From Thermoflexibacter ruber (GTDB taxonomy: Bacteria > Bacteroidota > Bacteroidia > Cytophagales > Thermoflexibacteraceae): DNA of 64,000 nucleotides. Positions 1 to 64,000 of the stretch are shown in pieces. The notes under the pieces are model-generated. The model saw only the letters and a program-made list of their open reading frames with translations. It was not told where the DNA came from and did not search any database. The translations under genes were made by a program, and so were the position numbers. Where the stretch lies: positions 1 through 64,000 of the forward strand of contig NZ_FONY01000006.1 of NCBI RefSeq assembly GCF_900113045.1, read 5' to 3'. The first letter of the stretch is position 1, and every line of letters begins with the position of its first letter.

Positions 1-87
1 ACCCATATTGCCCAATATAAGCAGGAATTAGAAACCTTAATTTCTTGGAATTTTCATATCCCTAAAACCAAAACCAATTTTTATTGA
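1..87 (+). CDS. 3' end of a gene of unknown function (partial)
   Basis: Frame 1 is open from the window edge to a TGA at 85-87 and encodes the last 28 residues of a protein, ending in IPKTKTNFY. Six bases separate it from the ATG of the PAS sensor at 94, so the two are probably co-transcribed. The fragment is too short to identify a family. It is called because the frame stays open from the edge and the next gene starts at once. Confidence 0.45.
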   Translation, partial: THIAQYKQELETLISWNFHIPKTKTNFY

Positions 88-93
88 GTATAA

Positions 94-2256
94 ATGAACC
101 TACCTATAAATATTAATATTGATTATGAGTACTTTAAGCGTTTTGTACCAACCTACTTACAAAACTCTAAGCAGTATTACGTTTGTATTACTAATTTGGC
201 AGGTAAATATGTTTTTGTGAATCAACTTTTTCAAGAGCGTTATTCTTTTATTACAGAAAATTTTTTAGGTTTAGACTTTGCTATTACTATCCATTACGAA
301 GACATAAATAAATGTAATGAAGCTGCTCTGTACTGCATTTCTCACCCCAACAAAACAACGATTGTAAAGATAAGAAAGCCTCAAGAAAACTTAGCAGATT
401 TTTATTGGACTGAGTGGGAGTTTTCATTGCTCAAAGATGAAAACCAACAAGCAATAGGTATTTTGTGTGTAGGAAATGATGATACGGAAAAAGAAAATTT
501 GAAAGTCAAAGAAAAAGAAAATTACGAAAGATTAGTCTATTCTGAAAGCAAATTAAGAGCTATCATAGACTGCTCCCCTAATTATAAGTATTTGATTAGC
601 TCGGATTTTGCTATACTGAGTATCAACAAGAGTGCTAAAAAGCTCATTAAATCTATCTTTGGCAAAGAACCAGCGGAGGGACATGACTTCCGCCAATACC
701 TTATAAAAGGTACAGAAGAGAACTTTTTTAAAAATTTTTACCAAGCACTTGCAGGAAAAACTGTATTAGTAGAGGAGGAGTTTGCACTTCAAGAAGGCGT
801 GCCTAAGTCTTACTTTCAAATTGCCTACGTGCCTGCTTATCACAAGCAAGGAAAATTATTAGGGATTACACTCACTTTTACTAGCATCAACAAACGCAAG
901 CAAATAGAAGAAAGTCTATCCGATGCCCAAAATAAATTAAAGGCTATACTGGACAGTTCGCCTGTCATCTACATACTACTTAGCCCTGACTTGAAAGTAC
1001 TTAGCACTAACCAAACCGCCAGAAAAAGTTACCTTACTCTCATGAATAGAGAAGTAAAGGAAGGCGATGATTTTAGAGGTTTTATTTTAAAAGAAACAGA
1101 AGAAAGCTTTTTTCAGAACTTTAACCGTGCCTTAGCAGGCGAGCAGGTAACAGTAGAAAGGGAAATCTACTTAAAAGAAAAATTTAAAAAGTGGTTTGAG
1201 TTTGCTTTTTTTCCTGCTTATGACCAGCAGGGTCGCCTAATAGGTGTATCTTTTAGTGCCTTAGACATTGACAGTCGGAAGCGAACAGAGCAGCAGCTTA
1301 GATATTCCGAATCAAAAGTACGAGGAATTTTGGACAGTCGCTTTAGTAGCATAGCTCTTATAGGTCGTAGTTTTGAAATGTTGAGCATTAACAAGAAAAT
1401 GAAGGAAGCTGCTAACAAACTTTTTGGGAAAGAACCCCAAGAAGGAGATAATTGCTTAGAATACGTAATGCCTGATGCTCAGGATAGTTTCAAAGCTAAT
1501 ATCGAGAAGGCATTTACAGGGGAAAAAGTATTTGTAGAAAAAGAACTCTTGGAAGTAGGAGGGAAAAAATATTGGCTCGATGTTACCTACAGTCCTGTTT
1601 TTGATGATAGCCACCAAATTATTGGGGTAGCATATAACGCCATAGACATAACACATTGGAAAAAAGTAGAAGACGAATTATTAGAAAGTGAAAGAAGATT
1701 AGCTATCTTAGCAAACAATTTTCCTGATGGCTCTATTAGTTTGATAGACAAAAACTTACAAATATTATATACAGGGGGTAAAATATATCAAACGCTTGGT
1801 ATTAATCCTTTGACACTTATTGGGCAATCTATCAGTAGTATATTTCCTGCTGATACATCTTGTAAGATAATAGAGTTACTACCCAGCATACTCGCTGGTA
1901 ATTTGCACCATTTTGAGGTAACTCGTGAAAATAAAGTATATATGAATACTCTCAGCCCTATCATTGATGAACCCAAAGATATAATAGATAAGTTTGTGCT
2001 TTCTATTATTGACATTACTGCACAAAAGCAACGCGAGGAGGAGATTCGCTCTAAAAATGAGAAATTGGAGAAAATAGCATGGATACAGTCCCATGAGATA
2101 CGACGCCCTGTAGCAAATATCTTAGGCTTAGTGAACCTGATGAATGAGGAGAGTAGTTATGAGGGCATAGAAATTTATTTAGAACACTTGTATCGTGCAA
2201 CTAAAGAACTCGACATGATTATTCATAAGATTGTATATCATAGCAACGATTTATAG
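94..2256 (+). CDS. Multi-PAS sensor protein ending in a histidine phosphoacceptor (DHp-like) segment without ATPase domain
   Basis: A 720-residue soluble protein. About five PAS/PAC repeats are visible, roughly at residues 25-135, 145-275, 282-405, 410-530 and 540-655. Middle repeats share recognisable phrases such as FFKNFYQALAGK, FFQNFNRALAGE and FKANIEKAFTGE. The last 60 residues form an H-box-like helix pair, IQSHEIRRPVANILG, with the candidate phospho-histidine at residue 667. No N, G1 or G2 box of a HATPase domain follows; the protein simply stops. Two paralogues with the same tail lie in the window at 23237-25168 and 29863-31212. The N-terminal PAS is closely related to that of the 29863 gene. 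There is no signal peptide or membrane segment, so it probably acts in the cytoplasm. Role inferred: a sensor or phosphorelay partner needing a kinase supplied in trans. Ligand and partner are unknown. Confidence 0.85.
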   Translation: MNLPININIDYEYFKRFVPTYLQNSKQYYVCITNLAGKYVFVNQLFQERYSFITENFLGLDFAITIHYEDINKCNEAALYCISHPNKTTIVKIRKPQENLADFYWTEWEFSLLKDENQQAIGILCVGNDDTEKENLKVKEKENYERLVYSESKLRAIIDCSPNYKYLISSDFAILSINKSAKKLIKSIFGKEPAEGHDFRQYLIKGTEENFFKNFYQALAGKTVLVEEEFALQEGVPKSYFQIAYVPAYHKQGKLLGITLTFTSINKRKQIEESLSDAQNKLKAILDSSPVIYILLSPDLKVLSTNQTARKSYLTLMNREVKEGDDFRGFILKETEESFFQNFNRALAGEQVTVEREIYLKEKFKKWFEFAFFPAYDQQGRLIGVSFSALDIDSRKRTEQQLRYSESKVRGILDSRFSSIALIGRSFEMLSINKKMKEAANKLFGKEPQEGDNCLEYVMPDAQDSFKANIEKAFTGEKVFVEKELLEVGGKKYWLDVTYSPVFDDSHQIIGVAYNAIDITHWKKVEDELLESERRLAILANNFPDGSISLIDKNLQILYTGGKIYQTLGINPLTLIGQSISSIFPADTSCKIIELLPSILAGNLHHFEVTRENKVYMNTLSPIIDEPKDIIDKFVLSIIDITAQKQREEEIRSKNEKLEKIAWIQSHEIRRPVANILGLVNLMNEESSYEGIEIYLEHLYRATKELDMIIHKIVYHSNDL

Positions 2257-2351
2257 TGAAATCTACAATTTTTGCTTCTTTAAGTAGCTAAGTTGCTTGT
2301 CAGTAGAGTAACAATTCATTAAGCGGGCGTTTTAAAATTCCTATTTCTTTG

Positions 2352-2359
2352 TATTTTTG
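2352..2359 (+). promoter_or_regulatory. Bacteroidota-type -7 promoter element
   Basis: TATTTTTG matches the Bacteroidota -7 consensus TAnnTTTG exactly and lies 27 bases before the ATG of the MFS gene at 2387. I see no convincing -33 TTTG at the usual spacing. The element overlaps an in-frame TTG at 2357, which argues that this TTG is not the start codon. Confidence 0.45.
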
Positions 2360-2386
2360 CACCCAATCATTTTACAAGCAAATTTC

Positions 2387-3625
2387 ATGTCCCACGACCC
2401 GTACTTGGCGTTGCGCCTTCCAGAGTTTCGTTATTACTTGGCGATGCGTTTTTGCATTACCTTAGCCGTACAAATAGAATCCGTCGTAGTCGGTTGGCAG
2501 ATTTACGAAATTACCAAAGACCCGCTTTCTTTGGGTTTGATAGGTTTGGTAGAGGCTATTCCTGCCATGAGTGTAACCTTGTATGCAGGCTACTTGGTGG
2601 ACATCAGCAATCGCCGCAATATCATTTTAATTACTTACATAGGTTTGTTATTGAGTGCTATGGCTTTGACATTCAGCACTTTTGACTCTTACCAAACTTT
2701 TATTAAAGAGGTAGGTATCTCCCGAACTGCTCCTATCTACTTAGCGATATTCATTACAGGTTTGGCGCGTGGCTTTCTTGCTCCTGCTAACTTTGCTTTT
2801 ATGTCGCAGATAGTCAGCAAAGAAGAGATGCCAAGTGCAGTAACTTGGAACAGTTCCAATTGGCAAGTGGCTACTATTGGAGGTCCTGCTTTGGCGGGGC
2901 TTCTCTATGGTTTTTTAGGAATTACGATTACTTACAGTATCCAAACGGTATTAGTACTTTTTTCTATTGTTTTTTGTTTGTTGATAGCGGCAAAGCCTGT
3001 TCCCCCTAAGTCAGACCGCTTGCCTATAGGTCAGAGCCTAAAAGAAGGAATCAAGTTTGTTTTTGGTAATGAGCTGATTATCAGTGCTATTTCCTTAGAT
3101 TTGTTTGCAGTACTATTCGGTGGAGCAGTAGCCTTATTGCCTATTTTTGCCTCAGATATTCTGCACGTAGGGGCAGAAGGTTTAGGATTTTTGAGGTCAG
3201 CCCCTGCTATTGGCTCGGTATTGATGATGTTTTTGATTACTTACCGCCCTGTAAAAAGAAATGCGGGAGGGGTACTGCTTTGGTCGGTGGCAGGTTTTGG
3301 ACTTTGTATGATAGTTTTTGCTATTTCTACCAACTTTTGGCTTTCACTGTTGGTGCTGGCTTTGAGTGGTGCATTTGATAGCATAAGCGTCATTATCCGA
3401 AGCACTTTGTTACAAACTCTGACCCCTGAAAATATGAAAGGCAGGGTTTCGGCAGTTAATAGTATTTTTATAGGCTCGTCCAATGAGATTGGGGCTTTTG
3501 AATCAGGGGCAGCCGCCAAACTCATGGGCGTAGTGCCTTCTGTTATTTTCGGCGGTTGCATGACTTTATTAGTCGTAGCTGTTACAGGTTGGAAAGCAAA
3601 GAAACTGAGGAAGTTAAACTTTTGA
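2387..3625 (+). CDS. Major facilitator superfamily transporter
   Basis: A 412-residue integral membrane protein with about 12 hydrophobic segments and the usual MFS layout. The loop after the second segment carries GYLVDISNRRNI, a form of the conserved cytoplasmic MFS signature. The sequence resembles the MFS_3/EntS group of drug or siderophore exporters; the substrate cannot be read from the sequence. I take the ATG at 2387 rather than the TTG ten codons upstream, because a perfect TAnnTTTG promoter element overlaps that TTG. The gene converges on eutB, with stop codons 11 bases apart. It probably works alone, since the flanking genes are unrelated. Confidence 0.88.
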   Translation: MSHDPYLALRLPEFRYYLAMRFCITLAVQIESVVVGWQIYEITKDPLSLGLIGLVEAIPAMSVTLYAGYLVDISNRRNIILITYIGLLLSAMALTFSTFDSYQTFIKEVGISRTAPIYLAIFITGLARGFLAPANFAFMSQIVSKEEMPSAVTWNSSNWQVATIGGPALAGLLYGFLGITITYSIQTVLVLFSIVFCLLIAAKPVPPKSDRLPIGQSLKEGIKFVFGNELIISAISLDLFAVLFGGAVALLPIFASDILHVGAEGLGFLRSAPAIGSVLMMFLITYRPVKRNAGGVLLWSVAGFGLCMIVFAISTNFWLSLLVLALSGAFDSISVIIRSTLLQTLTPENMKGRVSAVNSIFIGSSNEIGAFESGAAAKLMGVVPSVIFGGCMTLLVVAVTGWKAKKLRKLNF

Positions 3626-3636
3626 AAATACATAGA

Positions 3637-5010
3637 TTAAAATTGCTTATGGTAGTCTAATAGCAAGGATTGGGAGGTGGACAAAGAAAAATTCCTGTCC
3701 ATCAAGCCCATGTTTATCAACCATGTTTCAAACTCTGGTGCAGGGCGCAGTCCAAGTAACTTTCTGATATACAAGGCATCGTGAAAAGAAGTGCTTTGAT
3801 AGTTAAGCATGATGTCGTCTGCGCCTGGTACACCCATGATGTACGTACAGCCCGCAGTAGCCAAGAGCGTAAGCAAGTTATCCATATCGTCTTGGTCTGC
3901 TTCTGCATGATTGGTATAGCACACATCGCAGCCCATAGGCAAGCCTAAGAGTTTTCCGCAAAAATGGTCTTCCAAACCTGCCCTAATGATTTGCTTGCCG
4001 TCAAATAAATATTCAGGTCCTATAAAACCTACTACCGTATTGACTAAGAGAGGGTTAAAGTGCCTTGCTACTGCATAAGCCCTTGCTTCGCAGGTTTGTT
4101 GGTCGAGTCCATGATGGGCATTGGCAGAAAGCGCACTTCCCTGTCCCGTTTCAAAATACATGACATTGTTCCCAATGCTTCCTCTTTTCAAAGACAATGC
4201 TGCTTCGTAGGCTTCTTGGAGTAGGCTTAGCGAAACTCCAAAACTCTGATTTGCTTTTTCTGTACCCGCAATCGACTGAAATACTAAATCCACTGGCGCA
4301 TTTTTTTCGATTGCCAAAAGCGCAGTAGTTACATGACAAAGTACACAGGACTGCGTAGGAATCTGATACTGAACTATCAGCTTATCAAGCATTTCTAAAA
4401 GACGAATTACAGCCTGTACGTTGTCAGTTGCAGGATTAATCCCAATGACTGCATCTCCATTGGCATACATCAGCCCGTCCAAGATAGAGGCAGCAATGCC
4501 TTTCAAGCTATCTGTGGGGTGGTTGGGCTGGAGGCGTGTAGAAAACCTCCCTTTTAGTCCGATAGTGTTGCGAAATTGGGTAATGACTTCGCACTTTGCA
4601 CCTACCAAAATCAAGTCTTGCAAGCTCATGATTTTGGAAACAGCTGCCGCCATTTCAGGGGTAATTCCTTGACTTATGTGCTTTAATGTATTTGTAGTGG
4701 CTTTGTCTGAAAGTAACCAATTTCTAAAATCTCCTACGGTAAGATGACCAATGGCTTGAAAAGCCTCTGCATCATGGGTGTCTATAATGAGGCGAGTAAC
4801 CTCATCTTCTTCGTAAGGAATGAGAACTTCTTGTAAAAAAGTTTTCAAAGGCACCTCAGCAAGAGCAAGTTGAGCAGCAACACGCTCTTGATAAGTTGAT
4901 GCGGCTACTCCTGCCAACTGGTCGCCTGAGCGCAGGGGAGTAGCCTTTGCCATGAGGGTTTTTAGGCTTTCAAAGGTATAGGTATAACTGCCAAGCGTGT
5001 GTCTATACAT
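3637..5010 (-). CDS. eutB: Ethanolamine ammonia-lyase large (alpha) subunit
   Basis: A 457-residue protein matching EutB along its length (family about 453 residues). EutB is the catalytic subunit of adenosylcobalamin-dependent ethanolamine ammonia-lyase, which converts ethanolamine to acetaldehyde and ammonia. Characteristic stretches include RSGDQLAGVAA, FSTRLQPNHPTDSL, GDAVIGINPATDN, FETGQGSALSANAHHG, NTVVGFIGPEYLFDG and MGCDVCYTNHAEADQDD. The ATG at 5010 is preferred over an upstream TTG at 5028 because EutB homologues begin near this point. The enzyme normally needs the small subunit EutC, usually encoded next to eutB. No eutC, permease or microcompartment gene is present here: the following gene is the convergent MFS transporter and the preceding one is an SCP2 protein. 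The partner must lie elsewhere or be missing. Confidence 0.95.
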   Translation of the reverse strand: MYRHTLGSYTYTFESLKTLMAKATPLRSGDQLAGVAASTYQERVAAQLALAEVPLKTFLQEVLIPYEEDEVTRLIIDTHDAEAFQAIGHLTVGDFRNWLLSDKATTNTLKHISQGITPEMAAAVSKIMSLQDLILVGAKCEVITQFRNTIGLKGRFSTRLQPNHPTDSLKGIAASILDGLMYANGDAVIGINPATDNVQAVIRLLEMLDKLIVQYQIPTQSCVLCHVTTALLAIEKNAPVDLVFQSIAGTEKANQSFGVSLSLLQEAYEAALSLKRGSIGNNVMYFETGQGSALSANAHHGLDQQTCEARAYAVARHFNPLLVNTVVGFIGPEYLFDGKQIIRAGLEDHFCGKLLGLPMGCDVCYTNHAEADQDDMDNLLTLLATAGCTYIMGVPGADDIMLNYQSTSFHDALYIRKLLGLRPAPEFETWLINMGLMDRNFSLSTSQSLLLDYHKQF

Positions 5011-5093
5011 AAGTAGGGGAATTTGCAAAATTTTTAGAAATTTTACCCTTTCTCAAACTATCAGACAAATAGCCTTACTGCTGATACAGCTAT

Positions 5094-5393
5094 TTATTTC
5101 CCAATAATTTGTGCAATTTTCATGGCAATTCCTGTATCTCCGCTCACTTTTAGTTTTCCAAACATAAAAGCGGTAACAGGATTAAGTTCACCGCTAAGCA
5201 ACTTCATTGCATCGTCTAAGGAAAGACTAATCGTGCAGTCTGCGTCTTTATTGTCATTGCTCACCGCATACGGTTGTTGGGTAGGGTCTATAAAAACTAC
5301 CCCTTCATTGAATGAAAATTTGACAGAACCTTTGAGTCCTGTGGCAGTAGATGCAATTTTTGCTACTTGTTCTGTAAAAGACTGTAAGCTCAT
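5094..5393 (-). CDS. SCP2 sterol-carrier-like domain protein
   Basis: A 99-residue single-domain protein. The pattern matches the SCP2 lipid-binding fold: a helix, a strand pair GSVKFSFNEGVVFID, then DADCTISLSLDDAMKLLSGE and NPVTAFMFGKLKVSGDTG. SCP2 domains bind fatty acyl or other lipid ligands in a hydrophobic tunnel. There is no signal peptide, so it is cytoplasmic. It lies 83 bases upstream of the eutB ATG on the same strand, so co-transcription is possible, but no functional link is known. Length is typical of bacterial stand-alone SCP2 proteins. Confidence 0.85.
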   Translation of the reverse strand: MSLQSFTEQVAKIASTATGLKGSVKFSFNEGVVFIDPTQQPYAVSNDNKDADCTISLSLDDAMKLLSGELNPVTAFMFGKLKVSGDTGIAMKIAQIIGK

Positions 5394-5453
5394 GTGTACT
5401 AAGGAATTATGTAAATGATTGTTTTATGTTTGCAAATTAATACAAAAAACACA

Positions 5454-6086
5454 TCAATCATATTTTTCTACCAAATAAACATTTCTTTCTTTGTCAAAAT
5501 CTAAGATGAGTAGTTTTTGTCCATATTCTAACTGATTCTGCTGTTCTGTAATTCGGACTGCTATTTCTATGGTATTGCCGTCTTCTAACTTCAAGGTAGC
5601 TTGTCCAAATTCTGTACTGACCTTGCCAGAGGTAACTTGAGCGATTTTCCCCACCACTGACTCTGCTTTGGTTACAGTTCCATAATCTTTAAAAATATAA
5701 CGTAGAGGTCGACTAACTACCCCAGCCAATACCATTCCTACAATCAAAGAGGCTAAAAAATTACCTCCTAAGACAAGGTAACGCATCGCTCCCTCTGGAG
5801 CAAAAAGGCTCAATAGCCACTCATTCAAAGTAATGCCTGTAACTCCTTGGAAAAACAAAATTAGCGTAAGCAAAACAGAAGTTGGCACCATGCCAAAGCC
5901 AATGGCTTCGCCTATGCCGTCAAAAAAAGAACCTCCCTCTACATGAACATCATGCGACACATCTGCTCCTGTATCACTATGGAAAATACCTAAGGCAGAA
6001 ACTAACCAAATCCCTAAGGAAACAAAAATGGAAAAGGAATAAAACCAGTTGTAGGGTTGTTCTAAAACATCTATGATGAATTGCAT
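5454..6086 (-). CDS. YqiJ-like (NfeD-related) membrane protein with C-terminal OB fold
   Basis: A 210-residue protein. Three hydrophobic segments are visible near residues 13-34, 66-95 and 101-130, followed by a soluble beta-rich tail from about 140 (VGKIAQVTSG to the C terminus) that looks like the OB fold of YqiJ/NfeD proteins. YqiJ-family proteins are usually encoded beside a flotillin (YqiK) and are thought to help organise membrane microdomains. No flotillin gene is adjacent, so that role is only inferred from the family. It lies 60 bases upstream of the SCP2 gene on the same strand. Confidence 0.7.
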   Translation of the reverse strand: MQFIIDVLEQPYNWFYSFSIFVSLGIWLVSALGIFHSDTGADVSHDVHVEGGSFFDGIGEAIGFGMVPTSVLLTLILFFQGVTGITLNEWLLSLFAPEGAMRYLVLGGNFLASLIVGMVLAGVVSRPLRYIFKDYGTVTKAESVVGKIAQVTSGKVSTEFGQATLKLEDGNTIEIAVRITEQQNQLEYGQKLLILDFDKERNVYLVEKYD

Positions 6087-6195
6087 AGTCAGTAGTTTTT
6101 ATCTATAGTAAAAGTATAGATTTTTATTTGTTTTTCCAAACAGAAAATATTACGGTCAAAATTTAATCAGTAGAGTTCTTGCGAAAGTACCTATT

Positions 6196-6230
6196 TTCCT
6201 TCTCAGAAGGAGAAGGGGCAGGGGTGAGGC
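6196..6230. repeat. REP-like GC-rich element between genes
   Basis: A GC-rich island in AT-rich intergenic DNA, with a short palindrome CCTTCTCAGAAGG at 6198-6210 followed by GAAGGGGCAGGGGTGAGG. On the minus strand it reads CCTCACCCCTGCCCCTTCTCC, then the palindrome. Sequences of this form are familiar as extragenic repeats in several bacterial phyla. It lies between the stop of the PIG-L gene and the start of the YqiJ-like gene. Only one copy is seen in this window. Confidence 0.4.
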
Positions 6231-6266
6231 GATAAAAAAACACTTTTGCAAGGAGTATAGTGATTT

Positions 6267-7136
6267 TTACTTTTCTACTTGTAGAGTGAAGTATTCTTTG
6301 TCAAAAAGCCTAAAATACCAAAATGGAGGAACTTGGTCATACAAAGGGAATACATCGGTAAAAGTTCTTTTTTGAGTGCGGTGTGCTTGGATAGCTTGCA
6401 GTTTACACTCGCCTACAGAGCTAATATTAACGGCAAAAGAGGCGGGAGGCAAGCCTTTTTCTGGGTCTTGAGGATAGTTGCGTTTGAAAGTTTCAGCAAT
6501 AGAAAGAGCTATTTCTATCATGCCTTGGGAGAGGGTAGGGCAATAGAGTTTTTGTATAGGAAAGCTATCATTTTTCATGTTTTCCTCACAAATCTGTTTT
6601 GCCCATTTACCTGCAAGCAAGTGGTCGGGGTGTCCATACAGCCCTACTCTGTCATCAAAGGAAATCATGATGTCTGGGCGATAGCGATAGATAGCTTCCA
6701 AAATGCGCATTTTTACTGTATCTACCTCCGCCTGATTTAATTTGCCATCTGGAAAACCTAAAATTTCTAAATGCTTGTAGCCTACTACTTTTGCTAAGTT
6801 CTCTAATTCTTTGGTGCGCTCCTCGCCGAGTTGCTCTTGGGGGACAAGTCCTCCTGTGCCGCCCGCCTCCCCTCTGGTCAAGTAAATGCCTATGATTTGA
6901 TTTTGAGGATTTTGACTGAGTTGGCAAAGCGTACCTGCTATGGATATCTCATCGTCGGGGTGAGCAAAAAGACACATGATAGTGTGCTTACCCTCTTCCA
7001 AAGGGAAGTTTTCGTAAACGGTAATAGGATTTGCTGTTTTATTTAGTTTATTTTTTACAAAAAATAGCCCTGCTGCTAAGATTATCACTACTAACAACAG
7101 CAACAACACGAGAGATAGAAGTATTTTTTTTATCAT
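6267..7136 (-). CDS. PIG-L/LmbE family zinc-dependent deacetylase, membrane anchored
   Basis: A 289-residue protein. Residues 4-27 form one hydrophobic segment, either an uncleaved anchor or a signal peptide. The zinc-site motif AHPDDE is at residues 58-63 and the downstream GHPDH motif is present (YGHPDHLLAG), as expected for N-acetyl-sugar deacetylases of this family. The remaining LTRGEAGG and LEILGFPDGKL stretches are also typical. The family removes acetyl groups from N-acetylglucosamine-containing glycolipids, mycothiol precursors or similar molecules; the substrate here cannot be told. The start lies 4 bases from the stop of the degenerate MNT gene upstream, so it may be transcribed from that remnant's promoter. 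Confidence 0.9.
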   Translation of the reverse strand: MIKKILLSLVLLLLLVVIILAAGLFFVKNKLNKTANPITVYENFPLEEGKHTIMCLFAHPDDEISIAGTLCQLSQNPQNQIIGIYLTRGEAGGTGGLVPQEQLGEERTKELENLAKVVGYKHLEILGFPDGKLNQAEVDTVKMRILEAIYRYRPDIMISFDDRVGLYGHPDHLLAGKWAKQICEENMKNDSFPIQKLYCPTLSQGMIEIALSIAETFKRNYPQDPEKGLPPASFAVNISSVGECKLQAIQAHRTQKRTFTDVFPLYDQVPPFWYFRLFDKEYFTLQVEK

Positions 7137-7140
7137 AGGT

Positions 7141-7332
7141 TTATGTAAAATTAAGAATTTTATGGTTATCTATTTCATAAAACACCTTTCCTGTCCGATT
7201 AATAGAGCCATTTTTGTAGTTGCCTTTGGCTCGGCTACCAAATATATAGGCTTGTTGTACCTCTGGATACTTCGATAATGCATGGCATATAGTTGTTAAA
7301 TCACTTTGCCTGAGTCCAAAACTATGATTCAT
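7141..7332 (-). pseudogene. MNT-type nucleotidyltransferase antitoxin with internal deletion
   Basis: A 63-codon frame. Residues 1-43 look like the start of a MNT-domain protein, ending in the active-site phrase GSRAKGNYKNGS. In intact family members this continues directly into an aspartate-bearing DxD stretch (GSDIDLA type) and the rest of the catalytic domain. Here it jumps to INRTGKVFYE, which resembles the usual C-terminal end of the same family (...HI-RVGKVFYE). About 50 residues, including the catalytic aspartates, appear to be missing in frame. The product should be inactive. The ATG overlaps the end of a possible HEPN remnant, as expected for a HEPN-MNT operon. The family parallel is from memory of related proteins; no alignment was run. 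Confidence 0.65.
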
Positions 7333-7451
7333 TGTTTTTTTGATTAAAGGTGTTTTGCAAGGCTTTGGATATAGGAAAATATTTTTGATGAATCAAAATA
7401 CCCCATAGTATTATTTTTAAAGTTCTTGCTAATTTCTTTTTTATGATTGTA
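7322..7451 (-). pseudogene. Possible remnant of the HEPN partner of the MNT gene
   Basis: Immediately upstream of and overlapping the MNT ATG, a minus-strand frame ends with IHQKYFPISKALQNTF and a TAG at 7322-7324. This resembles the C-terminal helix of HEPN-domain 'nucleotidyltransferase substrate-binding' proteins. A few bases further upstream, in another frame, YNHKKEISKNF at about 7419-7451 resembles the preceding segment of the same family, so a frameshift would separate the two. No start codon or complete domain is left. The rest of the gap up to 7587 is AT-rich and shows no other coding signal. Confidence 0.3.
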
Positions 7452-7587
7452 TCGCAAAATATTGCCAATGAAAATCAAACAAACCTACAAAAGTTTTATA
7501 TTTTCAAAGCCCTTTGAGATAGTTTTTTAGATTTTATCACTTCATATAAAATGATTTTTACCATAAAACAAAAATTTTTTTACCAAC

Positions 7588-7606
7588 TACTTGGTAATAC
7601 AAGGTA
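7588..7606. promoter_or_regulatory. Imperfect-palindrome operator, probable PadR site (copy 1)
   Basis: TACTTGGTAATACAAGGTA is a 19-bp imperfect dyad built from TAC/GTA half elements around a central base. It recurs with one base changed at 8158-8176 in front of padR. The TTG at 7591-7593 could be the -33 element, 21 bases from a perfect -7 TATATTTG, so the operator overlaps the promoter as expected for a repressor site. Binding by the PadR protein at 8327 is inferred from the shared site. Confidence 0.55.
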
Positions 7607-7614
7607 ACTTTTTA

Positions 7615-7622
7615 TATATTTG
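7615..7622 (+). promoter_or_regulatory. -7 promoter element of the lipoprotein gene
   Basis: TATATTTG is a perfect TAnnTTTG match, 20 bases before the ATG at 7642. Its probable -33 partner, TTG at 7591-7593, lies inside the 19-bp operator. Confidence 0.55.
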
Positions 7623-7641
7623 TTGCGTATATGTTAGTATT

Positions 7642-8106
7642 ATGAAAAACTTGCTGATTTTAATAGGCTTATTAATCCTGTTTGGGTGTGCCTCGCAAAA
7701 GAAGGGAGTAGCATCAAACAGGGCAACGGGAGATACTCGAACTCAGGAGGTAGAGTTCTTAGATGAAAACACCTATCTGTTAAATGAAAAGTCAAATGAC
7801 AAATCTTACGGATACGACAAATCCAATCCGATAAAAGTAGGTGGAGCAGAAGAGGGTAGTGGACCGAGAAACGAAAGAAGATTTTTAAACGCACTTTTGG
7901 GACCGAATGGAGAGGAAATGATTTATTATAGGGCAGGAAACTGTTGTGCTTTCTCAACCCCTAATGGAACTTTTGACAACATGGGACTGCTTGATAGATA
8001 TAGGGTAAGTTGGGAAGGGGCTTCGGATACCTTAGATATTTATATCAATATGTATGGTAAAGGGGATTTAAAGATACCTGTGGGGTTGACAGCTAAGAAA
8101 AAGTAG
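7642..8106 (+). CDS. Conserved Bacteroidota lipoprotein of unknown function
   Basis: A 154-residue lipoprotein: a short hydrophobic signal, then the lipobox LFGC with the lipidated Cys at 16. The C-terminal half, with RRFLNALLGPNGE, YYRAGNCCAFSTPNG, GLLDRYRVSWEG and LDIYINMYGKGDLKIPVG, looks like a small conserved family in Bacteroidota that I recall being mis-named as an aldolase in some annotations. I know of no tested function. The ATG at 7642 is chosen because an upstream in-frame TTG at 7591 lies within the operator and promoter. The operator shared with padR suggests it belongs to the same envelope-stress regulon as the PspC protein. Confidence 0.8.
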   Translation: MKNLLILIGLLILFGCASQKKGVASNRATGDTRTQEVEFLDENTYLLNEKSNDKSYGYDKSNPIKVGGAEEGSGPRNERRFLNALLGPNGEEMIYYRAGNCCAFSTPNGTFDNMGLLDRYRVSWEGASDTLDIYINMYGKGDLKIPVGLTAKKK

Positions 8107-8157
8107 CACTATATCGAGAGAATCTACAACAGTTAAAACATATTTTTTTTGAAAAAA

Positions 8158-8176
8158 TACTTGGTATTACAAGGTA
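8158..8176. promoter_or_regulatory. Imperfect-palindrome operator, probable PadR autoregulatory site (copy 2)
   Basis: TACTTGGTATTACAAGGTA differs from the copy at 7588-7606 only in the central base. TTG at 8161-8163 with TAATTTAT at 8183-8190 (19-base spacing) forms a weak Bacteroidota promoter arranged the same way as at copy 1. The site stands 151 bases before padR. Autoregulation by PadR is inferred. Confidence 0.5.
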
Positions 8177-8215
8177 CTTTAATAATTTATATAAAAACTT
8201 AAACTTCTTACTTTC

Positions 8216-8317
8216 ATGGAAAATTTACTTCATAGGCAAGTTACTGCCAAAGAGGCTAAGAGCCATAGCGTGATTTTGAAAAAATCATTTTTAATCAGGT
8301 TACTCAACCATTTTTAA
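8216..8317 (+). CDS. Possible small protein (33 residues) upstream of padR
   Basis: ATG at 8216 opens a 33-codon frame closed by TAA at 8315-8317, nine bases before the padR ATG. The peptide begins MENLLHRQVTAKEAKSH and is basic overall with a hydrophobic tail (FLIRLLNHF). It starts about 26 bases after the likely -7 element, so it would be the first frame on the padR-pspC transcript. It may be a leader peptide, a real small protein or chance. No homologue is known to me. Confidence 0.25.
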   Translation: MENLLHRQVTAKEAKSHSVILKKSFLIRLLNHF

Positions 8318-8326
8318 GAAAAGACT

Positions 8327-8656
8327 ATGAACTTGGAAAATACACAGGTACAAATGCGAAAAGGAGTATTAGAATTTTGTATATTGAGCATTATTGCCAG
8401 AGGGGAGGTATATGCCTCTGATATGCTTGAGGAACTGACGAATGCTAAGATCATGGTAGTAGAAGGAACACTTTACCCTTTGCTTACTCGCCTAAGAAAA
8501 GCAGGTCTGGTGGATTATAAATGGGTAGAATCTATCTCTGGACCTCCACGAAAATATTATACTCTTACGGACAAAGGAAATCAGTTTTTACAAGGGCTTA
8601 GAAGCACTTGGAATGAGTTGGTAACATCTACTAATACTATCGTCAATCACGTATAA
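8327..8656 (+). CDS. PadR family transcriptional regulator
   Basis: A 109-residue protein with the PadR winged-helix pattern. The recognition-helix region is EFCILSIIARGEVYASDMLEEL and the wing follows with EGTLYPLLTRLRKAGLVDY and PPRKYYTLTDKGNQFL. PadR proteins bind DNA as dimers, mostly as repressors of envelope-stress, detoxification or transport genes. It is followed after 30 bases by the PspC-domain gene, a common pairing in Bacteroidota. It probably binds the 19-bp dyads at 7588 and 8158. Confidence 0.93.
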   Translation: MNLENTQVQMRKGVLEFCILSIIARGEVYASDMLEELTNAKIMVVEGTLYPLLTRLRKAGLVDYKWVESISGPPRKYYTLTDKGNQFLQGLRSTWNELVTSTNTIVNHV

Positions 8657-8686
8657 AAACCACAAACTTTGAATTACACGAGTGTT

Positions 8687-11188
8687 ATGAAAAAAAATAT
8701 AAGCATCAATATAAGCGGTATCATTTTTCACATCGAGGAAGATGGGTATGACAAGTTAAAAAGTTATTTGAGCAGTATTCATCAATATTTTTCTACTTAT
8801 GAGGAGAGTGAGGAGATTATTGCTGACATAGAAAATCGCATTGCGGAGATTTTTCTTTCTAAATTAGGGCAACATAAACAGGTAATTACAGTAGAAGATG
8901 TGCAGGAACTGATAGCCACTATGGGTACGGTAGATGATTTTGAGGTAATGGAAGGTGAAAGCAAGCAACAAAAGCAAAAACAGCATGCTAATTATCAGAG
9001 TGATTTTGCTTTTGAGGAGAGTAGCTTTCATTACTCCCACGAGGAGGGTGCGACAGAGGGTGGGCAAACAAATGAGAAAAAGAAGCTATACCGCGACCTA
9101 AAACGCAAGTTGATTGCTGGTGTAGCCTCAGGCATTGCTCATTATTTTAGTATTGACCCTCTTTGGATTCGTTTGATTTTTGCTGCGACTTTTTTAGGTG
9201 TATTTGGGGCAGAGATTATTCCTACTATCGCCCTCATTACCTACATTGCTTTGTGGATAGTTACGCCTGTGTCTGACAACCTGCCCGAGGATACAAAAAT
9301 CAAAAAACTATTCCGCAATCCAGATAAGCGTATCTTAGGAGGGGTAGCAAGTGGCTTAGCAGCATACTTTGGGGCAGATGAAACTATCATTCGCTTGCTT
9401 TTTGTATTAGGGATTCCTTTGGGGGGAACAGGCTTTATCATATACCTGATTTTGTGGGCAATTACCCCAGAAGCAAAGACCCTGACCGAAAAAATGCAAA
9501 TGGAAGGAGAACCTGTTACCCTTTCTAATATAGAGAAAAAGATTAAGGAAAGTTTTAATATAAGCGAAGACGATGAGGAAAATATTTTTGCCAAAATCTT
9601 AGTTTTCCCTTTCCAAATTATCGCTAAGATTTTTAATTTCCTGACAGAAAACTTCAAGCCCTTAGGTAATTTTATCTTTGAAACTATTAGGGTATTGGCA
9701 GGGAGCGTTCTGACGATGAGTTCTTTTGCCATAGTGTTAGGTTTGCTTATCTTCTTAGCCATGTTCTTAGGATTATTTTCTGTACCTGCGGCAAGCCACG
9801 CTTCTATAGATGGTATTCCACTCAGTTTAGTTAGGCAAAGTGTTCCCTTAGGTGGTTTGGTAGCACTTGTTTTTATTTTACTTATTCCCTTCCTCACCTT
9901 AGGCATTACGGGGGTATCTTTGATTGCCAGACGCAAAGTAGTAAGCACGGCAGCGGCTTGGACTTTATTTAGTATATGGGTATTAGGTTTGTTAGGGGCG
10001 GCGGCGACTATTCCTCCCTTTGTGCAGTCTTTCCAAGTAGAAGGTAACTATAAAGAGATTAAGACTTACAAAGCAGATGCTCCTCTTATTACGCTTGGCT
10101 TAGAAGATACCAAGGAAGGTTTGAACTTAGTAAAATTAACACTTAGAGGATACGAAGGCAAGGAGATGAAGTTGGTGCAAAAGGTAGAGGCTCGTGGAGC
10201 AAGCCAAGAAGATGCTAACAAAAATGCACAAACAGTGATTTATAATATAAAAGATAAAGGCGATTCTCTACTTTTTGATAAAACTTTCTTTCTCAAAGAA
10301 AATGCAGCTTTTAGGGCGCAAAATGTAAGCATGGAACTTTTTATTCCTTACGGCAAAGAGTTTGCGATGCAAGAAGATTTAGGAGAAATCCTACGTCATA
10401 CCCTGCACCCATTTGGTTATGGGAGGCAGGAGTTGAAAAAGGAGCATCGCTGGACTTTTGATGAAAACGGACTAAAATGCTTGAACTGTCCTGAAAAAGT
10501 AATGGAAAAGCAAGAGGAGATAGATGAAGAACAAGATGAAAGTAGTGAAAACGAAAGTGGAGAAATATTTACCCAAGAAATCAAGGACTTCAAAGGTTTT
10601 AAGAAAATAGAAGTCAGAGATAACTTGGAAGTGGAAATAGAAGGAGGGAAAGATTTTTCCATAGTACTTGACGGTGAAGACAAGATAATCAAAGATATAA
10701 AAATAACACAAGATGGCGAGGAGTTAAAGATAGGTTTTAAGACAAGTTCCAATCAAGTAAAAAAATGGCTCAGATATAAGGCAAAAATTTATATAAGTAT
10801 GCCCTCCATGAGTAGCCTTTCTCTCAAAAGCTCATCTAACGCTACCTTAAATGGATTCAAAGAAAAAGAAATGAACATTACGCTCGCTGACCGCTCAGAG
10901 TGCGAGGTAAATGCGGAGATAGCTAAGTTGAACGTAGTAGCCAAAGACCGCTCAGAAATTGATGTGGCAGGCAAAGGAGAGTATTTATCTATTTTTGCCA
11001 GCGATAGAGCCGAGATAGATGCTTTTGATTACGAAGCCCAAAGAGTCAATGTGAAAGCCAATGACAAAAGTAATGTGAGAGTATTTGCCTCAGAAACTAT
11101 CTATATGGATGCCAAAGATAAGGGAGGTGTAGTATATAAAGGCAAACCAAAGGTGGTGAACAACAAAGGTAATCATGGGATAGAATAA
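8687..11188 (+). CDS. Membrane protein with two PspC domains and C-terminal GIN (DUF2807-like) domain
   Basis: An 833-residue protein. The N-terminal 95 residues form the conserved helical domain often found in Bacteroidota PspC proteins (INISGIIFHIEEDGYDKL). Two PspC modules follow near 125-190 and 195-255, each with KRxIxGVASG and a hydrophobic hairpin. Several membrane segments occupy about 325-440. A periplasmic acidic linker leads to a right-handed beta-helical GIN/DUF2807-like domain from about 590 to the end, with repeating ADRSE and AKDRSE phrases. PspC proteins sense or respond to membrane stress. The ATG at 8687 is preferred over an in-frame TTG at 8669. It forms an operon with padR. 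Confidence 0.9.
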   Translation: MKKNISINISGIIFHIEEDGYDKLKSYLSSIHQYFSTYEESEEIIADIENRIAEIFLSKLGQHKQVITVEDVQELIATMGTVDDFEVMEGESKQQKQKQHANYQSDFAFEESSFHYSHEEGATEGGQTNEKKKLYRDLKRKLIAGVASGIAHYFSIDPLWIRLIFAATFLGVFGAEIIPTIALITYIALWIVTPVSDNLPEDTKIKKLFRNPDKRILGGVASGLAAYFGADETIIRLLFVLGIPLGGTGFIIYLILWAITPEAKTLTEKMQMEGEPVTLSNIEKKIKESFNISEDDEENIFAKILVFPFQIIAKIFNFLTENFKPLGNFIFETIRVLAGSVLTMSSFAIVLGLLIFLAMFLGLFSVPAASHASIDGIPLSLVRQSVPLGGLVALVFILLIPFLTLGITGVSLIARRKVVSTAAAWTLFSIWVLGLLGAAATIPPFVQSFQVEGNYKEIKTYKADAPLITLGLEDTKEGLNLVKLTLRGYEGKEMKLVQKVEARGASQEDANKNAQTVIYNIKDKGDSLLFDKTFFLKENAAFRAQNVSMELFIPYGKEFAMQEDLGEILRHTLHPFGYGRQELKKEHRWTFDENGLKCLNCPEKVMEKQEEIDEEQDESSENESGEIFTQEIKDFKGFKKIEVRDNLEVEIEGGKDFSIVLDGEDKIIKDIKITQDGEELKIGFKTSSNQVKKWLRYKAKIYISMPSMSSLSLKSSSNATLNGFKEKEMNITLADRSECEVNAEIAKLNVVAKDRSEIDVAGKGEYLSIFASDRAEIDAFDYEAQRVNVKANDKSNVRVFASETIYMDAKDKGGVVYKGKPKVVNNKGNHGIE

Positions 11189-11202
11189 CGCTTTTTAGTC
11201 TA

Positions 11203-11227
11203 TGTTAGAGGTCATAATATTCTAACA
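11203..11227. terminator. Weak inverted repeat between convergent genes
   Basis: TGTTAGA at 11203-11209 pairs with TCTAACA at 11221-11227 across an 11-base loop, between the ends of the PspC and glycosyltransferase genes. There is no clear T-run, so termination is only a suggestion from position. Confidence 0.25.
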
Positions 11228-11257
11228 GGACGTCAAAAGTACATAGTTTGCGAAGAA

Positions 11258-12031
11258 TTACTTAAAATTCTTCAGACTCATCAAACCCTCAAAAAGGTGG
11301 GTAGGAAGCAACTTTTCTGTCCACATCACAAACTTTGCATAAAGGATTTGTTTTTGATAATACTTTTTTGACTGGGGGTAAGTCTGACTTGCAATACTTT
11401 GACATTCTTTTAGGTAATTGATTTTGTGCTTTGTAGAAGTACCGCCTGCTTTGAACTCGGCAATAAAAAGGTCGATATGCTGGAATATTCTTCCTGCTTG
11501 ATAAAAATGAAAGAGTTGTTCGTAATCGCAGGCAAATCGGAAGCTGGTATCGTACAAATGCGTTTTAGCTAAGTCTGTTTTGATGAATGTACTTTGGTGA
11601 TTAAGCAACATACCTTTGTATAAATCCTTTAAAACTTTGGGAGTATATTTAGGTTTGAGGTAATTTTCAAAACTGATGACATAATTCCCATAAAGGATTT
11701 CTGAGGATTCTTTGGCATACTGAAATACCTGCTCTACAATTTTAGGGCTTGTAAACGTATCTCCTGCATTCATAAAGTTAATCCATTCCCCTTGTGCTAT
11801 TTGTATGCCCTTGTTCATGGCATCGTAAATGCCTCTGTCGGGTTCGCTTACCCAGTGCGTAATGTATTTTTCATATTTCTTAATGATTTCTGTTGTATGG
11901 TCTTGGGATTTGCCATCTATGATAATATACTCTATTTGAGGAAAATAAGATTGGGTAATGATGCTTTGAATGGTTTTTTCCAATACCTGAGCGGCATTAT
12001 AAGTTACAGTAACGATGCTTAGTTTCTTCAT
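11258..12031 (-). CDS. Family 2 glycosyltransferase
   Basis: A 257-residue GT-A fold enzyme. The start MKKLSIVTVTYNAAQVLEKT is the classic GT2 nucleotide-binding beginning, followed by YIIIDGKSQDHTTEII, VSEPDRGIYDAMNKGI and the NFMNAGDTF segment in the DxD region. It resembles colanic-acid WcaA/WcaE-like transferases. It would add a sugar from a nucleotide donor to a surface polysaccharide or glycolipid; the acceptor is unknown. No signal or membrane segment is visible. It stands alone, divergent from the omega-amidase gene, with 45 bases between start codons. Confidence 0.9.
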   Translation of the reverse strand: MKKLSIVTVTYNAAQVLEKTIQSIITQSYFPQIEYIIIDGKSQDHTTEIIKKYEKYITHWVSEPDRGIYDAMNKGIQIAQGEWINFMNAGDTFTSPKIVEQVFQYAKESSEILYGNYVISFENYLKPKYTPKVLKDLYKGMLLNHQSTFIKTDLAKTHLYDTSFRFACDYEQLFHFYQAGRIFQHIDLFIAEFKAGGTSTKHKINYLKECQSIASQTYPQSKKYYQKQILYAKFVMWTEKLLPTHLFEGLMSLKNFK

Positions 12032-12042
12032 TTGAAATCTCC

Positions 12043-12050
12043 TATATTTG
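12043..12050 (+). promoter_or_regulatory. -7 promoter element of the omega-amidase gene
   Basis: TATATTTG is a perfect TAnnTTTG match 27 bases before the ATG at 12077. It lies in the short gap between divergent genes. No good -33 box is visible. Confidence 0.45.
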
Positions 12051-12076
12051 CAAAAATACGTAACCTTAGTAAGAAA

Positions 12077-12877
12077 ATGAACAAAATTCCCACAGAAGAA
12101 ATCTCTATCACACTGATACAGTCTGAACTACATTGGGAAAATATCCCAGCTAACTTAGCAATGTTTGAGGAAAAAATCTGGCAGATAAGTAGGAATACTG
12201 ACCTCATCGTCCTACCAGAGATGTTCAGCACAGGCTTTACTATGAATGTCAAAGACTTAGCAGAGCCTATGAACTTGACTACTTTCAAATGGATAAAACA
12301 ACAAGCCGCACAAACGAAGGCTGTCGTTACAGGCAGTTACATCGTCAAAGAAAAAGACCAATATTTTAATCGCTTGCTTTGGATGCAACCTGACGGGAAT
12401 TTTACTTTTTATGACAAGCGGCACCTCTTCCGTATGGCTGGTGAGCATCAATATTATGCTATGGGGCAGAGCTTAGTAATCAATCAGTGGAAAGGTTGGA
12501 ACTTTTGTGGCTTGATTTGCTATGACTTGCGATTTCCTGTGTGGAGTAGGAACGCACCAACTTTAAAATATGACTGCTTATATTATGTAGCCAATTGGCC
12601 GCAGCCAAGAGCCAATGCTTGGAATACCTTATTGAGGGCAAGAGCCATAGAAAATCTCTCTTACGTAATAGGGGTGAATAGGGTAGGGCAGGACGGCAAT
12701 GGCATCGCTTACACAGGAGAGTCGGCAATAATAGATGCCAAAGGCAATGAACTTTTCTATCAAAAAGATATACCTACAATAGCTACCATAACGCTCAAAT
12801 ACAGCGAATTATCTACTTTCAGAGAAAAATTCCCAGCTTACTTAGATGCAGATAATTATGAATTGCTTTTGAAGTAA
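12077..12877 (+). CDS. Nitrilase-superfamily amidohydrolase, YafV-like omega-amidase
   Basis: A 266-residue enzyme with the Glu-Lys-Cys triad of the carbon-nitrogen hydrolase family. Glu48 is in VLPEMFSTGF, Lys114 in FYDKRHLF and Cys148 in GLICYDLRFPVW. These contexts match the YafV/Nit2 group, which hydrolyses alpha-ketoglutaramate and alpha-ketosuccinamate in the methionine salvage and transamination cycle. The ATG at 12077 is preferred because the upstream in-frame extension from 12032 would run through the promoter. The protein is cytoplasmic and has no obvious operon partner. Confidence 0.9.
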   Translation: MNKIPTEEISITLIQSELHWENIPANLAMFEEKIWQISRNTDLIVLPEMFSTGFTMNVKDLAEPMNLTTFKWIKQQAAQTKAVVTGSYIVKEKDQYFNRLLWMQPDGNFTFYDKRHLFRMAGEHQYYAMGQSLVINQWKGWNFCGLICYDLRFPVWSRNAPTLKYDCLYYVANWPQPRANAWNTLLRARAIENLSYVIGVNRVGQDGNGIAYTGESAIIDAKGNELFYQKDIPTIATITLKYSELSTFREKFPAYLDADNYELLLK

Positions 12878-13056
12878 CTAAAAGTGTTCGGTCTATTTAT
12901 CAAAATTTTTTGAAATGATTTTAAAAAATTTGTAAAAAAACATTTTTTCTTATTAATTTAATATAAATCTTTCTGCCAAAAATTTATTTTTTAAACTTTT
13001 CTATTGATTTTCAATATTTTATCGTATAATTTACTAAATCTAAAAATTGTTAGCCT

Positions 13057-13518
13057 ATGAACTTCACTCCAAGAAAAGCAGAAGACGAGAGTAAAACTGC
13101 AAAACTGATTAAATATGAATCTGTGACCAAATACATGGCGAAGGACTTAATCACATTTAGACCTGAGCAAGATATTTACGAAGCTATAGACCTAATGCTC
13201 AAGCACAAGATTTCTGGCGCACCTGTACTTGACAACAATGGCAAACTTATCGGTTTGCTTTCTGAGAAAGACTGTTTGAGAGTGATGATTTCGAGTGCCT
13301 ATCACAACGAACCGGTAGGAATTAGGTGTGTAGCTGATTATATGACCGTCAATGTAGCTACTATTACCCCAGACAAAGACGTACTTGATGTTGCCAATAT
13401 GTTTCTTAGCTCCAATTACAGGCGATTCCCAGTAGTAGAAAATGGTAAACTGCTTGGGCAGGTAAGCCGTAGAGATATTCTCAGAGCCGCCAAAGACTTG
13501 AAAGCAAGTACATGGTAA
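13057..13518 (+). CDS. Tandem CBS-domain protein
   Basis: A 153-residue cytoplasmic protein made of one Bateman module. CBS1 spans about residues 25-80 (VTKYMAKDLITFRPEQDI, ISGAPVLDNNGKLIGLLS) and CBS2 about 88-150 (VADYMTVNVATITPDKDV, YRRFPVVENGKLLGQVSRRDILRA). Such modules bind adenosyl ligands (AMP, ATP, SAM) and usually regulate a partner, which is not evident here. A strong terminator follows the gene. The 179 bases before it are extremely AT-rich with long A and T runs and show no other gene. Confidence 0.9.
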   Translation: MNFTPRKAEDESKTAKLIKYESVTKYMAKDLITFRPEQDIYEAIDLMLKHKISGAPVLDNNGKLIGLLSEKDCLRVMISSAYHNEPVGIRCVADYMTVNVATITPDKDVLDVANMFLSSNYRRFPVVENGKLLGQVSRRDILRAAKDLKASTW

Positions 13519-13544
13519 ATGGCTTTCAATCAAATCTATCAATC

Positions 13545-13578
13545 AATTCCACTTTTAATAATAAAGTGGAATTTTTTA
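13545..13578 (+). terminator. Rho-independent terminator after the CBS gene
   Basis: AATTCCACTTT (13545-13555) pairs perfectly with AAAGTGGAATT (13563-13573) around a 7-base loop and is followed by a T-run. It ends the CBS transcript and separates it from the DUF3592 gene. Confidence 0.75.
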
Positions 13579-13623
13579 TCAAAAATTTATCCATTTTCCC
13601 ATTTAATCCAAACTTTATTTATT

Positions 13624-14067
13624 ATGTCAGGAAATAGCGACAAAGCTTTTTTATTGCTTTTTGGAGGAATATTTGGTGGCGTTGGTTTGTTATTACTCTC
13701 CTTAGCTATCTACTTTTTTTATGATACTATTCAAGCCCAAAAAAGTGCTTTTAGAGTGAAAGGGACTGTGGTAGAAATGCAAAGGTCGCGAGGGAGCAAG
13801 GGAGGGAGTGTTTATACTCCCGTAGTAGAGTTTCAACTCAATAACCAGACCGTTCAAATCTATGGCTCGGTAGCAAGTAACCCTCCTGCATTTGACAAGG
13901 GGGAAGTTGTAGATGTAATAGTAAACCTGAACAATCCGCAAGAATCTCGTATTGATAGCTTTATGGAAAATTGGTTTGGGGCATTAATATTAGGATTTAT
14001 GGGAAGTATATTTTCTGCCGTAGGTGGAGGTATTTTCTATCAAGGCATGAAAAGTTGGAAAAGGTAA
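13624..14067 (+). CDS. DUF3592-like membrane protein
   Basis: A 147-residue protein with hydrophobic segments near residues 8-33 and 110-135. The beta-rich loop between them (AFRVKGTVVEMQRSRGSK, YTPVVEFQLNNQTVQIYGS, KGEVVDVIVNLNNPQESRID) is typical of the DUF3592 family. No function is established for the family. The ATG at 13624 follows the terminator of the CBS gene; an in-frame ATG at 13519 lies before that terminator and is rejected. Confidence 0.75.
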   Translation: MSGNSDKAFLLLFGGIFGGVGLLLLSLAIYFFYDTIQAQKSAFRVKGTVVEMQRSRGSKGGSVYTPVVEFQLNNQTVQIYGSVASNPPAFDKGEVVDVIVNLNNPQESRIDSFMENWFGALILGFMGSIFSAVGGGIFYQGMKSWKR

Positions 14068-14140
14068 ACAAAAATATTAGCTATATCTTATTCTTTATAT
14101 GCTAAAAATTTGTCAAATTTGAATTATAAAAATTGTTGAT

Positions 14141-15775
14141 ATGCTTAGAACACGTTTAGGCATTCGTGGAAAAATTTTGCTTGGCTTTGTTGCATTAATC
14201 ATATTTTTTATCATTAATGTTATTTTTATCTTTCGTACTATCAACAACTCTCGTGAGATAGTTACAGGACTTTTTGAGGACAAAGACCAGTCTGTTATTT
14301 TGCTCAATGACTTCAAAGACTTAGTACTGCGCTCTAAAATGTACACACTCAACTGGGTATTCCAACGCAAAGATGAGGAAGGCAAAACCATATTGAAAGA
14401 GATTCATACCGAAGAATATCCCGTAATGAAAGCCAATTTCGAAAAGTATGCCGATATTTGGGGAAGTAAGGAACAGTACAACGAAATTAGCAAGATTCTG
14501 CTCAACTTTGAATTTCTCAAAGACAGCCAAGAGGACATTATGAAAAAGTTGGCGAGTTTTTCAGATTACGATGACTTTGTCATCAAATCGGAAGCAGAAG
14601 ACATTTTAGAAACCTCTGTTATCCCCCAATCTAACAAAATTCTTGCTCAGATAGACCAACTGCTCCAACTTAAAAAGCAAGAAAAACAGATTGCTCGTCA
14701 GAATATTTTGAACTCTTTTGATAATCTTTCCACAGGGCTAATTTTTTCTTTGGGGATAGTTGTGTTGATAGGTTTAGGTATGTCCTTTTTTGCGGCTAAT
14801 AAGATTACTCAACCAATCCAAAACCTCAAAGTCTTGATAGATGCTTTAGGCAGAGGAGAACAGCCCAAACTGGTCGAGAAAATTTCTAATGATGAAATCG
14901 GCGACATGAGCAAATCTGTCAATCAACTTATCACAGGCTTAAATGCTACTTCGCAGTTTGCCGAGGACATTGGGCGAGGCAATTTTGACTCATCTTTTAC
15001 TCCCCTAAGTGCCAGAGATGTTTTGGGGAATGCACTGATGGAAATGCGTGATAACCTCAAAAAAGTGGCAGAAGAAGATAAAAAACGCTACTGGGCAAAT
15101 GAGGGAAATGCCTTGTTTAGTGATATGCTGAGGCGTTACAACACTTCTGTCAATGAATTAGCCAATCATTTGATGGCTGCTTTGGTCAAATTTGTAAGAG
15201 CAAACCAAGGTAGCTTTTTCATTGTCAATGATGACCTTAAAGATGACATACACTTACAACTTATTTCATGTTACGCTTGGAACAAGCAAAAGTTCATCAA
15301 GAAACGTGTGGACTTGGGTGAGGGTTCGGTAGGGCAAGCATGGATTGAAAAAGATGTCATTTTCCTAACAGATATTCCTAATAACTACATTCAAATCACC
15401 TCTGGTCTGGGGGAGAGCAATCCTCGCTGTATTATGATACTTCCTCTGATTTTTAATGATGAGGTTTTTGGGGTCATTGAATTAGCCTCTTTTAATGTTT
15501 TTGAAAAACATGAAATTGATTTTTTAAAGAAATTAGCAGAAAATATTGCTTCCTCTGTTTCTATCATTAAAAACAATGAACGAACCAAACATCTACTCAC
15601 CGAATCCCAACTGATGTCAGAGCAACTTCGCACCCAAGAAGAAGAAATGCGACAAAACTTAGAGGAACTAATGGCTGTTCAGGACGAACTCCAAAGAAAA
15701 GTGAAAGATTATGAGCAGGAACTTAATGAGTACAAAATTAGGCATGCTAAGGGAAATGGAGTAATGGCAGGATAA
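14141..15775 (+). CDS. Membrane HAMP-GAF sensor with C-terminal coiled coil, no catalytic output
   Basis: A 544-residue protein. Transmembrane segment 1 is near residues 10-30, followed by a periplasmic helical domain, transmembrane segment 2 near 194-214 and a HAMP linker (NKITQPIQNLKVLIDALG). A GAF domain covers about 340-480 (VKFVRANQGSFFIVND, LGEGSVGQAWIEKDVIFL, ASFNVFEKHEIDFLKKLAENIA). It ends in a coiled coil with the phrase RTQEEEMRQNLEELMAVQDEL, which in other Cytophagales sensors usually leads into a PAS or kinase module. Here nothing follows. A close paralogue lies at 48670-50505. Role inferred: a chemoreceptor-like or scaffold sensor acting through a partner. Confidence 0.87.
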   Translation: MLRTRLGIRGKILLGFVALIIFFIINVIFIFRTINNSREIVTGLFEDKDQSVILLNDFKDLVLRSKMYTLNWVFQRKDEEGKTILKEIHTEEYPVMKANFEKYADIWGSKEQYNEISKILLNFEFLKDSQEDIMKKLASFSDYDDFVIKSEAEDILETSVIPQSNKILAQIDQLLQLKKQEKQIARQNILNSFDNLSTGLIFSLGIVVLIGLGMSFFAANKITQPIQNLKVLIDALGRGEQPKLVEKISNDEIGDMSKSVNQLITGLNATSQFAEDIGRGNFDSSFTPLSARDVLGNALMEMRDNLKKVAEEDKKRYWANEGNALFSDMLRRYNTSVNELANHLMAALVKFVRANQGSFFIVNDDLKDDIHLQLISCYAWNKQKFIKKRVDLGEGSVGQAWIEKDVIFLTDIPNNYIQITSGLGESNPRCIMILPLIFNDEVFGVIELASFNVFEKHEIDFLKKLAENIASSVSIIKNNERTKHLLTESQLMSEQLRTQEEEMRQNLEELMAVQDELQRKVKDYEQELNEYKIRHAKGNGVMAG

Positions 15776-15822
15776 CCCAAATATTTATATCGTATTCATC
15801 AATAAATCAAAAAACTAAAACT

Positions 15823-16380
15823 ATGGCAAATCAAATTTTAATTGTTACAGGCGATGGAGGAGAAAGTTATGAGGCGTGGTATGCTTACCACCGTTTTTTA
15901 GAGGCAGGCGACAGACCTGTTATCGCTGCACCCTCTAAGCGTAGGCTGCACTTAGTCATGCACGACTTTGAGGAAGGCTGGGATACCTATGTAGAGCGAC
16001 AAGGCTACGGCATGGAGTCCCAAGTAACAATAGATGAAGTCAAAGAAAGCGACTATGATGCTGTCCTGATTTTGGGAGGACGCGCTCCTGAGTACTTGCG
16101 TCATAACACTAAACTTCTCGACTTAGTGCAGCAGTTTCATCAAAAAGGCAAATGGGTATGGGCTATTTGTCATGGTATTCAGGTACTTATCAATGCAGGA
16201 CTCGCTGATGGGAACTGTCTTACTTGTTACGAACACGTCAGGTCTGAGGTGGAGCGAAATGGAGGTACTTACAGCACTTTGGAGGCGGTCAGAGATAAAA
16301 ATATAGTTACTGCCCAAACTTGGCAATCTCACCCTGACTTTTACAGAGAAGTTTTCAAATGTTTGGCAGAAAAAAAATAA
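15823..16380 (+). CDS. DJ-1/PfpI family protein
   Basis: A 185-residue protein of the class I glutamine amidotransferase-like fold. The nucleophile elbow is WAICHGIQ, with Cys116 and His117, and the DYDAVLILGGRAPEYLR strand-loop is typical of the PfpI branch. Members act as proteases, glyoxalases or protein deglycases, and the activity cannot be assigned from sequence. It is the first gene of a tight run with the TMEM220-like gene (6-base gap) and the class V aminotransferase (6-base gap), probably one operon. Confidence 0.9.
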   Translation: MANQILIVTGDGGESYEAWYAYHRFLEAGDRPVIAAPSKRRLHLVMHDFEEGWDTYVERQGYGMESQVTIDEVKESDYDAVLILGGRAPEYLRHNTKLLDLVQQFHQKGKWVWAICHGIQVLINAGLADGNCLTCYEHVRSEVERNGGTYSTLEAVRDKNIVTAQTWQSHPDFYREVFKCLAEKK

Positions 16381-16386
16381 CAGAAT

Positions 16387-16749
16387 ATGGTCAAAAGAAT
16401 CATTAGCCTTGTTTTAGCCCTTTTATTTGCCCTATTTGCCTATTTTCAGTTCAACGACCCTGACCCTGCTATCTGGGTAAGTATTTACGGATACGTGGCA
16501 GTTATCGGTTTTTTGGCTTTCATGCAAAAGTTTTACAAAATACCTACGCTGATAGGCATACTCATTTGCGGATCAGGTATGTTATATCTACTTCCAAGTG
16601 TATATGATTGGCTTTCCAATCATTCAGATGTTAGCTTGCTGTACGGCATGGCACCCGATAAGCCCTACATAGAAGAATCTCGTGAGTGTGGTGGCTTGTT
16701 TATCGCCTTATTAGGTATGGTCTATTTTTATTTTCAAGGGAAGAATTGA
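16387..16749 (+). CDS. TMEM220-like small membrane protein
   Basis: A 120-residue protein with about four hydrophobic segments. The phrase FQFNDPDPAIWVSIYGYVAV matches the signature of the transmembrane 220 family, which exists in bacteria and animals and has no defined biochemical role. It sits between the DJ-1 and aminotransferase genes with 6-base gaps on each side. Confidence 0.75.
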   Translation: MVKRIISLVLALLFALFAYFQFNDPDPAIWVSIYGYVAVIGFLAFMQKFYKIPTLIGILICGSGMLYLLPSVYDWLSNHSDVSLLYGMAPDKPYIEESRECGGLFIALLGMVYFYFQGKN

Positions 16750-16755
16750 TAAAGT

Positions 16756-17826
16756 ATGCTCTATTTTTACCCTGGTCCTTCTAAATTGTATCCTACTGTT
16801 CGTCAGTACTTATCAGATGCTTACGACAGTGGGATACTCAGTTTGAATCACCGCAGCCAAGAATTTGTAAATCTTTCAAAATCAACTATTTCTTTCTTAA
16901 AAGAAAAGTTGCATATTCCGCAAGAATACACTATTTTCTTTGTTTCTTCTGCGACTGAATCTTGGGAAATCATTGCCCAATCGCTTTCTCCTCAAGGGAG
17001 TTTGCATATCTTTAATGGTGCATTCGGGCAAAAGTGGTATGAATATACCTTGAAAATCAATGAAAAAGCCCAAAGTTTTCCCTTTGGACTTAATGAAGAA
17101 ATAAATATTCATTTCTTACCTACTATTGAAATAGATACTGTTTGCCTCACCCAAAATGAAACTTCTAACGGCACACAAGTAAGTAATGAAACTATTGCCC
17201 AAATCTCAAAAAAATACCAAAACAGCCTTATTGCTTTAGATGCTACTTCCAGCTTAGGAGGGATTGAAATAAATTGGCACTATGCAGACATTACTTTTGC
17301 TTCGGTGCAAAAATGCTTTGGCTTACCCGCAGGATTGGGTATGATGGTTTGCTCTCCCAAAGCCATAAGAAAAGGAATGGAAATTAATGAAAAAAAGTAT
17401 TATAATAGCTTTATTTTTCTTTACGAGAATATGCAAAATTGGCAAACTAATTATACACCTAATGTGCTGAATATTTACCTATTGAATCGTGTATTGAACG
17501 ATGTCTTGCCTATTGATTTGGTAAGTAAACAAATAAAAGAACAAGCAAAAAATTGGTATGGTTTCTTAGAAAAGTCTTATTTTTCTGTTTTAGGGAAAAA
17601 TCCCAACACACGCTCAGATACAGTCATTGCCGTACAGGGAGAAGAAAATTTCATCAAAGCAATAAAAGAAAAAGCTAAAAATCAAGGCATTATCTTAGGA
17701 AACGGCTATGGAAAATGGAAAAATAACACCTTTCGCATTGCTAACTTCCCTGCGATTACTCAGGAAGAAATAGAGGCTTTACAAGATTTTTTAGAAAAAT
17801 TTATCTCACAGGAAGTAAGTAATTGA
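16756..17826 (+). CDS. Class V aminotransferase, SerC / alanine-glyoxylate transaminase-like
   Basis: A 356-residue PLP enzyme. It opens with YFYPGPSKLYPTVRQYL and SLNHRSQEFVNL, the SerC/AGAT-type entry. LIALDATSSLGGIEI carries the PLP-contacting Asp, and TFASVQKCFGLPAGLG contains the probable Schiff-base Lys. The family interconverts phosphoserine, serine, alanine or glyoxylate with their oxo partners. The convergent serine dehydratase subunit next door hints at a serine-related reaction, but this is inference. Its 3' end overlaps that gene by 26 bases on the opposite strand. Likely third gene of the DJ-1 operon. Confidence 0.8.
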   Translation: MLYFYPGPSKLYPTVRQYLSDAYDSGILSLNHRSQEFVNLSKSTISFLKEKLHIPQEYTIFFVSSATESWEIIAQSLSPQGSLHIFNGAFGQKWYEYTLKINEKAQSFPFGLNEEINIHFLPTIEIDTVCLTQNETSNGTQVSNETIAQISKKYQNSLIALDATSSLGGIEINWHYADITFASVQKCFGLPAGLGMMVCSPKAIRKGMEINEKKYYNSFIFLYENMQNWQTNYTPNVLNIYLLNRVLNDVLPIDLVSKQIKEQAKNWYGFLEKSYFSVLGKNPNTRSDTVIAVQGEENFIKAIKEKAKNQGIILGNGYGKWKNNTFRIANFPAITQEEIEALQDFLEKFISQEVSN

Positions 17827-18475
17827 CTTCTTTTACCCAAGACAAATTTTTGATGTACTCCAAAGAAATTGGGCGAATGTCAGAATCCAACTCTATGAAC
17901 TGACAGGCAAAGTCATTTTTGCCCTTGCGAGAAACGGACATAGTAGCTATATTGGCATCATCTTGGGCTAAGATACTTGCAATGAAGGCGATAGCTCCTT
18001 TTATGTCCAAAGTAAGGATAATGAGCGTATGCAAGGAAGCAGAAAAATTGGCGGTAAACCCATTGACTTCTTCTATGTGTATCAAACCTCCTCCCTTGCT
18101 AATTCCTATGAGTTCAATGCTTTTCTCTCCTTTTCTAATGTTCAGTTTGATGGTATTGGGGTGCATGACAGAGGAACTTCCTATTGCTTTGAAAGTATAT
18201 TTTAGTCCTGCTTCTTTGGCAAAGTCAAAGGAGTTTTTGATTCTCACATCGTCAGTGGCATAGTCCAACAAACCAGCAATAATCGCTCTATCGCTCCCAT
18301 GACCTTCGTAAGTCCTTGCGAATGAGTTATAAAAAGTAACTTCTGCTTCGTCAGGGATTCCGCCTAATATGCCTACGGCAGTGCGAGCAATTTTAACTAC
18401 TCCTGCCGTATGCGAACTCGAGGGACCTATCATAATAGGACCTATCATATCAAAAATGCTACTCCTTTCTGCCAT
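17801..18475 (-). CDS. sdaAB: L-serine dehydratase, iron-sulfur type, beta subunit
   Basis: A 224-residue protein with the SDH beta domain (SIFDMIGPIMIGPSSSHTAG, FYNSFARTYEGHGSDRAI) and a C-terminal ACT domain from about residue 150 (TLIILTLDIKGAIAFIASIL, DANIATMSVSRKG). Two-subunit L-serine dehydratases deaminate serine to pyruvate; the catalytic Fe-S cluster is in the alpha subunit, which is not encoded in this window. The ACT domain suggests serine or another amino acid as effector. It follows trmB after a 3-base gap, so the two are co-transcribed. Confidence 0.92.
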   Translation of the reverse strand: MAERSSIFDMIGPIMIGPSSSHTAGVVKIARTAVGILGGIPDEAEVTFYNSFARTYEGHGSDRAIIAGLLDYATDDVRIKNSFDFAKEAGLKYTFKAIGSSSVMHPNTIKLNIRKGEKSIELIGISKGGGLIHIEEVNGFTANFSASLHTLIILTLDIKGAIAFIASILAQDDANIATMSVSRKGKNDFACQFIELDSDIRPISLEYIKNLSWVKEVNYLLPVR

Positions 18476-18478
18476 AAA

Positions 18479-19174
18479 TTAGGGATTTGAGTTAGTTGCT
18501 GCTTCCTTTAATTTGAATTTGATGTAATGAATAGAGTGTCCCTTTTCTGAAAAATGATTTTCGTATTTTGTTTTGATAGCTTGCTGATTGATGTCCAAAT
18601 GGTCTGCTAACAAGGGCGACTCGTATAAATTATCAGTATGAACTAAATCACTAATAGCCTCATTTTCAAGAATTTCTAATGTGTATTGGTATAGTAACTC
18701 GCTATCTGTTTTCAGGCGTACCCACATATCGGGCTTGCCAATCTGGCGATATAAGTTCAAAAATCTTGGGCTGGTGAGTCTTCGCTTGGCATCTCTGAGT
18801 TTGGGCTGGGGGTCGGGGTGAATCAGCCAAATTTCAGATACTTCTCCTTGCTCAAAAAACTGGTCTAAGTTTTCTATAATAGTTCTCAAAAAACCTACAT
18901 TTTTTAATCTTAGCTTATCTGCTGTAACAGCCCCTTTCCATATCCTTGCACCTTTGAGGTCGACCCCAATAAAATTTTTCTCAGGGAACTTTTGTGCCAA
19001 AGCTACCGAATATTCGCCTCGCCCACACGCCAGCTCCAATACAATAGGGTTGTTATTTTTAAAAAAATCGCTATGCCATTTGCCTTTGATAGTTTGATAG
19101 TTAGGTTTACCTGCTTGGATAACACGCTCATTTTGCTGGTTTTCCTCAAATCTCTGTAATTTCTTTCGCGACAT
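18479..19174 (-). CDS. trmB: tRNA (guanine-N7-)-methyltransferase
   Basis: A 231-residue SAM-dependent methyltransferase. Motif I is VLELACGRGEYSVALA, followed by NFIGVDLKGARIWKGA and the family signature EIWLIHPDPQPKLRDAKRRL (PDPWPK in many homologues; here Gln replaces Trp). TrmB makes m7G46 in the tRNA variable loop. First gene of the trmB-sdaAB unit; the 217 bases before it and the divergent gapN are AT-rich and contain the gapN promoter. Confidence 0.95.
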   Translation of the reverse strand: MSRKKLQRFEENQQNERVIQAGKPNYQTIKGKWHSDFFKNNNPIVLELACGRGEYSVALAQKFPEKNFIGVDLKGARIWKGAVTADKLRLKNVGFLRTIIENLDQFFEQGEVSEIWLIHPDPQPKLRDAKRRLTSPRFLNLYRQIGKPDMWVRLKTDSELLYQYTLEILENEAISDLVHTDNLYESPLLADHLDINQQAIKTKYENHFSEKGHSIHYIKFKLKEAATNSNP

Positions 19175-19319
19175 GAATTTGTATAAAGTTTGCCCAATAA
19201 TGCCTTTTCAAAGCACAAAAGTAGCAAAGAAATTAGAATTTTTATGCTGAGTTGGATTTGCTTCATTATATTTTAATTTTTTATTCTATACTTGACTTTC
19301 ATAAAAAATTTGTTAATTT

Positions 19320-19327
19320 TATCTTTG
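19320..19327 (+). promoter_or_regulatory. -7 promoter element of gapN
   Basis: TATCTTTG is a perfect TAnnTTTG match 64 bases before the gapN ATG. A TTG at 19292-19294 is somewhat far away (25 bases) for a -33 element. Confidence 0.45.
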
Positions 19328-19391
19328 AAATCTCTTTAAATGTAAAATTTTAAACAATATTTTTTACAATTTTTCTAAAACAACAAACCTC

Positions 19392-21017
19392 ATGTCTTTA
19401 AACGAACAAATTGCAAACATTTTTCCTACTGAATCTCAAATTCCCGAAGAGTTTAACTTAACTGAGCCAATTCATCAAAAGGAATATTTGGTGAATGGAG
19501 AAATGCGCACTTGGAACGGTGCTATGCACACTGTACTTTCGCCTGTGTACATAAAAACAGCCAATGGCTTGGAGCAGAAAGTGGTAGGGAGCTATCCTTT
19601 GGCTACAGAAGTCGAAGCCTTAGAAGCCTTAGAAGCGGCAGTAAAAGCCTACAATCACGGCAGGGGAGAGTGGCCCACAATGACTATACCTGAGCGAATC
19701 GCTTGTTTAGAGAAGTTTACCAACATGATGACCGAGAAAAAAAAGGAGATTGTAAACTTGCTCATGTGGGAAATAGGGAAGTCTTATGCTGACTCAGTCA
19801 AAGAATTTGATAGAACGGTACAGTACAACTACGATACGATAGACGCTTTGAAAGACTTAGACCGCAATCACTCTCGTTTTGTCATAGAGCAAGGCATCAT
19901 TGGACAGATTCGGCGCGCACCTTTGGGTGTAGTGCTTTGCATGGGACCTTTTAACTATCCACTCAATGAAACTTTTGCTACCTTGATTCCTGCACTTATC
20001 ATGGGCAATACCGTACTTTTCAAGCCACCAAAACATGGAACTTTGTTGCATTACCCTCTTTTAGAGGCATTTAGACAGTGTTTCCCCAAAGGCGTAGTCA
20101 ATACAGTCTATGGCAGAGGCAATACCATCGTAGGACCTATGATTGCTACGGGCAATATCAACGTACTTACTCTCATAGGCTCAAGCAAGGTGGCAGACAA
20201 ATTGAAAAAATCACACCCTAAGTCCAATAGATTGAAAGCTGTTTTAGGATTAGACGCAAAAAATTTAGCTATTATCTTGGACAATGCAGACATAGAAGCT
20301 ACGGTCAAGGAATGTATTTTAGGTACTTTGTCTTTCAACGGACAGCGTTGCACAGCTTTGAAAATGATTTTTGTGCATAACAAAGTCAAAGATGTTTTCA
20401 TCAAACGCTTTTCCGAAGAAGTAAGTAAGTTGAAGATAGGAATGCCTTGGGAGAAAGGTGTGCAAATTACTCCGCTTCCTGAGCCTCAAAAACCAGCCTA
20501 CATCAAGGAATGTATAGAAGATGCCGTAAGTCAAGGTGCGAAGGTGATGAACGAAGGTGGTGGACTTACGAATCAATCTTTTGTATTCCCTGCGGTGCTT
20601 TATCCAGTCAAAAAAGGCATGAAATTATATACAGAGGAGCAGTTCGGTCCTGTGATTCCTATCGCTTCTTTTGATGACATAGAGGAGCCTATCCAATACA
20701 TGATAGAGTCTGAGCATGGACAACAGCTGAGCATTTTTGGGACAGACCCTACACAGATTGCTAAACTCATAGACCCCTTAGTCAATCAGGTTTGCAGGGT
20801 AAATATCAATGCACAGTGCCAGCGAGGTCCTGACACATTCCCTTTTGCGGGGCGTAAGGATTCGGGTGAGAATACCCTTTCTGTAACTGATGCTTTGCGG
20901 GCATTTTCTATCCGTACTATGGTAGCGACTAAGCAAACAGAGGAAAACAAAGCCATTTTAAACCATATTGTAGAGCATCACGAGTCTAAGTTTTTATCTA
21001 CGAGGTTTATTTTTTAG
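19392..21017 (+). CDS. gapN: NADP-dependent glyceraldehyde-3-phosphate dehydrogenase (non-phosphorylating)
   Basis: A 541-residue aldehyde dehydrogenase-fold enzyme of the long GapN type common in Bacteroidota. The catalytic Cys320 is in [13 protein letters not shown]. Other landmarks are [53 protein letters not shown] and [22 protein letters not shown], the last typical of GapN. It oxidises glyceraldehyde-3-phosphate to 3-phosphoglycerate while making NADPH, bypassing one ATP-yielding glycolytic step. Cytoplasmic, monocistronic; a strong hairpin follows. Confidence 0.93.
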
Positions 21018-21066
21018 AAAGTAATTATTGGGATACTCTTAAAAATTACAAATCATAAAAATATTT

Positions 21067-21137
21067 TTTACCACAAGTTCACAAGATTCACAAGAGAAAT
21101 TATAAAAAACTTGTGATGTTTGTGTGCTTGTGGTAAA
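21067..21137. terminator. Long hairpin between convergent gapN and PBP4 genes
   Basis: Two 28-base arms (21067-21094 and 21110-21137) pair at 23 of 28 positions around a 15-base loop, and the outer 11 bases pair perfectly (TTTACCACAAG with CTTGTGGTAAA). The arms also contain internal CACAAG repeats. Flanking A/T runs allow termination in both directions. Confidence 0.65.
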
Positions 21138-21150
21138 TAGCCAATTTATT

Positions 21151-22494
21151 TCAATAATTAAGATAAAAATTAGTCAAAATCTTTTCCATTTCTGCCCTGA
21201 TGGTAGAGGTGGCTTGCATAAAATGGTTATTCATAAATGCGAAGCACAATCTCCTACCTGAGCGGGTAATGAGGTAGCCGCTTAGGCAAGAATTATTACT
21301 CAACGAACCTGTTTTAGCAAAGACAAAGGGAGGGTAATTTTTAAACAAATTTCTCAGTGTGCCTGCTTTACCCCCTATGGCTAACATACTGAATAGGCGA
21401 GCTTCTTCTGACTTACTTACAGCGACTTCTTTATAAATTTTCAGGAGTAGCTCTACCTGAGAGCGAGGAGAAAAGAGATTCATACGAGAAAGTCCAGAGC
21501 CATCTACCCACTTGGGCTTGTCGCTGAGGTCTGCAAGGTGATTTTTGAGCATAAAATCTATAGCATTTTGCGTACTGATAACGCCCTCTCCAATCTGGCT
21601 ACTACACATGAGCAAAATCTGCTCTGCTAAAAAATTATCGCTTGGCTGTAACATTCTGCGATAAAGGCTATCAGCTTGGAAACCTTTTAATACTTTTACT
21701 GCGGATTTTTGATAGGGATACTGGATAAGTTTGACCTCTTTTTTCAAAGTATCGCTGAGCAATTGAGCGGTAAGCATAGAAGAAGTAATAAATGGAACTT
21801 CTTGGTATTGAGTCTTTTGTACTTTTTGCAAAGTATAGGTAAAATCATTTTCTCTCAGTTTCCTTTGCACAAACAGTCCCTCGCCTAAGTTTTTATCCTC
21901 TTTCGTAAATCTTTCAAAATACTTAGGCTGCGTATTCAGATTCTTTTCTGATTGGGCAGTGAATGTTACCAAATTTCCATAAATAGGCAATACGGAACGT
22001 TCAGGCGAATAATCTTCGTTATAATCGTCCCAAGACCAACCTTCTCCAAAATGAACTTCTTTCCAGTGAGTATCAGAAAAGTAGATTTTTTCTTTGCTAT
22101 TTTTTAAAAAGTCAAACACTGCATCATGAGCAAAATCTGGGTGTAGGAAAGTAGGGTCGCCTGTGCCAAAAATAATCAGAGAATCAGTACGTTGAATATA
22201 CTGTAGTGCAGGAACTTGCTGATTAGGAGTGTTGCCCAAGATTTTTAAGCCTGCGTAAAAAGTGAATAATTTGGTAGTAGAGGCAGGGGTAAAATATTTA
22301 TCATAGTTGTATGCTAAGAGGTATTTTCCTTTGTCCATGTCATACACCGCTACTCCTATCAATGTTTTAGCCTGCGCTGGATTTTTCTGTATATAAGCAG
22401 AAAATTTTTTGTTAGAAGCAATGTAAGATGTTGTTTTACAGGAAGTAAAAATAATAAAAGTAATGATAAAAAGTAATAGATTTCTCATATTCAC
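21151..22494 (-). CDS. dacB: D-alanyl-D-alanine carboxypeptidase/endopeptidase, PBP4 type, lipoprotein
   Basis: A 447-residue peptidase S13 homologue. An N-terminal hydrophobic stretch ends at FTSC, so it is probably lipidated at Cys19. All three penicillin-binding motifs are visible: SxxK as S72-T-T-K75, SxN as SDN in LQPSDNFLAEQ, and KTG at residues 394-396. S13 enzymes trim or cleave peptidoglycan cross-links in the periplasm. It is shorter than E. coli DacB, as often seen in Bacteroidota. Monocistronic. Confidence 0.92.
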   Translation of the reverse strand: MNMRNLLLFIITFIIFTSCKTTSYIASNKKFSAYIQKNPAQAKTLIGVAVYDMDKGKYLLAYNYDKYFTPASTTKLFTFYAGLKILGNTPNQQVPALQYIQRTDSLIIFGTGDPTFLHPDFAHDAVFDFLKNSKEKIYFSDTHWKEVHFGEGWSWDDYNEDYSPERSVLPIYGNLVTFTAQSEKNLNTQPKYFERFTKEDKNLGEGLFVQRKLRENDFTYTLQKVQKTQYQEVPFITSSMLTAQLLSDTLKKEVKLIQYPYQKSAVKVLKGFQADSLYRRMLQPSDNFLAEQILLMCSSQIGEGVISTQNAIDFMLKNHLADLSDKPKWVDGSGLSRMNLFSPRSQVELLLKIYKEVAVSKSEEARLFSMLAIGGKAGTLRNLFKNYPPFVFAKTGSLSNNSCLSGYLITRSGRRLCFAFMNNHFMQATSTIRAEMEKILTNFYLNY

Positions 22495-22561
22495 TCAGAT
22501 TTGTTGAGTCAATATTATAGCAAAAAATTCAATAAATCGATTTTAGTATAAAAAATTCGTT

Positions 22562-23137
22562 TTAGAGTAAAACTTTGGCTTTTTGCTTAGCTTTCTGGCT
22601 TACGATAGCCTCTGCAAACCAAACAAATTCGCTGATGAACTTTTCAAAGTTTTTAGCAATGCTTTCATTTACCAAAATGCCATTTTCATCAAAGGCTTCA
22701 TCTACAAAAGGGACAAGCAACTTGTAGGGCATAGGGAAGGCGCCCAGAGCAAGAACAAGTAGCTGCATTTGTGTAGAGGCATTAATCCCTCCAAACTTGC
22801 CTGTAGTGGCTGTTACTACTCCTATAGGCTTTTTGTCAAACTCTTTCCAAACATAATCTATGGCGTTTTTGAGTGCGCCAGAGTAACTTCCATGATATTC
22901 AGGAGAAACAAAAATCATGGCATCTGCTTCCTCTAATTTTTGAGCAAATGCTTTAAGACCCTCAGGGGGATTTTGGTGCTTCTTAGCAGTTTCTTCCAAC
23001 ATAGGAAATCTATACTCGCTCAGGTCTATTATTTCTGTGCTGATTCCTCTTTTGGCAAATCTTTTTTGTAGTTCTATACTTGCTTGGTGTGACAGTCTTC
23101 CGATACGTGTACTTCCAGAGATAATGACAACATTCAT
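22562..23137 (-). CDS. NADPH-dependent FMN reductase family protein
   Basis: A 191-residue flavodoxin-like protein. MNVVIISGSTRIGRLS is the phosphate-binding loop and SPEYHGSYSGALKNAIDYV is the signature of the NADPH-dependent FMN reductase family (azoreductase/ChrR-like). It would reduce FMN or quinones with NAD(P)H in the cytoplasm. The ATG at 23137 is chosen because the fold begins there; upstream in-frame codons add only ten unconserved residues. Confidence 0.9.
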   Translation of the reverse strand: MNVVIISGSTRIGRLSHQASIELQKRFAKRGISTEIIDLSEYRFPMLEETAKKHQNPPEGLKAFAQKLEEADAMIFVSPEYHGSYSGALKNAIDYVWKEFDKKPIGVVTATTGKFGGINASTQMQLLVLALGAFPMPYKLLVPFVDEAFDENGILVNESIAKNFEKFISEFVWFAEAIVSQKAKQKAKVLL

Positions 23138-23236
23138 GATAAAAAAATTAATTTGTATTTTATTCATAACTGATTTGGTATAAAGAAAGTTTAAGATACA
23201 ACACGATGTTTTGCACTAATACCTTAAAGCATCGTA

Positions 23237-25168
23237 CTAATACATTTCTATCTGCTGTGTTAGTTCTACGATTCTATGAATGACGGCATCGAGGTCTTCA
23301 GTAGCCTTATATAGATAGTCTATGTACTGCTGTACATTTTTCTCATCTGTTTTAATCAGGTGTGCTAAGCCAAGAATATTAGCCACAGGGCGGCGGGCAT
23401 CGTGGGACTGTAACCATGCAATTTCTTTGAAAATATTGTTCTGACGTACTAATATTTCGTTTTGCAGCCTAATTTTCTCCTCGCTTTGCTTTTGCTCGGT
23501 AATGTCAAAGGAAGCTAAGACAAATGCGCTTACTTGTTGATTTTTATCTAAAATAGGTTGGTAAACGTTTAAAAAGGTCTTATTCTCGAAATTTGCTTCA
23601 TGTGTACATGTGTTTCCTGCAAAGATTTCTGGCAGGCAAGTTTCTAATTGCTGATAAATTTCTTTGATTAATATACTTTTGACTGGTTTCCCAATAAAGT
23701 CTTGTGGATTAATAGGGTAATTCTTGTATCCCGCTCCTCCTGTATAAAGAAACTTTAAATCTTTATCTATCAAGCTAATAGAACCTTCTGGAAAGTTATC
23801 TACTACTGCTTTGAGTCGGGCTTGGCTTGCCTCAAGCTGCAAGTTGGCTTGATAAACCTCTTCCAAACTCTGCCGGAGTTCCTCCTCCGTATTGGCGAGC
23901 ATTTCATTCTTTTGTTGTAGCTGTCTTTCTAACAATTTTTGATTGGTAATATCTTGTTGCATTCCGTACATTTTCAATGGCTTGCCTTCTGCGTCCCATT
24001 CCAAAACTTTGCCCTTGTCCAATATCCAAATCCAATTTCCGTTCTTGTGTTTCATGCGAAGTTCACATTCATATATTTCAGTTTCTCCTCTTATATGCTT
24101 TGCTAAGAGTGCCTTAGCTATCTTGAGGTCTTCGGGGTGTACGAACCTTTCCCATGTATGAATCGTATGAGATGTTATTTCCTTTAATGTATAGCCTATC
24201 ATATCTGCCCACTGCTCGTTATGCTTTACTTCTCCCGTTTGTATATTCCATTCCCATGTACCTACTCCTACACTACGAATAATATTGGTAAGTTGTTGTT
24301 TTTCAGTAGCTATACTATTTTCCATGATTTTCCTTTGGCTAATATCAATCAAAGTATATAAAATGCAAGGCGTGTTACTAATTTCGTATTTCTCCAAAGA
24401 TGCCAAGACTGTTTTAGGTGTTCCTTTACTTGTTTGAATAGTAAGCTCAATATGTCCTGAAAATCCATTAATGGTGATTCGTTCTTTTAATGCCTGTCTT
24501 GCTTGCTCATCTATCACCCCAAGTTCTGTATGCGTTTTTCCTATCACATTTTCATAGTCAAAATCTAACAATTCCAACCAAGCTTTATTTACCTCCATGA
24601 TTTGCCCGTTAGCAAAATTGGTAATTGCAAGTGCTACGGGAATAGCCCCAAAGGATTTTGAAATTAGTTCTTCAGATTTTTTAAGCAAGTCAGAAGCGCG
24701 TTTTTTTTGGTCTATATTCTCTATGCTAAAGTTTATACCCAATAACTCATTGTTAGAATGATAGACAGGAAGGTATTTGCCTCTAAGCCATACCTTATTA
24801 CCCATAACATCTGTAATTTCTCTTTCTGTATGAATGATTTGTCCTTGGAGGGCTTTTTGAAATTCTTGTTCAAACTCATTTTTTAAATTAGGAGCAACAT
24901 AAGGCGAAAAATCTTCTCCAATAGCGATTTCCTTACCCCATAGTTGCAAAATATCCTTTTGAGTTGTTTTATTAAAAAATAAGACTTTTTGCTCAGGGCT
25001 TAATAGTACATTTCCTACATCAGAACTGTCCAATATGGCTTGTAATAAGTTTTTTAGCTTATTTACCTCTTCGTATGTATTTTCTGTATTTGTATGACCC
25101 ACAGTAAAAGAAGTTAAATCATTTTTAGTAAGACAAAGAGAAGTAAAAATTTTAAGAATGAATACCAA
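23237..25168 (-). CDS. Multi-PAS sensor ending in a DHp-like segment without ATPase domain (paralogue 2)
   Basis: Up to 643 residues. About four PAS/PAC domains are visible near 40-155, 165-280, 290-415 and 445-575, linked by a coiled coil that contains EELRQSLEEVYQANLQLEA. The third is a PAS_3-type fold (GTWEWNIQTGEVKHNEQW). The last 60 residues match the tails of the 94 and 29863 genes: LQSHDARRPVANILG, with His589; the usual Glu after His is Asp here. No HATPase domain follows. The start is uncertain: the frame opens with TTG at 25168, no ATG occurs before the first PAS, and a GTG at 25102 is an alternative. The N-terminal PAS of the other two paralogues is absent. Confidence 0.8.
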   Translation of the reverse strand: MVFILKIFTSLCLTKNDLTSFTVGHTNTENTYEEVNKLKNLLQAILDSSDVGNVLLSPEQKVLFFNKTTQKDILQLWGKEIAIGEDFSPYVAPNLKNEFEQEFQKALQGQIIHTEREITDVMGNKVWLRGKYLPVYHSNNELLGINFSIENIDQKKRASDLLKKSEELISKSFGAIPVALAITNFANGQIMEVNKAWLELLDFDYENVIGKTHTELGVIDEQARQALKERITINGFSGHIELTIQTSKGTPKTVLASLEKYEISNTPCILYTLIDISQRKIMENSIATEKQQLTNIIRSVGVGTWEWNIQTGEVKHNEQWADMIGYTLKEITSHTIHTWERFVHPEDLKIAKALLAKHIRGETEIYECELRMKHKNGNWIWILDKGKVLEWDAEGKPLKMYGMQQDITNQKLLERQLQQKNEMLANTEEELRQSLEEVYQANLQLEASQARLKAVVDNFPEGSISLIDKDLKFLYTGGAGYKNYPINPQDFIGKPVKSILIKEIYQQLETCLPEIFAGNTCTHEANFENKTFLNVYQPILDKNQQVSAFVLASFDITEQKQSEEKIRLQNEILVRQNNIFKEIAWLQSHDARRPVANILGLAHLIKTDEKNVQQYIDYLYKATEDLDAVIHRIVELTQQIEMY

Positions 25169-25280
25169 TAAAACATTACATTTAAACTTTTACGAATATA
25201 TAGATAAAAAAATAAAATAGGGAATTAATAATTAGAAAATTTAAGAGAAGGTGCTTTATCCAATATTCGATTATTTTTTG

Positions 25281-25288
25281 TACTTTTG
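25281..25288 (+). promoter_or_regulatory. -7 promoter element of trhO
   Basis: TACTTTTG is a perfect TAnnTTTG match 48 bases before the ATG at 25336. A small hairpin (CCATG/CATGG) lies in the leader. Confidence 0.5.
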
Positions 25289-25335
25289 TGGCTCAATTCG
25301 CACCATGTCTGAAGCATGGCTAAGTATTTTTTATT

Positions 25336-26310
25336 ATGGAAAACAACAAAAAGTATTACATTTTACTGTATTATTGCTATACTCCTATTGACCATCCAGA
25401 GGAGTTCAGAGAACAGCATCACTATTTTTGCTTAGACCTTAACCTTAGAGGGCGTATCATTGTCGCTCCTGAGGGCTTAAATGGTACAGTTTCAGGATTA
25501 AAAGCAGATTGCCAAAAGTACATGGACACCATGAAGGCAGACCCTCGCTTTGCCAACATAGATTTTAAAGTAGAGGAACATGACACCCATGCTTTTACCA
25601 AACTTCATGTAAGAACGAAACCTGAAATCGTACATTCTGACTTGTACCATATAGACCCTAACAAACGTACAGGCATACACCTTGCCCCTGCGGAGTTTAA
25701 AAAAATGAAAGATGCAGAAGACGTAGTGATTTTAGATGTAAGGTCTAACTACGAACACGCTGTAGGTAAATTTAAAAATGCAATTACTCTTGATATCGAG
25801 AACTTTAGGGACTTTCCTGAGAAAGTAGCGGAGTTAGAGCAATTCAAAGACAAAAAAATAATTACCTACTGTACGGGAGGCATCAAGTGCGAAAAAGCAA
25901 GTGCTTACTTACTGGAAAAAGGCTTCAAAAATGTTTATCAGTTGCATGGAGGAATTATCAAGTATGGTTTGGAAGAAGGAGGAGAGGACTTTGAAGGAAA
26001 ATGTTATGTATTCGATAATCGCATTACCGTTGATATAAACAAAGTAAATCCTACGGTTATCTCTAAGTGTTTTGTGTGCGGAACTACTTGCGACAGAATG
26101 GTAAATTGTGCCAACCCAGAGTGTAATAACCACGTTCCTATTTGCGAAAAATGCGGCTGGGAAATGGAAGGGGCTTGCTCACCTGCTTGCAAAGCACACC
26201 CCGAGAAGCGACCTTATGACGGTACGGGTTACTATCAAAAAAATACTAATCATTACAACCCCTTCAAAAACGTAAAAAGGGAAAAGAGGTTAGTATTTGC
26301 CAAAAATTAA
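25336..26310 (+). CDS. trhO: tRNA uridine-34 hydroxylase, rhodanese family
   Basis: A 324-residue protein of the YceA/TrhO family, which hydroxylates wobble U34 of tRNA on the way to 5-methoxyuridine or cmo5U. It has the N-terminal acylphosphatase-like domain (IIVAPEGLNGTVSG), a central rhodanese domain with the active-site Cys179 in YCTGGIKCEKAS, and a Cys-rich zinc-binding tail (FVCGTTCDRMVNCANPECNN, ICEKCGWEMEGACSPAC). Length fits the family. An 11-bp perfect stem follows the gene. Confidence 0.94.
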   Translation: MENNKKYYILLYYCYTPIDHPEEFREQHHYFCLDLNLRGRIIVAPEGLNGTVSGLKADCQKYMDTMKADPRFANIDFKVEEHDTHAFTKLHVRTKPEIVHSDLYHIDPNKRTGIHLAPAEFKKMKDAEDVVILDVRSNYEHAVGKFKNAITLDIENFRDFPEKVAELEQFKDKKIITYCTGGIKCEKASAYLLEKGFKNVYQLHGGIIKYGLEEGGEDFEGKCYVFDNRITVDINKVNPTVISKCFVCGTTCDRMVNCANPECNNHVPICEKCGWEMEGACSPACKAHPEKRPYDGTGYYQKNTNHYNPFKNVKREKRLVFAKN

Positions 26311-26338
26311 TAGCATAGAGTATATATATAATTGTACT

Positions 26339-26372
26339 AAACCTTGCAACATTGATAAAATTTGCAAGGTTT
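26339..26372 (+). terminator. Hairpin after trhO
   Basis: AAACCTTGCAA (26339-26349) and TTGCAAGGTTT (26362-26372) are perfect 11-base complements with a 12-base loop. The T-rich tail is poor, so termination is likely rather than certain. The upstream in-frame TTG for the methyltransferase lies in the loop. Confidence 0.5.
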
Positions 26373-26405
26373 GATTATCTCATAGCTGTTGTCAATTACT
26401 TCTTA

Positions 26406-27218
26406 ATGATGAATATTTTAAAAAGAATAGCTCGTAAGTTTAGCTACCAGCATCAACAAGATACTTTTTGGAAAGGGAACTATGCTACTTGGCAGGAGGC
26501 AATGCAATATGCACAAGGGTATGACGCACAGGCTTCTTTCGAGCAGATTAAAACGGCAGCACTAAAAGTTAAAAATGGAGAAGCTATCTTTGAGCGAGAT
26601 GGTAAACTATTTCACCAAGCTGAGTATAATTGGCTCTTACTAACTCATTTACAAAAAATAGCCTTAGCTTCTGCCAACTCCCTCAACCTTATAGATTTTG
26701 GGGGAGCTTTGGGAAGCACCTATTTCCAACATTTGACATTTTTAAAAGAGATTGCTCATTTGAGGTGGAACATAATAGAACAGCCTCATTTTGTAGCATT
26801 TGGCAAAGAGAATTTAAGTAGTCCAAACCTATATTTTTATGAAAACCTTGCTACTTGCTTCAAAGAATCAAAAGCAAGCACCATTTTACTCTCAGGTTTA
26901 CTATCTTATGTAGTTGAGCCATACAGGCTCTTAGAAGAAATACAAAGTCTTGGTTTTAACTACGTTATTATAGAGAGAACTCCTTTGATAGCTTCTACTT
27001 CTGATATTCTTACTATACAATACGTCAATCATACTAATCTGTACCAAGGGAGCTATCCTGCATGGATTTTCAGTGAAGGGAAACTGAAAAAAGCTCTTGA
27101 ATCTACCTATGATTTGCAAGGCGAATATGCTTCTTTTGATACGATTTCTGCTCAGGTAAAAGGCTTACCTTCTCATTTTAACCAATTTAAAATGCTTTTC
27201 TGGGAAAAGAAAAAATAG
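26406..27218 (+). CDS. SAM-dependent methyltransferase, TIGR04325 type
   Basis: About 270 residues. The SAM-binding motif is LNLIDFGGALGSTYFQH, and the following WNIIEQPHFVAFGKEN and SGLLSYVVEPYRLLEEI fit the TIGR04325 putative methyltransferase family, which is often found in surface-polysaccharide loci of Bacteroidota. ATG codons at 26406 and 26409 are the best starts; the longer TTG frame begins inside the trhO hairpin. The substrate is unknown. It stands alone, ending 4 bases from the convergent TPR gene. Confidence 0.75.
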   Translation: MMNILKRIARKFSYQHQQDTFWKGNYATWQEAMQYAQGYDAQASFEQIKTAALKVKNGEAIFERDGKLFHQAEYNWLLLTHLQKIALASANSLNLIDFGGALGSTYFQHLTFLKEIAHLRWNIIEQPHFVAFGKENLSSPNLYFYENLATCFKESKASTILLSGLLSYVVEPYRLLEEIQSLGFNYVIIERTPLIASTSDILTIQYVNHTNLYQGSYPAWIFSEGKLKKALESTYDLQGEYASFDTISAQVKGLPSHFNQFKMLFWEKKK

Positions 27219-27222
27219 TCGT

Positions 27223-29625
27223 TTACTTCATCTTTTCCAGTACTTGCTTAAACCTTGCATTGCCTTGTAAGCCCTTAAAAACTTCTTCATTCTCAATTTC
27301 GTATCTATTCTGAAAGCCTACACTGACCGCTTTTTCTATTTGATTGATGGCTTCCTCTTTATCACCACTGACAGCGGCAAAACCTGCCCTCGCAATAAGT
27401 GTATAAGCGGTATTTTGGTCTAACTGCTCTAACTGTTTTAAATCAGCCTCAGCCTTTTGCGTTTGTTTAAGGTTCAAATAGCATAAAAAGCGAATAAGGA
27501 ATGCATCTAAATCCTTGTCTATCTTAGACATAGCCATATATCTATTCATTTCCTCTACGGCTTGTTTGTATCTTTTTAGGCGATATAAGCAAAAAGCACG
27601 GTTATAAAAAGCATTGGGGTCATCTTTGACCATGCCAATCACTGTATCAAAATCTTTGAGTGCCTCCTCGTAGCGGTGCAACTTTTCTAAGGTCAAACCT
27701 CTGTTAAAATATACTCTGGGTTGATTTTTAAGAAAAATAGCGGCTTGGTTTAGATAATTTAATGCTTTCTCATATTCTCCCAGATAAAAATGAGTTACCC
27801 CGAGTTTCATATTCATAACACCTTTGTCTGATTCATCTCCTATATTCAAATCAAACTGTTGAAAATAACTCAATGCCTGTGAGAAAAGACGGTTATCCCC
27901 ATAGATAGTGCCTATCTTGTCCAACAATATATTGACCAAAGGTTTATTATTCAATGACTTTCTTATTTGCAAAGACTTGTCCCAAAGTTCCACGCCCTTA
28001 TCTGTTTGATTAGCTAAAATGTAAACCTCTCCCATACTGTAAAAGCAAGCGGCAATAGATTCGCTGTCATTTGCCTCTTCGTAAACCTTCATGGCTTCTT
28101 GGTAATAAGCCAATTGCTTTTCTATCGGTTGCTTTAACTCTTTGGCAACTACTGCTAAGTTGATGTAAGATTGGGCTAACGCCGCTTTTTTATCAGTTTG
28201 CTTGAGCAAAGCAATGCGTTTTTCCTCATAGCCTATGGTTTTCTCAAATTCTTTGTTTGCATAGAGTAGGCTAATTATTTTTTCTACTGCTGTTAATTGT
28301 TTTTCTTTTTCTCCTTGTTTTTCAAATAATTCTAAGGCTTGAGAAAAGTATTTCAGTGCGTTAGCGTTATCTTTGAGTTCTTGGTAGATAGTAGCCAAAT
28401 TATTGTAGAGTATAGGAATTACGGCTTCGTTGCCTATCTCTTTTCTGATTTCTAAAGATTTCGTTACCAACTTGATAGCCTCTTGGTAGTTTTGTTTCAA
28501 ACCTTCTACTTCTGCCAAATTAATCAGCGATGCCGCATAGTTTTCTTTATTGCCTAATTGCAGATAGATTTCTGACATTCTTTTGAAAGCCTTTAAGCAG
28601 TTATCATAATCTTCTAACTGCCTGTAAATGTTACCAATATCTATATTTATCCTTGCAAGAGATGCTTTATCTCCTCTCTGTTCGTAAATTGCTAAGAGCC
28701 GTTGAGCAAAAGGCAGTGCGGCGGCATATTGTTGGAGCGAAAAGTTGAGTTTCATGATGTCCTCATCAAGTTCGGGCATTTGGTCAGCTTGCCCTAATTC
28801 CGTGTAAAGGACTTTGGCTTTTTCTGCATACGAGAGGCTTGTTTTCAAATCGTCAGCTTGAGCATATAAATTAACCAAGTATCGGGCTATGTACGCCTGA
28901 TTTACTTTTTGGTTGAGTGCCTCTTGGAGACGGTAAGCCTCCTGCATATTGGCAAGGGCATTTTTTAAGTCCTTGTTTGCCAAATATATCTCTGCCAGAG
29001 AATAGTGTACCTCTGCGACTTTTGTTTTTTGATTAAGTTCTTGGTAAATTTTTAGGCTTTGCTGAAAACTTTGGAGAGCTTGCTCAGGTTTAGGGACATT
29101 AGCGTATGCAATTCCCTGATAACCATAGAGTTCTGCTATTTCTTCTTTATTACCCAATCCTTGATAAATCTGTATGGCTTCCTGCAAAGCCTCTACTGCT
29201 TTTTCTGCTTGCTGTGTATAGATATGGCAACCAGCCATTTTGCTTAACACGTTGGCGACTTCCTGCTTGTTTGTTACCTGTCTGTTGATAGTCAATGATT
29301 TACTATACAACTCTAAGGCTTCTTTGAACTGCTGACTGCGGGCTTTGGCATTGCCCATGAACTTGTAGCTATCGGCTTTGCCTTGCACAAAGTTGTTTTT
29401 TTCTGACAGGTCTAAGGCACTTTGGGCAGTTTCAAAAGCCTTTGTATAATCTTGAACTTCAGCATATTGAAAGGAAAGCTCATTCATTAGGCTTACTTTA
29501 TCTGCTATTTTCTCTGCCTTAGTAAGTAGATTTTTTACGCTATCAATTTGGGCATTCTGGGCAAATAGCTTGGTACTACATAAAAATAGTATTGGAAGGA
29601 AAATATATGGTATTGTGTTTTTCAT
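27223..29625 (-). CDS. Secreted or periplasmic TPR-repeat protein
   Basis: An 800-residue protein with a signal peptide ending at KLFAQ (residue about 23). Almost the whole length is tetratricopeptide repeats, about 17-18 units, with recurrent phrases such as EVANVLSKMAGCHIYTQQAEKAVEAL and ALKYFSQALELFEKQGE. No enzymatic or DNA-binding domain is present. In Bacteroidota such proteins sometimes form the extracytoplasmic part of sensor kinases, but no transmembrane or kinase part follows here. It probably mediates protein contacts in the periplasm. The ATG at 29625 is used rather than an upstream TTG. Confidence 0.85.
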   Translation of the reverse strand: MKNTIPYIFLPILFLCSTKLFAQNAQIDSVKNLLTKAEKIADKVSLMNELSFQYAEVQDYTKAFETAQSALDLSEKNNFVQGKADSYKFMGNAKARSQQFKEALELYSKSLTINRQVTNKQEVANVLSKMAGCHIYTQQAEKAVEALQEAIQIYQGLGNKEEIAELYGYQGIAYANVPKPEQALQSFQQSLKIYQELNQKTKVAEVHYSLAEIYLANKDLKNALANMQEAYRLQEALNQKVNQAYIARYLVNLYAQADDLKTSLSYAEKAKVLYTELGQADQMPELDEDIMKLNFSLQQYAAALPFAQRLLAIYEQRGDKASLARINIDIGNIYRQLEDYDNCLKAFKRMSEIYLQLGNKENYAASLINLAEVEGLKQNYQEAIKLVTKSLEIRKEIGNEAVIPILYNNLATIYQELKDNANALKYFSQALELFEKQGEKEKQLTAVEKIISLLYANKEFEKTIGYEEKRIALLKQTDKKAALAQSYINLAVVAKELKQPIEKQLAYYQEAMKVYEEANDSESIAACFYSMGEVYILANQTDKGVELWDKSLQIRKSLNNKPLVNILLDKIGTIYGDNRLFSQALSYFQQFDLNIGDESDKGVMNMKLGVTHFYLGEYEKALNYLNQAAIFLKNQPRVYFNRGLTLEKLHRYEEALKDFDTVIGMVKDDPNAFYNRAFCLYRLKRYKQAVEEMNRYMAMSKIDKDLDAFLIRFLCYLNLKQTQKAEADLKQLEQLDQNTAYTLIARAGFAAVSGDKEEAINQIEKAVSVGFQNRYEIENEEVFKGLQGNARFKQVLEKMK

Positions 29626-29793
29626 GGTTTTATACAATTGATTTGTTTGGTGTATTTATCTTGGAAAATTGAGCCAAGTATGGTAAATATAGCTTGAACT
29701 GTTAAAAAATAAATTTCATTTAAAACATTTTAACATAACCAATCGTTATATTGGGTATCTATTATCATCTGCTTGGAATAGTTTGTCTTTATT

Positions 29794-29801
29794 TATCTTT
29801 G
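29794..29801 (+). promoter_or_regulatory. Promoter of the broken PAS sensor gene
   Basis: TATCTTTG matches TAnnTTTG exactly. TTG at 29773-29775 precedes it by 18 bases, a good -33 spacing. The start codon is 62 bases downstream, so the disrupted gene is probably still transcribed. Confidence 0.5.
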
Positions 29802-29862
29802 ACTAATAGACCCTACTACTTTTCCTATCAATTTTTATAAACTTTAATTATGTGCTATCATT

Positions 29863-31212
29863 ATGTCCCTGTCTTATAATGAGATTACTCGTTGGCTACC
29901 GGTTTCTTTACTTCATTCTCAGAGCTACTCTGTGGTACTTACTGACTTAGAGGGCAGATGTATTTTTGTGAATGACTTGTTTAAAAAGCGTGTTTCTTTT
30001 ATTGCTACGGATTTTGTTGGCTTACCTTTCCAACGCACTGTGCATGAAGAAGACATAGAAAAATGCAATGAAGCGGCTTATTACTGCATTACTCACCCTG
30101 AGGAAATCATTAGCCTTATGGTTCGCAAGCCAGAAAATGAGCTTGGTGAATTTTATTGGACAAGCTGGGAGTTTTCCCTTTTCAAAGACCAAAATGGGCA
30201 GGCAGTTGGCATACTTTGCATAGGGCATGATGTTACAAGCGAAAAAGTAGCACAGCAAAAATTGCAATCGTCTCAAAATATGCTTTCTGCTATTTATAAT
30301 AGTGCTATAGATGCCAAAGTATTTATTAGTTCTGAATCTAAAATTCTATATTTCAATAAGATAGCAGCAGAACTTGCGAAAGGACTTTTTGGGAAGTATC
30401 CACAAATCGGAGAGAATTATTTGGACTATATACTGCCTCACTTGCAGGAAAAAGTAAAAGCTGAACTTAATAGAGCTTTATTGGGAGAAGTTATACGAGA
30501 TGAGCAAACAGATGGCAAAAAGTGGTATCAGTTTACTAACTTTCCTGTATATGATGAAAATAACAAATTGGTGGGTATAGCTATCAACATTAGGGATATT
30601 TCTGAACTTAAAACAACGCAACTTACACTCAAATAAAGCGAACGACGCTTAGAAATTTTAGCCAGCAATTTCCCCGATGGTTCTATTAGCTTAATAGATA
30701 AGAACTTAAAATTCCTCTATACAGGTGGGGCGGGCTACAAAAATTATGATGTGAATCCTTGGGTGTTTATAGGAAAATCTATCTATGAAGTGCTACCTGT
30801 GGAGATTTATACCCAAATTGTAGAGTTGTTGCCAAGCCTACTTGCGGGGCATTACCATTCGTTTGAAGCGATGTTTCACGGACAAGTCGTTTTGAATACG
30901 CTTCAACCTATTGCCAATGAAGAAGGGCAAGTAGAGAGTTTTGTGCTTGCTTCTATAGATATTACTGAACGCAAAAAAAACGAGGAGAAAATTAAAGAAA
31001 GAAATAGTCTTTTAGAGGAGATAGCATGGCTACAGTCCCACGAAATGAGGCGACCTGTGGCAAATATTTTAGGACTGATGCACCTAATCAAGATGGAAGA
31101 GCAGGATGAGGATAGAAAAATTAGGCTTTACCTTGAGCATCTCGAGAAAGCTACTGAACACCTCGACCAAGTTATTCATAAGGTGGTGGCAAAAGCCAAT
31201 GGCATTGTTTGA
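29863..31212 (+). pseudogene. PAS sensor with DHp-like tail, interrupted by one in-frame TAA (paralogue 3)
   Basis: The gene reads in one frame from ATG 29863 to TGA at 31210-31212, except for a TAA at 30634-30636 (codon 258). The upstream part has two PAS domains; the first, with CNEAAYYCITHPEE and FYWTSWEFSLFKD, matches the N terminus of the 94 gene. Downstream, without shift, come SERRLEILASNFPDGSISL, a third PAS, and the LQSHEMRRPVANILG tail (His at codon 393). The matching position in the 94 gene is the Glu of LLESERRL, so GAA to TAA is the simplest change. The two halves may still be made separately (29863-30636, 257 residues; internal ATG at 30751). A sequencing error cannot be excluded. 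Confidence 0.85.
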
Positions 31213-31292
31213 TAGGCAGTATATTATTTTGAAAGAAAAAGTCATTCCCTTTGCAGGAAATGGCTTTTTTGAGGCTATTACAAATTTTTAGC

Positions 31293-32843
31293 TTATTTCA
31301 TTATCCACAAATCTGTATTAATATCGTCCTTGCCGTCAAATTGGCGTTGGATAGCTTCGGTGTAATTAGCCAAGTTAGTTTGTCTTTCGCTTTGTGGGTA
31401 CTGCCAACGCTTAGGGATACGACCGCTGTTAGCATTACCGGGACCTGCTGCAAAGAAAGTAGGTATGCCTGTTCTTCTTTGGTTATAAAATGCCTCCCAG
31501 CCTGAGTTTTGGAAAAAAGCCAAGTATTTTTGCAAAAGAATTTGACGCAATCCCTCAGCATTATTTCCTGCGTATTTCACAGTTGTTTGGTTCAAATAAT
31601 CGGTAACAGATGCTTTTACTCTGCCTAACTCTCTCCTGTCTTGGTCGGTAACAGGAATCTCTACGCCATCAGTAATTCCGAAGAAACTCATAGAAGCAAT
31701 GATACCTCTACGGTAAGCCTCTTCTGCATTACCACTTATCCAACCTCTGTTGATAGCTTCAGCAATGTTAAAACACTGCTCTGGAAAGCCAATTTGGATA
31801 GTAGTTTCGGGAGTGTAAGAACTGTAATAGCGCAGGCGGCTGCGGAAAGAATACTCACCATTGAGAGCCTTAGTGGACATCGTGCCTAAGTCTTCGTCAG
31901 AGGGTGCGCCTACGTAAGCGGCAAAATCGTCAAACTTAATGCCTGCTTTGAGTTTTGCAGCGGCAGGAACAGAAGTTACAAAAGTTCTTGGGTCTTTCAA
32001 AGCAGTTAAGTTACCTAAGAAAGTAGCAGCCATATTGTATCTGAGCGCATCAAAACCAAAGTTATCAGGGTTGCTTGGGTATTTGTTGAAAACTGCATTG
32101 TAGGTATATTGGAGGTTATCTTCCATACCTGCAAACAAAGGATATTTGGCTGGATTACCTACTACGTTGGCAAAATCTTGCTTGATTCTCAAGTCGTTAT
32201 CTCCATCTTTTTTGCTTAAATGAATTAAAGTACGCAAGCGAAAGGCATTGACTGCTCTTTGCCATTTTCTCAAATCGTTGTTGTAATAAATATCTCCAGA
32301 AAGAGAAATATCCCCTGCAGCAATCAGCTGCGCTAAGTCGTTGTTTGCTCCTTCCAACCATTGAATAATTTGCAAAAAGATTTCCTTTTGGGTATCATAC
32401 TTTGGTGTAGTGTTTTCTAATGCCTTCAAAGACTCTTTCAAAGGCAAATCCCCTGCTCTCAAAGTCATCTGCTCAAAGAAATATGCCCTAAAAAACTTGC
32501 CTAAAGCCGAGTAAGGATTCAAGTCTTTGCCTGAGGATTTTTTGGCTTCCTCCTCCATTTTAATTACGTTTTTCAAGGTCAAGTAATTCAAATCTGTAGC
32601 TGTCCAGTTGTATTCTTGCGTGCCGTAATAGTTGTAGTTTACGCAGTCAAACTGATTCCAGCGAGAAACATTATTCCAAGGTCTTTGGTACAAATCATTC
32701 AAGATACCATTGAAAATCAAAGAGGCAGGTACAGAAGTTGGACGGTTAGGGTCTTTTTCCAACTCCTCAAATTTTTGGCAACTGCTTAAAGACAAGCCAA
32801 TTGCAAAAAAGAAAATGATGAAATTATATTTAAAGTTTTTCAT
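31293..32843 (-). CDS. SusD/RagB family outer-membrane lipoprotein
   Basis: A 516-residue protein with a lipoprotein signal (LSLSSC, Cys22) followed by the family opening FEELEKDPNRPTSVPASLIF. The helical TPR-like core includes SALGKFFRAYFFEQMTLRAGD and the late SGWEAFYNQRRTGIPTF signature of the nutrient-binding SusD-like group. SusD proteins cap SusC transporters and bind glycans or peptides at the cell surface. It follows the SusC gene (32970-36260) in the same direction after 126 bases. No glycoside hydrolase is in the operon, so the substrate is unknown. Confidence 0.93.
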   Translation of the reverse strand: MKNFKYNFIIFFFAIGLSLSSCQKFEELEKDPNRPTSVPASLIFNGILNDLYQRPWNNVSRWNQFDCVNYNYYGTQEYNWTATDLNYLTLKNVIKMEEEAKKSSGKDLNPYSALGKFFRAYFFEQMTLRAGDLPLKESLKALENTTPKYDTQKEIFLQIIQWLEGANNDLAQLIAAGDISLSGDIYYNNDLRKWQRAVNAFRLRTLIHLSKKDGDNDLRIKQDFANVVGNPAKYPLFAGMEDNLQYTYNAVFNKYPSNPDNFGFDALRYNMAATFLGNLTALKDPRTFVTSVPAAAKLKAGIKFDDFAAYVGAPSDEDLGTMSTKALNGEYSFRSRLRYYSSYTPETTIQIGFPEQCFNIAEAINRGWISGNAEEAYRRGIIASMSFFGITDGVEIPVTDQDRRELGRVKASVTDYLNQTTVKYAGNNAEGLRQILLQKYLAFFQNSGWEAFYNQRRTGIPTFFAAGPGNANSGRIPKRWQYPQSERQTNLANYTEAIQRQFDGKDDINTDLWIMK

Positions 32844-32969
32844 AAATCGTTTTAAAAATTTTTGTTGAAAATTGTTTTGCGATTGATAACATTCGCAAAA
32901 TGGTCTATGTTATGGATTAAAAATCTCCTTGTCTGGAGTTATCACCAGACAAACGCAACCTACTTATTA

Positions 32970-35900
32970 TTAAAACACAATATTCAAATTCACCCCATAA
33001 CGGCGCATAGTAGGCGTTTGGAAATCAGAGCGACCCTGTCCAGAACCCGCAAATTGGTCTAAGTCAATGTCTTTCTTCTCTGCAAAATACAAGAGATTTC
33101 TGCCTACAAAAGATACACTTACCATTCGGAAAGGAGTTTTAGCTATTAGACTTTGAGGTAAGGTATAGCCAATAACTACCTCTCTCAACTTAGCAAAAGA
33201 ACGACTCATCAGGTTGCCTTCAGAAGTATTGTAGTAGCGACTGATGTAGTCTTGCAAGAATTGCTTAGTTTCATTAGGTTTGAACTGCAACTCTCCATAG
33301 TTAGTAATATTGCCTAATACGTCGTAGTTAATTCTTGCTCCATTACTTACTTGCACCCCTTCGCCAAGCCAAGTTCTGTTGCCTTTGGTGTCTTCTTCTC
33401 TGGCGATTCCCATTGCTCCTTCTACGGTAGCGATGTGTCTGCCACCCCTGAAAGTTTGCTGTTGGATATAGTTTACAACTTTTCCACCTACTCTGCCGTC
33501 AAATTGGAAACTGAAGGTAAAGTTTTTATAAGAAAACTTATTGTTTAAGCCCCAAACCCAATCAGGATTGGTATAGCCTAAAAACTGTCCCACAGGATTT
33601 ACAATCGGTCTGCCCCCTGCATCATTGATAATTTGACCATCTTGGGTACGAACAAAGGCACTTCCAAAGAACTTATCGGTGCGGTCGCCAATATTGATGA
33701 AGTTGTTGCCGCTGCCACCGCCTACAAAATAATTGGAAGGCAATTGCGTAACACCTGGATAAATATCTCGCAGATACTCTCTATAATAAGACCAGTTGGC
33801 AGTAACGTCCCAATTTAGCCCTTCCTCATTTTTCAAGGCAGTTCCCGTCAAAGCGATTTCCATACCTTTTTTCTGTGTTTTAATCCCGTTTACGATTTGG
33901 CTGGTGTAGCCCGTAGTCTGAGAAAGAGGCAAGTTAAAAATCCTCGGACCATCATTGCTGACGAAGTAAGTTATGTCCAATCCTAAGCGGTTTTCTAAAA
34001 ACTTCATCTCCAAACCAGCCTCATAGATAGAAGTAGAGTTAGGCTGTAAGTTTGGATTGTTTAGCGTATTGGTAAAAAAGGCAGCAGGTTGGTTGTTGTA
34101 AATCAGTTGGTTAGTATAAACTGCGGCATTGGCATAAGAGGGACCATCATAAGAAGAAGCATAATTTTCCCCGTAGCCAATAGGATAGCTTGCAAAAGGC
34201 GTAGTGCCTATGTAACCTTGCGTTAATCCATCTTTTACATTGGCAAAAGAACCTCTCACTTTTAAAAATGAAATCACCTCTGGTAAGTTTACATAATCAG
34301 AGATAGGTGTACTCAAAGAAACAGAAGGATAGAAGTAGGTATTGTTTTTTGAAGGCAAGGTAGAAAGTTTGTCCACACGACCTGTAGTAGATAGATTGAT
34401 GTAACCCCTATAAGACAAATCTATGGAGTAGTATCCGCTTGCTACTTGCATTTTAGAGTTGTAGCTTGAGGCTACTAAAGGATTTCTGGAATTGTCGAAG
34501 CGATATAAGCCCGGTACGTTCAAGTAGTTGGTAGAAGTGAAAGCAGAGTTGTACGACCAAGTACGCAAGTTACCACCTACCCAAGCCTTCACATCAAAGT
34601 CATTAGAAATTTTTTTATCGAATTTCAATAAAATATCTGTATTATTCTCAAATAGGTTTCTTCTATTTTCTCTATAATCTCCTCTGGCTTCTTCTCTGCC
34701 ATAGGAAGTAGCAGAGTATGGGAATTTCTCATTGCGGAAAAGGTCATAAGTAGTTACCTGGGTTCTACCTGTAACCTCTATGAAATCATTGATTTTGTAC
34801 TTCAAAGAAACCGTACCGTAAATATCTGTTTTGTAATGCCCTCTGAGCCACTCATACACCATAAAGTAGGGGTTATTGTAGCGTTGGTACTCGGCATAGA
34901 TTTGCTGGATGCCTTCTTTACCCGGTTGCCAATAGTTTTTCATATCATCCACGTTCCAGTCTGCACCTCCCCAAGTAATCATATTGTAAACCAAACTGTT
35001 GGGACCGTAGTTAATATCAGGGAAGTTAGGTGTATATTGGCGATTGTAGTTGATATTGGACTCAAAACGCAATTTAGAAGAAAAGTTGTACCCCAAAGAA
35101 GTATTAAAGTTGGTGATATTTAACTGCGTATTGGGTACAATGCCTTGCTGATAGCCATGCGAAACAGAAAAGCGTAAGTCATAGTTTTGTCCAGAAGAAG
35201 AAACCGCCACATTGTTATTAGACAAAATTCCCGTGCGGATAAAACGTTTCAAATTGTCTTTTCCTCTTGGAATCCAAGGCGTTGGAATACGCTTGCCTGT
35301 GGCAGGGTCTATCGGACTATCGTACTGAGGTAAAAGTCTTCCATCTAATTTAGGTCCCCAAATGTCATAGTCCCCGTCATTTTTCCCACCGCCACGACCA
35401 TCTACAAACTCATACACTCCATGGTCGCCGGGGCCGTAGATGTCTTGCACTTTGGGAATAGCGATAAAGCCTTTGTCAAACATAGTGCTTGAATTGAACT
35501 CTACGGAGAAACCTCTTTTGTCCGCAGAACCTCTCTTAGTGGTGATCAGAATCGCACCATTTTTCCCTCTGAAACCATACAAGGCGGAAGCATTTGCCCC
35601 TTTTAAAACAGTGTAAGATTCAATGTCGTCAGCACTCAAATTCCAAGTATCAGAATTAATTGGTACACCATCAACTACATACAGCACATTGTCACTGCCT
35701 CTCAAAATCACTTGCGGTCTTCTAAGCATTTCCGCAGAAGGGGCAACTGTCAAGCCTGCGATTTTTCCTGTCAAAGAGTTCATAGGGTTAGGTTCTCTGG
35801 CTTTGACCAAATCTCCACCTTTTACCTCTTGTACAGAATAACCTAAGGCTTTTTTCTCTTTGGCAATACCCAAAGCAGTAACTACTACCTCTTGGAGTTG

Positions 35901-36260
35901 CTTTAAGTCCTGCTCTAAGATGATGTTAATTTCCGTTTGATTACCAACAAGAATTTCCTGTGCCAGATAACCTACATAAGAAACTACTAAAATAATCTTT
36001 TCTTTGCTTCCAAATTGTTGGATAACAGTTGGATTGAGTGCTAATTTAAAAATACCTTCAGCATCAGTAATAGTACCGATGTTTGTGCCTTTTACGAGGA
36101 TATTGGCACCTGGAATAGGGCTACCGTCTTCTTTGGCTGTGATTTTTCCATTGATAGTCTGTGCAAATAGACTACCAGCCCACAGCAAAAAAAACAACAT
36201 AAGTGTGAAACTTCTGCAAACATTTTTGGCAGAAGTTTTGTTTTGTAAAAGATTTTGCAT
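32970..36260 (-). CDS. SusC/RagA family TonB-linked outer-membrane transporter
   Basis: A 1096-residue protein. A signal peptide ends near SLFAQ, followed by a carboxypeptidase-like beta domain (INGKITAKEDGSPIPGAN), a plug domain (PMNSLTGKIAGLTVAPSAE, VLYVVDGVPINSD, SYTVLKGANASALYGFRG) and a long beta barrel ending in a typical aromatic strand (RRYGVNLNIVF). It imports a ligand captured by the SusD partner, driven by TonB. First gene of the susC-susD pair. A strong hairpin at 36339-36375 lies in its upstream region. Confidence 0.95.
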   Translation of the reverse strand: MQNLLQNKTSAKNVCRSFTLMLFFLLWAGSLFAQTINGKITAKEDGSPIPGANILVKGTNIGTITDAEGIFKLALNPTVIQQFGSKEKIILVVSYVGYLAQEILVGNQTEINIILEQDLKQLQEVVVTALGIAKEKKALGYSVQEVKGGDLVKAREPNPMNSLTGKIAGLTVAPSAEMLRRPQVILRGSDNVLYVVDGVPINSDTWNLSADDIESYTVLKGANASALYGFRGKNGAILITTKRGSADKRGFSVEFNSSTMFDKGFIAIPKVQDIYGPGDHGVYEFVDGRGGGKNDGDYDIWGPKLDGRLLPQYDSPIDPATGKRIPTPWIPRGKDNLKRFIRTGILSNNNVAVSSSGQNYDLRFSVSHGYQQGIVPNTQLNITNFNTSLGYNFSSKLRFESNINYNRQYTPNFPDINYGPNSLVYNMITWGGADWNVDDMKNYWQPGKEGIQQIYAEYQRYNNPYFMVYEWLRGHYKTDIYGTVSLKYKINDFIEVTGRTQVTTYDLFRNEKFPYSATSYGREEARGDYRENRRNLFENNTDILLKFDKKISNDFDVKAWVGGNLRTWSYNSAFTSTNYLNVPGLYRFDNSRNPLVASSYNSKMQVASGYYSIDLSYRGYINLSTTGRVDKLSTLPSKNNTYFYPSVSLSTPISDYVNLPEVISFLKVRGSFANVKDGLTQGYIGTTPFASYPIGYGENYASSYDGPSYANAAVYTNQLIYNNQPAAFFTNTLNNPNLQPNSTSIYEAGLEMKFLENRLGLDITYFVSNDGPRIFNLPLSQTTGYTSQIVNGIKTQKKGMEIALTGTALKNEEGLNWDVTANWSYYREYLRDIYPGVTQLPSNYFVGGGSGNNFINIGDRTDKFFGSAFVRTQDGQIINDAGGRPIVNPVGQFLGYTNPDWVWGLNNKFSYKNFTFSFQFDGRVGGKVVNYIQQQTFRGGRHIATVEGAMGIAREEDTKGNRTWLGEGVQVSNGARINYDVLGNITNYGELQFKPNETKQFLQDYISRYYNTSEGNLMSRSFAKLREVVIGYTLPQSLIAKTPFRMVSVSFVGRNLLYFAEKKDIDLDQFAGSGQGRSDFQTPTMRRYGVNLNIVF

Positions 36261-36338
36261 AAAATGTAGTGTTTTTGTTCGACAAATTCCTACTCCATAC
36301 CTTTATTTATTTGGCGATAAGTACAGGTGTGCAAAGAC

Positions 36339-36375
36339 AAAAGCCGTATGACTGTTGGCGCAGTTTACGGCTTTT
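36339..36375. terminator. Strong stem-loop between divergent SusC genes
   Basis: AAAAGCCGTA (36339-36348) pairs perfectly with TACGGCTTTT (36366-36375); inside it, ACTG (36351-36354) pairs with CAGT (36361-36364). On the plus strand it is followed by six T, so it is a good rho-independent terminator. On the minus strand it sits about 80 bases before the SusC ATG, so it could also be a leader structure of that operon. The rest of the 360-base gap (36261-36620) is AT-rich with no gene visible. Confidence 0.6.
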
Positions 36376-36620
36376 TTATAATTATACAATTATCAAATTT
36401 GTATCTCTCACAGGAGTAAGTTTTTGTCAGTTTTGTTTAAATTTTAACATTCAAAATTATGGTGCTTATTTGTTAAAAAAGAAAAAAGAGGGTTACAAAA
36501 TATTTAAAGAATTGTTAATTAAAATTTCTGCCTATTCCTTCTGCTCTTTCTCGCAAAAATTTGTTTAAAACCTTCCTTCCCGCTAAATTGCAGTCCTTTG
36601 AAAACACAAAAATCGCTTGT

Positions 36621-39600
36621 ATGAAAAAAATAGAAGTGCCTTGTTGGTTTATATTTTTTGTATTTACTTGTTTATCAATAATTTCTATTCTGTCCTTTGC
36701 CCAGAATCGCACTATTAGCGGTAAGGTTATTTCTGCCAAAGACGAAACACCTTTGGAAGGAGTAAACATCATGGTTAAAGGGACAGAAAAAAGCACAACT
36801 ACCAATGCCAAAGGTACTTATCGCATTGTTATCAACAGGCGAGATGATAAAGAATTGGTTTTCAGCTTAGAAGGATACGAAAGCCAAACAATAAAAATAG
36901 GAACAAAGGGAACTATCAATGTAGAACTCATGCCCGATGCGACTACGGTTTTAGAGCCAATTCATATAGGCTATGGAATGCAGGACAGGCGAGTGCTGGC
37001 AGGAGCAATCACTTCTATCAATTTAAAAAATACTGAGCAAATGCCTTTGGCAAGTCCTGATTTGCTTCTGCAAGGCAGGGGAGCGGGAATCTTGGTAAAT
37101 AGCCACTCTGGAACGCCCAATGCAGGGGCTACGGTTTGGGTGAGAGGGGTAAGTTCTATTTTGGCGAGTAGTTCGCCCTTGTACGTCATAGACGGCGTAC
37201 CTGTTTTGCCTACGGATTTGAGTAGCCAAGACGTAGGTGGGCAAATTGCTAATCCTCTATCAGACCTCAATCCTGCGGACATAGAACGCATAGAAGTTCT
37301 CAAAGATGGCAGTGCCACGGCAATTTATGGCTCAAGAGCGGCTAATGGAGTGGTGTTGATTCAGACTAAAAGAGGGACAAAAGGCAAGCCTATGGTGAAT
37401 TTTAGCATTTTGTATGGGGAACAAAGTACACAAAAAAGACCTGAAATTGCTGATGCCTCTACTTTCCAACAGTTAATGAACGAAGCAGCTACCAACAATG
37501 GGCTTACGCCACCTTTTGCCAATCCTACTCAGACCAATGCCAATGTGAACTATCCAAGCCAAGTATTCCAATCTGCGGCAGTGAGAAACATCAACTTTTC
37601 TATTGCAGGAGGAGATAGTACAGTGAAATACCTTTTTTCGTTTAACAATTGGAATCAAGACGGCATAGTAAAACCTGCTGCTTTTGATAGAAAAACTTTT
37701 CGCTTGAACTTGGACTTTGATTGGAGCGAAAAAATCAAAGCAGGAGCAAACCTTCTGTATGCCAGAGGAACAAACGAAAGAATGCAAAATGATACTGATG
37801 CGTTGAACGGGGTATTAGGAACTTCGGCTAATTTTTTGCCGAATCTGCCTACTTTCCAAGCCAACGGAAGCTATACGAAGTCAGGTATTTACGCTAACCC
37901 TTTGGCTACGCTCAACGAACAGGGCAATACGCTTTTGACTAACCGCTTTTTAGGAAATATTTTTGCCAATTATTACTTTACAGAAGATTTGTTTTTCAAA
38001 ACCAGTTGGAGTCTGAACTACCAAAATGCCCAAGAAAACTTGTATTACAGTACAGCTACTAATTTTTCGCAAGGCAGAGGTGTATCTGCTCATACTTTTG
38101 AAAATCAATATGTAATAGAAAATACCTTGCACTACCAAACGCTCATCGGCTACAACAAGCACCAAATCCATGCAGTTATAGGCAATACAGTCCAAGAAAA
38201 TATACTGAAACGCACGATTGCTGAAGGGCAGAACTTCCCTACTAATAATTTTACCAATGTGGGGGCAGCTTTTATCCGAAATTCTTTTGCAGGGAATACC
38301 TCTTGGGCTTTGCTTTCTTGGTTTGCCCGCTTCAATTATGCTTACAAAGGCAAATACATGGCAAACTTGACTGTTCGCACTGATGGCTCTTCTCGCTTTG
38401 GCACAGATAATCGCTGGGGAACGTTTCCTGCGGTGGGCTTGGCGTGGAACATCAAAGAAGAAAAGTTTTTGGAAAAAGTCAAGGCGATTTCTTCTATGAA
38501 AATCAGAGCAAGTTATGGCTTAGCGGGCAATCAAAATTTTACCAATTTTTCCAATAACCCCAATGCCATTTTATTGAGCAACTACATCGCCCAAGGGCTT
38601 TGGAATAGCGGAGCAAACTATGCAGATTGGTTGGGCATAGAGCCTGTGCAGTTAGCAAACCCTAAGCTAAAATGGGAAACTACCGCACAAATGAATGTGG
38701 GTTTGGACGTAGGTTTGTTGAAAGACAAAATTAACCTAAGCATAGAATACTATCAAAAACAAACTTCTGATGTGCTTGTGCCTGTGTCGATTCCCCGAAG
38801 CACAGGATTTGCCACTCAGATTCAGAATATAGGTCAAGTGGAAAACAAAGGCATAGAAATAAATCTGAATGCTAAAATATTGAATAAGAAAGATTTGACT
38901 TGGGATTTGTACTTTAATGTTGCCACCAATCAGAATACGATTACTTCCCTGTCCAATACCTATTCTTCCTTTGAAAATGGAGTTATCAGATTTGAGGAAG
39001 GCTCTCCTATGTACTCTTTCTGGTTGCACAAGCAAAATGGAGTCAATGCAGAAAATGGCAATATTCTTTTAGAAAGCAGAAACACGGTTTTCAATCCTGC
39101 CACAGACCGCTTTATTATAGGCAATGCCCTGCCTCAATTTTATGGAGGCTTTGCCAATGTAGTGAATTGGAATGGCTTAGAACTTACTGTTTTTGTGCAG
39201 TTTACACAAGGGAACAAGCAACTGAATTGGAGTAGGTATGCTCAGGAACATGGAGGTACTCGCAATGCCAACTTCAGCATTTCGCAGTTAGACCGTTGGC
39301 AGAGAACGGGAGATATTACCAATGTACCTAAAATGACCGATGCCAACTATGAAAATATTTATGCCTCTCGTTTTTTAGAAGATGGCTCTTTTGTCAGGCT
39401 CAAAAATATAGTTTTGGCATACCACTTGCCCAAAGAAGTCGCAGAAAAAGTAAAACTCCAAACGGCAAAAATTTACCTCTCTGTCCAAAATTTGCTGACT
39501 TTTACCAAGTACAAAGGGCTTGACCCTGAAACCAATGCAGGAGGAGGCTATCCCGCCGTGCAAGGCGTAGAATTTTACACTGTCCCCCAAGCAAGGTGGC

Positions 39601-39629
39601 TGACTGCGGGAGTGCAGATTGGGTTTTGA
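36621..39629 (+). CDS. SusC/RagA-like TonB-linked outer-membrane protein without adjacent SusD
   Basis: A 1002-residue protein. The signal peptide ends at LSFAQ, then comes the carboxypeptidase-like domain (ISGKVISAKDETPLEGVN), the plug (LLLQGRGAGILVNSHSG, SSPLYVIDGVPV, IERIEVLKDGSATAIYGSR) and the barrel. The C-terminal strand WLTAGVQIGF fits the end of an outer-membrane barrel. The ATG at 36621 gives a proper signal peptide; an in-frame TTG at 36561 does not. No SusD gene follows: the next genes are a toxin-antitoxin pair on the other strand. It may use the SusD at 31293 or work alone. Confidence 0.93.
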   Translation: MKKIEVPCWFIFFVFTCLSIISILSFAQNRTISGKVISAKDETPLEGVNIMVKGTEKSTTTNAKGTYRIVINRRDDKELVFSLEGYESQTIKIGTKGTINVELMPDATTVLEPIHIGYGMQDRRVLAGAITSINLKNTEQMPLASPDLLLQGRGAGILVNSHSGTPNAGATVWVRGVSSILASSSPLYVIDGVPVLPTDLSSQDVGGQIANPLSDLNPADIERIEVLKDGSATAIYGSRAANGVVLIQTKRGTKGKPMVNFSILYGEQSTQKRPEIADASTFQQLMNEAATNNGLTPPFANPTQTNANVNYPSQVFQSAAVRNINFSIAGGDSTVKYLFSFNNWNQDGIVKPAAFDRKTFRLNLDFDWSEKIKAGANLLYARGTNERMQNDTDALNGVLGTSANFLPNLPTFQANGSYTKSGIYANPLATLNEQGNTLLTNRFLGNIFANYYFTEDLFFKTSWSLNYQNAQENLYYSTATNFSQGRGVSAHTFENQYVIENTLHYQTLIGYNKHQIHAVIGNTVQENILKRTIAEGQNFPTNNFTNVGAAFIRNSFAGNTSWALLSWFARFNYAYKGKYMANLTVRTDGSSRFGTDNRWGTFPAVGLAWNIKEEKFLEKVKAISSMKIRASYGLAGNQNFTNFSNNPNAILLSNYIAQGLWNSGANYADWLGIEPVQLANPKLKWETTAQMNVGLDVGLLKDKINLSIEYYQKQTSDVLVPVSIPRSTGFATQIQNIGQVENKGIEINLNAKILNKKDLTWDLYFNVATNQNTITSLSNTYSSFENGVIRFEEGSPMYSFWLHKQNGVNAENGNILLESRNTVFNPATDRFIIGNALPQFYGGFANVVNWNGLELTVFVQFTQGNKQLNWSRYAQEHGGTRNANFSISQLDRWQRTGDITNVPKMTDANYENIYASRFLEDGSFVRLKNIVLAYHLPKEVAEKVKLQTAKIYLSVQNLLTFTKYKGLDPETNAGGGYPAVQGVEFYTVPQARWLTAGVQIGF

Positions 39630-39693
39630 TATTACTTTTTCAGAGGATACAGTTTTTTATTAGAGGTCGATTTTTTGTGAGTTTAATGCTTTT

Positions 39694-40056
39694 TTATTCC
39701 AAATATAGCTTAACCCCTTCTCGGCTTACCTCTATAATTCTATGATTTTCTAATAGCTGTGCAATATAAGCAATGTTATTTTCAAAAATAGTTATCAATT
39801 CTTTGTTTTTGATGTTGCCAGTAGTAACATATACTAACTGTTTCAAAACTTTACTAATTCTTACTGTATCAACGAAATCGGCATCTTTGGAAATAATGAT
39901 GCGGTCTTGTTTGGTAGCAATAGAGATAAGCGTATCATCAGAAGTGTGGTTTTGCGTATCGGGAATGTCTTTTGTATGCAGGGTATCATAGGAAAGATTG
40001 TTTAACTTCTGTGCCAAACCGTAAGGTAGCTGGGCATCTACCAAAAATTTTTTCAT
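39694..40056 (-). CDS. DUF5615 PIN-like toxin
   Basis: A 120-residue protein with the DUF5615 layout: MKKFLVDAQLPYGLAQKL holds the first acidic residue, then DTLHTKDIPDTQNHTSDDTL and IIISKDADFVDTVRI bring further Asp residues of a PIN-like nuclease site. The family is paired with DUF433 antitoxins and is thought to act as an RNase toxin. It follows the DUF433 gene by 16 bases on the same strand, so the pair forms one operon. Confidence 0.85.
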   Translation of the reverse strand: MKKFLVDAQLPYGLAQKLNNLSYDTLHTKDIPDTQNHTSDDTLISIATKQDRIIISKDADFVDTVRISKVLKQLVYVTTGNIKNKELITIFENNIAYIAQLLENHRIIEVSREGVKLYLE

Positions 40057-40072
40057 TTGTAGCTACTTTTTT

Positions 40073-40318
40073 TTAAGCCTCAGCCAATTCCTTTACTTCA
40101 TAATTCACCACCTTTGCCGCATACCACAAGCACGCATAAATATCTTGTATTTCCAACTCAGGATAATCTTCTATTAATTCTTCTATGCTCATCCCTGCTG
40201 CTAAAAGCTCTAAAACAGTAGAAACCATGATTCTCATGCCACGAACAGTCGGTTTTCCATGACAAATTGTAGAAATTTTAGTAATGCGTTCTAAAAGTAT
40301 ATCTTTCATGCTTCTCAT
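40073..40318 (-). CDS. DUF433 antitoxin
   Basis: An 81-residue protein matching DUF433: ERITKISTICHGKPTVRGMRI, then LELLAAGMSIEELIEDYPEL and IYACLWYAAKVVN. The family is a small helix-turn-helix antitoxin that precedes DUF5615 toxins and probably represses its own operon. Either the ATG at 40318 or that at 40309 could be the start. Confidence 0.88.
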   Translation of the reverse strand: MRSMKDILLERITKISTICHGKPTVRGMRIMVSTVLELLAAGMSIEELIEDYPELEIQDIYACLWYAAKVVNYEVKELAEA

Positions 40319-40393
40319 TTTTATTTACCAAAGATACATATTTTTCAATAATTCACCAAGTTATGCTATCTTCATTAAAAAAAATCTTTTAAC

Positions 40394-40418
40394 AAAGCAA
40401 TGCTTCTAAGGTTGCTTT
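40394..40418 (-). terminator. Terminator after the last cassette lipoprotein gene
   Basis: AAAGCAA (40394-40400) and TTGCTTT (40412-40418) form a 7-bp stem with an 11-base loop. On the minus strand a T-rich tract follows within ten bases. It closes cassette A and differs from the hairpin used four times elsewhere in the region. Confidence 0.5.
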
Positions 40419-40423
40419 CTCTC

Positions 40424-41074
40424 TTACTTATACTCCATCTTTGCTCCATACCCTTCCGAAGTTTGGATTCGTATAGGTCTGCCATCAGTTCTCTCTATGA
40501 CCATAGTCTGCAATCGGTCAAAGTTGTTACCGTGCCAAAATAGCTTAAACTCGTTTTCTGTCCACTCTTTGGGAGTAAAAGTGGGGAAACTGACTACGTA
40601 CCTTGGGCTATCGGTTTTGCTTGGCAGGTTAAAGGGTTGGGCTATTTTCCTGTAATTGACTAAGTGCAGGTATAGGGAATACGCAGGAAGCCCCAAAGAG
40701 GTATAAGCATAAAACCAACGCCAAACTTCCTGAAAAGTAATGCGTCTGATATAGGAACGAGAAATCCACAAGTCTTTGACATCGGAATCAAACATAGGGT
40801 AGTTGATGCGGATAACAGAGGTAGTATTGGGTTCGTAGCTATAGGAGGTATCCAAGCGGTGATAAAGCTTGGGAAGGTCATCTATCTGAATCCAGTCGCC
40901 GTCATAGATTTCTTGGTCATAGTGAATCACTACCTTGTTGCCCTTGCCCTGTGTATAAAATTTGATACCTGATTCAGGTACAGGCACGATGGAAAACTCC
41001 TCTTGCTTAGTACAAGAGAAAAGGAGGAGGAAAACTACCAAAGCAAGCAAATTTTTCATAAGTAGATTTTTCAT
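40424..41074 (-). CDS. Cassette A lipoprotein 2 (unrecognised GDWIQIDD family)
   Basis: A 216-residue lipoprotein with lipobox LLFSC, Cys21. The first third has the family phrase GDWIQIDDLPKLYHRLDTSY and the C terminus ends IERTDGRPIRIQTSEGYGAKMEY. Between them the sequence is poorly conserved compared with the three paralogues at 41146, 42704 and 43358. I do not recognise the family and no enzymatic motif is visible; it looks like a small beta-rich, surface- or periplasm-facing protein. MKNLL is repeated at the start (ATG at 41074 and 41059), so the exact start is uncertain. Last gene of cassette A. Confidence 0.75.
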   Translation of the reverse strand: MKNLLMKNLLALVVFLLLFSCTKQEEFSIVPVPESGIKFYTQGKGNKVVIHYDQEIYDGDWIQIDDLPKLYHRLDTSYSYEPNTTSVIRINYPMFDSDVKDLWISRSYIRRITFQEVWRWFYAYTSLGLPAYSLYLHLVNYRKIAQPFNLPSKTDSPRYVVSFPTFTPKEWTENEFKLFWHGNNFDRLQTMVIERTDGRPIRIQTSEGYGAKMEYK

Positions 41075-41100
41075 ATACAGTCTAATTTTTAGGTTTTATG

Positions 41101-41136
41101 AGAGCATCAAACTTGTTGAAATAAGTTTGATGCTCT
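41101..41136. terminator. Repeated hairpin, copy 1
   Basis: AGAGCATCAAACTT (41101-41114) pairs with AAGTTTGATGCTCT (41123-41136), an uninterrupted 14-bp stem with an 8-base loop. It lies in the 71-base gap between the two lipoprotein genes of cassette A. A nearly identical 72-base gap separates the two lipoproteins of cassette B. T-runs flank it mainly on the plus-strand side, so it may act as a leaky terminator or mRNA-stability element. Confidence 0.6.
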
Positions 41137-41145
41137 GTATTCTTT

Positions 41146-41778
41146 TTACTGATACTCTATCTTTATCTTGTACCCTTCAGATGTTTGAATTTTAATATCT
41201 TTTCCATCAAGGCGTTCTATATTCAGCACTGCGTACTTGTCAGCGGTTCTTTTATCAGAAAACCCTTGCCCATCAGGGAAAGAATAGTAATACTGCAAGG
41301 AATCGCTGAAGGTTTTAATATTTTCAAAACTTATTTTGTACTGCATCTGAGTAGTTGAGGGCTTTATCCCATAAGGATTAGCTAATGCTCTTGTTTCTGT
41401 CAAATTCCTAAATAGAGAATAAGCTGACAAGCCGCCTGAGGCAAAGCTTTTACGCCACCTTACAGATATAAAACCCAAATTCCATTTTTCGGAAACCCAC
41501 CCATTAGAGAAATCTTCAATTAAAGGCATATCTCTTGGATAGGTGGTTTGTATGATTGCTAATCCATCAGGCTGGTCAACAAATTTATTTGTATCTAAGT
41601 AATGATAAAATTTCTCATTATCATCAAGCTGAATCCAAGCCCCATCAGGCACTTCCTCAAAAGTAACTTGTACCTTGCTACCACTTGTTTTGGGTTCTAT
41701 ATTTTTATTTTTGCCACAAGCCCAAATGCCTAAGCAAAAGAAAAAGGCTAATAGTAGATTTTTCAAATATGTTTTCAT
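41146..41778 (-). CDS. Cassette A lipoprotein 1 (GDWIQIDD family)
   Basis: A 210-residue lipoprotein; the lipobox GIWAC gives Cys21. The family phrase reads DGAWIQLDDNEKFYHYLDT and the C-terminal end reads IERLDGKDIKIQTSEGYKIK. The middle, including GWVSEKWNLGFISVRWRKS and SAYSLFRNLTETRALANPYG, aligns with the paralogues only loosely. Function unknown. It is 18 bases downstream of the broken PKD-like gene of cassette A, in the position held by 43358-43972 in cassette B. Confidence 0.75.
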   Translation of the reverse strand: MKTYLKNLLLAFFFCLGIWACGKNKNIEPKTSGSKVQVTFEEVPDGAWIQLDDNEKFYHYLDTNKFVDQPDGLAIIQTTYPRDMPLIEDFSNGWVSEKWNLGFISVRWRKSFASGGLSAYSLFRNLTETRALANPYGIKPSTTQMQYKISFENIKTFSDSLQYYYSFPDGQGFSDKRTADKYAVLNIERLDGKDIKIQTSEGYKIKIEYQ

Positions 41779-41796
41779 GATCTTATTTATATTAAA

Positions 41797-42497
41797 TTAA
41801 AGATTATTTGCACAAGTTTCTGTGCTTCCTGTTGTTTTCCCACACCCACCAGGTAAAGCACTGACACATACAGTTACATTAGGATTGCGAGAGGTGTAAG
41901 AAATTTCAATAAATAATTCTCCTTGTGAATTAACACCTTGATTTAGTATAGTTAAACCAGTAAATCCACTAAACGACCAAGAGCCAGAAGTTGCATTAGT
42001 ACCTATTCCTCTATATCTAACTTGATTTGTTCCAAGAATATCTCTCTCTATGTCTTATACACCTACAATTTTAGTAACATTCAAAGAAGCATATCTTGTT
42101 GCAGGGGTAGGAGAACAAGAAGTAGCTGTAACATTGATTGTGCCTGTGCCTCCTGAACTATTCCAAGTAATATTAATGACTGAACCAAAATTGCTGGTGA
42201 TAGAGCCTCCTGTAACTGACCATGAATAACTACCACAAGTCGCTCCTGTATAAGCGTAGGTATGCGTACCATTCACACATACATTGGTACTACCTGTAAT
42301 AGCCCCTTGTGCTAATACATAAGTATTTAGCAAGCAAGCTATAACTGCTCCTTGCCACTTTCCAAACAACAGTCCAAAGATTTTTGCGAGAAACCCGATG
42401 AGAAAGTTCCCATCAGTAAGAAAAGCGTAAGCACCCGCCCGCTCAGATTCTTTCTGGGGGGGGGGGGGGTAAAACAGTGATTTTGAAATACTTTCAT
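41797..42497 (-). pseudogene. Cassette A secreted PKD/Ig-like protein, broken copy with poly-C tract
   Basis: From ATG 42497 the frame crosses a 14-C tract and enters a signal peptide (GRVLTLFLLMGTFSSGFSQ), but ends at a TAG at 42339-42341 after 52 residues. The PKD-like body is in another frame, open from a TTG at 42369: it has its own signal-like stretch (GAVIACLLNTYVLAQG), then TGSTNVCVNGTHTYAYTG and TINVTATSCSPTPATRY, and stops at a TAA at 42055-42057. The same frame continues past that stop for 85 codons (SGSWSFSGFTGLTILNQGV, NVTVCVSALPGGCGKTTG) to a TAA at 41797-41799. So one frameshift and one nonsense codon separate three coding blocks. The 42369 frame alone would give 104 residues. 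Confidence 0.7.
42456..42469 (-). repeat. Homopolymer tract of 14 C (minus strand) in a coding start
   Basis: Fourteen consecutive G on the plus strand, codons 10-14 of the frame opened by ATG 42497. At 14 the signal peptide is in frame with the ATG; 15 or 12 would put the ATG in frame with the PKD body opened at 42369. Assembly of such tracts is error-prone. Confidence 0.8.
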
Positions 42498-42567
42498 AAG
42501 CTAATTTGGATTAAATAATTGAAAAAAGAAGTAGGTTTTGAAAGTCTAAGCAGTGAATTTGATGATA

Positions 42568-42595
42568 AAAACAAAGGGCGATGCCGCTTTGTTTT
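42568..42595. promoter_or_regulatory. Conserved stem-loop upstream of the cassette A secreted-protein gene
   Basis: AAAACAAAG (42568-42576) pairs with CTTTGTTTT (42587-42595), and GGC/GCC extend the stem inside with a GAT loop. It is conserved exactly at 44686-44713, about 72 bases before the start codon of each cassette. It could be a terminator or an RNA leader structure. Confidence 0.5.
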
Positions 42596-42658
42596 GTTAA
42601 ACTCATGCTCAATACGAAAGGAAATAGCGGGAGGGTTGCAAGGAAGAGAAAAATTTTA

Positions 42659-42692
42659 GAGCATCAAACTTGTTGAGATGAGTTTGATGCTC
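42659..42692. terminator. Repeated hairpin, copy 2
   Basis: GAGCATCAAACT (42659-42670) and AGTTTGATGCTC (42681-42692) form a perfect 12-bp stem. On the minus strand it follows the stop of the lipoprotein at 42704 by 11 bases and is trailed by TAAAATTTTT, so it should end the cassette B transcript. Confidence 0.7.
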
Positions 42693-42703
42693 ATATTTCT
42701 TTT

Positions 42704-43285
42704 CTACTGATACTCTATCTTGGCATCATAGCCTTCGGAGGTCTGAATCTTGATAGGTTTTCCGTCAAGGCGTTCTATGATGATGGTTGTTATTTTGGCA
42801 AAATTATTGGCAATCATAGCCTCACGTTCATATGCAAAAAAGTCTTCTTGCTTACCAAAATTTTTAAAAGTAATTTTGTAGATGCTTTTTTCACTTATCT
42901 TATCATAAAAATTGCCTATTCTACGAACATTTACTAAATGATAATAAAGAGAGTAAGAAGGCACTCCTCCAATTCCATCACCAGAAATCAGCCAGCGATT
43001 AGAAATCAAGCCAATCGTCCAACGCTGACTTATCCATAAATAATCTATCAAATCTTCCATTGGAAATAGTTGTGGGTAGTTAGAACGAACAAATATGCTT
43101 CCGTCAGGCAAATCTTTAAACCTCATAGTATCTAAACGATGAGGTAACTGTGGCAAATCGTCTATCTGAATCCAATCCCCATGTTTGATGTTACCAAAGG
43201 TAATGCTTACCTTGTTTTTAGGAGAGATTTTGGATTCTGAACAAGCAAACGCACCAATCAGAAGTAATATAATGAGATTTTTCAT
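42704..43285 (-). CDS. Cassette B lipoprotein 2 (GDWIQIDD family)
   Basis: A 193-residue lipoprotein; the lipobox GAFAC gives Cys15. SITFGNIKHGDWIQIDDLPQ and the C-terminal IERLDGKPIKIQTSEGYDAK are almost identical to the neighbour at 43358, while the middle (RWTIGLISNRWLISGDGIGG, SYSLYYHLVNVRRIGNFYDK) differs much more. This pattern of constant ends and variable middle is seen in all four paralogues. Function unknown. It follows its neighbour by 72 bases that contain one hairpin copy. Confidence 0.78.
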   Translation of the reverse strand: MKNLIILLLIGAFACSESKISPKNKVSITFGNIKHGDWIQIDDLPQLPHRLDTMRFKDLPDGSIFVRSNYPQLFPMEDLIDYLWISQRWTIGLISNRWLISGDGIGGVPSYSLYYHLVNVRRIGNFYDKISEKSIYKITFKNFGKQEDFFAYEREAMIANNFAKITTIIIERLDGKPIKIQTSEGYDAKIEYQ

Positions 43286-43313
43286 ATACAGTCTAATTTT
43301 TAGGTTTTTATGA

Positions 43314-43347
43314 GAGCATCAAACTTGTTGAAATGAGTTTGATGCTC
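43314..43347. terminator. Repeated hairpin, copy 3
   Basis: GAGCATCAAACT (43314-43325) and AGTTTGATGCTC (43336-43347), a perfect 12-bp stem with a 10-base loop, in the gap between the two cassette B lipoproteins. Its surroundings match copy 1 almost base for base. Confidence 0.6.
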
Positions 43348-43357
43348 TGTATTCTTT

Positions 43358-43972
43358 TTACTGATACTCTATCTTGGCATCATAGCCTTCGGAGGTCTGA
43401 ATTTTGATAGGTTTTCCGTCAAGGCGTTCTATGATGATGGTAGATAGCTCTTTAAAATTGTCTATTAGCATTCTTTCATTCTTATAAAGCTCAAAATATG
43501 CCCTTTCAGCAAAGGCTTTAAACGTAACCTTATAAATAATTTTACTTGAATCATCATTAAAAGCTCTTTCGTAAAATCTGCTATTCCTACGAACATGTAC
43601 CAAATGATAGTACAAAGAGTAAGCTGGCATACCAGTTACTACCTCTGGGGAAGGAGACCACTTATCAAAGATAGCTCCTATTCCCCATCTTTGGCTTATC
43701 CATAAGTAATCTTCTAAATATTCCATAGGAAATAATTGGGGATAGCTTGACCTAAAAAAAGCACTACCATCATCAAAAAATCTTATGCGCATCGTATCTA
43801 ACAAGTGAGGCAGTTGTGTCAAATCGTCTATCTGAATCCAATCTCCATGTTTGATGTTACCAAAGGTGATGCTTACCTTATTTTTAGGCGTTTCTTCTTG
43901 AGGGGCTACGTCTGTTTGTTTGCAAGCAACAGCAAGTAACAGACAAAGTGAAAAATAAAATAGTTTTTTCAT
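43358..43972 (-). CDS. Cassette B lipoprotein 1 (GDWIQIDD family)
   Basis: A 204-residue lipoprotein; the lipobox LAVAC gives Cys17. SITFGNIKHGDWIQIDDLTQ is followed by SYPQLFPMEYLEDYLWISQR and the C-terminal IERLDGKPIKIQTSEGYDAK. It starts 4 bases after the stop of the secreted PKD-like protein gene, so translation of the two is probably coupled. No known domain is recognised. A partner role for the secreted protein is inferred from the conserved gene order. Confidence 0.78.
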   Translation of the reverse strand: MKKLFYFSLCLLLAVACKQTDVAPQEETPKNKVSITFGNIKHGDWIQIDDLTQLPHLLDTMRIRFFDDGSAFFRSSYPQLFPMEYLEDYLWISQRWGIGAIFDKWSPSPEVVTGMPAYSLYYHLVHVRRNSRFYERAFNDDSSKIIYKVTFKAFAERAYFELYKNERMLIDNFKELSTIIIERLDGKPIKIQTSEGYDAKIEYQ

Positions 43973-43976
43973 AGTG

Positions 43977-44594
43977 TTACATATTTAGATTTGGGAAGTT
44001 AGAAGCACAAAAAGGTTGCCTTGAAGGAGGTTGACAGTCTATTGGGCAGGTATTGACGCATACGACAGCACTACTTGTAGATGAAAACCTAATAACAATT
44101 TTTCTACCTGACCTACTTATTTCTTGATAGTCGTTAAAGTTTGTAAAACTCCATTGGAAACAATTTGCAACAGCGCAGTCTGCCTCAAATTCATATTGAA
44201 ACTTTCCATTAACTATGCCTTGGGCTATCCATTTTATATCGCAAGGGGGCTTAATCACATTCACACTGAGAAAACCAGACCTTTCCGCAGGAGTGGGAGA
44301 GCAACTGTAAGCATTGACTGATATGTAGCCTGTAGTACCACTATTGTTCCACTGCACAGTAACCGAGATATTGTTAGAGGAAAGAATAGTTCCACCTCCT
44401 ACAATCCAATTTGCCGTAGAGCAAGTAGTCCCTATAATAGAATAGGTCTGTGTACTACTAACGCAAACATTAGGACTCCCTACAATGGTAACGCTGCCAA
44501 CCTGCGAGAAACCCGATGAGAAAGTTCCCATCAGTAAGACAAGCGCAAGCACCCACCCGCTCAGATTCTTTCTGGGGGGGGGGGGGTAAAACAC
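43977..44594 (-). CDS. Cassette B secreted PKD/Ig-like protein with poly-C tract at its start
   Basis: A 205-codon frame opening with GTG at 44594. After a Pro run coded by the C tract comes RKNLSG and a clear signal peptide, WVLALVLLMGTFSSGFSQ. The mature part has one PKD/Ig-like unit (SVTIVGSPNVCVSSTQTYSI, VTVQWNNSGTTGYISVNA) and a second Cys-rich beta unit (CFQWSFTNFNDYQEI, VIRFSSTSSAVVCVN). No T9SS sorting domain is present. An upstream ATG at 44614 is conserved with cassette A but out of frame at 13 C: it would end after 17 codons at TGA 44561-44563. With 14 C it would read MKVFQNQCFTPPPPRKNL into the signal peptide. Expression is thus either from the GTG or switched by tract length. Confidence 0.7.
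   Translation of the reverse strand: MFYPPPPRKNLSGWVLALVLLMGTFSSGFSQVGSVTIVGSPNVCVSSTQTYSIIGTTCSTANWIVGGGTILSSNNISVTVQWNNSGTTGYISVNAYSCSPTPAERSGFLSVNVIKPPCDIKWIAQGIVNGKFQYEFEADCAVANCFQWSFTNFNDYQEISRSGRKIVIRFSSTSSAVVCVNTCPIDCQPPSRQPFCASNFPNLNM
44574..44586 (-). repeat. Homopolymer tract of 13 C (minus strand), candidate phase switch
   Basis: Thirteen consecutive G on the plus strand, coding Pro residues just before the signal peptide of the 43977 gene. One base longer (14) or two shorter (11) would bring the conserved ATG at 44614 into frame. The sister tract at 42456-42469 has 14. Confidence 0.8.
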
Positions 44595-44685
44595 TGATTT
44601 TGAAATACTTTCATAAGCTAATTTGGATTACATAATTGAAAAAAGAAGTAGGTTTTGAAAGTCTAAGCAGTGAATTTTGATGATA

Positions 44686-44713
44686 AAAACAAAGGGCGAT
44701 GCCGCTTTGTTTT
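44686..44713. promoter_or_regulatory. Conserved stem-loop upstream of the cassette B secreted-protein gene
   Basis: The same stem as at 42568-42595, 9 bp plus an inner GGC/GCC. The bases of the stem and loop are unchanged between copies although flanking positions differ, which hints at a function. Confidence 0.5.
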
Positions 44714-44776
44714 GTTAAACTCGTACACAATACGAAAGGAAATAGCGGGAGAGTTGCAAGGAAGAGAAAAATTTTA

Positions 44777-44810
44777 GAGCATCAAACTTATTGAAATGAG
44801 TTTGATGCTC
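44777..44810 (-). terminator. Repeated hairpin, copy 4, terminator of fabI
   Basis: GAGCATCAAACT (44777-44788) and AGTTTGATGCTC (44799-44810), a perfect 12-bp stem 19 bases after the fabI stop. On the minus strand TAAAATTTTT follows, giving a good terminator between fabI and cassette B. Confidence 0.72.
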
Positions 44811-44829
44811 TGTATATTTTAGTGGTAAA

Positions 44830-45639
44830 CTATTTTCCAAACTGAGCAACTATCTCTTCGCTGATACCCATAGCAGAGAATCCTCCGTCATGGTAGAGGT
44901 TTTGCATAGTAACTTTTTCGGTCAGGTCAGAGAAAAGAGTAATGACATAATTAGCACAGTCATCTGCGGTCGCATTGCCCAAAGGGGACATTTTTTCTGC
45001 ATACTCCAAAAAGACATCAAAGCCACTGATGCCTGTACCTGCGGTAGTAGGGGTAGGGGACTGTGAAATAGTATTGACTCGGATTTTCTTGCTTTTCCCA
45101 AGTTTGTATCCATAACTGCGTGCAATAGACTCAAGCATGGCTTTTGCTTGTGCCATGTCGCCATAGTCAGGGAAAGTACGCTGGGCAGCTATGTAAGAAA
45201 GTGCCACGATAGAAGCTTTTTCGTTCAAAGCATCGGCTTTTTCGCCTACTTGCATTAGTTTATGGAAAGACAGGGCAGAAATATCTAAGGTTTTCAGAAA
45301 CCAGTCATAGTTTAAGTCGTTGTAAGGTCTATCTTTTCGTACATTGGGGCTCATGCCGATAGAGTGCAATAGAAAGTCTATTTTTCCGCCTAAGTGTTCC
45401 ATAGATTGTTGGTAGAGTTTTTCTATGTCCTCAACCAAAGTTGCATCAGCAGGAATCACAATAGTATTACATTCATCAGCTAACTGCTTGATTTTACCCA
45501 TTCTAAGTGCGATAGGAGCATTGGTTAAGGTAAAGGTTGCCCCTTCTTCTTTTGCTTTCAAGGCTACTCTCCATGCAATAGAGTTTTCGTCTAATGCGCC
45601 AGTAATGATGCCTCTTTTCCCTTTTAATAAATTATACAT
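44830..45639 (-). CDS. fabI: Enoyl-[acyl-carrier-protein] reductase (NADH)
   Basis: A 269-residue short-chain dehydrogenase of the FabI type, which performs the last reduction in each fatty-acid elongation cycle. YNLLKGKRGIITGALDENSIAW is the cofactor loop, LLHSIGMSPN follows, and the active-site region is ALSYIAAQRTFPDYGDMAQAKAMLES with the Tyr and Lys of the YxxxxxK-type pair. The C-terminal LYHDGGFSAMGISEE is typical of Bacteroidota FabI. Monocistronic, ended by the hairpin at 44777. This is the last ordinary gene before the cassette array. Confidence 0.95.
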   Translation of the reverse strand: MYNLLKGKRGIITGALDENSIAWRVALKAKEEGATFTLTNAPIALRMGKIKQLADECNTIVIPADATLVEDIEKLYQQSMEHLGGKIDFLLHSIGMSPNVRKDRPYNDLNYDWFLKTLDISALSFHKLMQVGEKADALNEKASIVALSYIAAQRTFPDYGDMAQAKAMLESIARSYGYKLGKSKKIRVNTISQSPTPTTAGTGISGFDVFLEYAEKMSPLGNATADDCANYVITLFSDLTEKVTMQNLYHDGGFSAMGISEEIVAQFGK

Positions 45640-45725
45640 AACAGTTCTATGTTATAAATTGTAAATGAAGTTACTTGTTTGATTTAAAATATTAAGTATT
45701 AAGACTTGATAGCTATGTTAGTATA

Positions 45726-46601
45726 TCAATTTCTCGAGTCCAGCCCCCAGTTGAGTTTTTGTCGTAGAGTAGTCAAAAAATTTTCTCCATTGAGGCGTAG
45801 CAACTTGACTTTAAAATCACACTTTCTTACGGCTAACTGCACGCCTGCCTCCACTATTTGAGAGCGGGAGTCCAAAGAAACTAAAAAATTATTATTTCTT
45901 CCCTCTACCTCAAAGGAAAGTACGGAATTATCAGAAACTATCAAAGGTCTTACGTTCAAGTTGTGTGGACTGATAGGGGCGATGATAAAGCTACTTGAAT
46001 GTGGCAGGACTACGGGACCTCCTACGCTGATAGCGTATGCAGTAGAGCCTGTGGGCGTAGCTATAATCAATCCGTCTGCCCAGTAAGAGTTCAAATACTC
46101 TCCATCTATGTAAGTATGCACAATAATCATGGAAGCAATATCGCGCTTGCTGATTGTAAATTCATTTAAGCCAAAATTTAATTCTCCAAAGACATCGTTG
46201 GAACTGTCCAAACTAATCAGCGTGCGCTCATCAAAAGTATAATAACCATTGAAAATAGCATCTATTCCTTCCTTGATTTTGTCATTAGAAACAGTAGCAA
46301 GAAAGCCCAAACGTCCTGTATTGATACCTAAAATAGGCACTTCTGTGTCTTTGACTAAGGTAACAGATTCCAATAGGGTGCCGTCCCCACCTATGCTTAT
46401 GAGCAGGTCTGTATCTGCTAATTCTTTGTAAGAAGAAAAAATATTTTTATACTGACAATGATAGTTTACTCTATCCAAGTAAGACTTAAAATCTTTAGAG
46501 AGAGAAATTTCTACCTTTCTTTGGAGCAGTTCCTCGATGACAGTTTGTATAAAAGGGAATTTGTGTTGCTCAAAAGAACGGCTATGTAGGGCAATTTTCA
46601 T
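45726..46601 (-). CDS. nadK: NAD kinase
   Basis: A 291-residue protein with the NAD kinase signatures ISIGGDGTLLESV and ILGINTGRLGFLA, followed by the DGLIIATPTGSTAYAISVGG segment that binds NAD. It phosphorylates NAD to NADP using ATP, in the cytoplasm. Length is normal. It is upstream of fabI on the same strand with an 86-base gap, probably separately transcribed. Confidence 0.95.
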   Translation of the reverse strand: MKIALHSRSFEQHKFPFIQTVIEELLQRKVEISLSKDFKSYLDRVNYHCQYKNIFSSYKELADTDLLISIGGDGTLLESVTLVKDTEVPILGINTGRLGFLATVSNDKIKEGIDAIFNGYYTFDERTLISLDSSNDVFGELNFGLNEFTISKRDIASMIIVHTYIDGEYLNSYWADGLIIATPTGSTAYAISVGGPVVLPHSSSFIIAPISPHNLNVRPLIVSDNSVLSFEVEGRNNNFLVSLDSRSQIVEAGVQLAVRKCDFKVKLLRLNGENFLTTLRQKLNWGLDSRN

Positions 46602-46685
46602 TTTTTGTTAATCCCAAATGTTAAAAAGTTTTGCAATGATACAAAGAATTAGGAAAAACAATAAGCAAATGAAAAGGAAAATGTA

Positions 46686-48131
46686 CTAATTCACAAAATG
46701 ATTAATATTTTTTAGTGCTTTTTCCAACTGAGGTTTATCAGGCTGCAGAGCGAGTGCTTTGACGACGTGAGGCTTCGCTTTGGTAAGGAGATTGACCAAC
46801 TCTTTTTTCATTTCTTTGCTTTGATTTTCATTGGGGTTGAGGTTTCTCCAAGAGTCATAAACGTCAATCGCTTGATTGTAATACAGTACTCCTAAGTTGT
46901 AATGAGGCTCGTAGTAGTCTGGGGCGAGTTCTATGGCTTTTTGATAAGCAAAAATGGCTTTTTCTATCAAATTTAGTTTTTCATACAAATCTCCTAAGCG
47001 AAAGTATAGCCACTTATTGTTGGGATAAAGGCTAATACCTTCTTTGAGTAACTTTTCCAACTTAAAATAATGCTCTTTTTGAGCGTATTCTATAAATTTA
47101 AACATAAACCAATAAGGCATCTTTGTCAAGGTATCCAACTTAAAGTCTGATTGAGTATTGCAGACATATTTCAAGCTATTCTTGCCTGTATCAATGTAGT
47201 AAGTTACCAACAAATCAAGCATTTGGCAAGAATCCGTGCTTGCTCCATAGATATTTAATTCATACGTTTGATTTGCTTTGAGGCTATCTATTTTGATGCT
47301 TACTTGGTTGTTTTTTCTACTAATATTCTCTTCTAAATCTATGACTTCTTCCTCAGACTTTAAAGTAGCAGCAAGCTGATTTTTGGCAGGGGTACTGAAT
47401 GTAAAGTAAATGACTGCCTGGGAAGCGTTGATAATAGCTTCCTTGTGGCTTAGGTTGCTCAGCGGCATATCAAAAAAGGCAGGATATACCAAAGGTTTTC
47501 GCTCAAACTCATACATGGTCAAGCGAGAAGGTAATAATTGCCATTTGCTCTGCTCAGGAAAATGCGTATAGATGAGTTTTTCTGGAGCAGGCAGGAAATA
47601 GTAATCGTTCATGCGATTGTTTCTGTCATTCGTTCCCCATGTTAAGTCGGTAAGATGCCATTTTCCTGCAATTTTAACCACATTCCAAGAATGATTTGGC
47701 TCGTCAATAGGCTCTCCTACTTGGTAATCTGTGCCTTTGGCATATCCACTCACCACCTCGCAGGGAATATTTAATGCTTCGCAAAGCGCTTTGAAAAGGT
47801 TGGCGTAACCTTCGCATACTGCTAAACGGCTTTGTAGTATTTTTTCTGCACTTTGGTCGGTAATAGACTTTTGCTGGAAGGTATCCCAATCGTATCTTAT
47901 GTGGTGCGTAATCCATTTATAAACAGCACGAACCTTCTCTAAGTCGTTTTTAGCTGGTTTGGAGAGTGTTTTAGCAAGCAAGTTAATGTCTTTGGTTTGG
48001 TTTTCAGGGATAGTAAGCACAAACTTGTCTATTTCTGCAAACGGCGATTGGGGTTGTGCAGAAAGCAGATGGCTAAATATGCAACACGCAATTAGCAAAC
48101 TCCAAAAACTATGATGATAATAAGAGGGCAT
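46686..48131 (-). CDS. Secreted transglutaminase-like protein with TPR tail
   Basis: A 481-residue protein with a signal peptide (ending near LLSAQ). A transglutaminase-core fold covers about residues 60-175: the catalytic Cys is in RLAVCEGYANLFKAL, the His in EPNHSWNVVKIAGKWHLTDL and the Asp near DLTWGT. A beta domain follows, then TPR repeats from about 370 to the end (NKWLYFRLGDLYEKLNLIEK, YYEPHYNLGVLYYNQ). Such bacterial proteins are usually peptidases or cross-linking enzymes of the envelope; the substrate is unknown. Divergent from the DUF4174 gene. Confidence 0.85.
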   Translation of the reverse strand: MPSYYHHSFWSLLIACCIFSHLLSAQPQSPFAEIDKFVLTIPENQTKDINLLAKTLSKPAKNDLEKVRAVYKWITHHIRYDWDTFQQKSITDQSAEKILQSRLAVCEGYANLFKALCEALNIPCEVVSGYAKGTDYQVGEPIDEPNHSWNVVKIAGKWHLTDLTWGTNDRNNRMNDYYFLPAPEKLIYTHFPEQSKWQLLPSRLTMYEFERKPLVYPAFFDMPLSNLSHKEAIINASQAVIYFTFSTPAKNQLAATLKSEEEVIDLEENISRKNNQVSIKIDSLKANQTYELNIYGASTDSCQMLDLLVTYYIDTGKNSLKYVCNTQSDFKLDTLTKMPYWFMFKFIEYAQKEHYFKLEKLLKEGISLYPNNKWLYFRLGDLYEKLNLIEKAIFAYQKAIELAPDYYEPHYNLGVLYYNQAIDVYDSWRNLNPNENQSKEMKKELVNLLTKAKPHVVKALALQPDKPQLEKALKNINHFVN

Positions 48132-48216
48132 AATGTTATCAGGAATCTATTAATCTAACGTTTTTTCTTTTAATTAGGTTTAACAAACATAATTTGTATT
48201 TTGGAGTTTTATAGGC

Positions 48217-48651
48217 ATGAGCAAAATTATTAAAACGGTAGCATTATTGTTATGTATTCCTATGCTGACTTTTAGTCAATCAGAGGATATTTTACAGCCA
48301 TATATTTGGAAAAATCGTCTGCTGCTGGTTTTTGCTACTTCGGATAAAACCCTTGATTATCAACAGCAAATGAGCATAATTGCAAAGGCAAGCACAGGTT
48401 TTGCAGAAAGACATCTGATAGTATTTTCCTTTTTTGAAAATCGTGGCATTAGCCCTACGCATCAAAACCTTGATTTTCATACTTGTAAGAAATTATATGA
48501 GAAGTTTAGGATAAGCAAAGATAACTTTACTGTAGTACTCATTGGGAAAGACGGTGGAGAAAAGTATAGGAAAAATACTATTTTGACCAGTGAAGAATTA
48601 TTTGCTATCATAGATGCAATGCCTATGCGAAAGGCAGAAATGAAAAATTAA
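48217..48651 (+). CDS. DUF4174 domain protein
   Basis: A 144-residue protein with a signal peptide (ending at LTFSQ) and a DUF4174 domain: WKNRLLLVFATSDKTLDYQQ, then FTVVLIGKDGGEKYRKNT and ELFAIIDAMPMRKAEM. The domain has a thioredoxin-like look but no CxxC. The function is not established. It probably acts in the periplasm. It stands alone between divergent and convergent neighbours. Confidence 0.85.
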   Translation: MSKIIKTVALLLCIPMLTFSQSEDILQPYIWKNRLLLVFATSDKTLDYQQQMSIIAKASTGFAERHLIVFSFFENRGISPTHQNLDFHTCKKLYEKFRISKDNFTVVLIGKDGGEKYRKNTILTSEELFAIIDAMPMRKAEMKN

Positions 48652-48669
48652 GAAAGTGAGGTTTTGTTT

Positions 48670-50505
48670 TTAGCTTTTGTTTTTCAGTTCCTCTATTTCC
48701 TTTTCTTTTTGTGCTAACTGTTCTTTGAGGTTTCTTTCCTTATTTTTAAAATCTTCCATAAACTTGACCATGAGTTTTTTCTGTTGTTCTACTAAGAGCT
48801 TGGTGCGTTTCTGTTCTTCTTCCTTTAGCTTTTCTATCTCGGCTTTGGCTTTTTCCAATTCTGCTACTTTTTGTTGCATTTCTTCTTGCTTCTGCTCCAA
48901 TGCTCTGTTTACCATTTGTAGTTCTTCGCCTTGTTTTTTGGCTTTTTCCATAGACTTTTTGAGAATAGCCTCATTGGTCTTGAGTCTTTGATTGACAAAT
49001 TCTACTTCTTCTTGTTTGCGTTTCATCTGCTCTTGGGTAGCGATAAGTTCCTCTACGTTTTGGCGCATTTCTTCTTCTTGAGCGCGTAACATTTCTGACT
49101 GCTCTTGGCTTTCTCTAAGCAAGCGGGCTGTTTTTTCATTGATTTTGGCAGTAGCGATGGTAGATGCGATGTTTTCTGCTGTTTTTTCCAAAAATTCTCT
49201 TTGGTAGTCTTGAAAATCCTCAAAGGAAGCTATTTCTATTACACCATATACTTTATCATTGATTTTCAGCGGAATAATTAAGAGGTGTGAAGGGGTTGCC
49301 TCCCCAAGTCCTGATGTAATGCTTACATAGCCATCTGGGACTTCTTTGAGATAAATGATGTCTTTCTCTAAAAAAGCCTGCCCAAGCAGTCCGTCTCCTA
49401 CGGGAACACTATTTTCTATGTAACGTTTTCGCTCGTAAGCATAACAGGCAAGTAGGTCTAAGGTATCTTTATCTTCGTTATAAAGAAAAATTCCGCCCTG
49501 ATTGGCATTTAAGTACTTGACTAAGTTGCTGATAATCTTATCGGCTAACTGCTTGAGGTCTTGATTGTCCAGACGCAAAATACTAACAAACTTTGCCAGT
49601 CCTTCGGTAGTCCACTTCCTTTTCTGCTCGTCCTCATTGGCTTTTTTGAGGTTATCTCGCATGGCAAGCAGCGCATAGCCCAGTACATCTTTTTCGCTGC
49701 GTAACTCTAATTGGGCATTGAAATCGCTTTTTCCCACTTTATCAGCAAAGGAAGTAATTTTTTCTAAACCTTCGCTGATGTCATTTAGACCACTGAAAAC
49801 TGTACCTATTTCATTGTTTTGGATTTTGTTAGCATATTTTACTAATTCTCCTTTGGCAATGCGTTGGCTAAGAGAGGAAACCTGATGCAAAGGTTGGATA
49901 ACGAAACTAAAAATAGCATAAAGATTAATGGCAAAAATGGATAACAAGACTACTAATAAAGTAAGTAAGTATTTAAGATGCCTATTGTTATACTGTTGGA
50001 TAAGTTGGTAGTAGTGGTCGCTTAGGCTATCAATGATATTTCTAATTTTGCTTACATTATTAACAATATATTTTTGGGCGTTGAGGTCTATTCTGTCAGG
50101 GCGACTATTAGTAATTTTCAAAAGATTTTCTTTATAACCTATCCACTCTGCCTCCAATTGAGAGAGAATATCTAAACTTTTTGTATCAGAGAACGGTTCA
50201 ACTTGTGTTTCTATATTTCTAAATGTAACTTTCCCCCCTTGCTTCAGTGTGTTGAAATAACTATCAAAGTCATTCATATCATTGTTAATATCTACTATGG
50301 CAGTACGCTCTCCGTCTGCGTAGTTGAGGGCATGAAAACTCAAGGAAGTTACTGACTGTTCCATCTGATTGGCTAATTCCAAGTGAATAACCTTCTCAGA
50401 AGTTTGCAAATAGTCATAAATAAGCCCAGAAACGCCAAAGATAATAGTAGTAAATACTAAGCTAAAAATTATCCTTAATCGCTGTTTAAAGTTTAAATTG
50501 TTCAT
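48670..50505 (-). CDS. Membrane HAMP-GAF sensor with long C-terminal coiled coil (paralogue of 14141 gene)
   Basis: A 611-residue protein. Transmembrane segments lie near residues 8-30 and 172-195, flanking a periplasmic helical domain, and a HAMP linker follows (PLHQVSSLSQRIAKGELV). The GAF domain at about 315-450 (YLNANQGGIFLYNEDKDTLD, YVSITSGLGEATPSHLLIIP) matches the paralogue well. The remaining 150 residues are charged coiled coil rich in KQEEMQQKVAELEKAKAEIE-type repeats and contain RAQEEEMRQNVEELIATQEQ. No kinase, cyclase or methyl-accepting domain is present. The ATG at 50505 is preferred over the upstream in-frame codon at 50529. It is divergent from the hybrid kinase gene, 113 bases away, and may work with it. 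Confidence 0.87.
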   Translation of the reverse strand: MNNLNFKQRLRIIFSLVFTTIIFGVSGLIYDYLQTSEKVIHLELANQMEQSVTSLSFHALNYADGERTAIVDINNDMNDFDSYFNTLKQGGKVTFRNIETQVEPFSDTKSLDILSQLEAEWIGYKENLLKITNSRPDRIDLNAQKYIVNNVSKIRNIIDSLSDHYYQLIQQYNNRHLKYLLTLLVVLLSIFAINLYAIFSFVIQPLHQVSSLSQRIAKGELVKYANKIQNNEIGTVFSGLNDISEGLEKITSFADKVGKSDFNAQLELRSEKDVLGYALLAMRDNLKKANEDEQKRKWTTEGLAKFVSILRLDNQDLKQLADKIISNLVKYLNANQGGIFLYNEDKDTLDLLACYAYERKRYIENSVPVGDGLLGQAFLEKDIIYLKEVPDGYVSITSGLGEATPSHLLIIPLKINDKVYGVIEIASFEDFQDYQREFLEKTAENIASTIATAKINEKTARLLRESQEQSEMLRAQEEEMRQNVEELIATQEQMKRKQEEVEFVNQRLKTNEAILKKSMEKAKKQGEELQMVNRALEQKQEEMQQKVAELEKAKAEIEKLKEEEQKRTKLLVEQQKKLMVKFMEDFKNKERNLKEQLAQKEKEIEELKNKS

Positions 50506-50618
50506 GCTTATTGGATAATATAACAACAAAAATTTGTAGTTTTAGCAAAATAGGAAAATACAATACTATAACAAAATTAACTTTTTAAAGTAATATTGTT
50601 TAATATTCGGATAAAAAT

Positions 50619-53600
50619 ATGTTTTTTTCAAATAATATCCAAAAACAAGATTGGCAAGTTATAAAGATTATCTTACTTCTTGGAGCGTTGATGATTCCTT
50701 TGGCAGGTCATTTATGTAGTTTTTGGCTCTTAGATGCAAAGGACTCATTAGTAGTGCGTTATTTTTTTGCTTTAGAAAGTGTGCTATGGGTATATTTTTT
50801 CGCTCAGCAAAAGATAAATGATAAGGTAGCTTACCTGTGGCTTTATGTTCATATCTTTACCTTAGCTATATTTTTTTCCTTCTGCCTTTACATCAATCAA
50901 TTAAATTATTTGTATCAGCTACAATACCTTATTGTTTGCGTAGCTCTTTCTTTTTGCATTCGTAGTTTTCGCCTAATACTCATTTTTACTTTGTTTAATG
51001 TAGCATTTTTGGGTTTTATGGCTTTTTCTTTGGAGGATTCTTTATATACGGCTTACGCTTTCTGTATTGCGGCTTTAGCTCTTATGTCAATAACACTTGC
51101 TTTTCATCTACCTTTCATCAAACTACTTTCCAATTTACAAAATAGCTGGGAAGCATTAGAAAAAAGTCAAACTGCCTTAGAAGATTCCGAACGCTACATG
51201 AAGGCATTTCTGAATAGTACCGAAGAGGGTATTATTATTCTTTCTATTGATAAAAAAGTGATGATATTCAATAACATAGCAAAAGTTTTAGCCAAGACTT
51301 TTGCTAACCTTACTTTGGAAAAAGGTGTTTTATTTGATAAGTTTTTTACCAGTAAAAGCCGTTTAGATAGTTTCAAGTATAGTTTCAATAGTGCCTTGAG
51401 CGGGGAAAGAGTAAAAGTCATCGAAAAATCTTATGGTGGGCAAAAGTGGAATGCTTACAGTTATACACCCATCTACAACGAGCAGGAAAAGATTTGGGCA
51501 GTAGGCATAGCTATTGCTGACATTACAAAAGAAAAAGCTTACGAGGACGAACTTCGCAAAGCAGAGGAGATGTATAGACAGATATTGAATGCAGTGGAAG
51601 AGCATATCATCGTCAAAGAAAGAGGCTCAAAATATGTCTGGGCAAACCAAGCCTTTCATGATTTTTATCAGATGAGTTTAGAGCAGTTTTCTAAGTTTTC
51701 GGAAGGAATTTTTGAGAATAAAGCTATAGAACAAAGGCATAATCAAGATGATGAGTATATTTTTGAAACAGGACAGAGCATTACCACCAGCGAGTCGTTG
51801 AGGCGTTATGATGGGCAGGAGAGAATATTCCAAACAGTAAAATCTCCCATTAAAGATGCCGAAGGAAAAGTAACCATGACCGTGAGTGTAGCCAGAGATA
51901 TTACCGAACAGTTCAAAATGGAAAAAGCCCTGCGACAGTCGGTAGAGGAAGTAGAAGAATTGTTTAAACAACTTGTCAAAAGTAGAGATGAACTGGCAGA
52001 AAGTGAACGAAAATTACGCTTATTGGCAGACAATTCCGCAGAAATGATTTCTCTTTGTACGCCTGAGGGGGTTATTACCTATCTTAGTCCTTCTTCGGAA
52101 AGACTGACGGGCTATTCAAGGACATACCTCTACGGGAAAAATTTGGTTGACTTTTTCCATCCTGACGACATTCACCCTGTCCAGATAGCCTCACAAGAAC
52201 AGGTAAGTCAAAATATCAAAGAAGTGCATCTAACACATCGCTTTAAGTGTAGTGCTGGTAATTACATCTGGGTAGATAGTATTTTTAAATATATCTTTGA
52301 TGAGGACGGGGAAGTGCTCAATTTGCAGACCTCTTCTCGCGATGTGAGTAGCAGGGTAGCCGCAGAGAGAGCCTTGCAGTCTTCGGAAGCTAAGTTCAGG
52401 GAACTTTTTAATAGTGGTTATGATGCCATTTTTATTTTTGAAATCCTTGAAAATGGGCTTCCTGAACTCATAGAAGTCAATCAGATAGCTTGTCAAATGT
52501 TTGGCTATACGCCTGAGGAATTTTTAAGGCAAAAAATCCGCGATTTAGAACCCTTACTTAGCAGAGAGGTACTTCAAGAAAGAATACAAATCCTTCTCAA
52601 AGAAAAATCGCTGTCTTATGAAACTACTTTGCGTAGCAAGCAAGGTAACTTAGTACCCGTAGAGATAGTCAATACCTTCTCCAAATACGCAGACCATCAA
52701 GTAGTTCAGGCGGTAGTGAGGGACATAACAGAGAGAAAAAAAATAGAGAAAATACAGAGAGAAAAGGAAATAGCCGAACAAGCCTTAAAGATAAAATCTA
52801 ATTTTTTGGCAAACATGGGGCATGAAATCCGTACTCCCATGAATGGCATTATTGGTATGGCACACCTCTTGACCAGTACTTCGCTTACTGCTAAGCAGGC
52901 TATCTACACCAAAGCTATTTTGGACAGTAGCCAAAACTTGCTGAATATACTGAATGATATTTTGACGCTTTCTCAAATAGAAGCAAACAAGGTAGTACTC
53001 AACACCAAAGCATTTCATCTTCAAAGATTAATTAGAAACCTGAAACAACTTTTCGCTCCCCTGCTTATGCAAAAACACTTGCATTTTTTTGCAGATGTAG
53101 ATGACAACGTACCTGCTTACATCAAGGCAGATGAAACCAAACTCTTGCAAGTGCTAACTAATCTGCTCAGCAATGCTATTAAGTTCACTCATCAGGGAAA
53201 AATTAGTTTGAGAGTGGAGATTCTCAATAAAGACGAGATAAGTCAGCACTATTGGCTCAAAATCAGTGTATCTGATACAGGAAAGGGTATTCCCCAATCG
53301 CATCAACAAGCTATTTTTGAGCATTTTTATCAGGTAGAAAACAAAAGTGAAGGTAAAAATGAAGGAGCAGGGCTGGGTTTGGCTATTTGCAAGGAATTAG
53401 TTACGCTCTGGAAAGGAGAAATAGGAGTAAAAAGTATTGAAAATCAAGGAAGTACATTTTGGTTTACTATTCCAGTACAAAAAGAAGCTAAGCCCCAACC
53501 GCAAATACTTACACAAAAGATGGATTTTTCTTCTATCAGATTTCTTGAAACAAAAGTGCTAATTGCAGAAGATAAAAAAGTCAATCAAGAAATTATCAAA

Positions 53601-54359
53601 ATTATGTTAGAGGAAAAAGGCTGCGTAGTAGAAATAGCCAATCATGGGGCAGAAGCCTTGCAATTAGCAAAGGAAAAATCTTTTGACTTAATAATTATGG
53701 ATATATTGATGCCTGTTATGGACGGGCTGGAGGCTACCCGCCAAATTAAAGAAAAAGTATCTAAATCACCTATAATCATTGGGCTAAGTGCCAACACAGT
53801 GGAAGCGGAAGTTCAAAACTACCTTGCACAAGGCATGGACGATTATCTCGCCAAACCAATTGTTCCTGATTTACTCTATGAAAAAATGGCTTATTGGTTA
53901 GCAGATAAAGTATCGTCAAGCAACAATGAAAGCGATACAGAAAAAAACGCTCTTTTAGAAAAAATGAATCTTAAAAAAGAATCAAATCACGAAGAAATTA
54001 ATTTGATAAATATAAAAACTGTAGAGAAAATCAAAATTTTGTCAAAAAACAATCAAAAGTACATAGCTTCTCTCTATCAGTCTTTTAAAGAAGATGTAGA
54101 AAATTTGATAAAGGAAGCTCACAAAAGTATTCACTTGCAAGACAAGGTACAGTTAGCTCGCCATGTCCATACTTTGAAAGGCTTAACAGGAACTATAGGT
54201 GCATCTGCCCTGTATAGTATCGTTTCAGAGTTTTACATAAAGCTAAAAAACAATGAGTTAGAGAACGAAACCGAAGAGAATTTATTAGCTACTCTCCAAG
54301 CGATACAGCATACTTTCCAACAAACCTGTCCATTGCTTGCGCAATCATTAGGAATTTAA
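50619..54359 (+). CDS. Hybrid sensor histidine kinase: membrane domain, four PAS, HisKA, HATPase, REC, HPt
   Basis: A 1246-residue protein. About six membrane segments (residues 13-170) lead into four PAS/PAC units near 190-310, 315-435, 465-590 and 590-710. The HisKA H-box is NMGHEIRTPMNGIIGM with His735. The HATPase has an N-box (LLSNAIKFTHQG), G1 (VSDTGKGIPQ) and G2 (GAGLGLAICKEL). The receiver domain carries Asp1028 in LIIMDILMPVMDG, and a C-terminal HPt holds His1184 in HVHTLKGLTG. All residues for an internal His-Asp-His relay are present; the final response regulator is not encoded nearby. It is the only complete kinase in the window. Signal unknown. Confidence 0.95.
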   Translation: MFFSNNIQKQDWQVIKIILLLGALMIPLAGHLCSFWLLDAKDSLVVRYFFALESVLWVYFFAQQKINDKVAYLWLYVHIFTLAIFFSFCLYINQLNYLYQLQYLIVCVALSFCIRSFRLILIFTLFNVAFLGFMAFSLEDSLYTAYAFCIAALALMSITLAFHLPFIKLLSNLQNSWEALEKSQTALEDSERYMKAFLNSTEEGIIILSIDKKVMIFNNIAKVLAKTFANLTLEKGVLFDKFFTSKSRLDSFKYSFNSALSGERVKVIEKSYGGQKWNAYSYTPIYNEQEKIWAVGIAIADITKEKAYEDELRKAEEMYRQILNAVEEHIIVKERGSKYVWANQAFHDFYQMSLEQFSKFSEGIFENKAIEQRHNQDDEYIFETGQSITTSESLRRYDGQERIFQTVKSPIKDAEGKVTMTVSVARDITEQFKMEKALRQSVEEVEELFKQLVKSRDELAESERKLRLLADNSAEMISLCTPEGVITYLSPSSERLTGYSRTYLYGKNLVDFFHPDDIHPVQIASQEQVSQNIKEVHLTHRFKCSAGNYIWVDSIFKYIFDEDGEVLNLQTSSRDVSSRVAAERALQSSEAKFRELFNSGYDAIFIFEILENGLPELIEVNQIACQMFGYTPEEFLRQKIRDLEPLLSREVLQERIQILLKEKSLSYETTLRSKQGNLVPVEIVNTFSKYADHQVVQAVVRDITERKKIEKIQREKEIAEQALKIKSNFLANMGHEIRTPMNGIIGMAHLLTSTSLTAKQAIYTKAILDSSQNLLNILNDILTLSQIEANKVVLNTKAFHLQRLIRNLKQLFAPLLMQKHLHFFADVDDNVPAYIKADETKLLQVLTNLLSNAIKFTHQGKISLRVEILNKDEISQHYWLKISVSDTGKGIPQSHQQAIFEHFYQVENKSEGKNEGAGLGLAICKELVTLWKGEIGVKSIENQGSTFWFTIPVQKEAKPQPQILTQKMDFSSIRFLETKVLIAEDKKVNQEIIKIMLEEKGCVVEIANHGAEALQLAKEKSFDLIIMDILMPVMDGLEATRQIKEKVSKSPIIIGLSANTVEAEVQNYLAQGMDDYLAKPIVPDLLYEKMAYWLADKVSSSNNESDTEKNALLEKMNLKKESNHEEINLINIKTVEKIKILSKNNQKYIASLYQSFKEDVENLIKEAHKSIHLQDKVQLARHVHTLKGLTGTIGASALYSIVSEFYIKLKNNELENETEENLLATLQAIQHTFQQTCPLLAQSLGI

Positions 54360-54568
54360 CAAGTATAAAATCGCAAATTATTTCTACTAATTTTTTTATT
54401 TCCATGAAAAATGATATAATTTGCAAGAAAATTACAATTCTAATTATCACTTTTTCGTTAAGTTTTCGTTTTCAAACTTTATAAACGACAAACCAAGAAC
54501 TATAAATCTATAAAAATACATACGCATTTTTTTAATCAGTGTACCTAAACCTAAACAATCTGACACTT

Positions 54569-57500
54569 ATGAAAAAGATACTTTTACACCTAATTTTACT
54601 CTTTATTTCCATTTTATTTTTTCCTGCTCAGGGTCTTTTGGCTCAGGGTTCAGGAAGTGCAGTACAACTCAACGGCACTACGGGTTACTTACAGTCAGGA
54701 GAAGATGTAAATGTGCTGTTTTCCGAGGATTTGCGCATGGAAGGCTGGTTCAAGTTCGATAATGTAACAAAAGCAGTTTTTTTAATTACTATTGCCAATG
54801 ATGAGGCTTCCTCTGGCGCACCTGCTTTTCCTAATCCTGCCACTACGCCACCATTTCGTACCCAGAAAGCCCTTTGGTGGAGTGGAAGTACGGGGGCATT
54901 AAATATCCCTGCTAATCACCTTGTAATTACAATCAGAGATAACAGCGGGGACTTTAACAATGGAGGAGGAAGTTGTAGTTTAGTAAGTGAGAACAGAGGC
55001 AGATTTTGGGATTTCTCTTTCCCATTTACCTTACAGCCAAATGTGTGGTATCACCTTTCTGCCATCATTAATGATGACGCGGTAGGTGATAATTTGAGTA
55101 CACAAATGCTTGTCAATGGGGTTGCTATTACTTCAAGTACCAATGTACTAAGGACAAGACCTGCTGGTGTAGGAATGGGGTGTCCTACAGAAACCTTAAA
55201 CGTAGGTATTGCTGCTTCTACCTTGCCCACAGTAGATATTGGGGGACGCATCATTGCAGGTGCAACTTATGGAGCAATAGCAGCAGGTGATGTAGAAACT
55301 AATGTTTTTATTGGTATGCGTCCAGATGAATTATTAAATGATAATACTCTACCCGATGCAGACTTCCTTTTTGCAGGGCAGATAGACCATATCCGACTGT
55401 CTAATTCAGGAAGGAATGAAACAACAGTTCGCACCAATATGTGTAACAATAGCGTAACCAACCTCATGACCTATACCTTTGACGATGTCCCTGACTATGA
55501 CGATACAGGAACCTTAGCTACACAGCCACCATTAAGACCTATTGGTGGCGTTACCCAAGTACTCTCGGGGGCTCCTATTGGGAATGCAAGTAATTTTGTC
55601 TATGGAGGTACCAGCCTTACACTCAACTATCCTCCCGCAGGCACAAGTACATTCGGCGTGAACGTAACTGCTGGAACTTCTAATGTACTGCATATTTATA
55701 GGGTAGATGCTTCGCCTAATAATACTACTCTACCAACAGAAATGGGCAATTTTGATACGCGCTATTTTGGTATTTTTACAGGAACAGACAATATCACTTA
55801 CGATGCAGTATACACTTATACCACGAACACTGTTCCCAACCCTCCTTTGAGTGGTAGCCCTACTGCCCTCGCTGTAGCAAGGCGATTGCGGAATAATGCC
55901 AGAGTAGCAGATGGAGATGATAGGCGGTTTACTTTCCAAGTAGGAACGGTAAATACAATAGCTACTACACATACCGTTACAGGGCTAACAACCGACCTCA
56001 GCGCAGCTACACCAAGAAATCAGCAAGAATTTATTTATGGAGCAGTTTCAGACCCTATCTTAGCCAATATAGAACCCCAAGCAATTAACTATTCGGAAGG
56101 AGCGGGAGACCCTTCCACTAATCCTACAGTAAATATTACTAACAATATCACAGTAACCTATCCGGGTACGCTAACGAGTGCTACTGTGCAGATTACTGGC
56201 AACTACCAAAATGGGCAAGATATTTTAGGCTTTGTCAATGGAACTTATGGAGGGGTTGCTTTCTCTGGTACTTTCAATGCCGCCACCGGCACAATGACTA
56301 TTACCCCTGATGTAGCAGGCACAGGCACTGCCGCTGCCACACAAGCCGCTTTGAGTGCAGTAACTTATTACAACAACAGCGATAATCCTAATACCTCTAT
56401 AAGAACTGTTACTTTTAGGGTAATAGATGGAGTCAAACAGAGCAATACGCAAACAAGAAATATAAATATTACCGCAGTAAACGATGCCCCTACGCTTTCA
56501 GGGCAGGTTTGCTCAGGGACTACTTTCACAGAAGACGGCGCAGCTGTAAATATTTTGACTGCTATTACTGTAAATGACCCTGATAATACTTCATTGACAA
56601 CAGCCACTGTTCGTATTACCAACGTACAGGCAAGCGATATATTGTCATTTACTACCATTATGGGAAATCCTGTTACTTCTGCGGGCTATAACGCTGGCAC
56701 AGGTACACTAACCTTAAACGTAAATAGTGCTACTCATGCCCAACTCGCAGCGGCTTTGCAAGCAGTGCAGTTTAGCAATAGTAGCCAAAACCCCAATACT
56801 ACCCCAAGAACTATCAGATTTACGGTGAGAGATGCGGCATTGAACAGTAATGATGTAGATTGTACGATTAATGTGGTTTCTGTTAATGATGCTCCTGTCA
56901 TTAGCCCTGCCACAAGCAGCGTTACCTACAACAAGTTAGCCTCAGCTGTTACTGTAGCCTCCTCAGCTACAATTACTGACTCTGATAATACTACCTTAGC
57001 AGGTATGACTTTAAATATAGGTAGCTATAATGCAGGCGAAGACATTATTACTTTTACTTGCCCTGCTGGCGTAACCTGCTCCGCCGTAGGTGCCGCTATG
57101 ACTTTTACTGGCACCGCTCCTTTAGCCTCATATCAAGCACTGATTAGGAGTTTTGCTTACAGAAATTCCTCTGCTACACCCACAGGAACGGATAGGACGT
57201 TTACCTTCCAAGTAGATGATGGAGAAGCAGCAAATAATTTGAGCAATAATGCAGTATTTACCGTAAATATTAATGCAAACTTTAATATCGCACCTACCTT
57301 AGATGCAGGCTGTCCTACTACTATTGCTAATTTTACAGAAGGAGATAATACGCTTGCTATCTTCCCCAGTCCCGTAGATATTAATGACATAGATAACGCT
57401 AACCTGTCAAAAGCAGAATTTAAAATTACTACAGGATACCGCAACGGAGAAGATGAACTTTTGTATGATGATGATGCTATACCTCTTCCCGGTACGCTTA

Positions 57501-59842
57501 CTGCCACTTGGAACGCCGCTACAGGTACACTGACTATTACAGGAGTCGACCTAATTACTGTGTACGAAGCTATACTTGCTCGCATTAAATTTAAAAATGA
57601 AAGCGAAAACCCCACAGGAGGAAATCGCACTATTACTGCACAATTTTTTGATAATGGCTTCCCTGACGGAACTGTGGCTAATATAAAAAGTACGACCCTC
57701 TGTTCGTTTCAAATTAGTGTAATTCCTGTCAATGACCCACCTGTACTTGATAATATCGGTGTTTCTCCGATTACATATACAGAAAATGACCCACCTCTTA
57801 TTATCACTTCCACGATAGAAGTTACAGATGTGGACAATACGAATATGTCAAGTGCTACGGTAAGCATTACGGGTAACTACCAAAGCGGACAAGATGTATT
57901 AGAATTTACCAATCAGTTAGGCATTACAGGCTCTTGGAATGCAACATCTGGCGTGCTTACATTGTCTGGTTCATCTTCTAAGGCAAATTACCAAACTGCC
58001 CTAAGAAGTGTTACATATAAAAATACAAGTGAAAATCCAAGCAATTTGGTTCGCACTGTTTCTTTTAGAGCAAATGATGGACAATCAACTAATAACCTTA
58101 GTAATATACTAACGATAAATATTAATGTAGTTCCCGTCAATGACGCTCCTGTATTGGCAAATATAGAAAGTACACCTTTGACTTATACAGAGGGAGATTT
58201 ATTAAAAATCATCACTTCTAATATTACGATAGCTGATGTAGATGATGACAACATGGAAAGTGCAACAATAGCTATTACAAGCGGCTACCAAAATGGAGAA
58301 GATTTATTATTTTTTACTAATCAATTAGGCATTACAGGGTCTTTTAACTCCACAACAGGTGTGCTTACGCTGTCTGGTTCATCTTCTAAAGCAAACTATC
58401 AAACAGCTTTAAGAAGTGTAAGTTATCTCAACCTGAGCAACGACCCTAACACAACTGATAGAACCATTACTTTTAGAGTAAATGACGGAGATTTGAATAG
58501 CAATTTGCAAAGCAGAACTATCAAAGTGATTTCTGTAAATAATGCTCCTATTATCACTTATACTCCTGTTGATGCTCAGACCTATGTAGAGAATGAAGCA
58601 CCTAAAGGCATCTTCCCGTTCCCTAACAATTTTGCTATTATTGATTTAGATAATATTAACTTAGTTAGAGCAACCATACAAATTACTACTAACTACTTTG
58701 CTAACCAAGATGTCTTGGGCTTTACCAATCAGTTAGGTATTACAGGCTCTTGGGACCCAATTACAGGTACATTAACCTTGACGGGAGTGTCTTCTGTAGC
58801 CAATTATCAAACGGCTATTAGGAGTGTTACTTATGTCAATACAAGTGAAAACCCAAGTAACCTCCCGCGTACACTCACCATCATAGCAAGTGATGGAATT
58901 ACCAACAGCGTTCCTACAATTACACAAATTATCAATGTAGTTCCTGTCAATGACCCCCCAGTAGTTACCAATATTAATCGCCAAATTATTATCAATGGTT
59001 CTTTACAACTCTTTAGCAATCCTTTTGAAGAAGCCTATACTGATATAGAAAGCGACCCATTGCAGCGAATCATTATTACTTCTTTACCAAATAATGGTAA
59101 ACTGAAAAATAATAACGTAGATGTAGTACTCAACCAAGAAATCTCTGTGGCTAATATTAGCCTGAACTATGTGCCTAACTTGAATTATGCGGGTGATGAC
59201 TTTTTTGAGTGGAGAGCCTCAGACAGGACTACAGGTATGAGTTTGTCTAATACTGCAAGGGTAAATATACAAGTGGGGCTTCCTTCGCTTTATCCTCCTG
59301 ACAAGTTGAAGGCACAAGCAGGCAGCAGGCAAGTGTTGCTTACTTGGGACCCAGTAGTAGTAACTGGACTAAATATGCAGTATGAAATTTATATGCTTGC
59401 TCCTAATCAGCCTTGGAAACATGTAGGCACTACCAATGAGGAAAAGTTCTTAGTAACAGGGCTTGAAAACGCAACAGTATATAGCTTCAGAGTACTTGCT
59501 TTTGACAACTTGGGTAGGAGAAGTGATTTTTCATTTACAGTAACGGCAAGACCTTCTATTGTTTTAGGAACAGAAGATGAGTTGTCAGCACTACAACTCA
59601 ACCTTTTCCCTAATCCCAATACGGGAAGTTTTGTCATTCAGTTTATAGAAAAAACAAGCAAGAAAGCGAACCTCTCTATTATCAATACCATAGGACAGAG
59701 GGTATTTGAGAAAGAAATAAAATCAAGCACAGGGTTATATGAAGAAAAGATAGAGGTAGAGGTACTCAGTGAAGGAACTTATATCTTGCAGATTAGTACA
59801 GGGACAAATACCTATCAAAAAAGATTTGTAGTGCAGAAATAA
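54569..59842 (+). CDS. Giant secreted repeat protein with LamG-like, cadherin-like, FN3 and T9SS domains
   Basis: A 1757-residue protein. The signal peptide ends near GLLAQ. A LamG/concanavalin-like unit covers about residues 25-290 (VQLNGTTGYLQSGEDVNVLF, FAGQIDHIRLSNSGRN). From about 495 to 1470 at least seven cadherin-like repeats of some 135 residues follow, each ending in a form of VNDAP or VNDPP; units in the last third share LGITGSWN and SSSKANYQTALRSV. A fibronectin type III domain lies near 1570-1665. The last 80 residues form a type A T9SS sorting domain (LNLFPNPNTGSFVIQF). Probably a cell-surface adhesin. The ATG at 54569 gives the proper signal peptide; a GTG ten codons upstream does not. 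Confidence 0.9.
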   Translation: MKKILLHLILLFISILFFPAQGLLAQGSGSAVQLNGTTGYLQSGEDVNVLFSEDLRMEGWFKFDNVTKAVFLITIANDEASSGAPAFPNPATTPPFRTQKALWWSGSTGALNIPANHLVITIRDNSGDFNNGGGSCSLVSENRGRFWDFSFPFTLQPNVWYHLSAIINDDAVGDNLSTQMLVNGVAITSSTNVLRTRPAGVGMGCPTETLNVGIAASTLPTVDIGGRIIAGATYGAIAAGDVETNVFIGMRPDELLNDNTLPDADFLFAGQIDHIRLSNSGRNETTVRTNMCNNSVTNLMTYTFDDVPDYDDTGTLATQPPLRPIGGVTQVLSGAPIGNASNFVYGGTSLTLNYPPAGTSTFGVNVTAGTSNVLHIYRVDASPNNTTLPTEMGNFDTRYFGIFTGTDNITYDAVYTYTTNTVPNPPLSGSPTALAVARRLRNNARVADGDDRRFTFQVGTVNTIATTHTVTGLTTDLSAATPRNQQEFIYGAVSDPILANIEPQAINYSEGAGDPSTNPTVNITNNITVTYPGTLTSATVQITGNYQNGQDILGFVNGTYGGVAFSGTFNAATGTMTITPDVAGTGTAAATQAALSAVTYYNNSDNPNTSIRTVTFRVIDGVKQSNTQTRNINITAVNDAPTLSGQVCSGTTFTEDGAAVNILTAITVNDPDNTSLTTATVRITNVQASDILSFTTIMGNPVTSAGYNAGTGTLTLNVNSATHAQLAAALQAVQFSNSSQNPNTTPRTIRFTVRDAALNSNDVDCTINVVSVNDAPVISPATSSVTYNKLASAVTVASSATITDSDNTTLAGMTLNIGSYNAGEDIITFTCPAGVTCSAVGAAMTFTGTAPLASYQALIRSFAYRNSSATPTGTDRTFTFQVDDGEAANNLSNNAVFTVNINANFNIAPTLDAGCPTTIANFTEGDNTLAIFPSPVDINDIDNANLSKAEFKITTGYRNGEDELLYDDDAIPLPGTLTATWNAATGTLTITGVDLITVYEAILARIKFKNESENPTGGNRTITAQFFDNGFPDGTVANIKSTTLCSFQISVIPVNDPPVLDNIGVSPITYTENDPPLIITSTIEVTDVDNTNMSSATVSITGNYQSGQDVLEFTNQLGITGSWNATSGVLTLSGSSSKANYQTALRSVTYKNTSENPSNLVRTVSFRANDGQSTNNLSNILTININVVPVNDAPVLANIESTPLTYTEGDLLKIITSNITIADVDDDNMESATIAITSGYQNGEDLLFFTNQLGITGSFNSTTGVLTLSGSSSKANYQTALRSVSYLNLSNDPNTTDRTITFRVNDGDLNSNLQSRTIKVISVNNAPIITYTPVDAQTYVENEAPKGIFPFPNNFAIIDLDNINLVRATIQITTNYFANQDVLGFTNQLGITGSWDPITGTLTLTGVSSVANYQTAIRSVTYVNTSENPSNLPRTLTIIASDGITNSVPTITQIINVVPVNDPPVVTNINRQIIINGSLQLFSNPFEEAYTDIESDPLQRIIITSLPNNGKLKNNNVDVVLNQEISVANISLNYVPNLNYAGDDFFEWRASDRTTGMSLSNTARVNIQVGLPSLYPPDKLKAQAGSRQVLLTWDPVVVTGLNMQYEIYMLAPNQPWKHVGTTNEEKFLVTGLENATVYSFRVLAFDNLGRRSDFSFTVTARPSIVLGTEDELSALQLNLFPNPNTGSFVIQFIEKTSKKANLSIINTIGQRVFEKEIKSSTGLYEEKIEVEVLSEGTYILQISTGTNTYQKRFVVQK

Positions 59843-59871
59843 GTTGGTTTTTATTAGCGTTGCTAAAACAT

Positions 59872-59917
59872 AAAAATAAAACCTATCATGCAGTTTTGCT
59901 TGGTAGGTTTTATTTTT
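59872..59917. terminator. Bidirectional terminator between convergent T9SS genes
   Basis: A 17-base arm at 59872-59888 (AAAAATAAAACCTATCA) pairs with 59901-59917 at 16 of 17 positions around a 12-base loop. A and T runs on the outer ends give poly-U tails in both directions, serving the adhesin and the endoglucanase genes. Confidence 0.8.
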
Positions 59918-59920
59918 ATC

Positions 59921-62089
59921 TTATTCTACTACTAATTTTTTTACTCCGTATAGCTGATTCGTAGCAAGATGAATAAGGTAAATTCCTCTCGAGAACTGAC
60001 TAATCTCTATCTCACAATTAGCTTCCTGTGCGGTAAAAGTGTAATTAATTTCCTTTAAAATTTTTCCTGTAACATCTGTAATGCTAATGTTAGTATCTTC
60101 ACTTTTGGAGGTAATAAACTGAATTTGTACTTTGTTTTTACTTGGATTAGGGAATACTTTTAGTTGATTTTCTGGAATTTCGTTTTTTTTTACTCCTGTG
60201 GGTATAGTATTGGAGGGTAAAGGCAAATCAGTATTAGAGGCAGTAGCAAAATAAGAGAGTGCTTTGATGTAAGCTGATTGGTAGTAGATAGCGGGTTCGG
60301 TAACTTCCCAGCTTGCATCGGGCCATATCCCGTTCCAATCTCGGTAAGATTTCTGCACTGGTTGGTTACAAGGCGGCGATAAAATACAACTACCTTGCCC
60401 AGGTTTATAATCTTTATTAGGACCTCCCGGTACATATCCCGGGGCAGGACCTCCTTTGGCGGATTGAGGATTATCCCAAGCCGAGCCATCTTTAAACCAA
60501 GAGTGATAAATTTCATTGAGAGATTTTTCTGCTCCATACATAGGCATATTGCTCAAATAAACCGTGTTCAGGGGATTTACTCCATGAAAATAATGCAATA
60601 TCTCCTCAGCACGCTGTCGATAAATTTCATGATTAGCAGGGTCGAGATTGTAAGTAATCATGTTCATATTGAGAATAGCTGTATTGGCTCTTGTATTCAG
60701 GCTTCCCCAATGATAAGTTTCATTTCGCATAAAGGCACGATAAGGGTCTTTGGTATTCCACTTGTAAAAGTCTTGGTTGGTAGCTTGAATCTTACTGTTC
60801 CTAATGGCATTGGCTATTTCGTTAGAAACATTGGGTAGGCGAGTAAAATAGAGCAGTGCTTCTGTTACTGTTACGTTATAAGGTCCCCACCAAACAATTT
60901 CATCTACTACTGTTCTATATTCCTTTTCTACAGTTTCTTTGTAGGTATTTTCTCCTGTAAGTGCATAAAGATAAACTGCCGTTTGAATTTTTACTTTTTC
61001 TTGTGTTTTGATGTCCCAATCTGCATCGCCTGCTTGTATGTTGCCATTGTCGCAGTCAGTTTGCTTAGGATTCATGTTATAGTGCCGATAAGCACTAATA
61101 GCTCTTTGCTGAAGGTCGTTAGCATAATCAATGAAGGCAGGAATGGTTTTAAGAGTAATAGCGGCATGGGCAAAAATACTTGCTAATGAGATAGTTGCCG
61201 ACGAGCATCCATTAGGATAGTAATATCTTGGTCTTCTGTCTGTACTTGGTGGAAGCGGTCCGTCAGTATCTTTTAAATTCCCAACTTTAATGAGGGCATT
61301 GCCTTCGGGGAGTTGCATTTTTTTTAGCCAGTCGAGTTCCCACTTTACTTCATCTATCAGGTCAGGGATTCCATTACCAGACTCAGGGATTTTGTTGTTG
61401 TCCCCCCAGATAGTTGGGTTATGCTCATACGCTTCTAAAAGTTGGTGCATAGGACTGTGGGCAAAAGTAGTATATTTGTTGTAATCTCCTGCGTCCCACC
61501 AGCCGCCGCTAAGGTCTTTGGCAGTAGCGGGATTGTTCCTATCTCTTTCAGAGCGAGCCTCTCTGTCTTGCCCTGCCCCTACAAAAGAAGCCCCATCTAC
61601 GTAGTTTACCCCTGCATGTTCTAACTTTTTTTCTGCATTACAACGGTTATAATAAAACATTCGCAAGGCAACTCTGAGCAAATCACTATATACATCATCT
61701 CTAATATCGAACTTAAAAGAGCCAACCCTATTTCCTACATCATAGATATAATAACTCCCTACTGCATTGACCGAAGAAAAGTCGAACCACCATGCTCTAT
61801 CTCCAGAACTTGGGTCAGTAACCCCATTGTTCCAGACTTCCAATGTTCCTGTAAAAACAACCTCGTCATTATCCCACTTCCGAACTTGGTACTGGTTAGC
61901 GGCAACAGAGGGATTAAAAGATTGGTTAGCATTGAAACCTACCAAGGGGTTTATGATGACAGCCACTTTTTTTGCTTTTGTACGGTAGCCAAATTGGTCG
62001 ATGCGGATAAAATCAGAAATTTGTGTAGGCACAGAAAACCCTTCTAAGTAAGAGATAGCTAATAAAATAATAGGCAATAATTTTTTCAT
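59921..62089 (-). CDS. Glycoside hydrolase family 9 endoglucanase with T9SS sorting domain
   Basis: A 722-residue protein. A signal peptide of about 19 residues is followed by the N-terminal Ig-like cellulase domain (about 22-130; FIRIDQFGYRTKAKKVAVI). The GH9 (alpha/alpha)6 catalytic domain runs from about 135 to 620, with the catalytic Asp pair in SGGWWDAGDYNKY (Asp199 and Asp202) and the acid Glu598 in VTEPAIYYQSAY. The C terminus from about 645 is a T9SS sorting domain (LKVFPNPSKNKVQIQF). It would cut beta-1,4-glucan such as cellulose or lichenan at or outside the cell surface. No other polysaccharide-degrading gene is next to it. Confidence 0.94.
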   Translation of the reverse strand: MKKLLPIILLAISYLEGFSVPTQISDFIRIDQFGYRTKAKKVAVIINPLVGFNANQSFNPSVAANQYQVRKWDNDEVVFTGTLEVWNNGVTDPSSGDRAWWFDFSSVNAVGSYYIYDVGNRVGSFKFDIRDDVYSDLLRVALRMFYYNRCNAEKKLEHAGVNYVDGASFVGAGQDREARSERDRNNPATAKDLSGGWWDAGDYNKYTTFAHSPMHQLLEAYEHNPTIWGDNNKIPESGNGIPDLIDEVKWELDWLKKMQLPEGNALIKVGNLKDTDGPLPPSTDRRPRYYYPNGCSSATISLASIFAHAAITLKTIPAFIDYANDLQQRAISAYRHYNMNPKQTDCDNGNIQAGDADWDIKTQEKVKIQTAVYLYALTGENTYKETVEKEYRTVVDEIVWWGPYNVTVTEALLYFTRLPNVSNEIANAIRNSKIQATNQDFYKWNTKDPYRAFMRNETYHWGSLNTRANTAILNMNMITYNLDPANHEIYRQRAEEILHYFHGVNPLNTVYLSNMPMYGAEKSLNEIYHSWFKDGSAWDNPQSAKGGPAPGYVPGGPNKDYKPGQGSCILSPPCNQPVQKSYRDWNGIWPDASWEVTEPAIYYQSAYIKALSYFATASNTDLPLPSNTIPTGVKKNEIPENQLKVFPNPSKNKVQIQFITSKSEDTNISITDVTGKILKEINYTFTAQEANCEIEISQFSRGIYLIHLATNQLYGVKKLVVE

Positions 62090-62197
62090 ATTTATAGAAT
62101 AGTTAGTGTTGAATAAGGAACGGTATTTTTCTATAAAGTACGCCTACTTGTATTTTTTACTCTTTACTTTGATGAAATAGCTTAGTGATATGTAAAA

Positions 62198-63145
62198 TTA
62201 TGTATGCTCTAAAATTTTTTTCAATACCGCTTGGGCTGCCCAAAGGCGATTTGCTGCTTGCTTGATGACGATAGATTGAGGACTATCGATGACCTCATCA
62301 TCAACTACAACATTGCGACGTACCGGAAGGCAGTGCATAAAATAAGCCTCATTTGTAAGTTTCATCTTGTCTGCTGATACCGTCCAGTTGCGGTCTTTGC
62401 TCAAAATTTTTCCATATTGTTTGTAAGATGACCAGTTTTTGGCATAAATAAACTCTGCTCCTTCAAAGGCTTTCTTTTGGTCATACTCTATGGTTGCATT
62501 CCAAGTATATTTTTCATCTAACTCATAGCCCTCGGGGTGAGTAATTACCAAATCTACCTCTGCATTGCACATCCACTCAGCAAAAGAGTTTGGCACAGCT
62601 TGAGGTAGGGCTTTGGGGTGAGGCGCCCATGTCAATACTACTTTGGGTTTGGGTGTTTTTTTGTATTCTTGGATAGTAACAAGGTCAGCTAAAGACTGTA
62701 AAGGGTGCAAAGTAGTGGATTCTAAGCTCACTATAGGCACGCCTGCATATCGGATAAATTGATTTAATACATTTTCTGCATAGTCATCTTCCCTATTTTC
62801 CAAACTTGGGAACGACCTTATCCCAATTATATCACAGTACTGCCCCATAACAGCCACCGCATCTTTTACATGCTCTGCCGCATCTCCGTCCATAACTGCT
62901 CCTTCTCTGCTTTCCAACTTCCACCCTTCTTTGTTAATATCCATGACTATAACATTCATTCCTAAGTTCATGGAGGCGCGTTGCGTGCTTAGTCGAGTTC
63001 TCAAACTGGGATTCATAAAAATTAAGCCCAACACTTTGTTTTCGCCAAGGTGTTTGAAAGCGTAGGGTTGTTGTTTTAAAAATAGTACCTCTTCTACTAA
63101 GGCTGAGATGTTAGTAACATCTTTGACACTCGTAAAATGTTTCAT
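62198..63145 (-). CDS. argF': N-succinylornithine carbamoyltransferase
   Basis: A 315-residue transcarbamylase. The carbamoyl-phosphate motif is MNPSLRTRLST, and WAPHPKALPQAVPNSFAEWM and HCLPVRRN match the acetyl-/succinylornithine branch rather than ordinary OTCase. The specificity loop reads MDGDAAEH, placing Ala at residue 90. In the Bacteroides fragilis succinylornithine enzyme this position is Pro and in Xanthomonas acetylornithine enzyme it is Glu; replacing that Glu with small residues was reported to give succinylornithine specificity. So succinylornithine is the likely substrate, in arginine biosynthesis. No other arg gene is in the window. Confidence 0.9.
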   Translation of the reverse strand: MKHFTSVKDVTNISALVEEVLFLKQQPYAFKHLGENKVLGLIFMNPSLRTRLSTQRASMNLGMNVIVMDINKEGWKLESREGAVMDGDAAEHVKDAVAVMGQYCDIIGIRSFPSLENREDDYAENVLNQFIRYAGVPIVSLESTTLHPLQSLADLVTIQEYKKTPKPKVVLTWAPHPKALPQAVPNSFAEWMCNAEVDLVITHPEGYELDEKYTWNATIEYDQKKAFEGAEFIYAKNWSSYKQYGKILSKDRNWTVSADKMKLTNEAYFMHCLPVRRNVVVDDEVIDSPQSIVIKQAANRLWAAQAVLKKILEHT

Positions 63146-63248
63146 TTTTCAAATTTCCAAAAATAGGTAAATGAACAATTTGATTAAGTTGATTTTTAAT
63201 TGCAAATTTGAATATAATTTTGAGAAAAATTTAAAAATCTATGTAGAT

Positions 63249-64000
63249 ATGAAAAAAAGGGAAACAAAAAACTCAAGAAGAAAATTTTTAAAGGCTTTGG
63301 GTGGAACTTCTGCCTTACTTGCTTCTGGCTCATTGGGAAACTACGGTCATGCTAAGGTAATAGAGCTTAAAGCGGAGCAGGAAACTGAAAAAAAATATAC
63401 GGCTAACGATAAAGTACGATTAGCTGTAATTGGTTTAGGTATCATTGGGCATTATGATATAGATACGGCTTTGAAAGTACAAGGTACTGAGTTAGCCGCC
63501 ATTTGCGACTTGTATGATGGAAGGATAGAGCAGGGGAAACGCAAATATGGGAAAAATGTATTTACTACGCGAGATTATCACGAAGTATTAGAGAGAAAAG
63601 ACATAGATGCTGTATTGATTTGTACGCCAGACCATTGGCATAGTCAAATAGCAATTGATGCTATGAACAAAGGCAAGCATGTGTACTGTGAAAAGCCTAT
63701 GGTGCATAAATTGGAGCAGGGATTATCGGTCATAGAGGCACAGAAAAAGACAGGAAAAGTATTGCAAGTAGGTAGCCAACGTACAAGCAGTATTGCGATG
63801 GCGGAGGCTAAAAAATTGTACGAATCAGGGACGATTGGACAGATTAACATGGTCATGGCTACTTATAACCGCCACAGTTCAGGGGGGGCATGGCAGTATT
63901 CTATTCCTCCAGATGCCTCTCCAAAAAATATTGACTTTGACCGTTTCTTGGGTAATGCCTCCAAGGTGGCATTTGACCCTATGCGATTTTTCCGTTGGAG
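63249..64000 (+). CDS. Tat-exported Gfo/Idh/MocA family oxidoreductase (5' part, runs off the window)
   Basis: ATG at 63249 opens a frame that continues past the window edge; 250 residues are visible. The N terminus has a twin-arginine signal (SRRKFLKALGGTSALLASG). The Rossmann nucleotide site is RLAVIGLGIIGHYDID, followed by VLICTPDHWHSQIAIDAM and the EKP motif (HVYCEKPMVH) that marks the Gfo/Idh/MocA family. Secreted members of this family in Bacteroidota are often linked to sugar or glycan metabolism, with NAD(P) carried by the folded protein through Tat. The substrate is unknown. It is divergent from the carbamoyltransferase gene. Confidence 0.9.
   Translation, partial: MKKRETKNSRRKFLKALGGTSALLASGSLGNYGHAKVIELKAEQETEKKYTANDKVRLAVIGLGIIGHYDIDTALKVQGTELAAICDLYDGRIEQGKRKYGKNVFTTRDYHEVLERKDIDAVLICTPDHWHSQIAIDAMNKGKHVYCEKPMVHKLEQGLSVIEAQKKTGKVLQVGSQRTSSIAMAEAKKLYESGTIGQINMVMATYNRHSSGGAWQYSIPPDASPKNIDFDRFLGNASKVAFDPMRFFRW

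Follow-up and report, generated by a model that had tools for sequence, protein, structure and literature searches.

A poly-C tract of Thermoflexibacter ruber as a probable phase-variation tract of an exported-protein family, with one cassette a likely decaying chimera

The poly-C tract at the start of cassette A is in all likelihood a phase-variation (contingency) tract belonging to a lineage-specific family of exported proteins, in which cassette A itself would be a decayed chimera; this reading draws on reading frames, repeats and homology. Translation of the family genes would start at an ATG 11-45 nt upstream of a short repeat, and replication slippage would alter the repeat length and so decide whether the ATG shares a frame with the downstream signal peptide and mature protein. 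PKD-type products would carry one or more Ig/PKD-like domains, and the genes with an octamer repeat would encode a longer lipoprotein; the lipoprotein gene directly downstream of most PKD-type members may switch together with them, either by coupled translation or by polarity. Cassette B, the second cassette of the window (the whole stretch of 64,000 nucleotides analysed here), would at 13 C be a gene of this family whose ATG leaves it OFF.

Cassettes A and B and their shared leader

The two cassettes lie well inside a contig of 190,866 bases, and the following features were delineated:

42385-42698, minus strand: copy A of the leader repeat, comprising a hairpin, an untranslated region, the ATG, the tract and the signal peptide; it shares 95% identity with copy B at 44503-44819
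42339-42497, minus strand: 52-residue frame of cassette A that opens at the ATG, spans the tract and signal peptide 1, and closes at a TAG
42456-42469, minus strand: C14 tract of cassette A
42055-42369, minus strand: cassette A body, with a second signal-like segment and a PKD-like domain (PF19408), not in the ATG frame, ending at a TAA
41797-42054, minus strand: rest of the cassette A body past the TAA, in the same frame and resembling the C-terminal part of B
44503-44819, minus strand: leader repeat, copy B
44574-44586, minus strand: C13 tract of cassette B; ATG 44614 OFF, GTG 44594 in frame with the body
43977-44573, minus strand: cassette B body, with a signal peptide and two predicted beta-sandwich domains; 198 open codons after the tract
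44776-44811: hairpin element (GAGCATCAAACT... type), with other copies at 43313-43348, 42649-42692 and 41101-41136
43358-43972, minus strand: lipoprotein I, directly downstream of B with a 4-nt gap
42704-43285, minus strand: lipoprotein I paralogue
41146-41778, minus strand: lipoprotein I paralogue downstream of A, with an 18-nt gap
40424-41074, minus strand: lipoprotein I paralogue

The leader repeat, given as 308 bp in a preliminary description of this DNA, is real and close to that size, its copies measuring 314 bp in A and 317 bp in B. Its 3' end falls on the last codon of the apparent signal peptide (judged by eye), and apart from the tract length the alignment places four base differences between A and B in the shared leader coding sequence, all of them residue-changing. 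The hairpin elements are possibly terminators. A pattern of ten C was found 9 times in the window as compared with 0.03 expected from shuffles, and all nine occurrences lie within the C14 and C13 tracts; genome-wide, 41 distinct C runs of at least 8 were counted, three of which reach at least 12, and the A and B tracts account for two of these three.

Translation from the ATG at 42497 gives MKVFQNHCFTPPPPRKNLSGRVLTLFLLMGTFSSGFSQ and 14 further residues before the TAG that ends at 42339, in agreement with the preliminary description, as is the position of the PKD-like body one base off the ATG frame (d=1). That description had also proposed that one added A in the run of A just after the signal peptide, or a tract of 15 or 12 C, would connect the ATG to the body; the arithmetic is right, but it overlooked a second fault, an in-frame TAA at 42055-42057, located outside any homopolymer, that would still cut the body frame. 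When the ATG is brought into the body frame through the tract, signal peptide 1 falls out of frame and the body's own signal-like segment alone remains. The body aligns with residues 34-199 of B, with one TAA inside the match. It scored 27.9 bits against PF19408 (PKD-like), for which the Pfam gathering cut-off is 25; the body of B gave no Pfam match at all, and the homologue C94-2 on another contig and the body from genome G008 gave none to PF19408. B and A are related by sequence.

Cassette A is most likely, as read from its junction, a chimera: a B-type leader, complete with signal peptide, has been fused to the point where another member's signal peptide begins, with the two frames out of register; the earlier suggestion that the repeat had been pasted onto a related gene with its own signal-like segment is thereby supported. 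In the simplest history, recombination would have pasted in the B-type leader, and decay of the body would have followed or been simultaneous. Because the body carries a stop, cassette A is most likely a decaying pseudogene, and with two faults, the junction frame and the TAA, the view that it lacks a complete protein as sequenced holds. It is improbable that cassette A instead works as a three-way switch, set by tract-length class within a family repertoire of swapped repeat types; in such a switch one class would use signal peptide 1 to secrete a peptide of 52 residues, another would use the signal peptide of the body to make a PKD-like one-domain product that stops at the TAA, and the third would yield nothing.

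In cassette B, the ATG at 44614 leads to 17 residues and a stop at 44561, so that the gene is OFF from this ATG as assembled, as compared with a body frame that appears open for 198 codons 3' of the tract. With 13 C, a GTG at 44594, 8 nt 5' of the tract, shares the frame of the body, and B may therefore be readable as sequenced. The structure model of the B body (pLDDT 70.7, pTM 0.52) retrieved mostly antibody and other Ig-like chains with TM-scores of at most 0.45 among the matches listed (50 of 1916), from which we predict with moderate confidence a beta-sandwich protein and nothing more specific.

Repeats in the same slot of related genes

A search of the genome with the B protein uncovered further copies on contigs C94 and C29, giving five poly-C leaders with a common ATG, spacing and tract. 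The signal peptide follows the tract in four of them (A, B, C29 and C94-2) and is hidden by an N gap in C94-1, the sequence of which enters the gap directly after eight C. In C29 and C94-2 the ATG is followed after 31 or 32 nt by a short tract, of 8 and 9 C respectively, and then by a signal peptide and the start of a PKD-like region. As the end of contig C29 and the start of contig C94 lie inside the same kind of gene, the two contigs probably adjoin. The bodies of C94-0 and C94-1 are identical over 95 bases, beyond which they differ, so that other members of the family do undergo exchange or have been duplicated recently.

Within the same genome, to which the octamer search was directed, an octamer repeat, AAATTTCC, occupies the slot between ATG and signal peptide in four lipoprotein-type genes, three on contig C94 and a fourth on contig C52 (L024 4136-5456, 8643-9711 and 10781-12034; L164); one of the four is in frame and three are not. 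The three C94 genes have 4.6, 5.8 and 8.6 copies of the octamer, and the poly-C and octamer genes on this contig have upstream stretches in common. Of 16 leaders, nine have an exact TAnnTTTG promoter box at most 160 nt upstream, though at no constant distance; A and B have none there.

Across 13 genomes of the bacterial family, a profile search gave matches in seven, the genome itself counted. In PKD-like genes of other genera among these matches, the slot that precedes the signal peptide contains C13 in one gene of G008, (AC)11.5 and (AC)15.5 in two genes of G005, and a 7-mer in about 10.6 copies in one gene of G004. Such a leader was absent from several other profile matches, which are long proteins of several domains or are truncated by the end of a contig. 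In a pattern census of the same 13 genomes, C runs of at least 12 occurred in four and (AC) runs of at least 21 nt in four; this added genes that the profile had missed, namely two (AC) genes in G009 (12.5 and 10.5 copies), one of which encodes a CarboxypepD_reg domain and has a lipoprotein of a second type (lipoprotein II) next door, and two genes in G008. Contig C261 of G008 is identical to JALONO010000282.1 of Bernardetiaceae bacterium isolate Prado079, from which the family name Bernardetiaceae is taken here. Repeat lengths differ among near-identical paralogous leaders: C13 and C14, 11.5 and 15.5 copies of AC, and 4.6, 5.8 and 8.6 copies of the octamer.

Several tracts were set apart from the family and do not enter the frame counts below. 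A 7-mer at L117 lies antisense inside a 1273-aa ORF, which we take to be methionine synthase, and was not retained as a family member. The C10 tract at L056 lies within an ORF, apparently antisense (by eye), and the C8 at L048 deep within a longer open frame. No gene with the order ATG, repeat, signal peptide was recognised by eye at G003:C36 (C12) or G008:C84 (AC), and at G008:C82 (C12) an open frame is present without a signal peptide by eye. The tract at G003:C341, (AC)19 at L137 1221-1258, precedes the ATP-binding part of an ABC-transporter-like gene (by eye), is out of frame as assembled, and was excluded from the frame counts as sitting in that gene.

A number of further features were observed along the way. 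In the genome itself, a gene for a predicted exported protein (G000:C106; L001 3714-4472) carries an in-frame C12 tract immediately 3' of the signal peptide sequence, and near this gene an apparently shortened gene (L001 4552-5340) lies beside a transposase-like ORF (by eye). Likewise, in a long open frame of G005 (G005:C59) an in-frame C14 tract (L124 686-699) comes directly behind the signal peptide. The C94 array contains three short genes, about 94% identical and helix-turn-helix-like by eye (L024 6227-6474, 10428-10674 and 12810-13085).

Frame counts, neighbouring genes and rival explanations

The repeat units are not multiples of three and lie within the 5' coding region, as judged from sequence with the start codon inferred. 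Fifteen genes, chosen by repeat length or homology and hence not a random sample, could be read from an inferred ATG through the repeat to the signal peptide; cassette A (composite), C94-1 (N gap), and G000:C106 and G005:C59 (in-frame tract after the signal peptide) were left out. Two of the 15 are ON and 13 OFF, the latter split 6:7 between the two wrong frames. Were the phases equally likely, five ON genes would be expected, and at most two in frame would be found with P = 0.079; single ON or OFF calls are uncertain, since assemblies can misjudge homopolymer length. The 6:7 split is what random slippage would give, rather than a fixed programmed shift. Translational ON/OFF phase variation is the most likely explanation; weighing against it are the small number of ON genes, the GTG of B, the short tracts of C29 and C94-2, the irregular occurrence of the promoter box and the two unrelated tracts flagged by the rule described next. 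As a control, a rule requiring an ATG within 60 nt upstream and a hydrophobic stretch just downstream of the tract was applied to the 41 C tracts of at least 8 in the genome; it flagged six, four of which belong to the family and two of which look unrelated by eye. Two genes escaped the rule, C94-1 through its gap and the C106 gene through the position of its tract, 3' of the signal peptide.

The genes downstream were surveyed for 15 genes, ten of them PKD-type, one of which was excluded with only 20 nt left downstream. In eight of the nine PKD-type genes with enough downstream sequence, the next ORF spans 204-268 aa and begins 4-35 nt after the stop, and six of these eight ORFs contain a strict lipobox pattern; the G004 gene has no downstream ORF within 200 nt. 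For the four octamer genes and G008:C299, the next ORF lies 74-104 nt away in three of five and none is found within 200 nt in the other two. Lipoprotein I is present in 2 of the 13 family genomes, and a scan of the genome contigs with it led to one locus; lipoprotein II is present in 7 of 390 genomes of the order, five of the seven in this family. Searches against NCBIfam (10 proteins) and PADLOC (7 proteins) returned no match, and the structure model of lipoprotein I is poor (mean pLDDT 61.8). A DUF5615/PIN-like protein at 39694-40056 of the window (minus strand) adjoins the lipoprotein array.

Programmed frameshifting, whether ribosomal -1 or by RNA polymerase slippage, would join the ATG to the body in one fixed phase and give constitutive low-level expression, and it would account for the single phase (d=1) shared by the bodies of all four readable poly-C leaders of the genome (A, B, C29 and C94-2). 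Across the 15 genes, from which A is excluded, the phases are nevertheless distributed 2, 6 and 7, with two genes directly ON, and to our knowledge AC, 7-mer and 8-mer repeats are not classical frameshift sites; we regard this mechanism as very improbable. An error of assembly or homopolymer length, which would make cassette A an intact gene in reality, is unlikely: homopolymer lengths are indeed error-prone, and other family copies lie at contig ends and beside an N gap, but A and B are far from the ends of their contig and no homopolymer surrounds the TAA. A start at GTG, TTG or CTG near or after the tract, which would make the ATG irrelevant and leave tract length with little effect, is unlikely overall, even though such codons were picked by the ORF lister and the GTG of B would retain the basic residues of the signal peptide; for this in-frame GTG we weighed the alternative start slightly up and phase variation slightly down. 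Cassette A has a CTG at the equivalent position, however, the body frame of C94-2 has a TAG directly 5' of the tract, and in C94-2 starts 3' of the tract would drop the basic residues. In addition, the ATG and its spacing are kept across paralogues, an F-(S/T)-P motif before the tract is common to the leaders, that of G008 included (by eye), and a GTG 5' of the tract would still depend on tract length.

The preliminary description had further suggested that cassette A may be a silent donor copy. A role as donor in gene conversion of B or other copies would be in keeping with a cassette that is unreadable as one frame and has a leader repeat 95% identical to that of B, and the 95-bp stretch shared by C94-0 and C94-1 points to exchange or recent duplication in the family. 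Cassette A nevertheless retains the upstream region, the full leader repeat, the ATG, the tract and the signal peptide, and the stop in its body argues for decay. The longest identical stretch between the A and B bodies is 9 nt, and that between the A body and any of six copies compared is at most 15 nt (one of these copies offering only 60 nt), which leaves little for patchwise gene conversion to use and means that A could not easily donate patches. The suggestion is accordingly not upheld and a donor role appears very unlikely; a part in phase variation, shared across the family, is the better explanation of the tract.

Meaning and comparison with known systems

If phase variation is the correct reading, homologous genes with mono-, di- and heptanucleotide repeats at one position would form a natural case for the gain, swap and loss of tracts, and the same set would bear on what selects for switching in a Bacteroidota family other than that of Bacteroides. 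Cassette A would illustrate how repeat-controlled genes can turn chimeric and decay. By analogy with Opa, the family proteins may be surface molecules under changing selection, exerted, we speculate, by phages, grazers or attachment surfaces, for instance.

In silent-copy systems such as pilS/pilE and vls, a non-expressed homologous copy accompanies an expressed-type copy, an arrangement that cassettes A and B resemble; cassette A differs in lacking long shared body blocks and in having a complete upstream region. Another parallel is offered by the opa genes of Neisseria, for which passages of PMC3960869 describe CTCTT repeats in the leader-peptide coding region, whose number sets the frame through slipped-strand mispairing, with recombination among the many copies. 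Both systems carry repeats with a frame-breaking unit in the part of the gene that encodes the leader peptide; unlike in opa, the unit varies here among homologous genes (1, 2 and 7 nt, with 8 nt in the lipoprotein-type genes), and the predicted products are Bacteroidota Ig/PKD-like proteins next to lipoproteins, with no Opa-type beta-barrel model among the Pfam matches of the window bodies and relatives submitted.

The family is also like the genes that are reversibly inactivated through 5' homopolymeric tracts, Listeria inlA with its poly-A among them, in which, according to parts of PMC2831843, the length of a homopolymer near the 5' end sets the frame and a very short peptide results when it is out; the tracts treated in those parts are poly(A) and poly(T) of 5-10, whereas here they are poly-C of 8-14 in one exported-protein family. 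In Bacteroides, of the same phylum, surface products vary in phase through DNA invertases, as outlined in passages of PMC11868660, and site-specific inversion there contrasts with the repeat slippage proposed here. Among the matches listed in a literature search, the titles and abstract openings contained no mention of repeat-mediated phase variation in Bernardetiaceae. Taken together, the class of mechanism is well known, and the interchangeable repeat units are the most unusual point of this family.
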